Below are positions 1 to 45,238 of a stretch of DNA of 45,238 nucleotides, piece after piece; position 1 is the first letter of the stretch; the number at the start of each line of letters is the position of its first letter. The DNA is taken from contig JAJFUB010000069.1 of assembly GCA_021372615.1 (NCBI GenBank), positions 1 through 45,238 on the forward strand. Direction: 5' to 3'. The position numbers and the translations under genes were made by a program. The notes under the pieces are model-generated. The model had not been told where the DNA came from, ran no database searches, and was given only the letters and a program-made list of their open reading frames with translations. Source of the DNA: a bacterium. GTDB taxonomy: Bacteria > Armatimonadota > Zipacnadia > Zipacnadales > UBA11051.

Positions 1-1398
1 GTCCGGCCGGGAGAGCAGGACTGTGGCCGGGGTGCGCGCGGGAGCCTCCCGGGGGATGTCCACATTCAGCGTGACGGTATGCCGCCCCGGCTGCCAGGCG
101 CTCGTCTTCAGCTCCTCGGGCGGTGCAACCGCCCCGAAGAGGTCGAAGTCATGGTCCCGTACCTGGCTATCCTCACCCAGGCGCAGGATGAGCGCATAGT
201 CGGCCGCCGGCTTCTGGGGCACATCCAGCGTCACGGTCAGCTTCGCCGGCGCGCCAGGGACGAGGGGTGACGGGTCGGTGCGCAGGTCAGTCACCGTGGC
301 CGTCTGGGCAGGCGCCACGACCGGATAGCGCACCGACCAGAACCAGTGCCACAGGCCGTTCCCCGAGGCGAAGGGCCGTGCTGGGACGAAGCGCGTGTCC
401 TTCGTGCCGGGCTTCATCCAGTCCGGGTGCACTCCGGCGTCACTCTGGCCGGTCCACTGGTCGTCCGTGGGGATGATCGTCCGGCTGCCGTCCCGACCGA
501 TCAGCACCAGTTCCGCCAGCAGCCCGCGACTGCCCACCTCGTAGATGTCCTCGACCTGTGCCGCCAGGACGTTCTCGCCGGCCCGCAGCAAGTCCGTCGG
601 CACCTTCACCAGCCGCGCCGGGCGCTGAATGCCGCCGTTGTAGCTGGCGTCCCGCCAGACCTCCCGGGCGTTCAGGTACATCACGCCCCGGTCGGCGGCG
701 ACCGCCATCAGCCAGGCTTCCTTGACCTGCGCCGGGTCGGCGACCTCGAAGCTGCGGCGCATGTACCGGCGCTCGGGCTCGCGATGGGGCAGCACCAGCG
801 AGGGCTCGACCCAGATCCACATCGCCTTCCAGGTTGGGGCGAAGGACATGGGCAGCACGGGCTTCTCGCCCAGGACCTTGACTTCGCTCAAGCCGATCTT
901 CGCCTGCGCCGGACCGCGCAGCAGCAATCGGATCGCCCGCGTCCGCACCGGTTTTGCCGGCGCGATCGTGGTCGGCTGGTCGGACGGCCCGACCGGGCCC
1001 ATCGCACCCTCGACGTCGTTCCACTGCCCGCGCCAGTCGGGCGGGAAGGCCCGCTCCACCTGCAGGGCGTAGCTCGTGATGGGCTTGAGATCGCTGAACG
1101 CCCCACCCGTGAACTGGCGGAACTCCACCTGGCTGATCGTCACCGGGAAGCGCCACTCCAGCCGCAACCAGACCTGCGTCGTGTCCAGGTCGGAGGCCCT
1201 CGGCGCCACCGGCGGCAGGGGCGTCACCCAGCCTGTCTCGGGCTTGCCGTCGAGCACGAAGGTGGGCCGGTAGGCCATGTCGGGCACGGCCGCGACCGCC
1301 GTAGGCATGGCGCCCCACTCGAAGGCGGTGAGATCGGCCTGCTGGGCGTAGCAGGCAGTGGCGGTCAGCAGCAGCGTACAGAGGGAGATGGCGCGCAT
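1..1398 (-). CDS. Secreted discoidin/rhamnosidase-N-like carbohydrate-active protein (3' end outside window)
   Basis: The frame is open from the ATG at 1398 to the window edge (466 codons, no stop), so the C-terminus is missing. The first ~20 residues (MRAISLCTLLLTATACYAQQ) form a signal peptide. Residues ~45-165 look like an F5/8 type C (discoidin) galactose-binding fold (DGKPETGW, WLRLEW, RAIRLLLRG). Residues ~185-310 look like the N-terminal sandwich of bacterial alpha-L-rhamnosidases (MWIW, RYMRRSFEV, YLNAREVWRD). A third beta-sandwich follows. I infer an extracellular glycan-binding or glycan-cleaving enzyme; any catalytic domain would lie beyond the window. The start is chosen because GAGGTG sits 4-5 bases upstream; an in-frame ATG at 1410 is an alternative. 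It is divergent from the next gene. Confidence 0.75.
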   Translation of the reverse strand, partial: MRAISLCTLLLTATACYAQQADLTAFEWGAMPTAVAAVPDMAYRPTFVLDGKPETGWVTPLPPVAPRASDLDTTQVWLRLEWRFPVTISQVEFRQFTGGAFSDLKPITSYALQVERAFPPDWRGQWNDVEGAMGPVGPSDQPTTIAPAKPVRTRAIRLLLRGPAQAKIGLSEVKVLGEKPVLPMSFAPTWKAMWIWVEPSLVLPHREPERRYMRRSFEVADPAQVKEAWLMAVAADRGVMYLNAREVWRDASYNGGIQRPARLVKVPTDLLRAGENVLAAQVEDIYEVGSRGLLAELVLIGRDGSRTIIPTDDQWTGQSDAGVHPDWMKPGTKDTRFVPARPFASGNGLWHWFWSVRYPVVAPAQTATVTDLRTDPSPLVPGAPAKLTVTLDVPQKPAADYALILRLGEDSQVRDHDFDLFGAVAPPEELKTSAWQPGRHTVTLNVDIPREAPARTPATVLLSRPD

Positions 1399-1544
1399 GG
1401 GGCACCTCATCCGGGGTCGTCACGTTATCTTCCGCGCCCTGTCGGGAGGAACCTGCGCCGGCGAGCGGGCAGGCCGTGCTGGCCCCCGGGGCGAAATGAC
1501 CGTTCGCTTCGAGCCAACTCACTGTCCGTCCGGAGAGACCCGCC

Positions 1545-3227
1545 ATGCCCACCCGCCTACTCGTCGTCACCTCGCTCCTGCTCGCCACCGCCGCCGTCCT
1601 GGCCCAGCCGGCTGAAAACTGGCCCCGCAAGAAGTTCATCGAGACCGGCTGGGACCAGCCCGACACGGCGCGGTTCCGGCAGAATCTGGCCGAGATGGAC
1701 AAGACCCCCTTCGACGGCGTGGTTGTGGTCTGTACGGGCAAGACCGCCGAGGGCAAGGGCATTGGCCTGCGAGGCGCCTTCTGCCCCGACGCCTGGCAGG
1801 AGGCCTGGTTCCAGACCTGCCTGGAAGACCTCCAGGCCACGAAGCCGACGCACCTGAAGGACAACTTCATCGCTCTCGGCGCCAACCCGGGCAATGTGGA
1901 CTGGTTCGATGACGCGGGCTGGAAGAACGTGGTCGAGCACTGGCGGATCGCCGCCCGACTGGCCAAGCAGGGCGGCATGAAGGGCCTGCTCTTCGACCCC
2001 GAGCCGTACACCAAGGGCTTCTCCCAGTTCAAGTACTCCATGCAGGCCGGCAACGCGCAGCACACGTTCGCCGAGTACTACGCCAAGGCCCGCGAGCGCG
2101 GCCGCCAGGTCATGGAGGCCGTCAAGAGCGAGTACCCGGACATGACGCTCTACTGCTACTTCATGAACATCGCCAACTACCCGGCGGCCGGCCAGCCCGA
2201 CCCCGTGCAGGCCCTCGCCGGGGCCGGCTACGGGCTCTACGCGCCCTTCGTGGATGGCTGGCTGGACGTGATCCCGCCGACGATGACCGTCGTGGACGGC
2301 TGCGAAAATGCCTACCTGTTCAGCAGCCGGATGCAGTATGTCGAGGCGGCGCTGAAGATCAAGGGGGCCTGCCAGTCGCTGGTGTCCCCGGCCAACCGCG
2401 CCAAGTACCGCGCCCAGGTGCAGGTGAGCTTCGGCATCTACCTGGACGCCTACGTGAACCCCGAGGGCAGCACCTACTACCTCGGCCCCAAAAACGGCTC
2501 GCGCCTGAACCAACTGTGCGCAAACGTGGGCAACGCGCTGGACGCCGCGGATGAGTACGTGTGGGTCTACGGCGAGAAGTACCGCTGGTGGCCGACCCCC
2601 AATGGCGGCGTGAAGCCGGAGTCCTGGGAGCAGGTCATGCCCGGGACGGACGCCGCGCTGCGCTTCGCCGCGGACCCGGCGGGGGCCGGGCGGCAGGCGA
2701 TGGCCCAGGCGAACCTGCCCAACCTGGCCCGCAACCCCGACTTCGGCGCGGACAAGGCCAAGGGATACACCGGTGCGGAGATCGTGTACAAGGAGGGGGG
2801 CTTCCCGGCCGGCTGGGGCTTCTGGCAGGAGAACACCACCGGCACGGCCGGCTGGGACCGCACCATGGGACACGCGGCGCCGGGCGCCGGGCGGGCCTCG
2901 CAGGTCACCGGCGGCTGCTTCACCCAGGAGATCGGGCCAGTCCAGCCCGGAGAGCGCTACGCCGTGCAGGCCTGGGCCCGCGCGCACGGCCGGGGCAATG
3001 TCTCGATGCGCCTGCGCTGGCAGACGGCCGAAGGACGCTGGATCCACGAGCACCTCGACCGGCTGGTCTACGGCACCGGCGTCCGCGACGAGTGGCAGGA
3101 GCTGCTGGGCGTGGCGGAAGTCCCCGAAGGCGTCGGGAAGCTCGTCATCCTGCTGGGCATGGGCGGGCAGCCCTCGGCGGAGGATGTGGCCTGGTTCGAC
3201 GACGTGACCTGCGTCAAGCTGCCCTGA
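1545..3227 (+). CDS. Secreted TIM-barrel glycosidase-like protein with C-terminal carbohydrate-binding module
   Basis: 560 residues. The first ~20 residues are a signal peptide ending near VLAQPAE. Residues ~30-370 have the alternating pattern of a TIM barrel, with DGVVVVCTG, GLLFDPEPY, MTLYCYFMN, DVIPPTMTV and EYVWVYGEKYRWW; acidic DPEPY and YGEKY are candidate catalytic strand ends. Residues ~400-560 resemble a CBM4/9-type module (NLARNPDFG at its start, WFDDVTCVKL at its end). No glycoside hydrolase family was assigned with certainty, so the function is inferred: an exported sugar-active enzyme. The start has GGAGAG about 6 bases upstream. It is divergent from the truncated gene on its left and shares a 146-base intergenic region with it. 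Confidence 0.75.
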   Translation: MPTRLLVVTSLLLATAAVLAQPAENWPRKKFIETGWDQPDTARFRQNLAEMDKTPFDGVVVVCTGKTAEGKGIGLRGAFCPDAWQEAWFQTCLEDLQATKPTHLKDNFIALGANPGNVDWFDDAGWKNVVEHWRIAARLAKQGGMKGLLFDPEPYTKGFSQFKYSMQAGNAQHTFAEYYAKARERGRQVMEAVKSEYPDMTLYCYFMNIANYPAAGQPDPVQALAGAGYGLYAPFVDGWLDVIPPTMTVVDGCENAYLFSSRMQYVEAALKIKGACQSLVSPANRAKYRAQVQVSFGIYLDAYVNPEGSTYYLGPKNGSRLNQLCANVGNALDAADEYVWVYGEKYRWWPTPNGGVKPESWEQVMPGTDAALRFAADPAGAGRQAMAQANLPNLARNPDFGADKAKGYTGAEIVYKEGGFPAGWGFWQENTTGTAGWDRTMGHAAPGAGRASQVTGGCFTQEIGPVQPGERYAVQAWARAHGRGNVSMRLRWQTAEGRWIHEHLDRLVYGTGVRDEWQELLGVAEVPEGVGKLVILLGMGGQPSAEDVAWFDDVTCVKLP

Positions 3228-3413
3228 CGCGCCTCGCCAGATCCGGCGGAACCCAAGAAAAGTGGACGCTTCGGGCCTGTTGGGGCGTCTTTCCGAGGAA
3301 CAAAGGGTTCCCACGCCGGTCTGAACCAAGTACAATGGCCGGGTTCGGCGGCGGCCGGGAACCGTCTGCCGTAGGCAGGCAACAGTTAGGGTAACGCACA
3401 ACAAGGCGCGGTG

Positions 3414-3441
3414 TTTCCGCAAGCGCCCGCCGGGGTATGAT
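3414..3441 (+). promoter_or_regulatory. Possible sigma70-type promoter of the first pseudopilin gene
   Basis: TTTCCG (3414-3419) and TATGAT (3436-3441) are separated by 16 bases and lie ~70 bases upstream of the pseudopilin start at 3509. The -10 box matches 5 of 6 consensus positions; the -35 is weak. Nothing else recognisable was seen in 3228-3413. Confidence 0.3.
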
Positions 3442-3508
3442 TGCTGTAAGTCCCGTTCGGCGAGATGCCTGTTGTTGTGCGGCGACAATGATTGGAGGGC
3501 AATCGCAG

Positions 3509-4231
3509 ATGATACGTTCCAGACGCGCCGGGTTCACACTGATTGAGCTGCTGGTCGTCATTGCCATCATCGCCATTCTGGCCGCCATCCTCTTCCCGGT
3601 GTTTGCCCGGGCGCGAGGCAAGGCCCGCCAGTCGGCCTGCTCCTCGAACATGAAGCAGCTCGCACTGGCCATCATCAGCTACACGACTGACTATGACGGC
3701 CAGACGTGCTACTGGAGCTTGGACCCGCTCGGGGCCGTCCCCAACAACCCGACGTGGGACCAGCAGATCATGCCGTACATGAAGAACGCGCAGATCCTGA
3801 CCTGCCCGGACAACAAGTACAACGGTGAGAGCGGCACGGTGCCCAATCAGTCCTCCGGCCCCAAGCGGGGCTATGCGCTGCCTCGCTATGTCAGCGGCAT
3901 CAACCAGGACGATCCACCCAACGTCGTCGCGACAGTCCTGCTGACCGAGAAGGGCGCCTATACGCCGGGGACCCTCAGTGACGCGGCGGTGGAGCATCCG
4001 CGCCAGTCGGGCAAGGGGCTCTTGTACCCGAGTGAGGCCTTCCGCCACAATGGCGGCCTGAACTTCGCCTTCCTCGACGGCCACGTCAAGTGGCAGAACA
4101 ACGGCTCGGGCCCGTTCACCAGCAATGGCGACGGCACGTGCGCCACGGCCTCCGACTGGGAGCCGATGAACGGCTCGCACATTCCGGGCCACATGGAGTA
4201 CCCGGAGGACTGGCCGGCGGGGACGGACTAG
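3509..4231 (+). CDS. Type II/IV pseudopilin with H-X9-DG motif (first of a tandem pair)
   Basis: 240 residues. After a short basic leader (MIRSRRAG) comes the class III prepilin signal [17 protein letters not shown], cleaved by prepilin peptidase before F and methylated there, then a hydrophobic helix that anchors the subunit in the membrane or fibre. The C-terminal domain holds the H-X9-DG signature ([12 protein letters not shown]) of DUF1559-type prepilin-like proteins common in Planctomycetes and Armatimonadota. The start at 3509 is preferred over an in-frame start at 3437 because GGAGGG lies 9 bases upstream and the leader length is right. It is paralogous to the next gene ([18 protein letters not shown] are shared). 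The export machinery is not in this window. Confidence 0.9.
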
Positions 4232-4273
4232 CGACATCGCTCCGGTCGTTCCGACGGGTCTCCTGACCAATCA

Positions 4274-4317
4274 GGCAGGCGGCCTCGCCTGCTGCGGTGG
4301 GCGAGGCCGCTTTCGTT
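4274..4317 (+). terminator. Hairpin terminator; carries a palindrome found again at 34482
   Basis: GCGGCCTCGCC (4279-4289) pairs with GGCGAGGCCGC (4300-4310) to give a perfect 11-bp stem with a 10-base loop, followed by TTTCGTT. It lies 43 bases after the pseudopilin stop, so it is probably a Rho-independent terminator. Its first 19 bases, GGCAGGCGGCCTCGCCTGC (4274-4292), recur exactly at 34482-34500. Confidence 0.65.
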
Positions 4318-4393
4318 AGGGGCGGGGGAATGAGCAGCGTGTAGCAGGCGTCTACCTTGTGAGGCGTAGGTTGCCTGAGGAGGTCAATCGCGC

Positions 4394-5062
4394 ATGACCC
4401 GCCGTCAGCCCCGCGGCTTCACGCTCATCGAGCTGTTGGTCGTCATCGCCATCATCGCCATCCTGGCCTCGATCCTCTTCCCCGTGTTCGCCCGTGCCCG
4501 CGCCAAGGCCCGGCAGTCGGCCTGCCTGTCGAACCTGCGGCAACTCGGCACGGCCATCGCCATGTACGCCGACGACTTCGACGAGATGCTGCCGCTGTGG
4601 TCACTCGCCGGGGGCGCTCCGGATGGCTCCGGTCGTGGGGCGCCGCCCGACTGCACCTGGGACACGCAGATCCTGCCGTACATGAAGAACACCCAGATCC
4701 TCATCTGCGGGGACAACCCCTACGGCCGCACGTATCGTTCGTACGCCATGCCGCGCTATGTCAGCGGCCAGGCGCTGGGCGTCTTCCCCAACGTCACCGC
4801 GACCGTGACGCTCTTTGAGAAGGGGCACTACCCGCCGGGCGCGTGGGAAGATGCGGCCGGGGAGAACTTCCACCAGTCCACGAGCATGAACCCTACGCCG
4901 CAGTACTTCCACTTCGGCGGCAAGGACTTCCTGTTCATTGACGGGCACGTGAAGTGGTACACGGCGTCGTCAGGCCCGTTCGCCGAGAACGGAGGCCCTG
5001 GCGGCGAGGCCGGCGACTGCGAGGCCGTGGGCGAGCATCCCACGGGAGACTGGCCGGCGTAG
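4394..5062 (+). CDS. Type II/IV pseudopilin with H-X9-DG motif (second of a tandem pair)
   Basis: 222 residues. It has the leader MTRRQPRG, the prepilin cleavage and helix segment [17 protein letters not shown], and an H-X9-DG motif near the C-terminus ([12 protein letters not shown]). GAGGAGGT ends 9 bases before the ATG, a strong ribosome site. It is a diverged tandem duplicate of the preceding gene: the two share [34 protein letters not shown] and the tail pattern SGPF-NG. The hairpin at 4274-4317 between them suggests separate transcripts rather than one operon. It is probably a minor fibre or surface subunit; its binding specificity is unknown. Confidence 0.9.
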
Positions 5063-5118
5063 GGACAGGGGGAAAGAGAGAAGAGGGAAAACAGAAGAGA
5101 GAAGAACGAAGGACGGCA
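5063..5118 (+). repeat. GA-rich 3' element directly after a stop codon
   Basis: Immediately after the TAG of the second pseudopilin gene there are ~55 almost pure purine bases containing AGAGAGAAGA twice. The 16-mer AAGAGAGAAGAGGGAA is also found, in the same sense relative to the upstream stop codon, after the tldE-like gene (42108). No reading frame is supported here. Confidence 0.6.
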
Positions 5119-5174
5119 GAGGCCATCGGCGTCTCGTCGTGTCCGGCAACTCACATGGCCCGCGCACTCTTCCT

Positions 5175-5501
5175 TCACTCCAGCTTCTTCGCCAACACCC
5201 AGTCCCGGCGCGACCCGCCGCGGTCCAGGTACACCTCGAAGACCTCTCCCCCCTCCGTCTCGACGCGATAGGCGTTGCGGTGCCGTCGCCGGTACCAGGT
5301 GCGTGTCACCTCGCCCGCCCCGAAGCCCGCATCCACCCATACGCTGACGATCTGCCGGATGACGTACCGCTGCCCGCGCCACGTGAAGGCCACGGGCACA
5401 CGCAGCGCGCGCTCGTCGTCGCTCAGTTCCACCTCAATGCGCTCGCTGATCAGCTCCGTACGCCGCCCTCCTCTCCTCTGCGCGTGCCCGTGTGCCCGCA
5501 T
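5175..5501 (-). CDS. DUF6504 family protein
   Basis: About 100 residues. The core ISERIEVELSDDER, then PVAFTWRGQRYVIRQI and a C-terminal EVFEVYLDR-DWVLAKKLE match the DUF6504 family of small proteins; the function is unknown. The start is unclear. An ATG at 5501 lies inside a perfect inverted repeat, and another at 5546 lies upstream of it. The best ribosome site, AGGAGAGGAGGG (5466-5477 on this strand), sits just upstream of ACG (5459) and CTG (5453) codons in the conserved RTELISERIEV segment, so a non-AUG start is possible. It is divergent from the M55 peptidase operon and convergent with the pseudopilin gene. Confidence 0.65.
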   Translation of the reverse strand: MRAHGHAQRRGGRRTELISERIEVELSDDERALRVPVAFTWRGQRYVIRQIVSVWVDAGFGAGEVTRTWYRRRHRNAYRVETEGGEVFEVYLDRGGSRRDWVLAKKLE

Positions 5502-5539
5502 CGCTCCGCGATGCGATTCGCTGACATCGCGGAGCGATG
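5499..5539. repeat. Perfect 15-bp inverted repeat
   Basis: CATCGCTCCGCGATG (5499-5513) and its exact reverse complement CATCGCGGAGCGATG (5525-5539) are separated by 11 bases. It lies between the divergent DUF6504 and M55 peptidase genes, 105 bases before the peptidase start, and could be an operator, an attenuating hairpin or a REP-like repeat. Confidence 0.7.
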
Positions 5540-5643
5540 TCGGCACGCGCTTCCCTTCGCGCTTGCTTGGGGCGCCTCCTGCTCCGGGCAGGTCTCACCT
5601 TCCCGGCGCAGAAATGCCTGCGGTTCAACAGGGAGGGCGCCAC

Positions 5644-6444
5644 ATGAAAGTCTTCATCACGGTAGACATGGAAGGCATATCGGGGCTGGTGCGCTGGGAT
5701 GCCAACGACCGCCAGCGCGAGCGGGAGCTGATGACCGCCGAGGCCAACGCCGCCATCGCCGGGGCGTTCGCGGGTGGAGCGACCGAAGTGCTCGTGGGCG
5801 AGGCCCATGCCAACATGCGCAACCTCATGCCCGAGGCGGTGGACGAGCGTGCCCGCTTCTTCTCCGGCGAGCCCAAGCCGCTCAACCACATGGGCGGTCT
5901 CGACGAGAGCTTCGGCCTGGCGCTGCTGATCGGCTACCACGCCCGCGCCGGCGCCCGGAATGCCGTCATGTGCCACACGTACGACCTGCACATCCACCGG
6001 CTGGCGTTCAACGGGATCGAGGTCGGCGAGCTGGGCACCGACGCGGCGTTGGCCGGGCACCTGGGCGTGCCCATCGGCCTGGTGGCAGGCGACCGCGCTG
6101 CGTGCGACGAGGGCCGCGCGTTGCTGGGCGACATCGAGACCGTGGCGGTCAAGGACGGGCGGGGGCGCTATGTGGCGAGTTGCCTGCCCCCGGCGGTGGC
6201 GCGGCAGCAGATCACGGAGGCCGCCGCGCGCGCCGTGTCCAGCGCCAGCCGCTTCCAGCCCTTCGTCATCCCCGGGCCGGTCACGTGCGAGGTCGAGTTC
6301 ACCAAGCCCGAGTGCGCCGACATGGTTGAGCCGTTGCCCTTCGTGGAACGCACGTCCGGGCGCGAGATCCGCTTCGTCCAGCCGGACCTGGCCCAGACCT
6401 TCCATGTCTTCAACGCCCTCAACTTCCTGTCAGGGCGGGCGTGA
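5644..6444 (+). CDS. M55 family D-aminopeptidase (DppA-like)
   Basis: 266 residues, the usual length for the family. It is a zinc-dependent peptidase that releases D-amino acids from peptides; in Bacillus DppA helps recover D-Ala-containing wall peptides. All five metal ligands known from Bacillus subtilis DppA can be placed: D8 and E10 in VDMEGISG, H55 in EAHANMRN, H99 in GYHARAG and E129 in VGELG. There is no signal peptide, so it is cytoplasmic. The ATG at 5644 is preferred because GGGAGGG precedes it by 6-7 bases and the family N-terminus MKVFITVDMEG begins there. Its stop overlaps the next start by one base (TGATG), indicating translational coupling with the Nudix and GrpB genes. Confidence 0.92.
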   Translation: MKVFITVDMEGISGLVRWDANDRQRERELMTAEANAAIAGAFAGGATEVLVGEAHANMRNLMPEAVDERARFFSGEPKPLNHMGGLDESFGLALLIGYHARAGARNAVMCHTYDLHIHRLAFNGIEVGELGTDAALAGHLGVPIGLVAGDRAACDEGRALLGDIETVAVKDGRGRYVASCLPPAVARQQITEAAARAVSSASRFQPFVIPGPVTCEVEFTKPECADMVEPLPFVERTSGREIRFVQPDLAQTFHVFNALNFLSGRA

Positions 6445-6923
6445 TGCTCGACGAGGAGAAGTTCCGCAACTCCATCAAGGCCGTCATCATCCGTGACGCC
6501 CGCGTGCTCCTCACGGTGAACCAGGACCCGTGGGGGGAGTTCCTCCTCCTCCCCGGCGGCGGCCAGCGCTTCGGCGAGACTATGGCTGAGGCACTGCAGC
6601 GCGAATGCCGTGAGGAGCTGGGGTGCGCGGTCATCGTCGGCGACCTCCTGGGCATCCGCGAGTATATCGGCGCCCACCACGAGTTCGCGGCCCACGACAG
6701 CGACGTGCACCAGGTCGAGGTGATGTTCCGCTGCGAGTTGGCGCCCGGCTGCGAGCCGCGCACTGGCGACCTCGCCGACGACGAGGGCGACTGGGCGCAG
6801 ACGGGAGTGGCGTGGGTGCCGCTGACGGAACTGCAGGATCGCCGCATCTACCCGTCGGTGCTGAAGGAGTGGCTGCCGGCCCTGCCGGAGCCGGAGCGGC
6901 GGTACTTGGGGGATGTGAACTGA
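6444..6923 (+). CDS. Nudix hydrolase
   Basis: 159 residues. The complete Nudix box G-x5-E-x7-RE-x2-EE-x-G is present as GGQRFGE, TMAEALQ, RECREELGC (residues ~38-60). It binds Mg2+ and hydrolyses nucleoside diphosphate-linked substrates; the substrate cannot be told from sequence. It starts with an ATG overlapping the stop of the M55 peptidase and ends with a TGATG overlap into the GrpB-like gene, so all three are one coupled operon. A GTG at 6441 is an alternative start. Confidence 0.92.
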   Translation: MLDEEKFRNSIKAVIIRDARVLLTVNQDPWGEFLLLPGGGQRFGETMAEALQRECREELGCAVIVGDLLGIREYIGAHHEFAAHDSDVHQVEVMFRCELAPGCEPRTGDLADDEGDWAQTGVAWVPLTELQDRRIYPSVLKEWLPALPEPERRYLGDVN

Positions 6924-7468
6924 TGCCCGACTCCATCATCATCGTCCCGTATGACCCCGAGTGGCCGCGCCTGTTCGCGGAGTTGGGTGCACGCCTACGT
7001 CGGGCGTTGGGGCCTGTGGCGCTGCGCATTGACCACATCGGCTCCACCTCCATCCCGGGCATGGCGGCCAAGCCGGTCATTGACGTGGTGGTGTCGGTCG
7101 CCAGCTTCGAGCCGCTGGCGACCATCGGGGCGCCGCTTGAGGGCCTCGGCTTCGTGCATCGGGCGAGCAACCCGGACCTGACCAAGCGCTACTTCCGCGA
7201 GGCGCCCGGGGAACGCCGCACACATATCCACGTGCGCCGCGCCGGCAGTTGGTCGGAGCAGTTCGCACTGCTCTTCCGCGACTACATGCGCGCCCACGAC
7301 GCGGACTGCCGGTGGTACGAAGCGATCAAGCGCCAACTGGCGGAGCAGTACCGTGACGACCGCCAGGGCTACACCAACGCCAAGGCGCCGTACCTGTGGG
7401 AGATCATGCAGAAGGCGGACCCCTGGGCCCAGGCCACCGGCTGGACGCCCGGCCCGTCGGATGCCTAG
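6923..7468 (+). CDS. GrpB family (UPF0157) nucleotidyltransferase-fold protein
   Basis: 181 residues. IIIVPYDPEWPRLF, RIDHIGSTSIPGMAAKPVIDVVV and HIHV (residues ~5-110) are the family hallmarks: GS-TS-PGM-KP-ID forms the nucleotidyltransferase-like active site, with the ID pair as probable metal ligand. The biochemical role of GrpB proteins is not settled; some are fused to dephospho-CoA kinase. The start overlaps the Nudix stop by one base. It is the last gene of the coupled M55/Nudix/GrpB operon. Confidence 0.9.
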   Translation: MPDSIIIVPYDPEWPRLFAELGARLRRALGPVALRIDHIGSTSIPGMAAKPVIDVVVSVASFEPLATIGAPLEGLGFVHRASNPDLTKRYFREAPGERRTHIHVRRAGSWSEQFALLFRDYMRAHDADCRWYEAIKRQLAEQYRDDRQGYTNAKAPYLWEIMQKADPWAQATGWTPGPSDA

Positions 7469-7508
7469 CCGTCGCCAACACCCAGTACCCAATGCCCAAG
7501 CCCTAACC
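7469..7508 (+). repeat. Degenerate short tandem repeat after grpB-like stop
   Basis: Directly after the TAG comes a run of imperfect 6-8 base units built on ACCCA/GCCCA (ACACCCA, GTACCCA, ATGCCCA, AGCCCTA, ACCCA). It abuts the ribosome site AAGGAG (7510-7515) of the next gene. Confidence 0.45.
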
Positions 7509-7524
7509 CAAGGAGATGATCGTT

Positions 7525-8601
7525 GTGTCCGAACCTCGCAAAGCTCGTCTGGCCTTCGTCGGTTGCGGAGGCTTCACCACTGCCTCGATCTTCCCGTGCC
7601 TGCCGCTGTCCCCGCGCATCGAGATCGTCGCCGTGTGCGACCTGCTCGAGGAGAAGGCGCGGGCCGCCTCGCGGCTCTTCAACGCCTGCCCCGTCTACAC
7701 CGACATGCACAAGATGCTGGATGAGATTGAGGTGGATGGCGTGTTCGCCATCGGCCCCGCGCCGACGCAGTACGCCGTCGCCCCGCAGATCATGAAGCGC
7801 GGCCTTCCCGTCTATGTCGAGAAGCCCTCGGCCAACACCTCGAAAGAGGCGCTGGAGATGGTGAAGATCGCCGAAGACAACGGCGTGTGGGGGCAGGTCG
7901 GGTTCATGAAGCGCTTCGCACCCGCCTATCAGATGGCCCAGAACATCCTGCGCAAGCCGGAGTTCGGCCCGCTCAACATGCTCAACTGCAAGTGGGGCCA
8001 GGGCGCGTACCCGCGGATCTGGGGCATTGACTCGGCCCAGCGCGCGTTCCTGATCGGCCAGTGCTGCCACCTGATGGACCTGATCCGCTACTTCGGCGGC
8101 GACGTGGCGACCGTGCAGACCATTTTCCGGGAGCCGCCGCAGAACCCGGCCGACCCGCACGAGTCCACCCGTTGCGCCTATCTGACCAATGTCACCTTCG
8201 CAAGCGGCGTGATCGGCTCACTCAACCTCAGTAACATGGAGACCGGGAGCTTCCGCGACCTGGAGGAGAAACTCGAACTCATCAGCATGGACAACGTCGT
8301 GACCGTCCATCGCGTGTCGCACGTCAACTGGCGCCGCGGCGACGAGTGGGACGAGACGCCGACCAACTCCGGTTGGTACTCGTATGACTACGACTCCCGG
8401 GGCATGAGCGTCCGTAGCTCGCATGCGGCCAACGGCTACGTGGGTGAGGTGCAGCACTTCGCGCTCCGGTGCCTGGGCGAGGCCGACAAGGGCATCTCGG
8501 GCGATCTGATGGACAGCGTGAAGTCGCTGCAGATCGGCGAGGCGATCTACGAGAGCGCGATGAACGGCGGGAAGGTCGTCCAGGTGAAGCAGGGGGCGTA
8601 G
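7525..8601 (+). CDS. Gfo/Idh/MocA family oxidoreductase
   Basis: 358 residues from the GTG. The N-terminal Rossmann fold (ARLAFVGCGGF, residues ~7-17; VCDLLEEKA) binds NAD(P). EKPSANT (near residue 100) carries the family EKP motif whose Lys contacts substrate and cofactor. QCCHLMDLIRYFGG (~residue 180) corresponds to the family's catalytic H-region. It oxidises or reduces a sugar or cyclitol; the exact substrate is unknown. The upstream ATG at 7516 touches the AAGGAG ribosome site directly, whereas GTG 7525 sits 9 bases from it, so GTG is the likelier start. Together with the isomerase at 10723 it suggests intracellular sugar processing. Confidence 0.88.
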   Translation: MSEPRKARLAFVGCGGFTTASIFPCLPLSPRIEIVAVCDLLEEKARAASRLFNACPVYTDMHKMLDEIEVDGVFAIGPAPTQYAVAPQIMKRGLPVYVEKPSANTSKEALEMVKIAEDNGVWGQVGFMKRFAPAYQMAQNILRKPEFGPLNMLNCKWGQGAYPRIWGIDSAQRAFLIGQCCHLMDLIRYFGGDVATVQTIFREPPQNPADPHESTRCAYLTNVTFASGVIGSLNLSNMETGSFRDLEEKLELISMDNVVTVHRVSHVNWRRGDEWDETPTNSGWYSYDYDSRGMSVRSSHAANGYVGEVQHFALRCLGEADKGISGDLMDSVKSLQIGEAIYESAMNGGKVVQVKQGA

Positions 8602-8694
8602 ACGCAGCGGGGTGGGTCGCGCCCGGCAGGAATGGCCCAATCAGCGACGAAAGGGTAGGCGACGGTTACATCGCAGGTGAAGGGAGCGCTTCCG

Positions 8695-10611
8695 ATGTCC
8701 AGGCCGCTGACGCTCGCCGCCGTGGTGCCGGTCGTTCTGCTGATGGTGATCTCCGCCGGGCACGCGGACCTGCCCAACGGGTTCCGCCCGAACCCGCGGG
8801 CTGCCCTGTGGCACGAACTGCTGTGCGTTGGCCAGGAGTTGCCTCGCGTCGGTGACTTCGACGGCGACGGTCGCGACGACATCGCGATCTTCGTGCGCGA
8901 CACCAAGCCGGAGCCGGGGCGCGGCGACTGCGGCGTGGCCTTCTCGGGGCTGACGCGCTTCACCCGGGAGATCCAGAAGTTCCACGACATGCTGTGCGTG
9001 GGGAACGAGATCCCCGTCATCGGCGACTTCGATGGCAACCACCAGGATGATGTGGCCGTGTTCGTGCGCGACACCAAGCCCGAGCCGGAGCGCGGGGCGG
9101 TGGGCGTGGCGCTCTCACGGGGCAGCTACTTCCAGGAACTCGCCAAGTGGCACAAGCACCTGTGCGTGGGGCAACAGGTTCCGCTGGCGGGCGACGTCAA
9201 CGGCGATGGCCGCGATGACATCATCGTCTTCGTCAAGGACTCGCCCGACCCCAATCCGGGACCGGACTCCATCCCGCAGCAGGCCGGGAATGTACTCGTG
9301 GCCCTGGCGCGAACGACCAGTGGCTTTGAGCGTCCCGTCGTCTGGCACAACTTCTTCTGCATCGGCAACGAGGTGCCGAAGGTGGCCGACTGCGACGGGA
9401 ATGGGAAGGCCGACATCCTCACCTTCGTGCCGGACCGCGGCGAGGTCTATGTGGCCCTGTCGGACGGCTCACGCTTTGGCCAGTCGCGAGTGTGGGCCAC
9501 CGACTGGTGCCACCAGGGCGAGATCCCCGAGGTGGGTGACGTCAACGGGGACAATCTGGCGGACCTGATCGCCTTCGGCCGCACGCCCCCACAGGGCGTC
9601 TACGACCGCAACGTCGGCTGGGTCTTCACCGCACTCAACCAGTTCCTGCCGGCGCCGCAACACTTCGGGGCCTCGGTGCAGCGCCACGAGTACTTCTGCG
9701 TGGGCAACGAGACGCCGCTGGTCGGCGACTTCAACGGCGACCGGAAGACGGACATCTGCGCGCTCGTGGGCGACACGCAGAGCTCGGGCATGCGCGGCAA
9801 CGCCTATGTGGCCCTGTCGAGCTTCGGGCAGCAGCGCACCTGGCGGCTCAAGCTGGATAGCATGCACCTCAACGGCATCTCCGAGGACCCGCTCATCGGC
9901 CCGAGCGGCGATGAGCCGTACTTCGTGGTCGTACAGTTCCGCTCGCGCTTCAACACGGCGGGCTCCACGCGCGCGTGGCAGGGGAACACGCCCTCCGAGT
10001 TCGTGAGCAACCAGAAGGCGCACACGGATGTCAACATCCCGGCCGCCATGGGCCAGTGCGACTTCCCCAACGTGGCGAGCTTCACCATCGCCGACGGCTG
10101 CCGGCTGCAGCGGCCGGAGGTCCTCGGCGCCATCGTCCTGGGCCTGGAGCATGACTTCAGCCCCTGGTCGGACATCACCAACCTGGTCAGCCGCGCCATC
10201 AACGGCGCGGTGGCCCCGGCGCTCCGGAACCTGGTCGAGACCCGGCCGATTCCCATGACGCCGGAGGCGACGCAGCAGCTCATCAACGACGCTCAGAACC
10301 TCGGCCCGCAGCTCATGGGCTCCATGAACCTGAGCGCCTGGGATCTGATCGGCTTCCTGTTCAACGCGGGGTTCGACGCGGACGACTTCGTGGACTACCA
10401 CGCCTTCCTGTGGCTGGCCGCCGACCCCGAGACCGAGCGGTACCTGCAAGCGCCCACGAGCCTGCCGCGCAACGTGCACTTCGGGGTGCTGAAGGATACG
10501 CGCTACGTGCAGGGCATGGCCGGCAACCTGGACTTCGACGGCGGCTCCATAGACTCCCATGCCGCGGGCGCCTCATACACCGTCTACGCCACTCTGAGCC
10601 TGCAGCCGTAG
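8695..10611 (+). CDS. Secreted VCBS/FG-GAP repeat protein with unassigned C-terminal domain
   Basis: 638 residues. Signal peptide: MSRPLTLAAVVPVVLLMVISAGHA. Residues ~35-385 hold six repeats of ~50 residues, each shaped W/R-H-x3-C-VG-x-E-x-P-x-VGD-D/N-GD-x3-D-I-x-F-V; the DGDGRDD, DGNHQDD, NGDGRDD and related loops are calcium-binding, as in VCBS/FG-GAP beta-propeller blades. Each blade has one Cys in the same place (LCVG, FCIG, WCHQG). Residues ~390-638 form a separate domain I do not recognise (FVVVQFRSRF, DFVDYHAFLW). It is probably a secreted or surface beta-propeller. The start at 8695 is chosen because AAGGGAG lies 8 bases upstream; GTG 8677 overlaps that site poorly. Confidence 0.85.
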   Translation: MSRPLTLAAVVPVVLLMVISAGHADLPNGFRPNPRAALWHELLCVGQELPRVGDFDGDGRDDIAIFVRDTKPEPGRGDCGVAFSGLTRFTREIQKFHDMLCVGNEIPVIGDFDGNHQDDVAVFVRDTKPEPERGAVGVALSRGSYFQELAKWHKHLCVGQQVPLAGDVNGDGRDDIIVFVKDSPDPNPGPDSIPQQAGNVLVALARTTSGFERPVVWHNFFCIGNEVPKVADCDGNGKADILTFVPDRGEVYVALSDGSRFGQSRVWATDWCHQGEIPEVGDVNGDNLADLIAFGRTPPQGVYDRNVGWVFTALNQFLPAPQHFGASVQRHEYFCVGNETPLVGDFNGDRKTDICALVGDTQSSGMRGNAYVALSSFGQQRTWRLKLDSMHLNGISEDPLIGPSGDEPYFVVVQFRSRFNTAGSTRAWQGNTPSEFVSNQKAHTDVNIPAAMGQCDFPNVASFTIADGCRLQRPEVLGAIVLGLEHDFSPWSDITNLVSRAINGAVAPALRNLVETRPIPMTPEATQQLINDAQNLGPQLMGSMNLSAWDLIGFLFNAGFDADDFVDYHAFLWLAADPETERYLQAPTSLPRNVHFGVLKDTRYVQGMAGNLDFDGGSIDSHAAGASYTVYATLSLQP

Positions 10612-10722
10612 GTGGCGACGGGCCAACGCTCGGCCCCACGACACGCAAGCAGGGATTGGCGCGAGGATAGCGAAGCACCGAGGGTCGCGTGCGTACCTAA
10701 CCGCAATCAGTCGGAGGCAGTC

Positions 10723-11541
10723 ATGGCTGACATCAAGTTCTCAATCCGTGAAGGCATGGTCCCGGGGCGCAATGTCATGGAGCGCTTCGAGCTGCTGGCG
10801 CAGGTCGGCGTCGCCGGCTGCGAGATCACCAATAGCACCAGTTGGGAGGACGTCGAGGCGGTCAAGGCCGCCGCGGCGGCCACAGGGGTACAGCCCAACA
10901 TCTGGTCGGCGAAGGACCTTGCCGTGCTGCAGGCCGATGCCGGGGCGCGCCGCGAGGCCATCGCGTCCTGCCAGGAAGCCCTGAAGATGGCCGGGCAGGT
11001 CGGCGCGGTCGGCTTCATTCTGCCCCCGCTCATCATGTGCAAGATGCGCAACCTGCCGCGCATCAATGACCTGTCGCCGCTGATGAGCACCGCCGAGGCG
11101 GAGCGGAAGCTCCTGGCCGAGATCATGAAGCGGGACCTGGCGCCCGTGGCCCTCGAAGCCGGCGCGGACGTCGTCATCGAGCCGCTGAACCGCTACGAGC
11201 AGTGGTGGCCGTGCAGCCTGCAGCATGGGATTGACATCTGCGCCGATGCCGGCAACCAGGGCGTCTGCATCATGGCGGACTTCTTCCACATGAACATCGA
11301 GGACGCCAGCTACTACGACAGCATCAAGGCGGGCGGCGCGCTCATCAAGAACGTGCACCTGGCCGACAGCCAGCGCCTGCTGCCCGGCTGGGGCCACACG
11401 GACTTCCACCCCGGCTTCAAGGCCCTCAAGGAGATCGGCTATAGCCACTATCTGGGCTTTGAGTGCGGCATTCCCGGCGACTTCGCCGAGTGCGTGAGCA
11501 AGTCCATGGACTACTGCCGCAAGGTGTGGGACGAGGCGTAG
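10723..11541 (+). CDS. Sugar phosphate isomerase/epimerase (xylose isomerase-like TIM barrel)
   Basis: 272 residues. A TIM barrel of the AP endonuclease 2/xylose isomerase-like superfamily, with the expected metal ligands at strand ends: Glu in VVIEPLNRYEQ, Asp/His in MADFFHMNIED, His in VHLADSQR and Glu in GFECGIPG. It most likely epimerises or isomerises a free or phosphorylated sugar in the cytoplasm; the substrate is not identifiable. CGGAGG lies 5 bases before the ATG at 10723, which starts at the family N-terminus; the reading frame remains open upstream to 10612 but without family similarity. It lies 111 bases after the VCBS gene. Confidence 0.88.
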   Translation: MADIKFSIREGMVPGRNVMERFELLAQVGVAGCEITNSTSWEDVEAVKAAAAATGVQPNIWSAKDLAVLQADAGARREAIASCQEALKMAGQVGAVGFILPPLIMCKMRNLPRINDLSPLMSTAEAERKLLAEIMKRDLAPVALEAGADVVIEPLNRYEQWWPCSLQHGIDICADAGNQGVCIMADFFHMNIEDASYYDSIKAGGALIKNVHLADSQRLLPGWGHTDFHPGFKALKEIGYSHYLGFECGIPGDFAECVSKSMDYCRKVWDEA

Positions 11542-11556
11542 AGCTTGAGCGAGAGA

Positions 11557-11645
11557 GTCGCGGGGTGCCCGCATAGCGGGCGGGGCCCCGCGACCTCTGC
11601 CGACGCCTCGTGGGGCGCCGTCGGCCCAGACTGCTGTGCAGTCTG
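11557..11645. terminator. Three consecutive hairpins between convergent genes
   Basis: GTCGCGGGG (11557-11565) pairs with CCCCGCGAC (11586-11594) around an inner GCCCGC/GCGGGC stem. GCCGACG (11599-11605) pairs with CGTCGGC (11619-11625). CAGACTGC (11627-11634) pairs with GCAGTCTG (11638-11645) with a TGT loop. The block sits between the stop codons of the isomerase (+) and the kinase-like gene (-) and likely stops transcription in both directions; there is no clear U-tract. Confidence 0.6.
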
Positions 11646-11670
11646 ACGCCGGAACCTCACTGCCCGCCCC

Positions 11671-12537
11671 TCACCTCCCCTCCAGGTACACCCGCTTCTC
11701 GCCGTACTTCGCCAGCGATGCGTCTACGCGCTCCAGCACGTGCTTGCGCCGCTGCAGCAGGCCCCGCAGCTCGTCGCCGGATACCCACGGACCAACCTGT
11801 TGCGTGAAGTCGGCCTCCGTGCTCCTCCGCAGGGCCTCGATCGTCCGGCGCGAGAAGCGGCGGAGGCGCTCGAAGTCCTGCGCGGGCTGAGACGAGGAGC
11901 CAAAGCCCTCGGCGTTGTCAATGAACCACAGCCTGCCGGTGCGGTCGGCCAGGATGTTGCCGCCCGAGAACCGGTCCATGTTGGTCTGCAGGTAGTCGAG
12001 GATGAGCATGTCGCAGACCTGGCACGCCTTGTCGAGGTCGGGGAGGCTCGTCTCCACATCGTCCAGCCGCGCCAGCCAGGTCAGCGCCCACCCGCGCGCG
12101 CCGGACCCAACCGGGTCGCGCGCCTCGTTGACCCACTGCTGCAGTGACCCGCTGACCAAGTCGTCATGTACGATGACGCGCCCCAGCGGCCCGCCCGCTT
12201 GCCGGAGCACAGATAGCGGCAGGCGGCGCTTGACGGTCACCGGCACATGCCCCATGCCGCACAGGCGGTCAATCTCGTACGCGGCGATCTCATACGCATA
12301 GCTCTGCGAGCTGTACTGGTGCGGCTTGAAGGCGCACTTGAAGCCCTTCGGAGTCCCATCCTCCAGCCGCAGCTTGTACTTGGTCATCATGCCCCCGTAG
12401 AGCGGCTCGGGAGTGCCCTTGACCGGCGCGCTCGTGAGCAGCTTCTCCACCTCGTCGCACGTCAGCGGGGCGGCAGTGACGAGACCCGCGGCGACGAGGA
12501 CCGCAAGCAGGATCAGGGCAAGACGGGCGTTGTTCAT
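11671..12537 (-). CDS. Exported FAM20/four-jointed-like protein kinase fold
   Basis: 288 residues. The first 23 residues are a signal peptide (LALILLAVLVAAGLVTAA). The rest matches the layout of the secretory-pathway kinase family known in animals as FAM20, four-jointed and VLK, which also has bacterial members. K71 in CAFKPHQYSS is the ATP-binding Lys; E83 in YAYEIAAYEIDRLCGMGHVP is the paired Glu; LDYLQTNMDRFSGGNIL gives catalytic D188 with N194; D207 in WFIDNAEGFG is the DFG-like metal ligand. I infer a kinase acting outside the cytoplasm on protein or glycan. GGGAGG lies 5 bases before the ATG. It is divergent from a secreted glycosidase-like gene. Activity is unproven. Confidence 0.75.
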   Translation of the reverse strand: MNNARLALILLAVLVAAGLVTAAPLTCDEVEKLLTSAPVKGTPEPLYGGMMTKYKLRLEDGTPKGFKCAFKPHQYSSQSYAYEIAAYEIDRLCGMGHVPVTVKRRLPLSVLRQAGGPLGRVIVHDDLVSGSLQQWVNEARDPVGSGARGWALTWLARLDDVETSLPDLDKACQVCDMLILDYLQTNMDRFSGGNILADRTGRLWFIDNAEGFGSSSQPAQDFERLRRFSRRTIEALRRSTEADFTQQVGPWVSGDELRGLLQRRKHVLERVDASLAKYGEKRVYLEGR

Positions 12538-12582
12538 GGGGGCCTCCCGGTGATACTGAGGCACGTCAGCAGTGTGTTCCGC

Positions 12583-12625
12583 GGGACGTCGGCACGCTCC
12601 TGCCTCATGCAGGAGCCGTCGTCCC
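12583..12625. repeat. Hairpin in divergent intergenic region
   Basis: GCTCCTGC (12596-12603) pairs perfectly with GCAGGAGC (12609-12616) around CTCAT, and outer arms GGGACG (12583-12588) and CGTCCC (12620-12625) extend it. It lies between the divergent kinase-like gene and the secreted glycosidase-like gene, so it would be in the 5' leader of one or both. Confidence 0.55.
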
Positions 12626-12647
12626 GAGCGGCGAAGCGACCGTCACC

Positions 12648-14441
12648 ATGAGACTCATGCTCCTGCCGCTTCTCTGTGCGCTCCTCTGCACCGGAGCCCT
12701 CGCCGCCGGCCCCCTGGCCCAACGCGTGCTGTGGACCTGGGACAACCGCATGGACTGGGGCGGTGAGGGCCAGGCCGTCAGCGTCATGGGCGGAGGGCGG
12801 TACACGAAGGCCCCGGGGGCGTTCCTGACCGACTACAAGGCGCTCGTGGACTACGCGCACGACCACACGAGCTTCAACGCGGTCATCATCTGGGGCTTCC
12901 TGCGCGATGAGCATGGCGGCGTAGCGGCCTCGCAGGAGCTGTGCGAGTACGCGGCTGCCCGCGGCATCCGCATCATCCCCGGCGTGGGCACGAGCGGCTA
13001 CGAGGGCTACTACTATAGCGGCAACCACCCGTACAACATCACCACCTGGCTGCGCCGGCACCCCGAGCTGCGTGCGATCAGCAAGGCCGGCAAGCCGCTC
13101 AACGCCCTCTGCCCCACGCAGCCCGACAACATCAAGTGGCTCGACGACGGCTGCCGCTGGCTGTTCTCCACCTTCAAGATCGGCGGCATCAACTTCGAGA
13201 TCGGCGACTTCTTCGTCTGCTACTGCGACCGGTGCAAGGCCGCCCGGGCTGCGATCCCCGGCGACGCGCCGGACTACTACAAGGACATGGCGCTCTCCAC
13301 CGCCCCGGTGGCGAGGACCGCGCTCGAGATCGCCCCGGATGCCTGGCTGAGCTATGCCACCTACACGGGCTTCACGCCGGAGATGCAGCAGACGCCGCCC
13401 TCGTGGGTGAAGCTGATCCCCCCGTCCATGCTGTGCCAGTGGACCGTGACCGGCATGGAGGGCGGCCACTGGCCTGCGGGCCTGCGCCCGCCGACCCCGC
13501 GCAACCTGGGCTACCTGCACTGGGGCAACAAGTCCACCCACACGGTCCACCAGTTCTACCTCGACCGTGTTCGCGGCGTCTGCCACAGTGCCGCACAGGC
13601 CGGCTTCGAGGGTCTCGTCACGTACGGGGAGGACCCCGCCTCGCTGATCAGCATGCGCCTGTTCTACGAGGCCTGGAGCTACTTCCTCGAACACCCCGAC
13701 CGGCAGGTGGCGGACTTCACGCGGGACCGGCTGTCGCAGTGGTTCGGCTCGGCCGACGAGGCGCAGAAGGTGACGCCACTTCTGCTCGGCCTCGAACGGC
13801 AGGGCCTCACGCGCCAGAACCTGGCGGCCACGCTGGCCACCACCAGACAGGGCGCGGCGGCGGCGCCGACCGACAAGGCTCGGCAGACGTGGCAGGAGCT
13901 GGCGGCCTTCGTGCAGGCACGGCTGGCCGAGGTGGAGGGCGGCGACCGGGTCGTCACCGACCCGGCGCAAGTGACGGCCCTGATGCGCGACGGCTTCGCT
14001 GTGCCGCAGGAGACGAAGACGACGTTGGTGCTCCCCCGCCCGGCGGAGGGGACGCTGGAGCTGACCGTGCGGGTGAACTACTCGGTGGAGAATGGCCTGC
14101 TGCCAGTCATGCGCCTGACGTTCAATGGGACGCGGCTGGACCCGTCGTGGGCGCTCGACCGACCCACAACGATCGCGACGCCGCAGCACGGCGGCTACAC
14201 CTCTCTCCCGGCGTTCGAGGCGGGGCTGGGCGCCTGGCGCGTCAAGTATGACAACAACTGGACCATCAGCACCGAGGCGGGCGACAAGTACTATACGCCC
14301 GACTACAGCCCCACCTTCCGGTTCCGGCCGGGCGACCTGTGGCGCGACGCGGAGAACCGGCTGGAGATCGAGAACCTCGAGCAGCGCTTCCGCCCGTCGG
14401 AGAATGGGGTGCTGCTGGTCAAGGGAATGGCGATGAGGTAG
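12648..14441 (+). CDS. Secreted TIM-barrel glycosidase-like protein
   Basis: 597 residues with a signal peptide (MRLMLLPLLCALLCTGALAAG). Residues ~25-370 look like a TIM barrel: FNAVIIWGFL, GIRIIPGVGTSGYEG, GGINFEIGDFFVC, GLVTYGEDPASL. FEIGDFF and TYGEDP place acidic residues at strand ends, as in retaining glycosidases. CYCDRCKAA (~residue 187) is a compact Cys cluster seen in DUF4838-like and related glycosidases. Residues ~370-460 are helical (an alpha-domain after the barrel) and ~460-597 are beta-rich. The exact family was not assigned. Its stop is only 2 bases from the stop of the convergent methyltransferase gene, leaving no room for a terminator. Confidence 0.75.
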   Translation: MRLMLLPLLCALLCTGALAAGPLAQRVLWTWDNRMDWGGEGQAVSVMGGGRYTKAPGAFLTDYKALVDYAHDHTSFNAVIIWGFLRDEHGGVAASQELCEYAAARGIRIIPGVGTSGYEGYYYSGNHPYNITTWLRRHPELRAISKAGKPLNALCPTQPDNIKWLDDGCRWLFSTFKIGGINFEIGDFFVCYCDRCKAARAAIPGDAPDYYKDMALSTAPVARTALEIAPDAWLSYATYTGFTPEMQQTPPSWVKLIPPSMLCQWTVTGMEGGHWPAGLRPPTPRNLGYLHWGNKSTHTVHQFYLDRVRGVCHSAAQAGFEGLVTYGEDPASLISMRLFYEAWSYFLEHPDRQVADFTRDRLSQWFGSADEAQKVTPLLLGLERQGLTRQNLAATLATTRQGAAAAPTDKARQTWQELAAFVQARLAEVEGGDRVVTDPAQVTALMRDGFAVPQETKTTLVLPRPAEGTLELTVRVNYSVENGLLPVMRLTFNGTRLDPSWALDRPTTIATPQHGGYTSLPAFEAGLGAWRVKYDNNWTISTEAGDKYYTPDYSPTFRFRPGDLWRDAENRLEIENLEQRFRPSENGVLLVKGMAMR

Positions 14442-14443
14442 GC

Positions 14444-15229
14444 CTAGACGGGCTTGCGGCACCGCACGTGCAGGAAGAAGGGCACGATCGTCATGTCGTC
14501 CAGGTCGGGTCGCTCCTGCAGAACCGCCTCATCGGGGTACGGCTCCCCCATCTCCTCAAACACGAAGCCGGTGCGCACAATCGCGTTGAGCCACTCGCTC
14601 ATCGTGCGCCGGAAGTAGGGCGTCACGAACCTCGGCCAGCGCTCCTTCTCCTCGGGTGGCGCATCGCTGAAGATCCACTCGGGCGCCCAGGGCGCTGTGT
14701 CCCAGTAGCCCCCGATCTCGTAGGCGTAGTGCCGCCCCGCCTCGTCGCGGATCTTGCGCCGCGTCTTCGTGTCGTAGCACGGGTGCGTGACGGAGAACTG
14801 CAGGAAGCCGCCGGGGCGCAGGAGGCGGAACACATCGGCCAGGACGCGGTCCTGCTCGGGCATGTCCTGGAAGCTCATGAAGGCCACGGCGAAGTCGAAG
14901 CTCTCGGGGGCGAAGGGCATCTCCACGGCGCTGGCGATGAGATAGCGAATGCCCAGAGGCTTCGCGCGCTCGGCGGCGACTGCATGGCCGACGAACTTCG
15001 TGGCAATGTCGAAGGCCGTCAGGGAGCCGCAGCGCCGGGCGATCAGCCGCGTGTTGTGGCCCTCCCCGCAGCCGATGTCCAGGCCGTCCAGGCCCGTCAC
15101 ATCCGGCAGCATCGCCAGAAACTGAGGGGTGTTCAGGTAGTCGCGGCACACGTCATACCCGGCGCGCGCCAGATGCGTCCACGCGTCGGCGTTGGCGTCC
15201 CAGCATTTGCCCACTTCACGGTGATCCAC
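14444..15229 (-). CDS. Class I SAM-dependent methyltransferase (type 11)
   Basis: 261 residues from the GTG at 15229. Motif I LDGLDIGCGEGHNTRLIA (residues ~44-61) binds S-adenosylmethionine; MPFAPESFDFAVAFMSFQDM is motif II/post-II; LRPGGFLQFSVTHPC is the typical L-PGG segment. The substrate is unknown. The start is set by GGAGGAGG ending 9 bases upstream; this places the first 14 bases inside the end of the URO-D-family gene, i.e. translational coupling. It is the last gene of the six-gene minus-strand operon, so it may methylate a product of that pathway. Confidence 0.85.
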   Translation of the reverse strand: MDHREVGKCWDANADAWTHLARAGYDVCRDYLNTPQFLAMLPDVTGLDGLDIGCGEGHNTRLIARRCGSLTAFDIATKFVGHAVAAERAKPLGIRYLIASAVEMPFAPESFDFAVAFMSFQDMPEQDRVLADVFRLLRPGGFLQFSVTHPCYDTKTRRKIRDEAGRHYAYEIGGYWDTAPWAPEWIFSDAPPEEKERWPRFVTPYFRRTMSEWLNAIVRTGFVFEEMGEPYPDEAVLQERPDLDDMTIVPFFLHVRCRKPV

Positions 15230-16352
15230 AGGCTCTCGCCTCCTCCACCATCGCCCACAGGTTCTCCTCGGGGGTCTCGCGCCCGACCTGGTCGCCCGTC
15301 CCGACGATGACACGGTGCGTCGCGCCGAACGCCTCCCACACCTCGCGCACTTCCCGTCGCACGTCCGCGGGCGTACCACGTATCAACGTCTCGACCGTGT
15401 GAATGTTCCCATTCATGGTGACCCTGCCGTCCAGCAGCCGCGCCACCTCGCGCAGGCCCGCCAGCCCCTCGACATCCCCGCCCGGGGGGCGCTCAAAGGG
15501 GCAGACGCAATCCATCCCGATCTCCGCGAAGTCCGCTACGCTCTCCAGACACCGGCCGTGGAAGTGCACGTGCAGCAGCCGGCCGTGCCGGTGGGCCTCG
15601 GCGGCAACGGCGGCGATGACGGGCTTGTCCCAGCGCCGCCACATCCGCGGGCTGATGAGCGAATTGCAGCTCCACGAGCAGCCGATGAAGAGGCTCTCCA
15701 CCGGCGTCTGCTCGCACAGACGCCGCGTCTTCTCGACCATGTACTCGACGTAGCGGCCGTGCAGCCGGGCAAGCTCGGCCTCGTGCTCAACGAAGTCGTA
15801 GATGGTCTGCTCCAGGCCGCCTTCGCGCGATCCGCCCCAGAAGTCGGTGAACGGCACCCCGAGGAAGCCTTCGAGCAGGTAACTCTCCCCCACCTCCTCC
15901 CAGGCCCGTACCAGCGGCGTCGGGTCCATGAGGTCCAGGTCGGGGAAGCCAAGGACCTCGAACACGGGCAGGTCGTGGGTGAAGTCCTTGATGGGGCGTT
16001 CCAGCGGCCAGCCGGGTTCGTCACGGTCGGCCAGGCTGGCACTGGTCACCGTCCCGGCCGGGGTCTTGATCGTGCTCCGCGTCTCCAGGCGTCGCTCGTC
16101 CAGCCAGCGCTCCTGCCCGGACACCTCGACCTCCGGGTTGGGCAGAGCCGGGGAGGCGATGCCCCAGCCTTCGCACGAGAAGGCCTCGAAGGTCTGCTTC
16201 AGCGCCATGTGGAACGGCACTTCGCGCGCGAACTGGATCATGTCCACGCCGAGCAGCCTGGCCGGATAGTAGACCCAGAACTCCGGCGCCACCGGCACGG
16301 TGTCCACCGGCAGACCGCGATAGGCGTTCAGCATCCGCTGCTTGGGGGTCAT
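15216..16352 (-). CDS. Uroporphyrinogen decarboxylase (URO-D) superfamily protein, MtaA/CmuA-like
   Basis: 378 residues with N-terminal MTPKQRMLNAYRG, typical of non-haem URO-D family proteins that often act in methyl transfer (MtaA, CmuA) or O-demethylation. LFIGCSWSCNSLISPRMWRRW and GRLLHVHFHGRCLESVADFAEIG are family landmarks. Where MtaA/CmuA bind zinc with an H-x-C-G motif, this protein has HVHFHGRC, so the metal site may be altered. The terminal part GTGDQVGRETPEENLWAMVEEA is also typical. It starts 4 bases after the stop of the isomerase and ends inside the methyltransferase gene: a tight operon. A role in handling methylated sugars or methyl groups is plausible but only inferred. Confidence 0.85.
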   Translation of the reverse strand: MTPKQRMLNAYRGLPVDTVPVAPEFWVYYPARLLGVDMIQFAREVPFHMALKQTFEAFSCEGWGIASPALPNPEVEVSGQERWLDERRLETRSTIKTPAGTVTSASLADRDEPGWPLERPIKDFTHDLPVFEVLGFPDLDLMDPTPLVRAWEEVGESYLLEGFLGVPFTDFWGGSREGGLEQTIYDFVEHEAELARLHGRYVEYMVEKTRRLCEQTPVESLFIGCSWSCNSLISPRMWRRWDKPVIAAVAAEAHRHGRLLHVHFHGRCLESVADFAEIGMDCVCPFERPPGGDVEGLAGLREVARLLDGRVTMNGNIHTVETLIRGTPADVRREVREVWEAFGATHRVIVGTGDQVGRETPEENLWAMVEEARACGSP

Positions 16353-16356
16353 GGCC

Positions 16357-17202
16357 TCACCGGTATGTGACGTCGCCGCCGGGCACGTTCAGCGTCTCCA
16401 TGTACCGCTCGTACACCCGCTGCTGCGGCCATGCCTCGGGTGTGGGCGGCCACTGCGCGGAGTTGACGGCCTCGGTCTCGGCATGTACCAGACGCGGGCA
16501 CTGCGCCAGCGCCGCCACCACCGCCGGCCAGTCCATCGTCCCCTGTCCGGGGATCAGGTGTTGGTCGGATTGCCCGTCGTTGTCGTGCAGGTGGACAGTC
16601 ACGACATAGGGCGCGAAGGCCGCCAGCACCGCCGCCGCGTTGCCTGTGACGTGGGCGTGACCCGAGTCATAGCAGATGCCCACGGCCGGGTGGTCATACT
16701 CAGCCACGAAGGCCAGCAACTCCTCGTTGGTCATCACGTAGCCGGGCAGGCCGTTCTCGAGGGCCAGGAGAACCCCGAGGGCCTCGGCGCGCGGGACTAG
16801 CCTATCCACGCACTGCCGCGCTCGATCCCACGAGGCGGGCTTCGGCTCGTCGGCACGCAGCGGTCCGATGTGCAGCACGTACGTCCGCGCCCCGATCGCG
16901 GCGGTGCTCTCCATCAGGCCTGCATGGGCCTGCATCAGGGCCTCGCGGGCCGCGTCATCGGGATCGTTCATCCCGCCGGGCCCGATATCGAGTCCATGGC
17001 AGGCCGAGCCGCGCAGGCCCAGACTCTCCAAGATGCGCCCCGCCTGCTGCGCCTGCGCGGGCACCCGCAGGTCGAACTGCGCGCGCTCGGACCCGAGCAC
17101 AACCGCATGGAAGCCGGCCTCCGCGACCTCGGCATACGAGGTCTGAAAGTCGGTCATGTCGGCGGAGTACACATACTGCGCGAGATCCATGGTGCGTGCC
17201 AT
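16357..17202 (-). CDS. Sugar phosphate isomerase/epimerase (TIM barrel)
   Basis: About 281 residues. It is a xylose isomerase-like TIM barrel with metal ligands in LLALENGLPG (Glu), GICYDSGHAH (Asp, His), VTVHLHDNDG (His, Asp) and LVHAETEA (Glu). It probably isomerises or epimerises sugars released by the operon's glycosidases. GTG and ATG codons stack at 17208, 17205 and 17202; 17202 gives the best spacing (7 bases) to GGGAG. The stop is 4 bases before the URO-D-family start. It is distinct from, and not closely similar to, the isomerase at 10723. Confidence 0.88.
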   Translation of the reverse strand: MARTMDLAQYVYSADMTDFQTSYAEVAEAGFHAVVLGSERAQFDLRVPAQAQQAGRILESLGLRGSACHGLDIGPGGMNDPDDAAREALMQAHAGLMESTAAIGARTYVLHIGPLRADEPKPASWDRARQCVDRLVPRAEALGVLLALENGLPGYVMTNEELLAFVAEYDHPAVGICYDSGHAHVTGNAAAVLAAFAPYVVTVHLHDNDGQSDQHLIPGQGTMDWPAVVAALAQCPRLVHAETEAVNSAQWPPTPEAWPQQRVYERYMETLNVPGGDVTYR

Positions 17203-17232
17203 CATCACACTCCCGCAGACCGAGACGCCGGC

Positions 17233-17697
17233 TCACGGTCGGTCCGGACCATCGTCCGTTGGTACCTGGCCGGGGTCAGGGAACCACCCTCGGTAGGGTC
17301 TGTAGATCATGTACGGCCGTAGCGTCCCATTCGGCAGACGCTCCATGAAGCGCCGGCCGACCTCCTCGTACGCATGCCCGCACCGGCAGCGGTGCAGGAT
17401 GTGGAAGGCGCGGTCGGCGACGTCTTGCACGACCACGATCTCATAGGTGCCGGGCCCATGCCAGAAGCTCCCGCGGCACCGGCCTTCATGGCACGGCGGC
17501 GGCCACTTGCGTTCCAGCAGATCCTGCGCTCCCAGCAACACGACGACCACAACCGCGTAGGCCACAGGCCCCAGGATGAGCCCGGCGGCCGCTCCGGGCC
17601 AGCCAAAACGCTGGCCACCCAGCAGGGCGGCGGCAAGCGCCGACAGCCCCAGTCCCATCAGTGTCAGGCAGTCACTGAGTCCGACTCTCATACACAT
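17233..17697 (-). CDS. Small two-helix membrane protein with conserved-looking Cys motifs
   Basis: 154 residues. Two hydrophobic segments (residues ~9-27 and ~33-56) are followed by a soluble domain with CHEGRC, HRCRCGHAY and a C-terminal PYMIYRPYRGWFPD. Four Cys in CxxxxC and CxC spacing could bind a metal. I do not recognise the family. It overlaps the 3' end of the upstream glycosidase gene by 26 bases and lies 30 bases before the isomerase, so it is inside the operon. The ribosome site is weak and probably relies on coupling. An in-frame ATG at 17691 is an alternative start. Confidence 0.6.
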   Translation of the reverse strand: MCMRVGLSDCLTLMGLGLSALAAALLGGQRFGWPGAAAGLILGPVAYAVVVVVLLGAQDLLERKWPPPCHEGRCRGSFWHGPGTYEIVVVQDVADRAFHILHRCRCGHAYEEVGRRFMERLPNGTLRPYMIYRPYRGWFPDPGQVPTDDGPDRP

Positions 17698-20479
17698 GCA
17701 CGCCCAGCGGCGCGAAGTCGTCGGTCAGGCTCCCCGCCTCGGCCGTGACCGTCCGGTTCTCGAACAGCACCGTCACCTTCCCCGCCTTCAGCAAGGGCGA
17801 CGCGACCTTCGCCTGGCAGGGCTTCGGGTCGCGGTTGACGGCGATGATGACCGTGCGGTCGGCCAGCTTCTTCTCCCAGCAATGGACTTCCTGACCCTCC
17901 GCCGGCTGCTCGATCCACATCCGCACCGGCGCCTGTGCGGCCAGCACGGGCCTGAGCGTGTTGATCTGGGAAACGGTCCGCTTCAGCGCGTCCCACGCGG
18001 CCGGCACGTTCGCCACCGTCAGGAAGGCGGTGCCGCCCTGCCCCCACCACCACCAGCACAGGCCGCTGCTCTCGTGGGCGATGGCCATGAAGGCCGCCGC
18101 GTGCATCGTCGCCGGGTCAGGCCAGAACTTGGCCGGGTCGGCCTCCGCCCCGCGCTGCTTGCCGTCGTAGCAGTGCACGATGGACATGATGGGCACACCG
18201 GGCTTGAGGTACTCCCGATGCTTCTCGAAGTTCTTCAGATTGGCCGCCGGAGTGCCGTAGTCCATGCTCCAGTACACGTCGTAGCTGTCGTGGTAATCCG
18301 GCATCATGTGCATCTGGGCCACGGTGACGATGACCGGGCGGCTCGGGTCGAGCCGGTGGATGAGCTGGTACAGCCCGCGCAGTTGGTCGGGCGACACGTA
18401 CTGATGCGGGAGGTCCGGTTCATCGAAAAGATACCAGGCCAGTAGCGCCGGGTGGTTCATCAGTGCGCCGATGCGCTCGGCCACGAAGTCGAAGTCGTTG
18501 GCCTGCAGTGCCGCCCGGTTGAAGCCGATGAACGCCTCCAGCCCGTTCTTCCGGCACGCGTCGAGGTACTGCAGGGCGCTCGCATTGTCGCCGGCGCCGT
18601 CCCAGTTGTAGCAGTGGACATAGTCATACCCGCCCTTCGCCACCTCGGGCATGTCCTCGATCCGCACCCCATACATCCCCAGCAGGAACCGGGGCTTGCC
18701 GTCGAAGGCGATGCCGCCCTGCGGCAGCCACTGCTTCTGCACGAGGCCCTTGGCGTGCGTCAGGTAGATCACGCGCTCGCCGCGGTTGCCGGCAGCGTCC
18801 CAGGCCTCCACCTTGAGCCGGTGCAGCCCCGGCTTCCAGGCCACGGCCGGCCGGAACGCGATCTGCTTGCCGACCAACTCGCCCCGCTTGGTCGCGTCAT
18901 GTCCGTCCAGCGTCAGCTTGAACTTCGTGACACCGACGTTGTCCGTCACGCCGATGGTGACGCGCTGTTCGGCCTGAGCGAGGAAGGCGTGGTCGGGCGC
19001 GATGGCCGGGTCGTTGCAGTCGGCCGTGACGGGCGCGGTCTGCTTGAACGACCAGACCGCCGAAGTGGCCAGCGAGGCCGGCGCCAGCACCCGCCAGTAC
19101 CACTGCCCCGGCGCAAGGGGCTTCTCAGGCGACAGCGTGTTCTCCTTGAGGCCCGGGAAGCGCAGAGTCTTGTCGGCGGGGAAGTCCGGGCTGGGCGCCA
19201 GCTCCAGCGTCATCGTGCCCGGCGTCTTGATGGCCCACGCGAAGCGCGGGGTATTGTCGGCCAACTCGGTCTCATGGCCCGGCTCCCGCAGCACGACATG
19301 CTGGGTGATCTCGGTGAGCGCGATGTCATCGAACCAGCCGATGCCCGTGCCGCGCAGCGACAGGAAGATGATGGCGAAGCCCGCGTTGGCCGGCGCGCGG
19401 CAGGCGTCGGTGCTGATCTGCTTCCAGTCCTTGGTCCCATACAGCCCGTCCGCGTAGTCGCCGGAGGCCAGCCACTTGCCCTCCTTGTCGGCGAACTCAA
19501 TGATGACCGTCACGCCCGTGGGGGACTTGTCGCCCAGCGTGACGCCCTTCACGTCGTCCGACTTCACCCACGCCGACACCTGGTACAGCTTCCCCTCCAC
19601 CGCCGGGATGTTCTGCACCAGGTAGATGCCCGTCGTGTCGGTCTGCGTGGCCGGGATCGTGACACGCGCGCTCTGCTTACCGCCGTGCTTGACCTCCGTG
19701 TCCACCGCGGCCCGGGGATTGCTCGACCACTTGCCGAGGCCCTCCTCAAAGCCCCCATTGGGCACGGTCAGGTCCTGGCGGTCGTACTCCCGCTGGCTCA
19801 GGAAAGCCCGCCGGGCCGCGACGGTAGCCGGGGCGGCCGGCTCAACGGTGATCTCGATGGTCTTCTGGTAGCGTTGGGGCTGCTTGCCGTCGGAGCCGAG
19901 CACGGCCACCAGGAAGAGCCCCTGCCCGCCCGCGCGGCGGTCCTGGATGTGGAAGCCCTCGCACCGTACGATGATGCTGCGCTCAGGCTGCTCGAAGCGG
20001 ACCTCCCGGGAGAAGTTCAGGTGGCTGAACTTGCCGCCCAGGTCGAGCGTCTGGGGCTTGCCGTCGCGGACGAGGTGCGCCGTGTTGCCGTCCATGGCCA
20101 GGGCCCCGGGCTGCAGGTTCAGGGACAGCTCCGTCGGTCCGGCGGCGGTCACCGTGGTGTCCACCGTGATGCGGCAGGTCTGGCCCTCCAGGGCCGCTGC
20201 CATGGCGACCTCCTGGTTGCCGGCCACCTGCTTCTTCCACGAGGCCCCGGTGGCGGTCGTCGCTACCGTGGCGCCGTTCATGTCGAAGCGCCCGCCCTTC
20301 CATTCCGGCGTATAGCCCGCCAGGTGCAGGCCCTGGGCCAGCGCGGCGCCGGCATACTGGATGGCGTCCGCTCCCGTCGGGCCAACGGTCATTTGCCACG
20401 GCGGCGCGGCGACAGTCTGCTGCGCCGCCACGGGCAGCGCCGCCAGCAAGAGAACGATGGGCAGTACGGTGTGTCGCAT
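17672..20479 (-). CDS. Large secreted multidomain glycosidase-like protein (paralogue of the upstream gene)
   Basis: 935 residues. It has a signal peptide (~20 residues), an N-terminal beta domain (~20-215), a CBM4/9-like module beginning LTVPNGGFEEGLGKW and ending IGWFDDIALTEI (~235-400), an Fn3-like domain with GQWYWRVLAP (~400-490), a Big-like domain with TDNVGVTKFKLTLDG (~495-575), a TIM barrel (~590-850) with FLLGMYGVR, AWYLFDEPD and SGLCWWWWG, and a C-terminal beta domain ending FAPLGVHVYE. DEPD holds the probable acid/base Glu of a clan GH-A-like barrel. The order Fn3-Big-barrel-tail is shared with the upstream gene, implying duplication. The start is chosen from GTGAGG 9 bases upstream. 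The polysaccharide target is unknown. Confidence 0.78.
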   Translation of the reverse strand: MRHTVLPIVLLLAALPVAAQQTVAAPPWQMTVGPTGADAIQYAGAALAQGLHLAGYTPEWKGGRFDMNGATVATTATGASWKKQVAGNQEVAMAAALEGQTCRITVDTTVTAAGPTELSLNLQPGALAMDGNTAHLVRDGKPQTLDLGGKFSHLNFSREVRFEQPERSIIVRCEGFHIQDRRAGGQGLFLVAVLGSDGKQPQRYQKTIEITVEPAAPATVAARRAFLSQREYDRQDLTVPNGGFEEGLGKWSSNPRAAVDTEVKHGGKQSARVTIPATQTDTTGIYLVQNIPAVEGKLYQVSAWVKSDDVKGVTLGDKSPTGVTVIIEFADKEGKWLASGDYADGLYGTKDWKQISTDACRAPANAGFAIIFLSLRGTGIGWFDDIALTEITQHVVLREPGHETELADNTPRFAWAIKTPGTMTLELAPSPDFPADKTLRFPGLKENTLSPEKPLAPGQWYWRVLAPASLATSAVWSFKQTAPVTADCNDPAIAPDHAFLAQAEQRVTIGVTDNVGVTKFKLTLDGHDATKRGELVGKQIAFRPAVAWKPGLHRLKVEAWDAAGNRGERVIYLTHAKGLVQKQWLPQGGIAFDGKPRFLLGMYGVRIEDMPEVAKGGYDYVHCYNWDGAGDNASALQYLDACRKNGLEAFIGFNRAALQANDFDFVAERIGALMNHPALLAWYLFDEPDLPHQYVSPDQLRGLYQLIHRLDPSRPVIVTVAQMHMMPDYHDSYDVYWSMDYGTPAANLKNFEKHREYLKPGVPIMSIVHCYDGKQRGAEADPAKFWPDPATMHAAAFMAIAHESSGLCWWWWGQGGTAFLTVANVPAAWDALKRTVSQINTLRPVLAAQAPVRMWIEQPAEGQEVHCWEKKLADRTVIIAVNRDPKPCQAKVASPLLKAGKVTVLFENRTVTAEAGSLTDDFAPLGVHVYESRTQ

Positions 20480-20490
20480 GGGTGTCATCC

Positions 20491-22623
20491 TCACCATTGG
20501 TAGACATGCACGTCGAGCGGGGCAAAGACATCTACGAGGTCCTTGCCTGCAGTCAGCACGCGGTCCTCAAACAGCACCTGCACCTTCGTCCCGGCCTTCA
20601 GCTTCGGCAGCGCGCCCTGCATGAGCTGGGGGCGCCGGGTCGTGTTCACGATGATGCACGTGGTCTTGCCCCCCACTCGCCACAGGCAGGCGTCCAGCGC
20701 CCCGGTCGGGGATACGGCTGGCTTGGCCTTCTGTGGCGCGGACAGAAACACGGGCTCCAGCCGCCGCAGCTCTGAGGCCAGCGAGAGCAGCTCCCCGAAG
20801 CGCTCGGGCCAGCGCGAGATGGCGCACTTGGCGTTGCCCGCCGCCCAATAGCACAGCCCCTTGACCCCGTGGTTGAGGGCCAGGTAGCTCATGCACCGCA
20901 ACTCCTGACCCGTGGGCCGGTATGTCTTCCCATCTTCGGGCTGCCCGGTGGCAGCCACCGACCAGTCGAAGCCCTGGGCGATGAACCAGACCGGCTTGCG
21001 GCCCTGCTGGTTGGCCGCGGCCTGGTCCAGCACAGTGGAGATGGCGGTCATGGGGTCGCGCGGCACGGGGTACACATCGGGTCCCAGCACATCGGCATTC
21101 GCCGCGAAGGCCGCGTACTGCGACGGCCCGGCGATGCAGGCCGTGAAGGGGTGGTGTGGATCCAGCATCCTCGTCATCGCCTGCACGCCGGTCACGAGGG
21201 CGGGGTCAAAGGTCTCCCCCTCGATCTCGTCGGTCCAGTAGCCGAGCAGCGCCGGGTGCAGCATGTTGCGTAGCGGGCCCGTCAGCAGCAGGTTCCGCGC
21301 CTCAAGCGGCGTCTTGGCGGTGCGAGCGGCCGACACGCCGATGATGATCTTCAGTCCCGCCGCGTGGGTCGCGTCCATCTCCGCTTTCCCCGACGGGCCG
21401 CCGGTCAGGATGTACGTAAACCCGGCGTTGAACAGCTCGTCCAGGTGCTTGCTGTCGTCGTAGTCGTAGAGGCCCAGCGGGAAGAAGGCCTCGCCCCCAT
21501 CGCGCGCCAGGTTCAGGTCGCGGCCGATGTGGTAGCCCGGCCGGGCGGTCTGGTTCACCGAGAACTGCCAGGCCCGCCGCGTGACATGCCCGGCCTTATC
21601 GGTGGCGGTCACGGCGACCTGGTAGTCGCCGAAGAACAGCGCCACCTCGGCGGAGATGGCGGCCTGGCGGCCAGTCGTCACCCGCGCCTGCTTGAGGCGC
21701 TTGCCGTCCAGGAACAGCTCCGCCCCGGCGATGCCCCCGGCGTCGGTCAGGCTTGCGCTCAGGGTCACATTCCCGCCCACCGTGGCGTCCGGACGGGGCT
21801 GCAGAGCGCTGATGACCGGCGGGGTGGTGTCGCGGTGTTCCTGCGCGACCTCGCCGGTGATGAGGAAGCAGCGCACTTCGGCGGTCTGCAGGGCCTGCCG
21901 TTCCGCCTCAGCCGATGGCGCGGTCGGCACGGCCGCCCAGTACCACAGCCCAGGCGCCAGGGCCGGCGGCCGCGTCTCCGTGCCGGTCACGGTCAGACGG
22001 TGCTCCGGCTGGTCCAGCGTCTCCTGGCGGCCGATCAGCACCGTGTAGCCAGCGCCGCTGCCGCCCTGCCAGGCCAGCCGTGTCGGTGCGGTCGGGGCGA
22101 TGGCGCTGTCGGCCGGCTCCAGCGGCACGACCACATCGGCCGCGGGGACGACGGACACGTCATCGAACCACACCTTCTGCCCCGGCCGGTGGTAAAGGTA
22201 GAGCTGGACCTGCGTGCTGGTCATGTCCGCCGGGGTGGTGAAGCGCATCTGCCAGCGCGTCCAGTCCAGCGATGAGGGGAGGTAGTGATGCTTGCCGCCC
22301 ACCGACAGCCCCGGCGGCCCGGCGCCCTGTCGCGACTTGAGCATCACCGTGATGACATAGGGGGTGTTGGGCTGCACCGCGAACCGCTCGCCGACCCAGG
22401 CGGTGAACTCGTTCTCGGCCGTGCCCTCCACCGACACGCAGCGGGCGCCGCGGTAGCCCTCGCTCTCCCACGTGGCGATGCCATGGCCCTCGTTGTAGGC
22501 GATCTTCCAGCCCGTCGGCGCAGCCCCGGCGCCCTGCTCGAAGTCCGCCTGGAAGGCAGCAGCATGAACCAGTGAGACGACGAGGCACATGGCCAGGGCC
22601 ATGGCCGGCATCCGCAAGAGCAT
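20491..22623 (-). CDS. Large secreted multidomain glycosidase-like protein
   Basis: 710 residues. Signal peptide ends near LVHAAA. AAFQADFEQGAG to KVWFDDVSVVPA (~22-160) is a CBM4/9-like module; an Fn3-like domain (~165-250) with PGLWYWAAVP follows, then a Big-like domain opening DTTPPVISALQP (~270-350), a TIM barrel (~365-625) with FFPLGLYDYD, GYWTDEIEGE and GLCYWAAGN, and a C-terminal beta domain ending FAPLDVHVYQW. The tail and domain order match the next gene of the operon (FAPLGVHVYE). TDEIEGE probably carries the catalytic Glu. CGGAGA is 7 bases before the ATG. It is the first gene of the six-gene operon, 15 bases after the stop of the broken CcrM remnant, so it may once have been transcribed with that methyltransferase. 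Confidence 0.78.
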   Translation of the reverse strand: MLLRMPAMALAMCLVVSLVHAAAFQADFEQGAGAAPTGWKIAYNEGHGIATWESEGYRGARCVSVEGTAENEFTAWVGERFAVQPNTPYVITVMLKSRQGAGPPGLSVGGKHHYLPSSLDWTRWQMRFTTPADMTSTQVQLYLYHRPGQKVWFDDVSVVPAADVVVPLEPADSAIAPTAPTRLAWQGGSGAGYTVLIGRQETLDQPEHRLTVTGTETRPPALAPGLWYWAAVPTAPSAEAERQALQTAEVRCFLITGEVAQEHRDTTPPVISALQPRPDATVGGNVTLSASLTDAGGIAGAELFLDGKRLKQARVTTGRQAAISAEVALFFGDYQVAVTATDKAGHVTRRAWQFSVNQTARPGYHIGRDLNLARDGGEAFFPLGLYDYDDSKHLDELFNAGFTYILTGGPSGKAEMDATHAAGLKIIIGVSAARTAKTPLEARNLLLTGPLRNMLHPALLGYWTDEIEGETFDPALVTGVQAMTRMLDPHHPFTACIAGPSQYAAFAANADVLGPDVYPVPRDPMTAISTVLDQAAANQQGRKPVWFIAQGFDWSVAATGQPEDGKTYRPTGQELRCMSYLALNHGVKGLCYWAAGNAKCAISRWPERFGELLSLASELRRLEPVFLSAPQKAKPAVSPTGALDACLWRVGGKTTCIIVNTTRRPQLMQGALPKLKAGTKVQVLFEDRVLTAGKDLVDVFAPLDVHVYQW

Positions 22624-22638
22624 GGGCACTCTCCGAGG

Positions 22639-22752
22639 CTACGAGTTGTGTGTGCTGGCGCGGCGTAGCTGCTCACGGAGTTCGTCAAGCAGGCGGGGGT
22701 GTCCTGTGTCGGGGGCGAGGAAAGTCCAGTGGGTCCAACCGTTGCAGGCGAC
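22639..22752 (-). pseudogene. C-terminal remnant of a resident CcrM-type methyltransferase (RAMA domain end)
   Basis: The 37 codons before the TAG at 22639 read VACNGWTHWTF, then LLDELREQLRR, the signature end of the CcrM C-terminal domain (ACNGWT-W-F, DELR-x2-R). The intact methyltransferase in this locus ends ASNGWVTWLV, LDEARQAY, the same element. No start or upstream domain remains in frame: to the left of 22753 (on the gene's own sense strand, upstream) lies the inserted cassette. With the N-terminal piece at 24956-25498 this is best read as one gene split and partly deleted. Confidence 0.7.
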
Positions 22753-22872
22753 GGTGCCGGCGAGGGACCTCGGCCCCCGCCAGCCAAGGCAGGAACCGAG
22801 GGCGGAAGGAGATGCAGAACCGGTGGCGAATGCATGGGCTTGCGCGCAGTTCTGCCCCAAGGGAGGAACCCC

Positions 22873-23784
22873 ATGCTCCGCAGACCGGACTACACCCAGG
22901 TCTGGCTGTCCTATGACTTCCTGATCGAGCAGGCCAAGTCAGGAAGAGCGTTCACCGTTCCCGATCTCATGAAGGCAACGGGTTGGTCGCGGGACAACTG
23001 TCGGACTAACCTGAGCAAGAGAATGAGCGAGTTTGTGGAGAGGCTGCGTCCGGGAACGTACCGTGCTCTCCCGATCATCAACCGCGTCCGGAAGGCAGAC
23101 TACGCAAGGCTCTTCTCACAGAAGAACTTGCTGTTCGGTGTCTATGACCTCTGGCTCTATCCCGACCTCGTCATATACGACTTCCTGATGCCCCTAACCC
23201 GGGAGGACCGTCTTCGGGAGAGCCTGGACCGGCTCTTCTATACTGACAGGATCGCCCAGCGGCTGCGGGAGATCGGGCCGGAGAGAATCCGGCGTAGGTT
23301 CCTCGCTCAGGAGCACGAGACCGACGATGAACTGGTTGGTCGCGTAGCCAGGCTCGCGGGGGAGGCCTTCGTCGGCTACTCCATATCGCACGTGAACGGT
23401 CGATTCCGCATGCACGAGCCCATGGACGCGAAGGCCGCGGCCGCGATCGCGCACAATGAGCAGGGCTACCTGGCTGACGAGACGACTGCCGTGGTCAGGT
23501 TCATCATGCGGTGTTCCGCGACTGCTTGTAAGCAGCCACCGGAGAGTGACCAACTTGACCTCGACCTTGAGGACGACCCCGATATGGAGGCTCAAGCTCA
23601 GGCGGCGGTGGAGCAGGAAAGGAAGCGGACACAGTGGCTGTTCCGTCAGGTGTTCGCCGAGTCAGTCGTCATGACCGTCAACTACGAAGAGGAGATCTGG
23701 CTGCTTGAGCAGGGGCCTCACATGCGTCTCTGGGTGTGGAAACGGCGGTCACCGGACGCCGAAGCCGACGACCCTACTGCTTGA
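22873..23784 (+). CDS. Uncharacterised winged-helix protein in R-M-like cassette
   Basis: 303 residues. Residues ~1-60 look like a winged helix: WLSYDFLIEQAKSGRAFT, VPDLMKATGWSRDNCRTNLSKRM. The remainder is mixed alpha/beta with GYSISHVNGRFR and YLADETTAVVRFIMRC, an acidic patch (DQLDLDLEDDPD, ~residue 237) and a terminal YEEEIWLLEQGPHMRLWVWKR. I see no clear PD-(D/E)xK, HNH or GIY-YIG nuclease motif. Its position, tail-to-tail with a methyltransferase (11-base overlap of the 3' ends), suggests a restriction, regulatory or defence partner, but the function is not known. GGGAGG lies 7 bases before the ATG at 22873; longer in-frame starts to 22699 lack a ribosome site. Confidence 0.7.
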   Translation: MLRRPDYTQVWLSYDFLIEQAKSGRAFTVPDLMKATGWSRDNCRTNLSKRMSEFVERLRPGTYRALPIINRVRKADYARLFSQKNLLFGVYDLWLYPDLVIYDFLMPLTREDRLRESLDRLFYTDRIAQRLREIGPERIRRRFLAQEHETDDELVGRVARLAGEAFVGYSISHVNGRFRMHEPMDAKAAAAIAHNEQGYLADETTAVVRFIMRCSATACKQPPESDQLDLDLEDDPDMEAQAQAAVEQERKRTQWLFRQVFAESVVMTVNYEEEIWLLEQGPHMRLWVWKRRSPDAEADDPTA

Positions 23785-24865
23785 GGTAGGCCTGTCGAGC
23801 TTCGTCAAGGGGGTGCCACTCTCCGTCGTCGCCCTCGACCAACCAGGTCACCCAGCCGTTGCTGGCCGGTGCACCCACTGCTGCACCGCCCATCTTGTGG
23901 ATGGATCCCACGGCATCGCCAAGTGCGATGCTCCCGTCGGCGAGGACCACTGCCTCGGCACCGGTCTTGGCGTGCCGCAGGACAGCCCCAACTGGGACGG
24001 CCCCGTCAGAAACGAGCACCGCGAAGGAAACCCGAGGCTTAGCTCTGTCCAGATCCGCAAGCGCTGTGATGTCCGCCAGAAGACGCGGCGTTGTTGTCGC
24101 CATCCGTCTCTTCGCTGCTTGGTGGTAGCTCTTGTCCCTCTCTATGCCGATCCATCGCCGGTGTAGCTGCTTCGCGACCACCCCGGTCGTACCCGTGCCA
24201 AAGAACGGGTCGAGCACGACATCGCCGGGGCGCGTGGAGGCGAGCAGCACTCGCTCCAGAAGCCTCTCTGGTTTCTGCGTCGAGTGGAGCTTCGTCCCAT
24301 CAGGAGCGGTGAGTCGCTCTCCACCGGAGCAGATGGGTAGAGTCCAGTCACTCCGGGCCTGCTTGTTCTGGTTAAGGTACTTCATCGCGTGGTGGTTGAA
24401 GGTGTATTTCGTCTGATCCTTCGACTTCTTGGCCCAGATCAGCGTCTCGTGAGCGTTCGTGAAGCGTACCCCGCGGAAGTTTGGCGTCGGGTTCGCCTTG
24501 ATCCACACGAAGTCATTCAGCATCCAGAACCCGAGGTCCATCATAAGCGAGCCGACACGGTAGATACTGTGGTATGACCCTATGACCCAGATCGTGCCCG
24601 TGTCTTTGAGCACATGCTGACAGGCGTGTAGCCACTCGAGGGTGAAGAGGTCGTAATGCTTGAAGTCCAGGAACTGGTCCCAGACGTCATGGACGCCCTG
24701 CACCCTTGTCATGTTCGGCCGGTACAACTCGCCGCGGAGTTGCAGGTTGTACGGAGGGTCAGCGAAGACCATGTCGACGCACTTCGACGGAAGGCGGTAC
24801 ATTTCCGTTACGCAGTCTCCCAGGATGACCTGGTCAAGTGGTAGTCCCGAGGGGTCGGCTCGCAC
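23774..24865 (-). CDS. Beta-class DNA adenine N6-methyltransferase (CcrM/HinfI-like) with C-terminal RAMA domain
   Basis: 363 residues. Motif IV DPPYN (D36-N40) precedes motif I DPFFGTGTTG (residues 219-228), the beta-class order of CcrM and M.HinfI. The target recognition segment between them contains [23 protein letters not shown]-type sequence typical of GANTC enzymes. Residues ~265-363 form the RAMA-like C-terminal domain (GSIHKMGGAAVGAPASNGW). It transfers methyl from SAM to adenine, probably in GANTC; the site is inferred. It starts with a GTG preceded by CGGAG. Compared with the broken resident copy it comes from lower-GC DNA, suggesting transfer with its cassette partner. Confidence 0.88.
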   Translation of the reverse strand: MRADPSGLPLDQVILGDCVTEMYRLPSKCVDMVFADPPYNLQLRGELYRPNMTRVQGVHDVWDQFLDFKHYDLFTLEWLHACQHVLKDTGTIWVIGSYHSIYRVGSLMMDLGFWMLNDFVWIKANPTPNFRGVRFTNAHETLIWAKKSKDQTKYTFNHHAMKYLNQNKQARSDWTLPICSGGERLTAPDGTKLHSTQKPERLLERVLLASTRPGDVVLDPFFGTGTTGVVAKQLHRRWIGIERDKSYHQAAKRRMATTTPRLLADITALADLDRAKPRVSFAVLVSDGAVPVGAVLRHAKTGAEAVVLADGSIALGDAVGSIHKMGGAAVGAPASNGWVTWLVEGDDGEWHPLDEARQAYLKQ

Positions 24866-24895
24866 GTGTGGATGCTCCGGTAGGTGAGGGTTGTT

Positions 24896-25790
<895 letters not shown>

Positions 25791-25885
25791 CCTGTTGCGC
25801 CTCCTTCGCATCTGGCGCAAGCTCTATAGGCTGAGAGAGGGGCGGGTATCAAGCAGCGGAGGAGGCACACGGCTGCGGCTGCCGC

Positions 25886-25974
25886 CCCCTCTCCCTCTGG
25901 GAGAGGGGTGCCCGAAGGGCGGGGTGAGGGTCAACGGCGTCCCACCCCGTACCCCCTCCCTGAAGGGAGGGGGG
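25886..25974. repeat. CCCTCTCCC-type inverted repeats
   Basis: CCCCTCTCCC (25886-25895) pairs with GGGAGAGGGG (25899-25908), and CCCCCTCCC (25952-25960) with GGGAGGGGG (25965-25973), separated by a GGGCGGGGTGAGGG segment. Elements of this form (CCCTCTCCC-GGGAGAGGG-GGTGAGGG) are widespread intergenic repeats in diverse bacteria. It lies between the small RHH-like gene and the Kelch gene. Confidence 0.65.
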
Positions 25975-26003
25975 AAACGACAACGGCCACGGCCCCGCCG
26001 TTC

Positions 26004-26031
26004 ACTTGCCACTTGCCACTCGCCACTTGCC
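26004..26031. repeat. Four tandem 7-base repeats
   Basis: ACTTGCC, ACTTGCC, ACTCGCC, ACTTGCC in direct succession, ending one base before the TAA of the Kelch gene (stop at 26033-26035 on the minus strand). On the gene's sense strand it immediately follows the stop codon. Confidence 0.8.
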
Positions 26032-26032
26032 G

Positions 26033-27052
26033 TTACTCCCCCCGCACCAGCTTCCACACATCCGGCTGCATGTTGTTCCCCACCACCATCCACAGCGCGT
26101 CGTCGAATGCGAACAGGCTGGCGGCGTGGCGGGGTTTCCAGGGGGTGTTCGGCAACTCCGTCCAGGTCACCCCGTCGCCGGAGTACCACACGTCCTTGCG
26201 GTTGCCGCCGTCCTTGTGGTAGCCCTCCATCACCCACATCTTGCCATCCCACGCCGCGACCTCGTGGTACTGGCGCGGCGGGAAGGGGGCGTGCTCGGTG
26301 TGGCAGGTCCAGGTGACGCCGTCGGGTGTGCTCCAGACATCGTTGTAGAACTGTCGCGTCGGTGTCGTCGGCGTGTCGTAGGTCCCGCCGCCCAGGATCC
26401 ACATGCGGTCTTCGAAGATGACCTGGCCCGAGCTCATGCCGCGCGGGCTCCACGGAGCGTGCTCCAGCACCAGCGTCCAGTTGGCGCCGTCCTCCGAGCA
26501 CCACACGTCGTTGTAGAACGTCTCGGGCGGGCCCGGGGCGAAGGCCGGCATGGTCTGCCCGCCCATCACCCAGATCTTCCCGCGAAACGAGTACGCGAAC
26601 TGCAGCGCCCGGCTGCCCCAGGGCACGTTGTCGCACACCCTCGTCCAGGTTACGCCGTCGCTGCTGTTCCAGACGTCGTTCTGGTAGTGGTGCTGGTTGC
26701 AGTCCCCGCCCACGACCCACAGCTTCCCCTGGTGCACGACCCACCCGGCGGTGTGCCGTCCCTCCCATGGGGCCTGCTCATTCACTTCGGTCCAATGCAG
26801 GCCATCGGGCGAGGACCACACTTCACTGTTGCAGATCCGTGGGAAGTTGACCTTGTCCCCCGGGTTCCAGCCCCCGAGCAGCCACATCTTGCCGTCCAGC
26901 GTCAGGGCCCCGGCCCCGTCGCGCGGGGCGAAGGGGGCTGTCATTGTGACCAACTCCCAATGGTAGGGCATGGCCTGGGCCTCCGTTTGCGCCCGGGCGA
27001 GGGGCAGGCAGGATACCAGCAACACACCGAACGTCAGCAGGCGGTGGCACAT
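26033..27052 (-). CDS. Exported six-repeat Kelch beta-propeller protein
   Basis: 339 residues with a signal peptide ([18 protein letters not shown]). Residues ~45-335 hold six Kelch-like repeats, each with K/R-M/I/L-W-V/L-x-GG followed by N-DVW-S-DG-x-[56 protein letters not shown]. Six repeats predict a six-bladed propeller. Similar proteins bind glycans or other ligands outside the cell; no catalytic site is evident. GGAGG lies 8 bases before the ATG at 27052. It is divergent from a pseudopilin gene 127 bases away, which might share regulation. Confidence 0.85.
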
Positions 27053-27179
27053 GGTCGGCACCTCCAGCCTCGCGGGAGCACATCTTTGGGAAGGTAGCCT
27101 TCGCGAGCAGGAGGCGACAGACCTGCCGGTGAATCTATTCTCAGTGGTGACAACAGACCAATACATGAGGGATGACACC

Positions 27180-27872
27180 ATGCGCACGCAACGCGGCTTT
27201 ACGCTCATCGAGCTGTTAGTTGTGATCGCGATCATCGCCATTCTGGCGGCGATCCTGTTCCCGGTTTTCGCCAAGGCCCGCGAGAAAGCCCGGCAGACGT
27301 CGTGTCTGAACAACTGTAAGCAGCTGGGCATCGCCGCCATGGCCTACGTCCAGGACTACGACGAGAAGTACCCCCTCTACTACCTCGGTAAGTGGGCCGA
27401 CCCGGCCATCAACCCCCTCGGGTACGACTCGGCCGACGGCCTGAACTACCACTGGTGGGACGCCCCGATGGTTCCCTACATCAAGAACATGCAGATCTGG
27501 CGCTGCCCGAGCACTAGCAGCCCCATCTCCTACGGCAATGACTACGGCTGGAACCACAACGTCTTCGGCGGGGGCGGCAAGTCCATGGGCTCGATCCAGA
27601 ACCCGGCAGGGCTGATGTTCCTGACGGACAAGGGCAGCGGCGGCGGGCCGTACGTCATGTCCGGGGGCTACTACATGTGCAGTGACCGACACAATGGGGG
27701 CGCCAATGTGGTGTTTGCCGACGGACATGCCAAGTGGTGCAAGACCACCCAGGGCGTGATCACGGGGCTGCCGCCGAACGCCGGGTACGGCGTATACCCC
27801 TACAACCAGTTCCCGGCGGGCACGAACTACGTCACCCCCTCGGACCCCGCTGACATCTGTTTCGAGCCGTGA
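27180..27872 (+). CDS. Type II/IV pseudopilin with H-X9-DG motif (third copy)
   Basis: 230 residues. Leader MRTQRG, then [19 protein letters not shown] (residues 7-25), [20 protein letters not shown], and an H-X9-DG motif [12 protein letters not shown] near residue 180. The ATG at 27180 gives a correct 6-residue leader and has GAGGG ~8 bases upstream; longer in-frame starts would bury the leader. It shares the [13 protein letters not shown] segment and NGGAN-DGHAKW with the following gene, so these two are closer to each other than to the pair at 3509-5062. A perfect 17-bp hairpin follows. Confidence 0.9.
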
Positions 27873-27893
27873 CCGTGGCGACAAGCCAACGCG

Positions 27894-27929
27894 GCGGACA
27901 GGGCACTCCCCCGGGAGTGCCCTGTCCGC
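27894..27929 (+). terminator. Perfect 17-bp hairpin after third pseudopilin gene
   Basis: GCGGACAGGGCACTCCC (27894-27910) pairs with its exact complement at 27913-27929, leaving a 2-base apex that will open to a small loop. It lies 21 bases after the stop. There is no U-tract. The core CAGGGCACTCC/GGAGTGCCCTG is shared with the terminator at 28788. Confidence 0.7.
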
Positions 27930-28079
27930 TGTGAGAACGCGCCGCAGGGCGCGAGTCGCGTCGCACGAGCGGGCACCGGACGCCTCGGACGGGGCTCGTG
28001 CTCGGCGGAGGGATGTCGCAGCACGCCAGCGAAGTGTCATCAGCCATGCTGGCCTTACCATCATCTCAAGGAGGTCGTA

Positions 28080-28766
28080 ATGCCTACACGTCGTGGCTTC
28101 ACGCTCATTGAACTGCTGGTCGTCATTGCGATCATCGCCATCCTGGCGGCGATCCTCTTCCCCGTTTTCGCCAAAGCCCGTGAGAAGGCAAGGCAGACGT
28201 CGTGTCTGAGCAACCTGAAGCAACTCGCGCTCGGGATGCTGCAGTATGCCCAGGACTACGACGAGACGTTCCCCCGCCGCAGCGGCGTCGGCTTCTACGA
28301 CGCGTCGCTGGGCACGTTCAACTACCACACCACGCTCAATGTGCACTGGCACGGTTGGGGTACCTGCATCCTGCCGTACGTCAAGAACACGCAGATCTAC
28401 AAGTGCCCTAGCAACACCTTCGACAACTGCGGCCTCAACTACGGCGTGCCGGACGCCGCGCTGAACTCCTCGGGCACCATGGTAAGCTACTTCAGCAACA
28501 ACGCCATCAAGCTCGGTCAGCTACAGCGCCCGTCCGAGAGCCTGATGATCACCGAGTCCGGCGGCGGCGGCGGTGACTGCTACGTGCTGTCGTGGCAGTA
28601 CTACTGCTGCGCCGCGCCACACAACGGGGGCGCCAACATGGCGCTCATGGACGGCCACGCCAAGTGGGCACGGTTTGGCTGGGGCCCAATCCCCGGATGG
28701 ACCGCGCCGGACGCCGGCTATCCACAGTACCACCCCCCGCTGGAGAACATCTCGAACGTCTGGTAG
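28080..28766 (+). CDS. Type II/IV pseudopilin with H-X9-DG motif (fourth copy)
   Basis: 228 residues. Leader MPTRRG, then [19 protein letters not shown] and [28 protein letters not shown], and H-X9-DG as [20 protein letters not shown] is 4-5 bases before the ATG, close to an ideal ribosome site. It is a tandem paralogue of the preceding gene, with its own terminator. The middle region ([26 protein letters not shown]) is unlike the other three copies, which suggests distinct fibre-tip or ligand roles; that is inference. Confidence 0.9.
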
Positions 28767-28787
28767 ACGTTCGTGCGGTCTCACCCT

Positions 28788-28816
28788 CAGGGCACTCCTT
28801 CGGGAGTGCCCTGTTT
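28788..28816 (+). terminator. Intrinsic terminator with UUCG loop
   Basis: CAGGGCACTCC (28788-28798), loop TTCG, GGAGTGCCCTG (28803-28813), then TTTGTCT. An 11-bp stem closed by C(UUCG)G and followed by a T-run, 21 bases after the pseudopilin stop, is a textbook Rho-independent terminator. Confidence 0.85.
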
Positions 28817-28909
28817 GTCTCGCCCCGCGGGAGGTCCCTCGGCGGAGACTGCGAACCTTTGCCCAAGCGGGCGGCACCCGGCCGCCACGAAGCCCCGGAG
28901 GAGCAACCC

Positions 28910-30157
28910 ATGGCAAACCTGGCAATCAATGGCGGACCCAAGACGATAGATCGGCCGCTCGGCCGGCCCTGGCCCGAGTTCGGCACGGCCGAGCGCGAGG
29001 CGCTCAATGCCGTGCTGGAGTCGCGTATCTGGTGGCGCGGCGGCTACAAGCAGCCCGAGGACTCCTGGGTCGGCAAGTTCGAGAACTTCTTCGCTCGGTT
29101 CCAGGACTGCGACTATGGCGTGTCCTGCACCAATGGCACCCAGGCCATCGAACTGGCCCTCAAGGCCATCGGCATCAAGCCTGGCGATGAGGTCATCTGT
29201 CCGGCCAGCACGTTCGTCGCCACCGCCACCGCGGTCATTCTCGTCAACGCCATCCCCATCATCGTGGACATCGAGCCGGACTACTACCAGATTGACCCCG
29301 CGGCCATCGAGGCAGCCATCACCCCGCGCACCGTCGGGATCATCCCGGTCCACTACGGCGGCTACCCGGCGGACATGGACCGCATCAACGCCATCGCGGC
29401 CCAGCACGGCCTGTTCGTGATCGAGGACTGTGCCCACGCCCACGGCTCACAGTGGAAGGGCAAGGGCTGCGGCTCGCTGGGCAACATGGGCAGCTTCTCG
29501 CTGCAGATGGGCAAGACGCTCACGAGCGGCGAGGGCGGGATCGTCACCACCAACGACGCCGACCTGGCGGGCAAGGCCTTCGCGTACCACCACATCGGCC
29601 GCTTCCCCGGCCGCCCGTTCTACGAGCACCACCTCGTGGCCAGCAACCTGCGCATGACCGAGTGGCAGGGCGCCATCGCCTACACCCAGGCCCAGCGTCT
29701 GCTGGAGCAGACCTTCCGGCGCGAGAGCAACGCGAAGTACTTCGAGGCCGGGCTACGCGAGATTGACGGCGTCGCCCCGATGGAGCGCCGCCCGGAGGTT
29801 ACGCGCTGGGGCTTCTACTTCTACCACTTCAAGTTCCAGTCGGCGCAGTTCGGTGGGATCACCAAGGCGCGCTTCCAGGAGGCCCTGGCGGCCGAGGGCC
29901 TGGGCACCGGCTCAGGCCACCTGCACCCGATCCAGAAGAACCCGCTGTTCACGAACCGCCACTTCGGCCCGGTCTGCTGGCCGTCGGGTGTGGACGCCCC
30001 GGACTATGAGCAGCTCGCCACGCCGGTCGCCGAGCGCATCCTGGCCGAAGAGGGCATTAGCATGGGCCATTCCATGTTCCTGGGCGGCAAGGACGACATG
30101 GACCTGATGCTGGCGGCGATCCGGAAGGTACGGGAGAATGTGGGGGAGTTGGGGTAG
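28910..30157 (+). CDS. DegT/DnrJ/EryC1/StrS family PLP aminotransferase
   Basis: 415 residues. It is a fold-type I aminotransferase of the sugar/AHBA-synthase-like group. CTNGTQAIELALKAIG (~73-88) binds the PLP phosphate, VIEDCAHAHGS (~170-180) gives the Asp that contacts the pyridine nitrogen, and SFSLQMGKTLTSGEGG places the Schiff-base Lys at about 202. HLHPIQKNPLF and the C-terminal MDLMLAAIRKV are also typical. It transfers an amino group to a keto-sugar or related ketone; the substrate is unknown, and no neighbouring nucleotide-sugar genes narrow it. GGAGGAG lies 6 bases before the ATG at 28910. Confidence 0.9.
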   Translation: MANLAINGGPKTIDRPLGRPWPEFGTAEREALNAVLESRIWWRGGYKQPEDSWVGKFENFFARFQDCDYGVSCTNGTQAIELALKAIGIKPGDEVICPASTFVATATAVILVNAIPIIVDIEPDYYQIDPAAIEAAITPRTVGIIPVHYGGYPADMDRINAIAAQHGLFVIEDCAHAHGSQWKGKGCGSLGNMGSFSLQMGKTLTSGEGGIVTTNDADLAGKAFAYHHIGRFPGRPFYEHHLVASNLRMTEWQGAIAYTQAQRLLEQTFRRESNAKYFEAGLREIDGVAPMERRPEVTRWGFYFYHFKFQSAQFGGITKARFQEALAAEGLGTGSGHLHPIQKNPLFTNRHFGPVCWPSGVDAPDYEQLATPVAERILAEEGISMGHSMFLGGKDDMDLMLAAIRKVRENVGELG

Positions 30158-30168
30158 AGGCGTGTAGG

Positions 30169-30230
30169 GGCCCCGACAGAGGTAGCGCGAGGAGCACGAC
30201 ATCTGGCGTGTTCCTCGCGCTGCTGGGGCC
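30169..30230. terminator. Long hairpin between convergent genes
   Basis: AGCGCGAGGA (30184-30193) pairs with TCCTCGCGCT (30212-30221); GCACG/CGTGT inside adds five pairs, and GGCCCC (30169-30174) can pair with GGGGCC (30225-30230) outside. It lies between the aminotransferase (+) and the exported protein (-) and probably terminates both. Confidence 0.65.
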
Positions 30231-30243
30231 GTCATGCCCCCGT

Positions 30244-31461
30244 CTATTTGGGTTTGGCGGGAGCTGTGGGATCAGCCACCCCGGCAGCTTCGCACGCCAT
30301 GGTCCAGGACGCTGTGACCATCTTCTCCCTGTCAGCGACGTTCAGGATCTCGCCGTAGTTCTGCTTCACCCACTCCGCAGCCCGCGTGCAGTGGGAGCTC
30401 CGTATGGACTTGACCTTCGCGGCATCGGAGGCTACATCTCGAAGTGCCTCCGCAGTGGGCTGGACGAGCGAGAGACCAACCGCACCGGCAAATGCGCTGT
30501 CGTGACGGACGGCCGCGGCATCCTTCAGGAAGGCCGGGTGGGTCTCGATAGCCAGTAGGATGTAGCTCCCCTGCTCCATCTTGTCGCCCTGCCCCCCTGT
30601 GGGATCTGGCCGGGCGGCCGCGTCACCAGCGGCGGTCGGGCCGTAGTTCCAGCACAAGTATGAGTTGGGATCGTTCGCGCTGGGGAACCGAGCAAAGTTC
30701 TCCAGGTTGCTCCAACTGGCCGCATAGGTGTATGTCTTGCCGTTCGCGTCGGTGGCGGGGTACTTGGTGACGTTATTCTGGTCGTAGATGACGATGTAGT
30801 GGGGATACAGATACGCCCCCTTCCCGTCCTCCTTCGGTACCAGGGACTTGCGTTGCGCTAGGTTGCGTCTCTTGGCTGGCCATAGCGTGGAAGACAGGGT
30901 ATTGGCAGTCGTCTGAAACGTCTGAAGACGACCAGACGTGACGTTGCCAAAGACGCCTTGGGCCGCGGGGACGATTCCCGCCAGACTCCCCAGTATGTCC
31001 ACGATGCCGCCCTGTCGCACGTCATCCACAATGATGTCTACGGCAAGCAGCAGCTCGGGGGGGGGACCCAGGTTCGTCTGCACGGGTGCCCACGGTAGAC
31101 ACGATATACCTTCCCCTACGAGCTGCATCGCGCGGTCGCGCCCCGTCACCAGACCCCACGCAACAGGGCCGCCCCCTTTCCTTCCCAAGTAGTCATATGT
31201 AACGTTGACCGCGATCTCCTTGTCACCAGAGTCACCGACAAGCTGCCTCAGCCAGTTGCTACCTGATCCGGTGAACTGGGCGTAGGCGAGACGGATGCTG
31301 ATATAGCCATCTCCAGGCACGACGGCCGCGGTCTTCTCGGAACTCTGATACATGCCGGCTGCAACCTGCCCCTTGGCACCATCGGCAGATACGGGACAAC
31401 GCGTACAGGCCAGACACAAGAGACAGCAGACGAAAAGGACTGCGCTTCCTATCCTCTTCAT
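30244..31461 (-). CDS. Exported protein of unknown function
   Basis: 405 residues. MKRIGSAVLFVCCLLCLACTRCPVSADG is a signal peptide; Cys19 in LCLAC could be lipidated, although the lipobox is imperfect (Cys at -3). The mature part includes IAVNVTYDYLGRKGGG, LLLAVDIIVDDVRQGG, SYLCWNYGPTAAGD and a Pro-rich end (TAPAKPK). No known domain was recognised. Codon use is a little less GC-rich than neighbours. ATG 31461 (or 31473, MGAAMKR) begins the signal. It is convergent with the aminotransferase. 31462-31724 upstream shows no other gene. Confidence 0.65.
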   Translation of the reverse strand: MKRIGSAVLFVCCLLCLACTRCPVSADGAKGQVAAGMYQSSEKTAAVVPGDGYISIRLAYAQFTGSGSNWLRQLVGDSGDKEIAVNVTYDYLGRKGGGPVAWGLVTGRDRAMQLVGEGISCLPWAPVQTNLGPPPELLLAVDIIVDDVRQGGIVDILGSLAGIVPAAQGVFGNVTSGRLQTFQTTANTLSSTLWPAKRRNLAQRKSLVPKEDGKGAYLYPHYIVIYDQNNVTKYPATDANGKTYTYAASWSNLENFARFPSANDPNSYLCWNYGPTAAGDAAARPDPTGGQGDKMEQGSYILLAIETHPAFLKDAAAVRHDSAFAGAVGLSLVQPTAEALRDVASDAAKVKSIRSSHCTRAAEWVKQNYGEILNVADREKMVTASWTMACEAAGVADPTAPAKPK

Positions 31462-31724
31462 GGCGGCACCCATCCTTACTTCCCGACGTACGCGTTCAGG
31501 GCCGGCGATCGGGCGTCGGCCAGCGCCCCTGGCCGTCGGTGGTATGACCGACAGGGGATTGCCTGTCGTAAGCGACACCACAGTACCACCAGCCCTCCGC
31601 AGGGGAAATACGCATGCCTACGTGATCGCCATGCGTAGTACCACGTGTTCGCCTACCTAGGGGAGCCCCTGTCGCGGGTGCGCCAACCCGGCGTCGGCCC
31701 AGTAGGTGTAGCCCACAACGACGG

Positions 31725-31850
31725 CTCCGTCCCGTTGCTCTCGCGGCATCAGTCGGGTATACTGCCCATGAACTTGGGCAATTGCGGAAGCTGGTTGAGC
31801 AGCACCGCCAGCTGATCGAGGACAAGTGGAATGAGTACTTCGGCAGTTGA
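31725..31850 (+). pseudogene. DUF4160 3' remnant upstream of DUF2442
   Basis: The 41 codons ending at the TGA 31848-31850 read LRPVALAASVGYTAHELGQL, then RKLVEQHRQLIEDKWNEYFG, which matches the C-terminal end of DUF4160 proteins (L-x-PV-LA-S-G, L-x-L-x2-L-x-E-H, W-x-EYFG). No start codon or the N-terminal part (normally MPT..FFFYS..HVHV) is visible in this frame upstream, so the gene appears truncated. DUF4160 and DUF2442 are often adjacent, as here. Confidence 0.55.
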
Positions 31851-32073
31851 GGCCACACCCGCAGTGGCCGTGCGAGTCTGGTTTGCGGATGACATGCTCC
31901 ATGTCCTGCTCGCTGATGGCCGCGTCGTGGCCGCACCGACTGAGTGGTACCCGCGTCTGCGCGACGCCACCGACGAGCAGCGCAGCAACTGGCGGCTCAT
32001 CGGGCGCGGCGTCGGCATTCACTGGGAAGACGTGGACGAGGACATATCTGTGGCCGGACTCCTGCGCCACTAG
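31831..32073 (+). CDS. DUF2442 family protein
   Basis: 80 residues. VRVWFADDMLHVLLADGRVV, PTEWYPRLRDATDEQRSNW and GIHWEDVDEDISVAGLL match the DUF2442 fold well over its whole length. The ATG overlaps the 3' end of the DUF4160 remnant by 20 bases, consistent with former coupling. The function is unproven; DUF4160/DUF2442 pairs are often suspected of being toxin-antitoxin-like. A hairpin follows the stop. Confidence 0.88.
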   Translation: MSTSAVEATPAVAVRVWFADDMLHVLLADGRVVAAPTEWYPRLRDATDEQRSNWRLIGRGVGIHWEDVDEDISVAGLLRH

Positions 32074-32097
32074 GCCGCGCGCGCTGGACGACCTGAC

Positions 32098-32121
32098 GGC
32101 CCGCCTCCCATGAGGCGGGCC
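32098..32121 (+). terminator. GGCCCGCCTC hairpin after DUF2442
   Basis: GGCCCGCCTC (32098-32107), loop CCAT, GAGGCGGGCC (32112-32121): a perfect 10-bp stem 25 bases after the DUF2442 stop, with no strong U-tract. The same arms recur at 33251-33278. Confidence 0.6.
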
Positions 32122-32200
32122 GCTGCGTTGGGGTAGGGAACCTCTGGCGCCGTGCCTGAGTCGCATGACAGACGCGATCAGTGCCGCATGGGAGGACACG

Positions 32201-33220
32201 ATGCGCGGAACCACGGCTCTTGGCATGGCGCTGCTGGCGATCGCTGTCGGGCTGATGCTCGGCGGCTGCGGCGGCGGGGGCGGGAGTACGGGGGGAGATG
32301 ACGACGACGACGACGGCGACGGCTGGACGCAGCCCGCCACCGGCCCCGGCAGCGCCGTCTATGACCACACAGGCGTTGCTGTGTACCAGTCCGGCAGCAC
32401 CGCGACCGACTACTGGCTCTACACACCCACCGGCCCCGTCCCCGCGACGGCGCCGGTCGTCATCTTCAACCACGGCTGGAGCGCCCTGACGCCCTCGTAC
32501 TACGAGGCGTGGATCATCCATCTCGTCCGCAAGGGCAACATCGTCATCTTCCCCCGCTGGCAGTCGTATGTCGGCGACCTGAACGGCTCATCGTTCCTGC
32601 CCAACGCCGCCACAGCCGTCCGCGCGGCGCTCACGCGGCTGGAGACCAGCGGCCCCGTCACGCCCGACCGCACGCAGGTCGCCGTGTTCGGCCACTCCAT
32701 CGGGGGCGTGCTCGCGGCGGACATGGCGGCCGCCTGGGCCACGCTCTCGATCCCCCAACCGCTGGCCTGCTTCTCCGTCGAGCCCGGGACGGTCAGTTCG
32801 GCCACCGGCGTGACGGTCGCCAATGATGTGACCATCTCCGACTTCTCGCAGATCGCCGCCGCGACACTCCTGATCTCCCTGCTGGGCGAAGATGACCTCC
32901 TCGTCGGCGACACGCTGGCCCGGCAGATATACCAAGAAAGCACCACGGTCCCGGCGGCCAACAAGAACCTCCTGACCGTGCACTCCGACAGCCACGGCAC
33001 TCCGGCCCTGACGGCCAACCACCTCTTCCCGTTGGCCTCCGTGGACGGCGCCAACGTGGACGCGCTGGACTACTATGCGCTGTGGAAGATCGGCGACGCC
33101 CTGCTGGACGCCGCCTTCCGGGGGACGAACCGGGAGTATGCCCTCGGCGACACCGACGCACAGCGCTACATGGGCGCCTGGCCGGACGGGACACCCGTCA
33201 CCGACATGACGGTGCAGTAG
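32201..33220 (+). CDS. Lipoprotein alpha/beta-hydrolase (esterase/lipase-like)
   Basis: 339 residues. The lipobox LGGC (Cys23) is followed by a Gly and poly-Asp linker (residues ~24-42), so the enzyme is tethered to a membrane on the outer side. The alpha/beta-hydrolase domain has FNHGWSAL (oxyanion region) and FGHSIGG with nucleophile S166; the acid is probably in LLGEDDLL and the His in VHSDSHGTP. The chlorogenate/PET-type hydrolase family is similar in layout, but the substrate is not known. ATG 32201 is preferred because GGGAGG lies 5 bases upstream and it begins the signal peptide. Confidence 0.85.
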   Translation: MRGTTALGMALLAIAVGLMLGGCGGGGGSTGGDDDDDDGDGWTQPATGPGSAVYDHTGVAVYQSGSTATDYWLYTPTGPVPATAPVVIFNHGWSALTPSYYEAWIIHLVRKGNIVIFPRWQSYVGDLNGSSFLPNAATAVRAALTRLETSGPVTPDRTQVAVFGHSIGGVLAADMAAAWATLSIPQPLACFSVEPGTVSSATGVTVANDVTISDFSQIAAATLLISLLGEDDLLVGDTLARQIYQESTTVPAANKNLLTVHSDSHGTPALTANHLFPLASVDGANVDALDYYALWKIGDALLDAAFRGTNREYALGDTDAQRYMGAWPDGTPVTDMTVQ

Positions 33221-33250
33221 GCCGGGCCATGGGGCATCCCAGACCCACGA

Positions 33251-33278
33251 ACGGCCCGCCTCCCCCGAGGCGGGCCGT
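33251..33278 (+). terminator. GGCCCGCCTC hairpin after esterase gene
   Basis: ACGGCCCGCCTC (33251-33262), loop CCCC, GAGGCGGGCCGT (33267-33278): a perfect 12-bp stem 30 bases after the esterase stop, followed by CTGG. Its central ten base pairs are identical to the hairpin at 32098. Confidence 0.65.
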
Positions 33279-33352
33279 CTGGCTGCGGCACGGAGGGATG
33301 GCCGGGCGCGGAGAGAAGAGGACCGCACGACCAACACGGGAGGGCATCCATC

Positions 33353-34444
33353 GTGAGCAGCTTCAGCGGACTTGGCATGAACCTGGGGAACCTGTCGCGG
33401 CTGTCGCGGGCGCAGACGCGCTCGCTGTCGGCCGAGAACCCCGCCGGCGAGAAGGGTCGGGGCGGGATGGCCACGGAGGGCACCGGCGCGGGCTGTGCGC
33501 GCGACCTGGGGCAGGGCTGGAAGGTCTCGCCCAGCGTGCGCATCGCGCCCGGTGACACCTACACGCTGGCCGACCTCGACGGCCCCGGCGCCATTCAGTC
33601 CATGTGGCTGTCCGGGCAGGTCTCGCTCAAGGGCCCCGGCAGCCGGCGCTACATCCTGCGCATCTACTGGGATGGCCAGGCCCAGCCCTCGGTCGAGTGC
33701 CCCATCGGCGACTTCTTCGCCTCGCCGTGGGGGCCGTTCTTTCAGATCAACTCGCTCCCAGTCGCGGTGAACCCCAACCGCGCCTTCAACTGCTTCTGGG
33801 AGATGCCCTTCCGGCAGCACTGCCGGATCACGCTCGAGAACCGCGACGCCGACCCCCTGGTCCACTACTACCAGGTCAACTACACGCTGACCGACGTGCC
33901 CGAGGACGCCGCCTACTTCCACGCCCAGTGCCGCCGCGCGAACCCCCTGCCGTACATGGACGTCCACACGATCCTCGACGGCGTGCGCGGCTGGGGGCAC
34001 TATGTGGGCACCTCGATGGGCTGGGGCGTGAACAACTGCGGCTGGTGGGGCGAGGGGGAGATCAAGTTCTACATGGACGGCGACACCGACTTCCCCACCA
34101 TCTGCGGCACCGGCACCGAGGACTACTTCGGCGGCGCCTATGACTGGGATGTCAACGGCCAGTACGTCGCGTACACGACCCCGTTCCTGGGCATGACGCC
34201 GATGCCCCGGCCGGACGGCCTCTACCAGTCCCAGCAGCGCTTCGCGATGTACCGCTGGCATGTGATGGATCCGATCCGCTTCGAGCAGGACCTGCGGGTG
34301 ACGATCCAGGCGCTCGGCTGGCGCAACGGGGGTCGCTACCTGCCCCTGCAGGATGACATCTCGTCGGTGGCCTACTGGTACCAGACGCTGCCCACGGCCC
34401 CGTTCCCGCAGCTTCCGGACAATGACGGCCTGGAGATCATCTGA
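33353..34444 (+). CDS. GH172 (DUF2961) family glycoside hydrolase-like protein
   Basis: 363 residues, no signal peptide, so cytoplasmic. GH172 enzymes hydrolyse or transfer fructofuranosyl and D-arabinofuranosyl groups. Family landmarks: SMWLSGQ, ILRIYWDGQAQPSVECPIGDFF, HYYQVNYTLT, GEGEIKFYMDGD and GTGTEDYFGGAY. E236 in GEGE and E256 in GTGTED are 20 residues apart and are the likely catalytic pair. YRWHVMDPIRFEQDLRVTIQ is also typical. It starts at GTG, with GGGAGGG 8 bases upstream. It could process oligosaccharides imported after extracellular depolymerisation; the sugar is unknown. Confidence 0.9.
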   Translation: MSSFSGLGMNLGNLSRLSRAQTRSLSAENPAGEKGRGGMATEGTGAGCARDLGQGWKVSPSVRIAPGDTYTLADLDGPGAIQSMWLSGQVSLKGPGSRRYILRIYWDGQAQPSVECPIGDFFASPWGPFFQINSLPVAVNPNRAFNCFWEMPFRQHCRITLENRDADPLVHYYQVNYTLTDVPEDAAYFHAQCRRANPLPYMDVHTILDGVRGWGHYVGTSMGWGVNNCGWWGEGEIKFYMDGDTDFPTICGTGTEDYFGGAYDWDVNGQYVAYTTPFLGMTPMPRPDGLYQSQQRFAMYRWHVMDPIRFEQDLRVTIQALGWRNGGRYLPLQDDISSVAYWYQTLPTAPFPQLPDNDGLEII

Positions 34445-34480
34445 AGACAGCCGCCAGACGGGATGGACCGTCCCCCCGTA

Positions 34481-34560
34481 GGGCAGGCGGCCTCGCCTGC
34501 CCGCCGGGCGCGACGCGCGGGCGAGGCCGCCCATCCTTCCACGCGCGGGCGAGGCCGCCC
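34481..34560. repeat. Palindrome cluster with 20-base direct repeat
   Basis: GGGCAGGCG (34481-34489) pairs with CGCCTGCCC (34494-34502). ACGCGCGGGCGAGGCCGCCC occurs at 34513-34532 and exactly again at 34541-34560 (28-base period). 19 bases of the first palindrome match 4274-4292. The block lies between GH172 and PL8 genes; the rest of 34445-34687 shows no gene. Confidence 0.75.
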
Positions 34561-34687
34561 GCGCTACGGATGCGGGGAGGGCACGTCGGCGTCGGCACGG
34601 TCGAGGCGGTGCTGGATGCCCGCGTTACGGGTGCGGGAGGAGCACTCCGGAGACACGACACCCAGACGGGTCGCGTGAGGTGACGGT

Positions 34688-37579
34688 ATGGCCAGACAGC
34701 AGCGCGCGTGGGTCGCTTCCATCCTGGCTGTGCTCGCAACGGCCATGGGCCTGGCCTGGGGTCAGGCTCCGGCGCTGTATGACTCCTTCGAGGACGGCGT
34801 GCCGGCCAGTTGGGCGCCCGCCCGGTCCGGGACGCTGCAGGTCAGCGACCGCCATGCCAAGCACGGGACGCACTGCCTGCGCTGGGACTGGCAGGCTGGG
34901 GACACGATCCGCGTCGGCCAGACCCTCGGCAACATCGGCCGCACTGGCGGCTACGGCGGGAGCTACTCGAAGGCCACCTTCGGCCTGTGGGTGTACTGCG
35001 AGCAGCCGGTGGCGGACAAGCTGCGCGTGCAGTTCCGCACCGGGGAGAAGGTCGGGGGCTGGTTCGAGTTCCCGCTGAGCTTCGCTGGCTGGCGGCGCGC
35101 ACACCTCAAGTACAGCTTCGGCAACGACTTCCAGGGCCGTGTAGCGCCCGAGACCGACAACCTCCTGCTCACCGCTCCGGCGACCGTCCCGCGCGGGACC
35201 GTCTTCATTGACCTCGTCGTCTACAACGGCGTGCTGGACTACCGGCAGCAATACGTGCCGTCTGCCAAGCCCTGGCAGCCCGACACGCCGGACCCCGCGA
35301 GGTTCCCCCTGCCCGCCACCGTCACGCCCGAGGAGTTGGCCGGCATCGCCACGCTCGGCAAGAACGTGGACACCATGGTCAAAGGCGGCGGCACGGTCAC
35401 GGAAGCGACCGTGGCCGCGCTGGAGAAGGAGATGGCGCAGTGGCAGATCGTGCGGGAGGCACAGGGCATACGGGGCGTGCCCGTCGTCCACAGCCGCCAA
35501 CTGGAGTTCTACGCCGGTGTGCCGGGCGTCGTGCCCTGCGGCAAGCTCGCCACGTTCATGCTGCGCCTGGCCCGCGCGTACCACGGGACCACTGACCCCG
35601 CGCTGCGCCGGCGGCTAGGCGATGCCTATGCCCTGCTGGCCGAACACCTGCGCGACCAGGGCATGACCGCGGGCAGCGGCTTCTCGTGGAGTTGGTACGA
35701 GGGACGCGAGTTGGCCGACGCCAACTACCTGATGCGGGAGCCGCTGCGCGAGCGGGGCCTGCTCGATTGGGCCGGCGCCTACCTGGACTACAACTACGGC
35801 TCCAGCGACATCTTCAGTGACGCGACCATCGCGCCGAACATGGACTACTTCGGCAACGACCTGCGGCCGAAGCTGTGCGGGGCGCTCATGCAATCCACCC
35901 CGGCCGAGCAGGTCCGCTGGCTCCGCGCCTTCACCCGCCGACTGAACCTCGACATCCTCAACGAGAAGGGCAATGGCTTCAAGCCCGACGGCTCGGCCTT
36001 CCACCACGGGATGCACTACTTCGCGTATGCCTCGTACTGCGTCAACACGCTGGTCAACACGGTAGCGGCGCTGAACGACACGCCCTTCCGCCTCTCTCCC
36101 GCGGCCACGGCGCGCCTGAAGCAAGTCGTGCTCGCGATGCGCTTCTACTGCAATGAGCGTGACCTGCCGCTGTCGCTGTCGGGGCGCCACCCGTTCAGCC
36201 AGAGCCTGGGCCCGGGCACGCTGCTGACCCTCGCCCGCGCGGCGGGGACGGAGGGCAAGCTCGACCCCGGGTTGGCCGCGGCCTACTTGCGCTTCGACCC
36301 GGCGAAGGCAGATACGGAGCCCTTCAAGGCCCAGGGCCTCAAGCCCGAACCTCCGCCGCAGGGGAACATGACGATGCCCTATGCCGGGCTCATGGCCCAT
36401 CGGCGCGGCGACTGGCTGGCGACGGTCAAGGGCTATGGGAAGTACGTGGCCTTTGGGGAGATCTACGCGACGGACAACCGCTTCGGGCGCTACCTGAGCA
36501 ACGGCTATCTGGACATCCTCGGCAGCGGCCAGCCGATCAGCCGCGCCGGGAGCGGTTGCACGCCGGAGGGCTGGGACTGGAACCGCCTCGACGGCACGAC
36601 GACCATCCACCTGCCGCTGGACAAGCTCGTGGCCGTCAGCAGCGGGACCGAGGGCATCGGCTCGGACCAGGCCTTCGTGGGTGGCCTGTCACACCGGGGG
36701 CGACAGGGCCTGTTCGTCATGCAACTGCAGGGCGGCCAACGCCACGAGCCCACCTTCCGCGGCCGCAAGACGTACTTCCTCTGCGAGGACCGCATCCTCT
36801 GCCTGGGCTCGGACATCGTCAATGCCGACGCGGCGCACGAGACGGAGACCACGCTGTTCCAGAAGCACCTGCCCGACACGGCCGCTCCCGTATGGGTCAA
36901 CGGGCAGTCACTGACCGCCGTCCCCGCCGACCAAGCCCTGCCCGAGGACCGGGCCAACTGGCTGATTGACCCGCAGGGCACCGGCTACTTCCTGCCCGCC
37001 GGCCAGCAGGTTCACGTCGTTCGGCAGCACCAGCGCTCGCGCGATCAGGCGAACAAGCAGGACAACGAGGGGGACTTCGCGGTGGCGTGGATCGGCCATG
37101 GCGCCGCGCCGGCGGCGGGCACGTACGAGTACGCCGTCGTGGTGCGCGCCACGCCCGAGCGCATGGCGCAGTTCGCCGCGGCCATGCAGACGCTTGAGCG
37201 GCCGTACGAGGTCCTGCAGAAGGACGTGCAGGCTCACATCGTCCGCGACCGCGCCACGGGGCTGTGGGGGTTCGTGCTGTTTGCGGCGGGGGAGCTGAAG
37301 CCGGGGCTGCCGCTGCGCGCCGTGGACCGCCCCCTCCTGGCGATGTTCGAGCCGGCGGGTGCCGACGGCCTAGCACACCTGAGCGTGGCCGACCCCGACC
37401 TGAACCTGCAGGATGGCCTCAGCCAACCCCGGCCGGTGCGCGTGACGCTGGCGGGGGCGTTCGGCCTTGACACGCCGGGGCCGGACTGCCGCGTCGTCGG
37501 GCAGTCGGGGGGACAGACGGTGGTCGAGGTAACATGCCGCGAGGGACGGAGCTGCGACCTGCCCCTGCGCCCGTTGTAG
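34688..37579 (+). CDS. PL8 family polysaccharide lyase (chondroitin ABC lyase-like)
   Basis: 963 residues. It has a signal peptide (~25 residues), an N-terminal jelly-roll opening LYDSFEDGVPASW (~28-190), an alpha/alpha-toroid (~210-580), then beta-sandwich super-domains (~590-963). FKPDGSAFHHGMHYFAYASY matches the active-site loop of chondroitinase ABC: H440 and Y447 keep the His-x6-Tyr spacing of His501 and Tyr508 in the Proteus enzyme. GWDWNRLDGTTT (N632, R633) matches the Arg560 segment. These lyases cleave uronic-acid polysaccharides by beta-elimination outside the cell. The substrate (chondroitin-like, heparosan-like or another uronan) cannot be fixed. GAGGTG precedes ATG 34688. Confidence 0.88.
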   Translation: MARQQRAWVASILAVLATAMGLAWGQAPALYDSFEDGVPASWAPARSGTLQVSDRHAKHGTHCLRWDWQAGDTIRVGQTLGNIGRTGGYGGSYSKATFGLWVYCEQPVADKLRVQFRTGEKVGGWFEFPLSFAGWRRAHLKYSFGNDFQGRVAPETDNLLLTAPATVPRGTVFIDLVVYNGVLDYRQQYVPSAKPWQPDTPDPARFPLPATVTPEELAGIATLGKNVDTMVKGGGTVTEATVAALEKEMAQWQIVREAQGIRGVPVVHSRQLEFYAGVPGVVPCGKLATFMLRLARAYHGTTDPALRRRLGDAYALLAEHLRDQGMTAGSGFSWSWYEGRELADANYLMREPLRERGLLDWAGAYLDYNYGSSDIFSDATIAPNMDYFGNDLRPKLCGALMQSTPAEQVRWLRAFTRRLNLDILNEKGNGFKPDGSAFHHGMHYFAYASYCVNTLVNTVAALNDTPFRLSPAATARLKQVVLAMRFYCNERDLPLSLSGRHPFSQSLGPGTLLTLARAAGTEGKLDPGLAAAYLRFDPAKADTEPFKAQGLKPEPPPQGNMTMPYAGLMAHRRGDWLATVKGYGKYVAFGEIYATDNRFGRYLSNGYLDILGSGQPISRAGSGCTPEGWDWNRLDGTTTIHLPLDKLVAVSSGTEGIGSDQAFVGGLSHRGRQGLFVMQLQGGQRHEPTFRGRKTYFLCEDRILCLGSDIVNADAAHETETTLFQKHLPDTAAPVWVNGQSLTAVPADQALPEDRANWLIDPQGTGYFLPAGQQVHVVRQHQRSRDQANKQDNEGDFAVAWIGHGAAPAAGTYEYAVVVRATPERMAQFAAAMQTLERPYEVLQKDVQAHIVRDRATGLWGFVLFAAGELKPGLPLRAVDRPLLAMFEPAGADGLAHLSVADPDLNLQDGLSQPRPVRVTLAGAFGLDTPGPDCRVVGQSGGQTVVEVTCREGRSCDLPLRPL

Positions 37580-37615
37580 TACTCACTTGCGGGAACTCGC
37601 GTGCGAACAGGCAGC

Positions 37616-37701
37616 GGGTGTCGCGTCGTGTGCGACGGGCCCCGCTGCCGGTCGTGGGGCCCGTCGCACGGAGGTCGCTACGCGACCTCACCGCGACACC
37701 C
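37616..37701. repeat. Perfect three-arm inverted repeat (cruciform/three-way junction)
   Basis: Outer arm GGGTGTCGCG (37616-37625) pairs with CGCGACACCC (37692-37701). Arm A GTGCGACGGGCCCC (37630-37643) pairs with GGGGCCCGTCGCAC (37656-37669), 12-base loop. Arm B GAGGTCGC (37671-37678) pairs with GCGACCTC (37682-37689), TAC loop. Every pair is Watson-Crick and linkers are 1-4 bases. It lies between the convergent PL8 and CDP-alcohol transferase genes. It may be a structured RNA, a complex terminator or a mobile repeat. Confidence 0.75.
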
Positions 37702-37736
37702 ACGACCTGTCCTCCGTTAGCTGTCGGAGCGGGTGT

Positions 37737-37760
37737 ACGCCCGACACTCCTGTCGGGCGT
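37737..37760 (-). terminator. 10-bp hairpin after CDP-alcohol transferase stop
   Basis: ACGCCCGACA (37737-37746), loop CTCC, TGTCGGGCGT (37751-37760). It begins 7 bases after the stop of the minus-strand gene (37767). No U-tract. Confidence 0.6.
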
Positions 37761-37766
37761 CCCCTT

Positions 37767-38303
37767 CTACGTCCACCACGACCGCGTGTTCTCGCTGACC
37801 TCGTCCTTGAACAACAGGATGAGAATCCCCTCGCCCATCGCGTACGCCAGCCCCAGGAACGTCACCCACATGAAGGGCACGCACAGACCGAAGGCGTACG
37901 TCACGAGCAGGAAGAGCGCCACGAGCCACGCGGTGATCTTGTTGGCCCACGTGTGCAGCGGCGCGTGGCGCAGCCACTGCAGGACCATCCCCGTGATGAA
38001 CAGCACCAGCAGAATGACGACCAGGCCCCAGTAGTGGGTGTAGATCCCGGGGCGCAGCAGCCACAGCCAGAACGGCTGGGAGATCTGGATCGCGTTGTCG
38101 GCGATGCTGTCGAGCATCGCCCCCTGCTTGCTCTCCAGGTGGTACGTGCGGGCGATGGCGCCGTCAATGGCGTCGGTGAGCCAGGCCACGGCGAGCACGA
38201 TGACGAACGCCACGGGCGAGTGCACCAGGGCCAGCACCCACAGCACCCCCACCAGACCGATCCGCAGGCTTGTCAGGGCATTGGGCAGGTCTCTCAGGTG
38301 CAT
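37767..38303 (-). CDS. CDP-alcohol phosphatidyltransferase family protein
   Basis: 178 residues, integral membrane. The full catalytic motif D-x2-DG-x2-AR-x8-G-x3-D-x3-D is present: D44, D47-G48, A51-R52, G61, D65, D69. Such enzymes join a CDP-linked lipid or polyol to an alcohol acceptor (phosphatidylglycerol phosphate synthase and relatives). About five or six hydrophobic segments are visible. The specific lipid cannot be told. GGGGAG lies 7 bases before the ATG. It lies 62 bases after the DUF6785-type gene on the same strand, probably co-transcribed. Its similarity is to the PgsA/YnbA group in general rather than to one named enzyme. Confidence 0.88.
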   Translation of the reverse strand: MHLRDLPNALTSLRIGLVGVLWVLALVHSPVAFVIVLAVAWLTDAIDGAIARTYHLESKQGAMLDSIADNAIQISQPFWLWLLRPGIYTHYWGLVVILLVLFITGMVLQWLRHAPLHTWANKITAWLVALFLLVTYAFGLCVPFMWVTFLGLAYAMGEGILILLFKDEVSENTRSWWT

Positions 38304-38365
38304 GGGCAAGCTCCCCGACGTCCGTGGTCTGGACGGCAGTGTCGTGCCTCTGTGCGCCCCTCGCT

Positions 38366-40402
38366 CTAGCCGAACCACACCCCGTACCGTCGCACCCAGT
38401 CCGGCGCGCTGCCGGAGCTGCCGATGAGGCTGTAGACGATGCCCGCCGTGAAGTAGTGCCCCAGCGCCAGCCCGATGAAGCCCGGGATGAGTTGGCGGTA
38501 GGCCTTCATGCCGCCGAGGCGGAACACGAGCGTCTTGATGAGCCACACCAGGAAGAACGTGCCCCAGATCAGCTCGCCATACGAGGTGGTCATGCAGAAG
38601 GCCAGCGGGTGCAGCGGGAACTTCAGGAACACCATGCGCGCGCCCATGAGGCCTGCCGCCACGACGAACCCAGCGAGGGTGGCGATGATGCGCGGGACAT
38701 CCGCGGGTGTGGCGGCCTTGGCGTAGCCGGTCAGGGCGGTGTATTCGGCCTTCGAGATGCCCGCGCCCCAGCCCTCGAGCGCCCCGACACCGCCGGCGCC
38801 GTAGGCGTAGTATGACCGCAGGTGCAGCCAGATCGCCACGAACAGCCCCACGATCAGGGCGAGCAGGAGGTTCCAGGCCATGGGCCGCGACTTCATGCCC
38901 GCTTCGTGCGAGAGCCGGAAGCCCTCCGCCTGGTAGCCCATGAGCGACGGGAAGTAGCCGCGCGACAGGAAGACCAGCGTGGTGAAGATCGTGGCGCTGC
39001 GCCACTGCCCGCCATCCATCAGCACGCGCGAGTTCGTGAAGTACTTGATGACCCGGTACTGCTGGTAGTACGGGAACATCCACACCAGCGGCACGCCGAT
39101 CTCGGCGCGGATGCGGGTGTAGACCAGGGCGGTCATCAAGATGAGCCCCAGGTACACCACCGTAAGCCACAGGGACATCCCCGCAAGCAGCATCCACCCC
39201 ACAGTGACCGCCAGAGCGATCAGGCCCCCGATCACCGCCGTACGGTAGCTCATCGGCTCACCGGTGTCGTCCACATCCGGGGCGCTGCTGAAGGCCTTGC
39301 GGACTACGTCCCACAGATGGTGCCGGGCCACAAACAGGAGTGTGAAGGCCATCGCCACATACGCCCCCATGGACTGCTCCTGGGCGTAGGGGAAACCGGC
39401 GAGCTGGACGCCCATGACGGCCGTGACCAGGCTTTCGAGCTTGAGCACCAGGTAGAACACCCACACGCTCATGGCGACCTCGGTGCTCATCAGGTAGCCG
39501 AAGCCGATCATCTCGGGGCGATAGTGAATCTGCATGGGGCGCAGCGCCGACAGCGGGCGCTCGGTGAACAGCCGCCCGATGTCGTAGTACTTGCCCAGCG
39601 CCAGAATCTGCGGGTTGTAGGCGTTGGCAATGTTGCCGACATTGCAAAGAAAGGCGATGCCGAAGCCGATCCACATGATGCGGTTGCGGAAGAAGGCTCC
39701 GACCAGGGACGACCCATCGATGTCGTCGGTGACCTCCATCGGCAGGTACAGCAGGGGATAGATGAGCTTCTCTTTCTCCGACCACTGCCGCCGGAAGACG
39801 ACGGTCATGCACATGAGCAGGATCCACAGGGCTACGAACAGGAGCCCCCACATGGCGATGGGCTTGGCCCAGGCGTGCCAGGGGATCAGGCCGAACTGCC
39901 GCGTCAGGAAGTTGGCGCCGCCCTCCGGCTCGGGCGCACCCTCATAGAGCTGGCGGATGGTCTCGCGGTCGTGCGGCACCATCCAGTCGGGCATGTACCG
40001 CTGGTAGGAGGCGAAGTCGTTCTCGGGCGTATCGAAGTAGAACAAGACCGGGATCGTGTTGATGAAGAAGCGCGCGATGCCCGGCCCGGCCATGCTGGTG
40101 GCCACGGTCAGGAAGACGTAGATGCTCAGGATCTCCACACGCTTGAGCGCCCACCGCTTCGACAGCCGCCGGACCAGGGGGGTGATGACGACCAGGGCGA
40201 TGAGGAAGGCCACAGCCGGCACGGCCGGTACGGCCTCGGTGATCTGGCAGAAGAACGTGACGACTTCCGCCATGTCAATCCAGTAGCTGGCAATGAGGGT
40301 GAAGATGATCGCCAACACAACAGCGCGCACGGTCACCCCGGCCACGGTGCCGGCGGGGGGGATGATGTGAGAGGCGGGGGTCTGCTGCTGCTCGAGTGCC
40401 AT
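38366..40402 (-). CDS. Large polytopic membrane protein (DUF6785/DUF6784-type, OPT transporter-like)
   Basis: 678 residues with at least ten hydrophobic segments (for example AVVLAIIFTLIASYWI, FLIALVVITPLV, LLFVALWILLMCMTVVF, LGLILMTALVYTRI, NLLLALIVGLFVAIWL). Landmarks such as QWSEKEKLIYPLLYLPMEVT, RAEIGVPLVWMFPYYQ and SYGELIWGTFFLVWLIKTLV are typical of the DUF6785/6784 family of Armatimonadota and related phyla, distantly like OPT oligopeptide transporters. The substrate is unknown. ATG 40402 is preceded by AGGACAGG and by a good promoter at 40475-40504. It is probably in an operon with the CDP-alcohol phosphatidyltransferase. Confidence 0.75.
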   Translation of the reverse strand: MALEQQQTPASHIIPPAGTVAGVTVRAVVLAIIFTLIASYWIDMAEVVTFFCQITEAVPAVPAVAFLIALVVITPLVRRLSKRWALKRVEILSIYVFLTVATSMAGPGIARFFINTIPVLFYFDTPENDFASYQRYMPDWMVPHDRETIRQLYEGAPEPEGGANFLTRQFGLIPWHAWAKPIAMWGLLFVALWILLMCMTVVFRRQWSEKEKLIYPLLYLPMEVTDDIDGSSLVGAFFRNRIMWIGFGIAFLCNVGNIANAYNPQILALGKYYDIGRLFTERPLSALRPMQIHYRPEMIGFGYLMSTEVAMSVWVFYLVLKLESLVTAVMGVQLAGFPYAQEQSMGAYVAMAFTLLFVARHHLWDVVRKAFSSAPDVDDTGEPMSYRTAVIGGLIALAVTVGWMLLAGMSLWLTVVYLGLILMTALVYTRIRAEIGVPLVWMFPYYQQYRVIKYFTNSRVLMDGGQWRSATIFTTLVFLSRGYFPSLMGYQAEGFRLSHEAGMKSRPMAWNLLLALIVGLFVAIWLHLRSYYAYGAGGVGALEGWGAGISKAEYTALTGYAKAATPADVPRIIATLAGFVVAAGLMGARMVFLKFPLHPLAFCMTTSYGELIWGTFFLVWLIKTLVFRLGGMKAYRQLIPGFIGLALGHYFTAGIVYSLIGSSGSAPDWVRRYGVWFG

Positions 40403-40474
40403 GGGCCTGTCCTGATCTGGGAAGCTGCGAGGCACGCTCGGCCTGGCCGTGCCGCCCCGCACGAAAGCGCATAC

Positions 40475-40504
40475 AGTATAACGTTTCCGCCCCGTCTCCC
40501 GCAA
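40475..40504 (-). promoter_or_regulatory. Sigma70-type promoter of the DUF6785-type gene
   Basis: On the minus strand TTGCGG (40504-40499) and TATACT (40480-40475) are separated by 18 bases; TATACT matches TATAAT at 5 of 6. A leader of about 65 bases to the ATG at 40402 follows. The surrounding 40403-40610 is AT-richer than the genes and probably also holds the promoter of the divergent TadG-like gene, though I could not pin that one down. Confidence 0.5.
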
Positions 40505-40610
40505 TGTGACTTTGCGCGGGTGCCGCCAGTTGCCGGAATGCACGTCATTGTCACGATTTTGCCTTGTAATAGAACGCGCCTTGAAGTAAAAGTACGACTA
40601 TTGGCAATGC

Positions 40611-41927
40611 ATGAACAGCCGATTCAGCCTGGGACCGAGGCGAAGTGAAGTGACCTACGGGAGACGCACCCTCCTCCGGTCACTCGGAGGGACACCACAG
40701 CTGCGGGGGGGCGCCTGTCCCGCGCGCTGGGGCATTATCCATGGGCCGGGCCGACACTCGAGGCGGCGCGGCGCGATCATCATCATTGTGGCCCTCTGTC
40801 TGGTGGTCCTGCTGCTGTTCGCGGGCATGACCATAGACATGGGAGTGATGTGGACAACGTCACAGCGCGTGCAGGATGCTGCCGACTCCGCCGCTCTGGC
40901 TGCCGCCGCCGACCTGCCCGATGCCGACGCGGCGCGCACACAGGTCACCCGCATGATCGCGGCCATCAATGAGAGCCAGACCTACCAGATCGCGGTGGAC
41001 ACGGCGACCGATGTCACGCTCTACCACAGCGGCGACACGATCGAGGGCTACGGAGTGCTGGAGGCCGACGCTGAGGCGGTGGAGGTGCGCTGCCACGCCC
41101 CCACGCCGTACCTGTTCCTGCGCGTCATGGGCCTGGATACCGAGAACCTGACCTGCCGGGCCGTGGCGCGGCAGACCACCAGCGACCTCGTCCTGCCCTT
41201 CATCTTCGCCCATGCCAGTGGCACATCGCAGACGGGCGTCACCATCAACGGCTCGGGCATGACCGTGGACGGGGACATCCACTCCAACACGCGGGTGGTC
41301 ATCAACGGCTCCAGCCAGACGGTCAACGGCACCGTGGAGTGGCGCAACCGCCTGACGGTGAACGGTTCGGGCAACTACATCGCCCACGACGAAGAGGGCG
41401 AGATCGAGGATTATCCGGTAGACCTCACGTACGACCACTTCCTGGCCTACTGCACCCAGACCGTGTCCAGCATCACGCTCAACGGGTCGGGGCAAACGGC
41501 CCCGGTTGGCTTCATCCACATCACCGGCAACGTGGTGTTCAACGGGTCGAAGATGACCGCCCATGACTCCATCTACGTGGTGGATGGCAGCATCACCATC
41601 AACGGCAGCGGCCACCAGTTGACCAACTGCACGTTCGTCGCCCAGGGCAGCATCACCGCCAATGGCACCTGCCTGGACTTCGCCACACCGTACACAGACG
41701 ACACGCTCTTCTTCTCCACCGGGGGCTCCATCATCGCCAACGGCTCGGGGGAGAAGAGCGAGGGGATGATCTATGCCCCGACGGGCCAGATCACGTATAA
41801 CGGCTCGGACCAGTGTCTGCGTGATGGGAGCTTGCTCGCGGAGACGATCGTGATCAACGGCAGCGGCTTCACCGCCAACGGCACCACCGTAACCGGCGGC
41901 GGCGTGAGTCTATCGCTGATCTACTGA
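40611..41927 (+). CDS. TadG-like pilus/secretion protein with NGSG repeats
   Basis: 438 residues. A basic N-terminus (~54 residues) leads to one transmembrane helix, AIIIIVALCLVVLLLFAG (~55-72), then TIDMGVMWTTSQRVQDAADSAALAAA, the hallmark of TadE/TadG-type Flp-pilus accessory proteins. From ~residue 210 there are ten or so short repeats of the form hydrophobic-x-hydrophobic-NGS/T-G (VTINGSG, VVINGSS, LTVNGSG, ITLNGSG, VVFNGSK, ITINGSG, IIANGSG, ITYNGSD, IVINGSG), spaced 15-35 residues apart, predicting a beta-solenoid outside the membrane. Sequence suggests surface assembly; no tad operon lies nearby. The start (40611) lacks a good ribosome site; GTG 40650 is possible. Confidence 0.75.
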   Translation: MNSRFSLGPRRSEVTYGRRTLLRSLGGTPQLRGGACPARWGIIHGPGRHSRRRGAIIIIVALCLVVLLLFAGMTIDMGVMWTTSQRVQDAADSAALAAAADLPDADAARTQVTRMIAAINESQTYQIAVDTATDVTLYHSGDTIEGYGVLEADAEAVEVRCHAPTPYLFLRVMGLDTENLTCRAVARQTTSDLVLPFIFAHASGTSQTGVTINGSGMTVDGDIHSNTRVVINGSSQTVNGTVEWRNRLTVNGSGNYIAHDEEGEIEDYPVDLTYDHFLAYCTQTVSSITLNGSGQTAPVGFIHITGNVVFNGSKMTAHDSIYVVDGSITINGSGHQLTNCTFVAQGSITANGTCLDFATPYTDDTLFFSTGGSIIANGSGEKSEGMIYAPTGQITYNGSDQCLRDGSLLAETIVINGSGFTANGTTVTGGGVSLSLIY

Positions 41928-42004
41928 GGCGCAGCAGCGGGGAGGGGCAGACGTGCACCGGGGCAACACCAAGGGGCGGGAGGAGGAAGGGACGGCCGTG
42001 TGAC

Positions 42005-42020
42005 GGGGGCTGCCGCCCCC
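42005..42020. terminator. Short GC hairpin between convergent genes
   Basis: GGGGGC (42005-42010), loop TGCC, GCCCCC (42015-42020). It lies between the TadG-like gene (+) and the tldE-like gene (-); 41928-42107 holds no gene. Confidence 0.4.
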
Positions 42021-42057
42021 GCCTAGGCTGAGCCGCGCCTCCGGCGCTCACGTCCCC

Positions 42058-42107
42058 GTTCGCCTGTCTTCCCTCTTCTCTCTTCCGTCTTCTCTCTTGC
42101 CTCTCCC
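42058..42107 (-). repeat. GA-rich 3' element after tldE-like stop
   Basis: On the sense strand of the tldE-like gene, the TAG is followed by GGGAGAGGC and AGAGAGAAGA twice, including the 16-mer AAGAGAGAAGAGGGAA that also occurs at 5063-5118 after the second pseudopilin stop. Confidence 0.6.
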
Positions 42108-43451
42108 CTACTCCGCTCCGGCCACCTGGATGTCGTGCAGCCGCAGGCTGGGCACAATCGTTCCCGGCTCTTCGCGGTAGTCGCTGGAGACGGCATCAAT
42201 GGCCCCCAGCATCGTGAAGGCGTCGCTCCCCACCATCGCCATCTTCACCGGATAGGCCAACTCCCCCTTGATGATGCGGAAGCCGAAGTCCACGGTCGCC
42301 GAGACCTCGCCCGAGGCGGGATTGGGCGCCAGGCCGGCGAAGTTGATGTACAGGCCGTCGTCGAGGTCGGCGATCAACTCGGCCTCGGGCCGGCTGCCGA
42401 GCGCCACCTGCAGGTTCGACGGCCCGATACCGACGCTGCCGCCGTAGCCGCCCCGGACGGCGTGCGCGTTGTTCGGCACGCCCGCCTTGTGCGCCGTGTA
42501 CGAGTTGTGCAGGTAGCTCGTGAGCACGCCCCGGTCCAGCAGCAGCATCTCCTGCTTCGCCACCCCCTCGGCGTCGTGCGATGAGGAGGCGATCCCGGCG
42601 GGCCAGAAGGGCACTTCGCGGACCGTCAGGCAGTCGGCCGCGATCGGCGTCCCCTCGCGGCCCATCAGGAACGAGCGCTGCCGCTGCACATGGTCGGCAT
42701 TGGCCGCCTCGATCACCGCTCCGAGCATCTCAGCCACGGCCAGCGGCCCCAGCACCAGCGAAGTGCGCTTCGTCTCCACCGGCCGCGCCCCCAGGAACCG
42801 CAGTGCCTCCCGGCAGGCCTTGGCGCCGACCCCGGCAGGGGCGAACTCGCTCATCCGACGTGCCACGTCATAGTCGAAGTAGAACCCCACCTCGTCGCCG
42901 CGCTGGATGATGGCCTCGACAGAGAGTTCAACATTCGTGCCCGGGCGCGTGAGAGCGATGCCGGTGGAGCTGGCAATGGCGCCTTCGCCCACCGAGAAGC
43001 CCGCCCCGCCGCTGATGCGCGCCTCCGGCTCGACCTCCAACGCCTCGGCAATGGCCTCCTTGCACCACTGCACGACCGCTTCAGCGGGCAGGCCGGCCAC
43101 CTGCTCATCGAATAGCCCATCAATCTGGGGCGCGGTGGAGGGCTCGGGCAGGGCCACGAAGTCGGGATCCGGATGGGCGACCCGGGCCATGGCCGCTGCG
43201 TCCGCTCCGCAGCGGGCGACTTCGTCCGGCTCGAGGCTCTGCACGGTGCACAGGCCCATGCCCCCCTTCACGAAGGCGCGCACGCCGATGCCGTAGTCGC
43301 GCACGATATGGCAATCCAGTACACTGGAGTTGTCCACGGCGACATCGGCGTGACGCACCGCCCCGCAGTAGGCGTCGGCGAAGTCCGCCCCTGCCTGCAT
43401 GGCGGCGGCGACGGCATGTTGGGCAAGTTCCAGGATGGTCGGGCTACTCAC
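42108..43451 (-). CDS. tldE: TldE/PmbA-type metalloprotease subunit homologue
   Basis: 447 residues from the GTG at 43451. PmbA/TldE is the non-zinc partner of the TldD protease, which matures small modified peptides (microcin B17 in E. coli) and degrades unfolded antitoxins. Visible features: MQAGADFADAYCG near the N-terminus, DYGIGVRAFV, GGAGFSVGEGAIASSTG and C-terminal DAVSSDYREEPGTIVPSLRL; there is no HExxxH, as expected for this subunit. GAGGAG immediately precedes the GTG (3 bases, short spacing), so initiation may rely on coupling to tldD 28 bases upstream. It probably forms a heterocomplex with the neighbouring TldD. No peptide substrate gene is evident. Confidence 0.88.
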   Translation of the reverse strand: MSSPTILELAQHAVAAAMQAGADFADAYCGAVRHADVAVDNSSVLDCHIVRDYGIGVRAFVKGGMGLCTVQSLEPDEVARCGADAAAMARVAHPDPDFVALPEPSTAPQIDGLFDEQVAGLPAEAVVQWCKEAIAEALEVEPEARISGGAGFSVGEGAIASSTGIALTRPGTNVELSVEAIIQRGDEVGFYFDYDVARRMSEFAPAGVGAKACREALRFLGARPVETKRTSLVLGPLAVAEMLGAVIEAANADHVQRQRSFLMGREGTPIAADCLTVREVPFWPAGIASSSHDAEGVAKQEMLLLDRGVLTSYLHNSYTAHKAGVPNNAHAVRGGYGGSVGIGPSNLQVALGSRPEAELIADLDDGLYINFAGLAPNPASGEVSATVDFGFRIIKGELAYPVKMAMVGSDAFTMLGAIDAVSSDYREEPGTIVPSLRLHDIQVAGAE

Positions 43452-43479
43452 GATCTCCTCTTCACTCTTCACTATTGAC

Positions 43480-44877
43480 TCACAACTCCCCCTGTCCCCC
43501 GACGACGACCCCGGCAATCGCCACGTGTGGGCCGCCGCTGTCCACCGGCGCGGCCTGGCCTTCCTTGCCGCACGTGCCGCCCAGCTCGAACTTCACGTCG
43601 CGCCCGACGGCGATGACGTTCCCCAGCGTCTCCAGCGTCATGCCGGAGATGCACACATTGCGGTAGCGCGTCGTCAGCTCGCCCCGCTCGATGCGGAACG
43701 CCTGCTCGACATTGCAGGTGAACTGCCCGGCGGCGGTGTAGACATAGCCCCACGCCCCGCCGGACAGGTAGAGCCCGTCCCCCACCTGGGCCAGCATCTC
43801 GTCAAAGCCGCAGTCGCCGGGCTCGATGGCCGTGTTGCTCATGCGCACGATCGGCACATCCTGGTGGCCCTGGGCGCGCGCGGCGCCGTTGGGCTCCATG
43901 CCCATCCGCGCGGCGGTCTCGAGGCTGTGCAGATAGCCGACCAGCACGCCTCTGTCCACGATGACATGCCGCCGGGCGGGCACGCCCTCGTGGTCGTACT
44001 CGAACGAGCCGTTCAGCCCCGGGAGCGTCGGGTCGTCAACGATCGTGACGCCGTCGGCCGCGACCGGCTGCCCCAGCTTGCCGGCCAGGATCGAGTTGCC
44101 GGTCCAGACGGCGTCGGCCTCGGAGTTGTGACCGAAGGCCTCATGGACCAGCAGGCCGCAGATCAGCGGGTCAATGATGACGTTGAACTTGCCGGCCGGC
44201 GCCTGTTGGGCGCTGAGCAGCGCCACGGCACGGTCGGCTGTCGCGCCGGCGAAGGCCTCCGGGTCGAGCCGCTCGATCAGCTCAAAGCCGCCGCGCGAGG
44301 CCCGGCCCTTGCCGGTGCTCTGGCGCTCCGCCCCGTCGGAGGCGGTGACGCGCACTCCGACCTGGCAGCGCGCCCCCTCGCTCTCCAGGTACGTCCCGAA
44401 GCTGTTGGCCACGATGCTGCGACCCACGGCGTCGGCATACTGGACGACGGAGTTGACGATGCCGTCGCGCGAGGCGGCCACGCGCTCCAGGGCGTGGAGG
44501 CGCTTGACGCGCTCTCCCAGCGGCACACCGCGCGGGTCGGTCGCCATCTCCCCCACCACGCGGGCCTGCACCGGCTCCACTTCGGCCACCATGCCCGGGT
44601 CGGTCACGGCCGGGGCAGCGGCTCGCGCCATCCGCACCGCATCCTCCGCGCAGCGCTGCAGCTCGTCGCGCGTGGGGTTGTTGGTGGGCGCGAAGCCCCA
44701 CGCACCGTCCACGAGCACACGCACGCCCGCGCCGCGCGCCCGGCCGGCGCCAATCTTGTCGGCCCGCCCATCCTGGACCAGGACGGTCGTGCCGGCGCCC
44801 TCGCTATAGCGCAGGTCGGCAAACATCGCCCCTGCCCGCCTTGCGGCGGCCAGGGCTTCCTCAATCACTTCGCGCAT
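43480..44877 (-). CDS. tldD: TldD-type zinc metalloprotease subunit
   Basis: 465 residues. TldD carries the zinc site: HEAFGH (HExxxH, about residue 258) plus a Cys, here in GGTCGKEG near the C-terminus. FADLRYSEGAGTTVLVQDG, GAGVRVLVDGAWGF and YLHSLETAARMG are family landmarks. Together with TldE it cleaves peptides inside the cell, including during ribosomal-peptide maturation. ATG 44877 has TGGAG 6-7 bases upstream. The gene is followed 28 bases later by the tldE-like gene, the usual order for the pair. Confidence 0.92.
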   Translation of the reverse strand: MREVIEEALAAARRAGAMFADLRYSEGAGTTVLVQDGRADKIGAGRARGAGVRVLVDGAWGFAPTNNPTRDELQRCAEDAVRMARAAAPAVTDPGMVAEVEPVQARVVGEMATDPRGVPLGERVKRLHALERVAASRDGIVNSVVQYADAVGRSIVANSFGTYLESEGARCQVGVRVTASDGAERQSTGKGRASRGGFELIERLDPEAFAGATADRAVALLSAQQAPAGKFNVIIDPLICGLLVHEAFGHNSEADAVWTGNSILAGKLGQPVAADGVTIVDDPTLPGLNGSFEYDHEGVPARRHVIVDRGVLVGYLHSLETAARMGMEPNGAARAQGHQDVPIVRMSNTAIEPGDCGFDEMLAQVGDGLYLSGGAWGYVYTAAGQFTCNVEQAFRIERGELTTRYRNVCISGMTLETLGNVIAVGRDVKFELGGTCGKEGQAAPVDSGGPHVAIAGVVVGGQGEL

Positions 44878-44925
44878 CAGGCACTCCAGAGAAAAGCATC
44901 CACCGTGGATGGGCAACGGAACGGA

Positions 44926-45065
44926 GGTCGCGGTCGGTGACCGCTCCCACACACCACCATTTCCTCCCACACACTACCATCTGTGCAAATGCGAATGTAC
45001 GAGCGGTCACCGACCGCGACCCCGGCTCCCACCAACGTCTGTGGGAGCGGTCACCGACCGCGACC
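44926..45065. repeat. Inverted copies of a GGTCGCGGTCGGTGACCGC element
   Basis: A 25-base copy at 44926-44950 (GGTCGCGGTCGGTGACCGC plus TCCCAC) has an exact inverted copy at 45041-45065, and a third, 21-base copy in the same orientation as the latter at 45001-45021. The core contains the palindrome-like GGTCGGTGACC. It fills the space between the tldD-like gene and the right-edge gene. Confidence 0.75.
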
Positions 45066-45070
45066 TGCCC

Positions 45071-45238
45071 CTACCCCTGCAACCGCTTCGTCAGCGCCGT
45101 CACGGCCGACTTCACCGCAGCGTTGACCAGGGCATTGACCGCGGTGTCCAGAGGCGTATCGAGGCGCCGGGGTGCGGCCACCAGCCGCTGCGGCGGGGCG
45201 GCGGGAGCCGCCTCGGTCGGGACAGCCGGCGCAGCGGC
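45071..45238 (-). CDS. 3' end of a protein with Ala/Pro-rich linker (truncated by window)
   Basis: 56 codons in frame to the edge and a TAG at 45071-45073. The visible end is Ala/Pro-rich (AAPAVPTEAAPAAPPQRLV) followed by a helical tail DTAVNALVNAAVKSAVTALT. Nothing else can be assigned; it lies upstream of the repeats at 44926-45065. Confidence 0.6.
   Translation of the reverse strand, partial: AAAPAVPTEAAPAAPPQRLVAAPRRLDTPLDTAVNALVNAAVKSAVTALTKRLQG

Follow-up and report, generated by a model that had tools for sequence, protein, structure and literature searches.

The window analyzed in this study, a stretch of 45,238 nucleotides from a bacterium of the phylum Armatimonadota, carries on its minus strand a gene for a putative exported FAM20-like kinase. 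The features of this locus are as follows.

11671-12537, minus strand: FAM20-like kinase gene (P0001), 288 amino acids, with its ATG at 12537 and its stop codon at 11671-11673
12543-12548, minus strand: likely ribosome-binding site GGGAGG upstream of the kinase ATG, read from the sequence
12469-12537, minus strand: predicted Sec signal peptide, residues 1-23 (MNNARLALILLAVLVAAGLVTAA), from sequence, hydrophobicity and a model helix at residues 3-18
12325-12327, minus strand: K71 of FKP, equivalent to hydra Fam20 Lys133 (the ATP-site lysine), from alignments, with roles from PMC5865150
12304-12306, minus strand: Q78, five residues before E83, from the sequence alignment
12289-12291, minus strand: E83 of YEIAAY, the alpha-C glutamate, equivalent to ceFam20 Glu218, from the alignment and PMC5865150
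11974-11976, minus strand: D188 of NMDRFSGGN, equivalent of the catalytic aspartate (hydra Fam20 Asp299), from alignments and PMC5865150
11956-11958, minus strand: N194 of NMDRFSGGN, at D188+6, from the alignment
11917-11919, minus strand: D207 of FIDNAEGFG, metal-binding (DFG-type) aspartate, from alignments
12648-14441, plus strand: divergent exported protein, glycosidase-like by eye, neighbor of the kinase gene

The roles of the residues were taken from Zhang et al. 2018 (PMC5865150) and placed through HMMER alignments. The open reading frame, coordinates and motifs given in a preliminary description of this DNA were borne out exactly, and every residue listed there is present; K71, E83, N194 and D207 had been named as residues of the kinase-like core, but D188, the equivalent of the catalytic aspartate, had gone unnamed.

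The composition of the kinase reading frame is of the coding type (GC1/2/3 = 0.67/0.45/0.90), and comparison with a 62%-identical orthologue indicated purifying selection (dN of 0.30 versus dS of 1.32). A chance match to kinase motifs was ruled out by the GC3 value, the GGGAGG element, the dN/dS comparison, the conservation of the residues and a profile match to FAM20C at E = 1e-16. A profile search of 46 genomes of the class found no paralogue in the window's genome, and another search gave a weak second match (E 0.08).

The N terminus of the protein (MNNARLALILLAVLVAAGLVTAA) reaches a 14-residue Kyte-Doolittle maximum of 3.06, and in the AlphaFold2 model it forms a helix at residues 3-18 followed by low confidence at residues 18-21. 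No lipobox was seen on reading the signal peptide. Most of the relatives also begin with a hydrophobic leader, as judged from sequence and hydrophobicity, and the window kinase is predicted to enter the export route through its N-terminal signal peptide. In one Armatimonadota relative (L003), the signal peptide is followed by what reads by eye as a TPR-like stretch and then by the kinase part.

Scored alone, the window protein fell below the Pfam cut-off for Fam20C (PF06702; 17.3 bits against 26.8), and its match to FAM20A in the PDB was at E = 0.003; homology to FAM20 was nonetheless significant with a profile of 19 relatives, which matched FAM20C at 1.1e-16, FAM20A at 5e-16, zebrafish Fam20C at 8e-15, hydra Fam20 at 1.6e-14 and Caenorhabditis elegans Fam20 at 2.3e-13. 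The next family was PI4K2B, at 3e-4. When the 19 relatives were scanned singly, Pfam Fam20C was matched by 16 (best, 3.8e-7), the most of any Pfam family, followed by FAM198 in 6 and HipA_2 in 3. All 19 also matched NCBIfam TIGR03843, the actinobacterial SCO1664 family, at 1e-7 to 1e-13; this match is significant but partial and far under the cut-off (28.5 bits versus 172.4). Since every member matches TIGR03843, the closest relatives among bacteria may be generic. The CotH spore-coat kinases are related to FAM20, but their hosts form spores, and CotH was absent among the Pfam matches of the window protein and the 19 relatives, a kind of scan that distant relatives could escape. CotH is a bacterial Ser/Thr kinase that acts on the coat protein CotB (PMC7821199).

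The AlphaFold2 model of the window protein (mean pLDDT 91.1, pTM 0.87) has a kinase fold, and FAM20 structures are the nearest of all matches. In Foldseek, the 28 top rows were all FAM20 chains, with E values from 6e-12, and PI4KII came next at 2e-6. In VIA-align, the FAM20 chains aligned over nearly the full length with Z scores of 20.3 to 21.8, the best being hydra Fam20 with a bound sugar (Z 21.8, rmsd 3.7 Å, 254 residues aligned), followed by PI4KII (16.3 to 18.0), Helicobacter pylori CtkA (14.7 to 15.5) and HipA (11.3 to 11.7). A cytoplasmic HipA-like kinase was ruled out by this low HipA score, 11.7 at most, together with the conserved signal peptides.

PI4KII is a cytosolic membrane-bound lipid kinase. 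Its second place in both the fold comparison (Z 18) and the profile search, together with the weak match of all members to TIGR03843, raises the question of whether the window protein, although exported, instead acts on a lipid, a small molecule or a nucleotide rather than on protein and is functionally nearer to PI4KII or to the HipA-like or SCO1664-like families. We regard this as unlikely: the profile search places FAM20 about 12 orders of magnitude before PI4KII, the structural comparison favors FAM20 by about 3 to 4 Z units, and the window protein, unlike PI4KII or HipA, is predicted to be exported.

The 19 aligned homologues span several phyla. All of them share E83, N194 and D207; N186, D188 and R189 are at least 90% conserved, and the position of K71 is Lys or Arg. 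The FKP lysine, the EIAA glutamate, the NxDR aspartate and the DN..F aspartate occur in the same order as in animal FAM20, and the spacing of 19 residues between D188 and D207 equals that of hydra Fam20. The window protein has its asparagine at D+6 (N194), and the Acidobacteriota clade has the canonical asparagine at D+5. The loop between K71 and E83 reads KPHQYSSQSYAYE, and the cysteines of the protein lie at positions 27, 68, 93, 172 and 175. Unlike animal FAM20, the window protein is short, uses bacterial Sec export as its counterpart of secretory-route entry, and has Gln78 (with a gap shift possible in the sequence alignment) where active Fam20 has an acid, as do all three Armatimonadota proteins. 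This additional acid before the alpha-C glutamate is Asp or Glu in active Fam20 (ceFam20 Glu213, hydra Asp152) and is important for activity; the pseudokinase FAM20A has Gln at this position (PMC5865150). Because the Fam20-specific acid is replaced by Gln78, catalytic competence, judged from sequence, is likely but not secured.

The same glutamine speaks for an exported pseudokinase in which the fold and nucleotide site are kept for a scaffolding or allosteric role, like that of FAM20A toward FAM20C. Furthermore, a clade of Acidobacteriota-type paralogues has lost the NxDRxxxN motif and forms its own supported branch in the tree; therefore, pseudokinases do arise in this superfamily. Such a role for the window protein nevertheless seems distinctly improbable, given that K71, E83, D188, N194 and D207 are all retained in the three Armatimonadota proteins and that the window's genome has no active paralogue for it to partner.

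The contacts of hydra Fam20 with Gal-Xyl are Thr114, Gln115, His301 and Lys321, and the marks of the FAM20C subfamily are a C-x-x-x-C motif and a D/N-F/H-F-Y-F-S/T-D loop (PMC5865150). Both FAM20C marks are absent from the sequence of the window protein, and the alignable hydra sugar contacts are replaced by Met50, Met51, Phe190 and Glu210, respectively; since these contacts all differ, they do not point to a GAG-type sugar kinase. A FAM20B-type kinase with a sugar of some exported polysaccharide as its substrate is the most doubtful reading, even with a sugar-bound chain as the best structural match (other FAM20 chains being close, at Z 20.3 to 21.5) and carbohydrate-active genes nearby, for the sugar contacts are lost and the glycan-degrading neighbors vary between genomes.

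The divergently encoded protein (12648-14441), proposed in the preliminary description as a possible target, had no significant family in a Pfam scan. The other neighbors in the window are a convergent xylose-isomerase-like TIM-barrel protein, an FG-GAP protein, DUF1559 pseudopilin-like proteins, URO-D-like and sugar-isomerase-like proteins and DNA methylases. In the two other Armatimonadota genomes, the genes beside the orthologue encode a GH5 cellulase-like enzyme together with an LVIVD protein (G256) and a SASA esterase together with a PD40 protein (G251). Genes for exported proteins or with a link to carbohydrates are common near these loci, but no neighbor of the kinase gene is conserved across the three; with no conserved partner, the glycosidase as substrate is only a guess, and the proposal is unsupported. 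Elsewhere in the window, two adjacent genes (23774-24865 and 24896-25513) match N6_N4_Mtase DNA methylases, one of them with a RAMA domain, and the DUF1559 pseudopilin-like proteins encoded in tandem at 3437-4231 and 4394-5062 carry an N-terminal methylation motif.

The gene is rare in its own phylum, occurring in 3 of 291 Armatimonadota genomes; its orthologues are in two other genera, and a profile search across the class to which the window belongs, 46 genomes in all, returned the same three genomes with one copy each. One scan of bacterial genome contigs yielded 20 loci with relatives, in Armatimonadota, Myxococcota/Deltaproteobacteria, Aminicenantes and Acidobacteriota and in one Clostridiales-labelled MAG (L020, JARYMI010000026.1). 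The cluster in this MAG is near-identical to those of Acidobacteriota/Aminicenantes, and the contig is possibly mislabelled or misbinned. In an Acidobacteriota-type phylum, the kinase profile found relatives in 47 of the 247 genomes surveyed; the earlier statement that bacterial relatives are few was therefore an understatement, although the gene is rare in the phylum of the window. In the tree, the three Armatimonadota proteins form one group (100/99), and the animal FAM20 fragments join a deltaproteobacterial sequence (90/91, which is not strong, in an unrooted tree with fragments only). Because of this grouping, animal FAM20 may derive from a bacterial FAM20-like stock. The deltaproteobacterial protein is an exported relative (L006, 7794-8777) that has the top bacterial score against animal FAM20, 50.8 bits.

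The Acidobacteriota-type relatives have a distinct gene context. In L020, L021 and L023, FAM20-like genes stand in tandem with genes for an exported calcineurin-like phosphatase and a TLC-type membrane protein. The TLC ATP/ADP transporter family (PF03219) was matched above the Pfam cut-off of 21 in L020 and L023 (44.6 and 48.7 bits), and the L021 protein was found both by PF03219 and by a profile built from the other two. Among the 247 genomes, TLC occurs in 76, comprising 47 of the 47 genomes with the kinase versus 29 of the 200 without it (Fisher 8e-31, not corrected for phylogeny). At least 20 genomes have the two genes on the same contig and within 10 kb of each other, a number that random placement would put at about 1.2. 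Across 24 regions, TLC was present in 19 and the phosphatase in 18, figures that are inflated because some regions were picked for a nearby TLC gene. The cluster in L020, L021, L023, L082-L089, L091 and L096-L101 comprises an exported metallophosphatase, one to four FAM20-like genes and one to three TLC exchangers, often with a gene for an RsbW-like HATPase_c protein. Eight regions have a single reading frame of about 620 to 990 amino acids that encodes both the phosphatase and the kinase-like domain, and the metallophosphatase part was confirmed by Pfam in four. These apparent metallophosphatase/FAM20-like fusions, each one open reading frame, are as follows.

L086, 10189-12048, minus strand
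L087, 5216-7075, plus strand
L088, 1801-3702, plus strand
L089, 6098-8074, plus strand
L098, 4922-6784, minus strand
L099, 4967-7948, plus strand
L100, 8466-10649, plus strand
L101, 3203-5152, plus strand

The exported paralogues that lack NxDRxxxN (L020, 4621-5454; L021, 7941-8792; L023, 7000-7806) retain the second aspartate, in VDFSEAF or VDLAEAF, and are encoded beside active-looking paralogues; judged by their motifs, these pseudokinase-like proteins recall the FAM20A/FAM20C pair. Three genomes (G291:C51, G292:C96 and G293:C99) each carry three TLC exchanger genes within about 6 to 12 kb, the outer two of which encode proteins of about 790 to 910 amino acids, possibly NTT-HEAT fusions. 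NTT-HEAT fusions of unknown function have been described (PMC5381601).

In these relatives, we postulate that the TLC exchanger would carry ATP outward and ADP inward and is probably the source of the phosphate donor for the exported kinases, and that phosphorylation is probably reversed by the co-encoded or fused exported phosphatase. How a kinase outside the cytoplasm obtains ATP had been raised as a puzzle for the window protein, and the exchanger offers a plausible answer for the relatives but not for the window itself: a PF03219 search of all 46 genomes in the class, among them the three that carry the kinase gene (the window's own included), found no TLC, and as a positive control it recovered TLC in five of seven genomes of relatives. 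An ATP exchanger as the supply in the window's own genome was rejected on this basis. The same search gave no TLC in the myxobacterial genome G297 (deposited as a chromosome and carrying the relative L013), and the partner phosphatase had no match at 1e-5 in genomes G000, G251 and G256. With neither the TLC nor the phosphatase partner found in the window's genome, the exchanger-phosphatase module belongs to another clade. The proteins encoded in the Acidobacteriota/Aminicenantes clusters (L020, L021, L023 and L082-L101) are homologous exported kinase-like proteins, about 25% identical to the window protein and with the same core residues; unlike these clusters, with their exchanger, metallophosphatase and tandem paralogues, the window gene is single and isolated.

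Computation places the window protein among FAM20 homologues: it has the fold of a kinase, keeps the residues for ATP, catalysis and metal, and carries a signal peptide. The profile homology, the FAM20-like model, the aligned residues and the signal peptide, which most relatives share, therefore argue for an exported FAM20-superfamily kinase, much as first proposed, with the reservations that Gln78 leaves catalytic competence unsecured and that the glycosidase substrate is unsupported. From its sequence and model, the protein lies outside FAM20 proper and is most likely an active kinase. We consider it probable that the gene encodes a small Sec-exported kinase that belongs, within the protein-kinase-like superfamily, to the FAM20/PI4KII branch and acts outside the cytoplasmic membrane. 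There, it would bind a nucleoside triphosphate and a divalent metal through K71, E83 and D207, and D188 would serve to transfer phosphate onto a molecule of the envelope or an exported protein, in the manner of animal FAM20C, which phosphorylates in the Golgi.

A broader and more tentative view, which we put forward as a possibility, is that bacteria hold an ancient and widespread extracytoplasmic FAM20-like phosphorylation system, self-contained as a module in the Acidobacteriota-type bacteria and represented by a stand-alone branch in the window, from which animal FAM20 may derive. In this module, TLC/NTT would export ATP, FAM20-like kinases with a dead FAM20A-like paralogue would phosphorylate envelope targets, and the phosphatase, often fused to a kinase, would reverse the reaction. 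A kinase-clustering survey placed FAM20 among the eukaryote- or Metazoa-specific clusters (PMC9758233), and the open-access literature, with subscription papers and preprints outside its scope, yielded no bacterial exported FAM20 and no exported kinase linked to an NTT or nucleotide exchanger. The functions of NTT-type transporters in free-living bacteria are largely uncharacterized (PMC5381601).

If these assignments are correct, exported bacterial FAM20-like proteins would extend the phosphorylation of secreted proteins to bacterial envelopes. The exchanger-phosphatase module of the relatives adds to the interest of the window's kinase, in that the linked TLC exchanger would provide a concrete answer to how an extracytoplasmic kinase is supplied with ATP and would suggest what NTT-type transporters may do in free-living bacteria.
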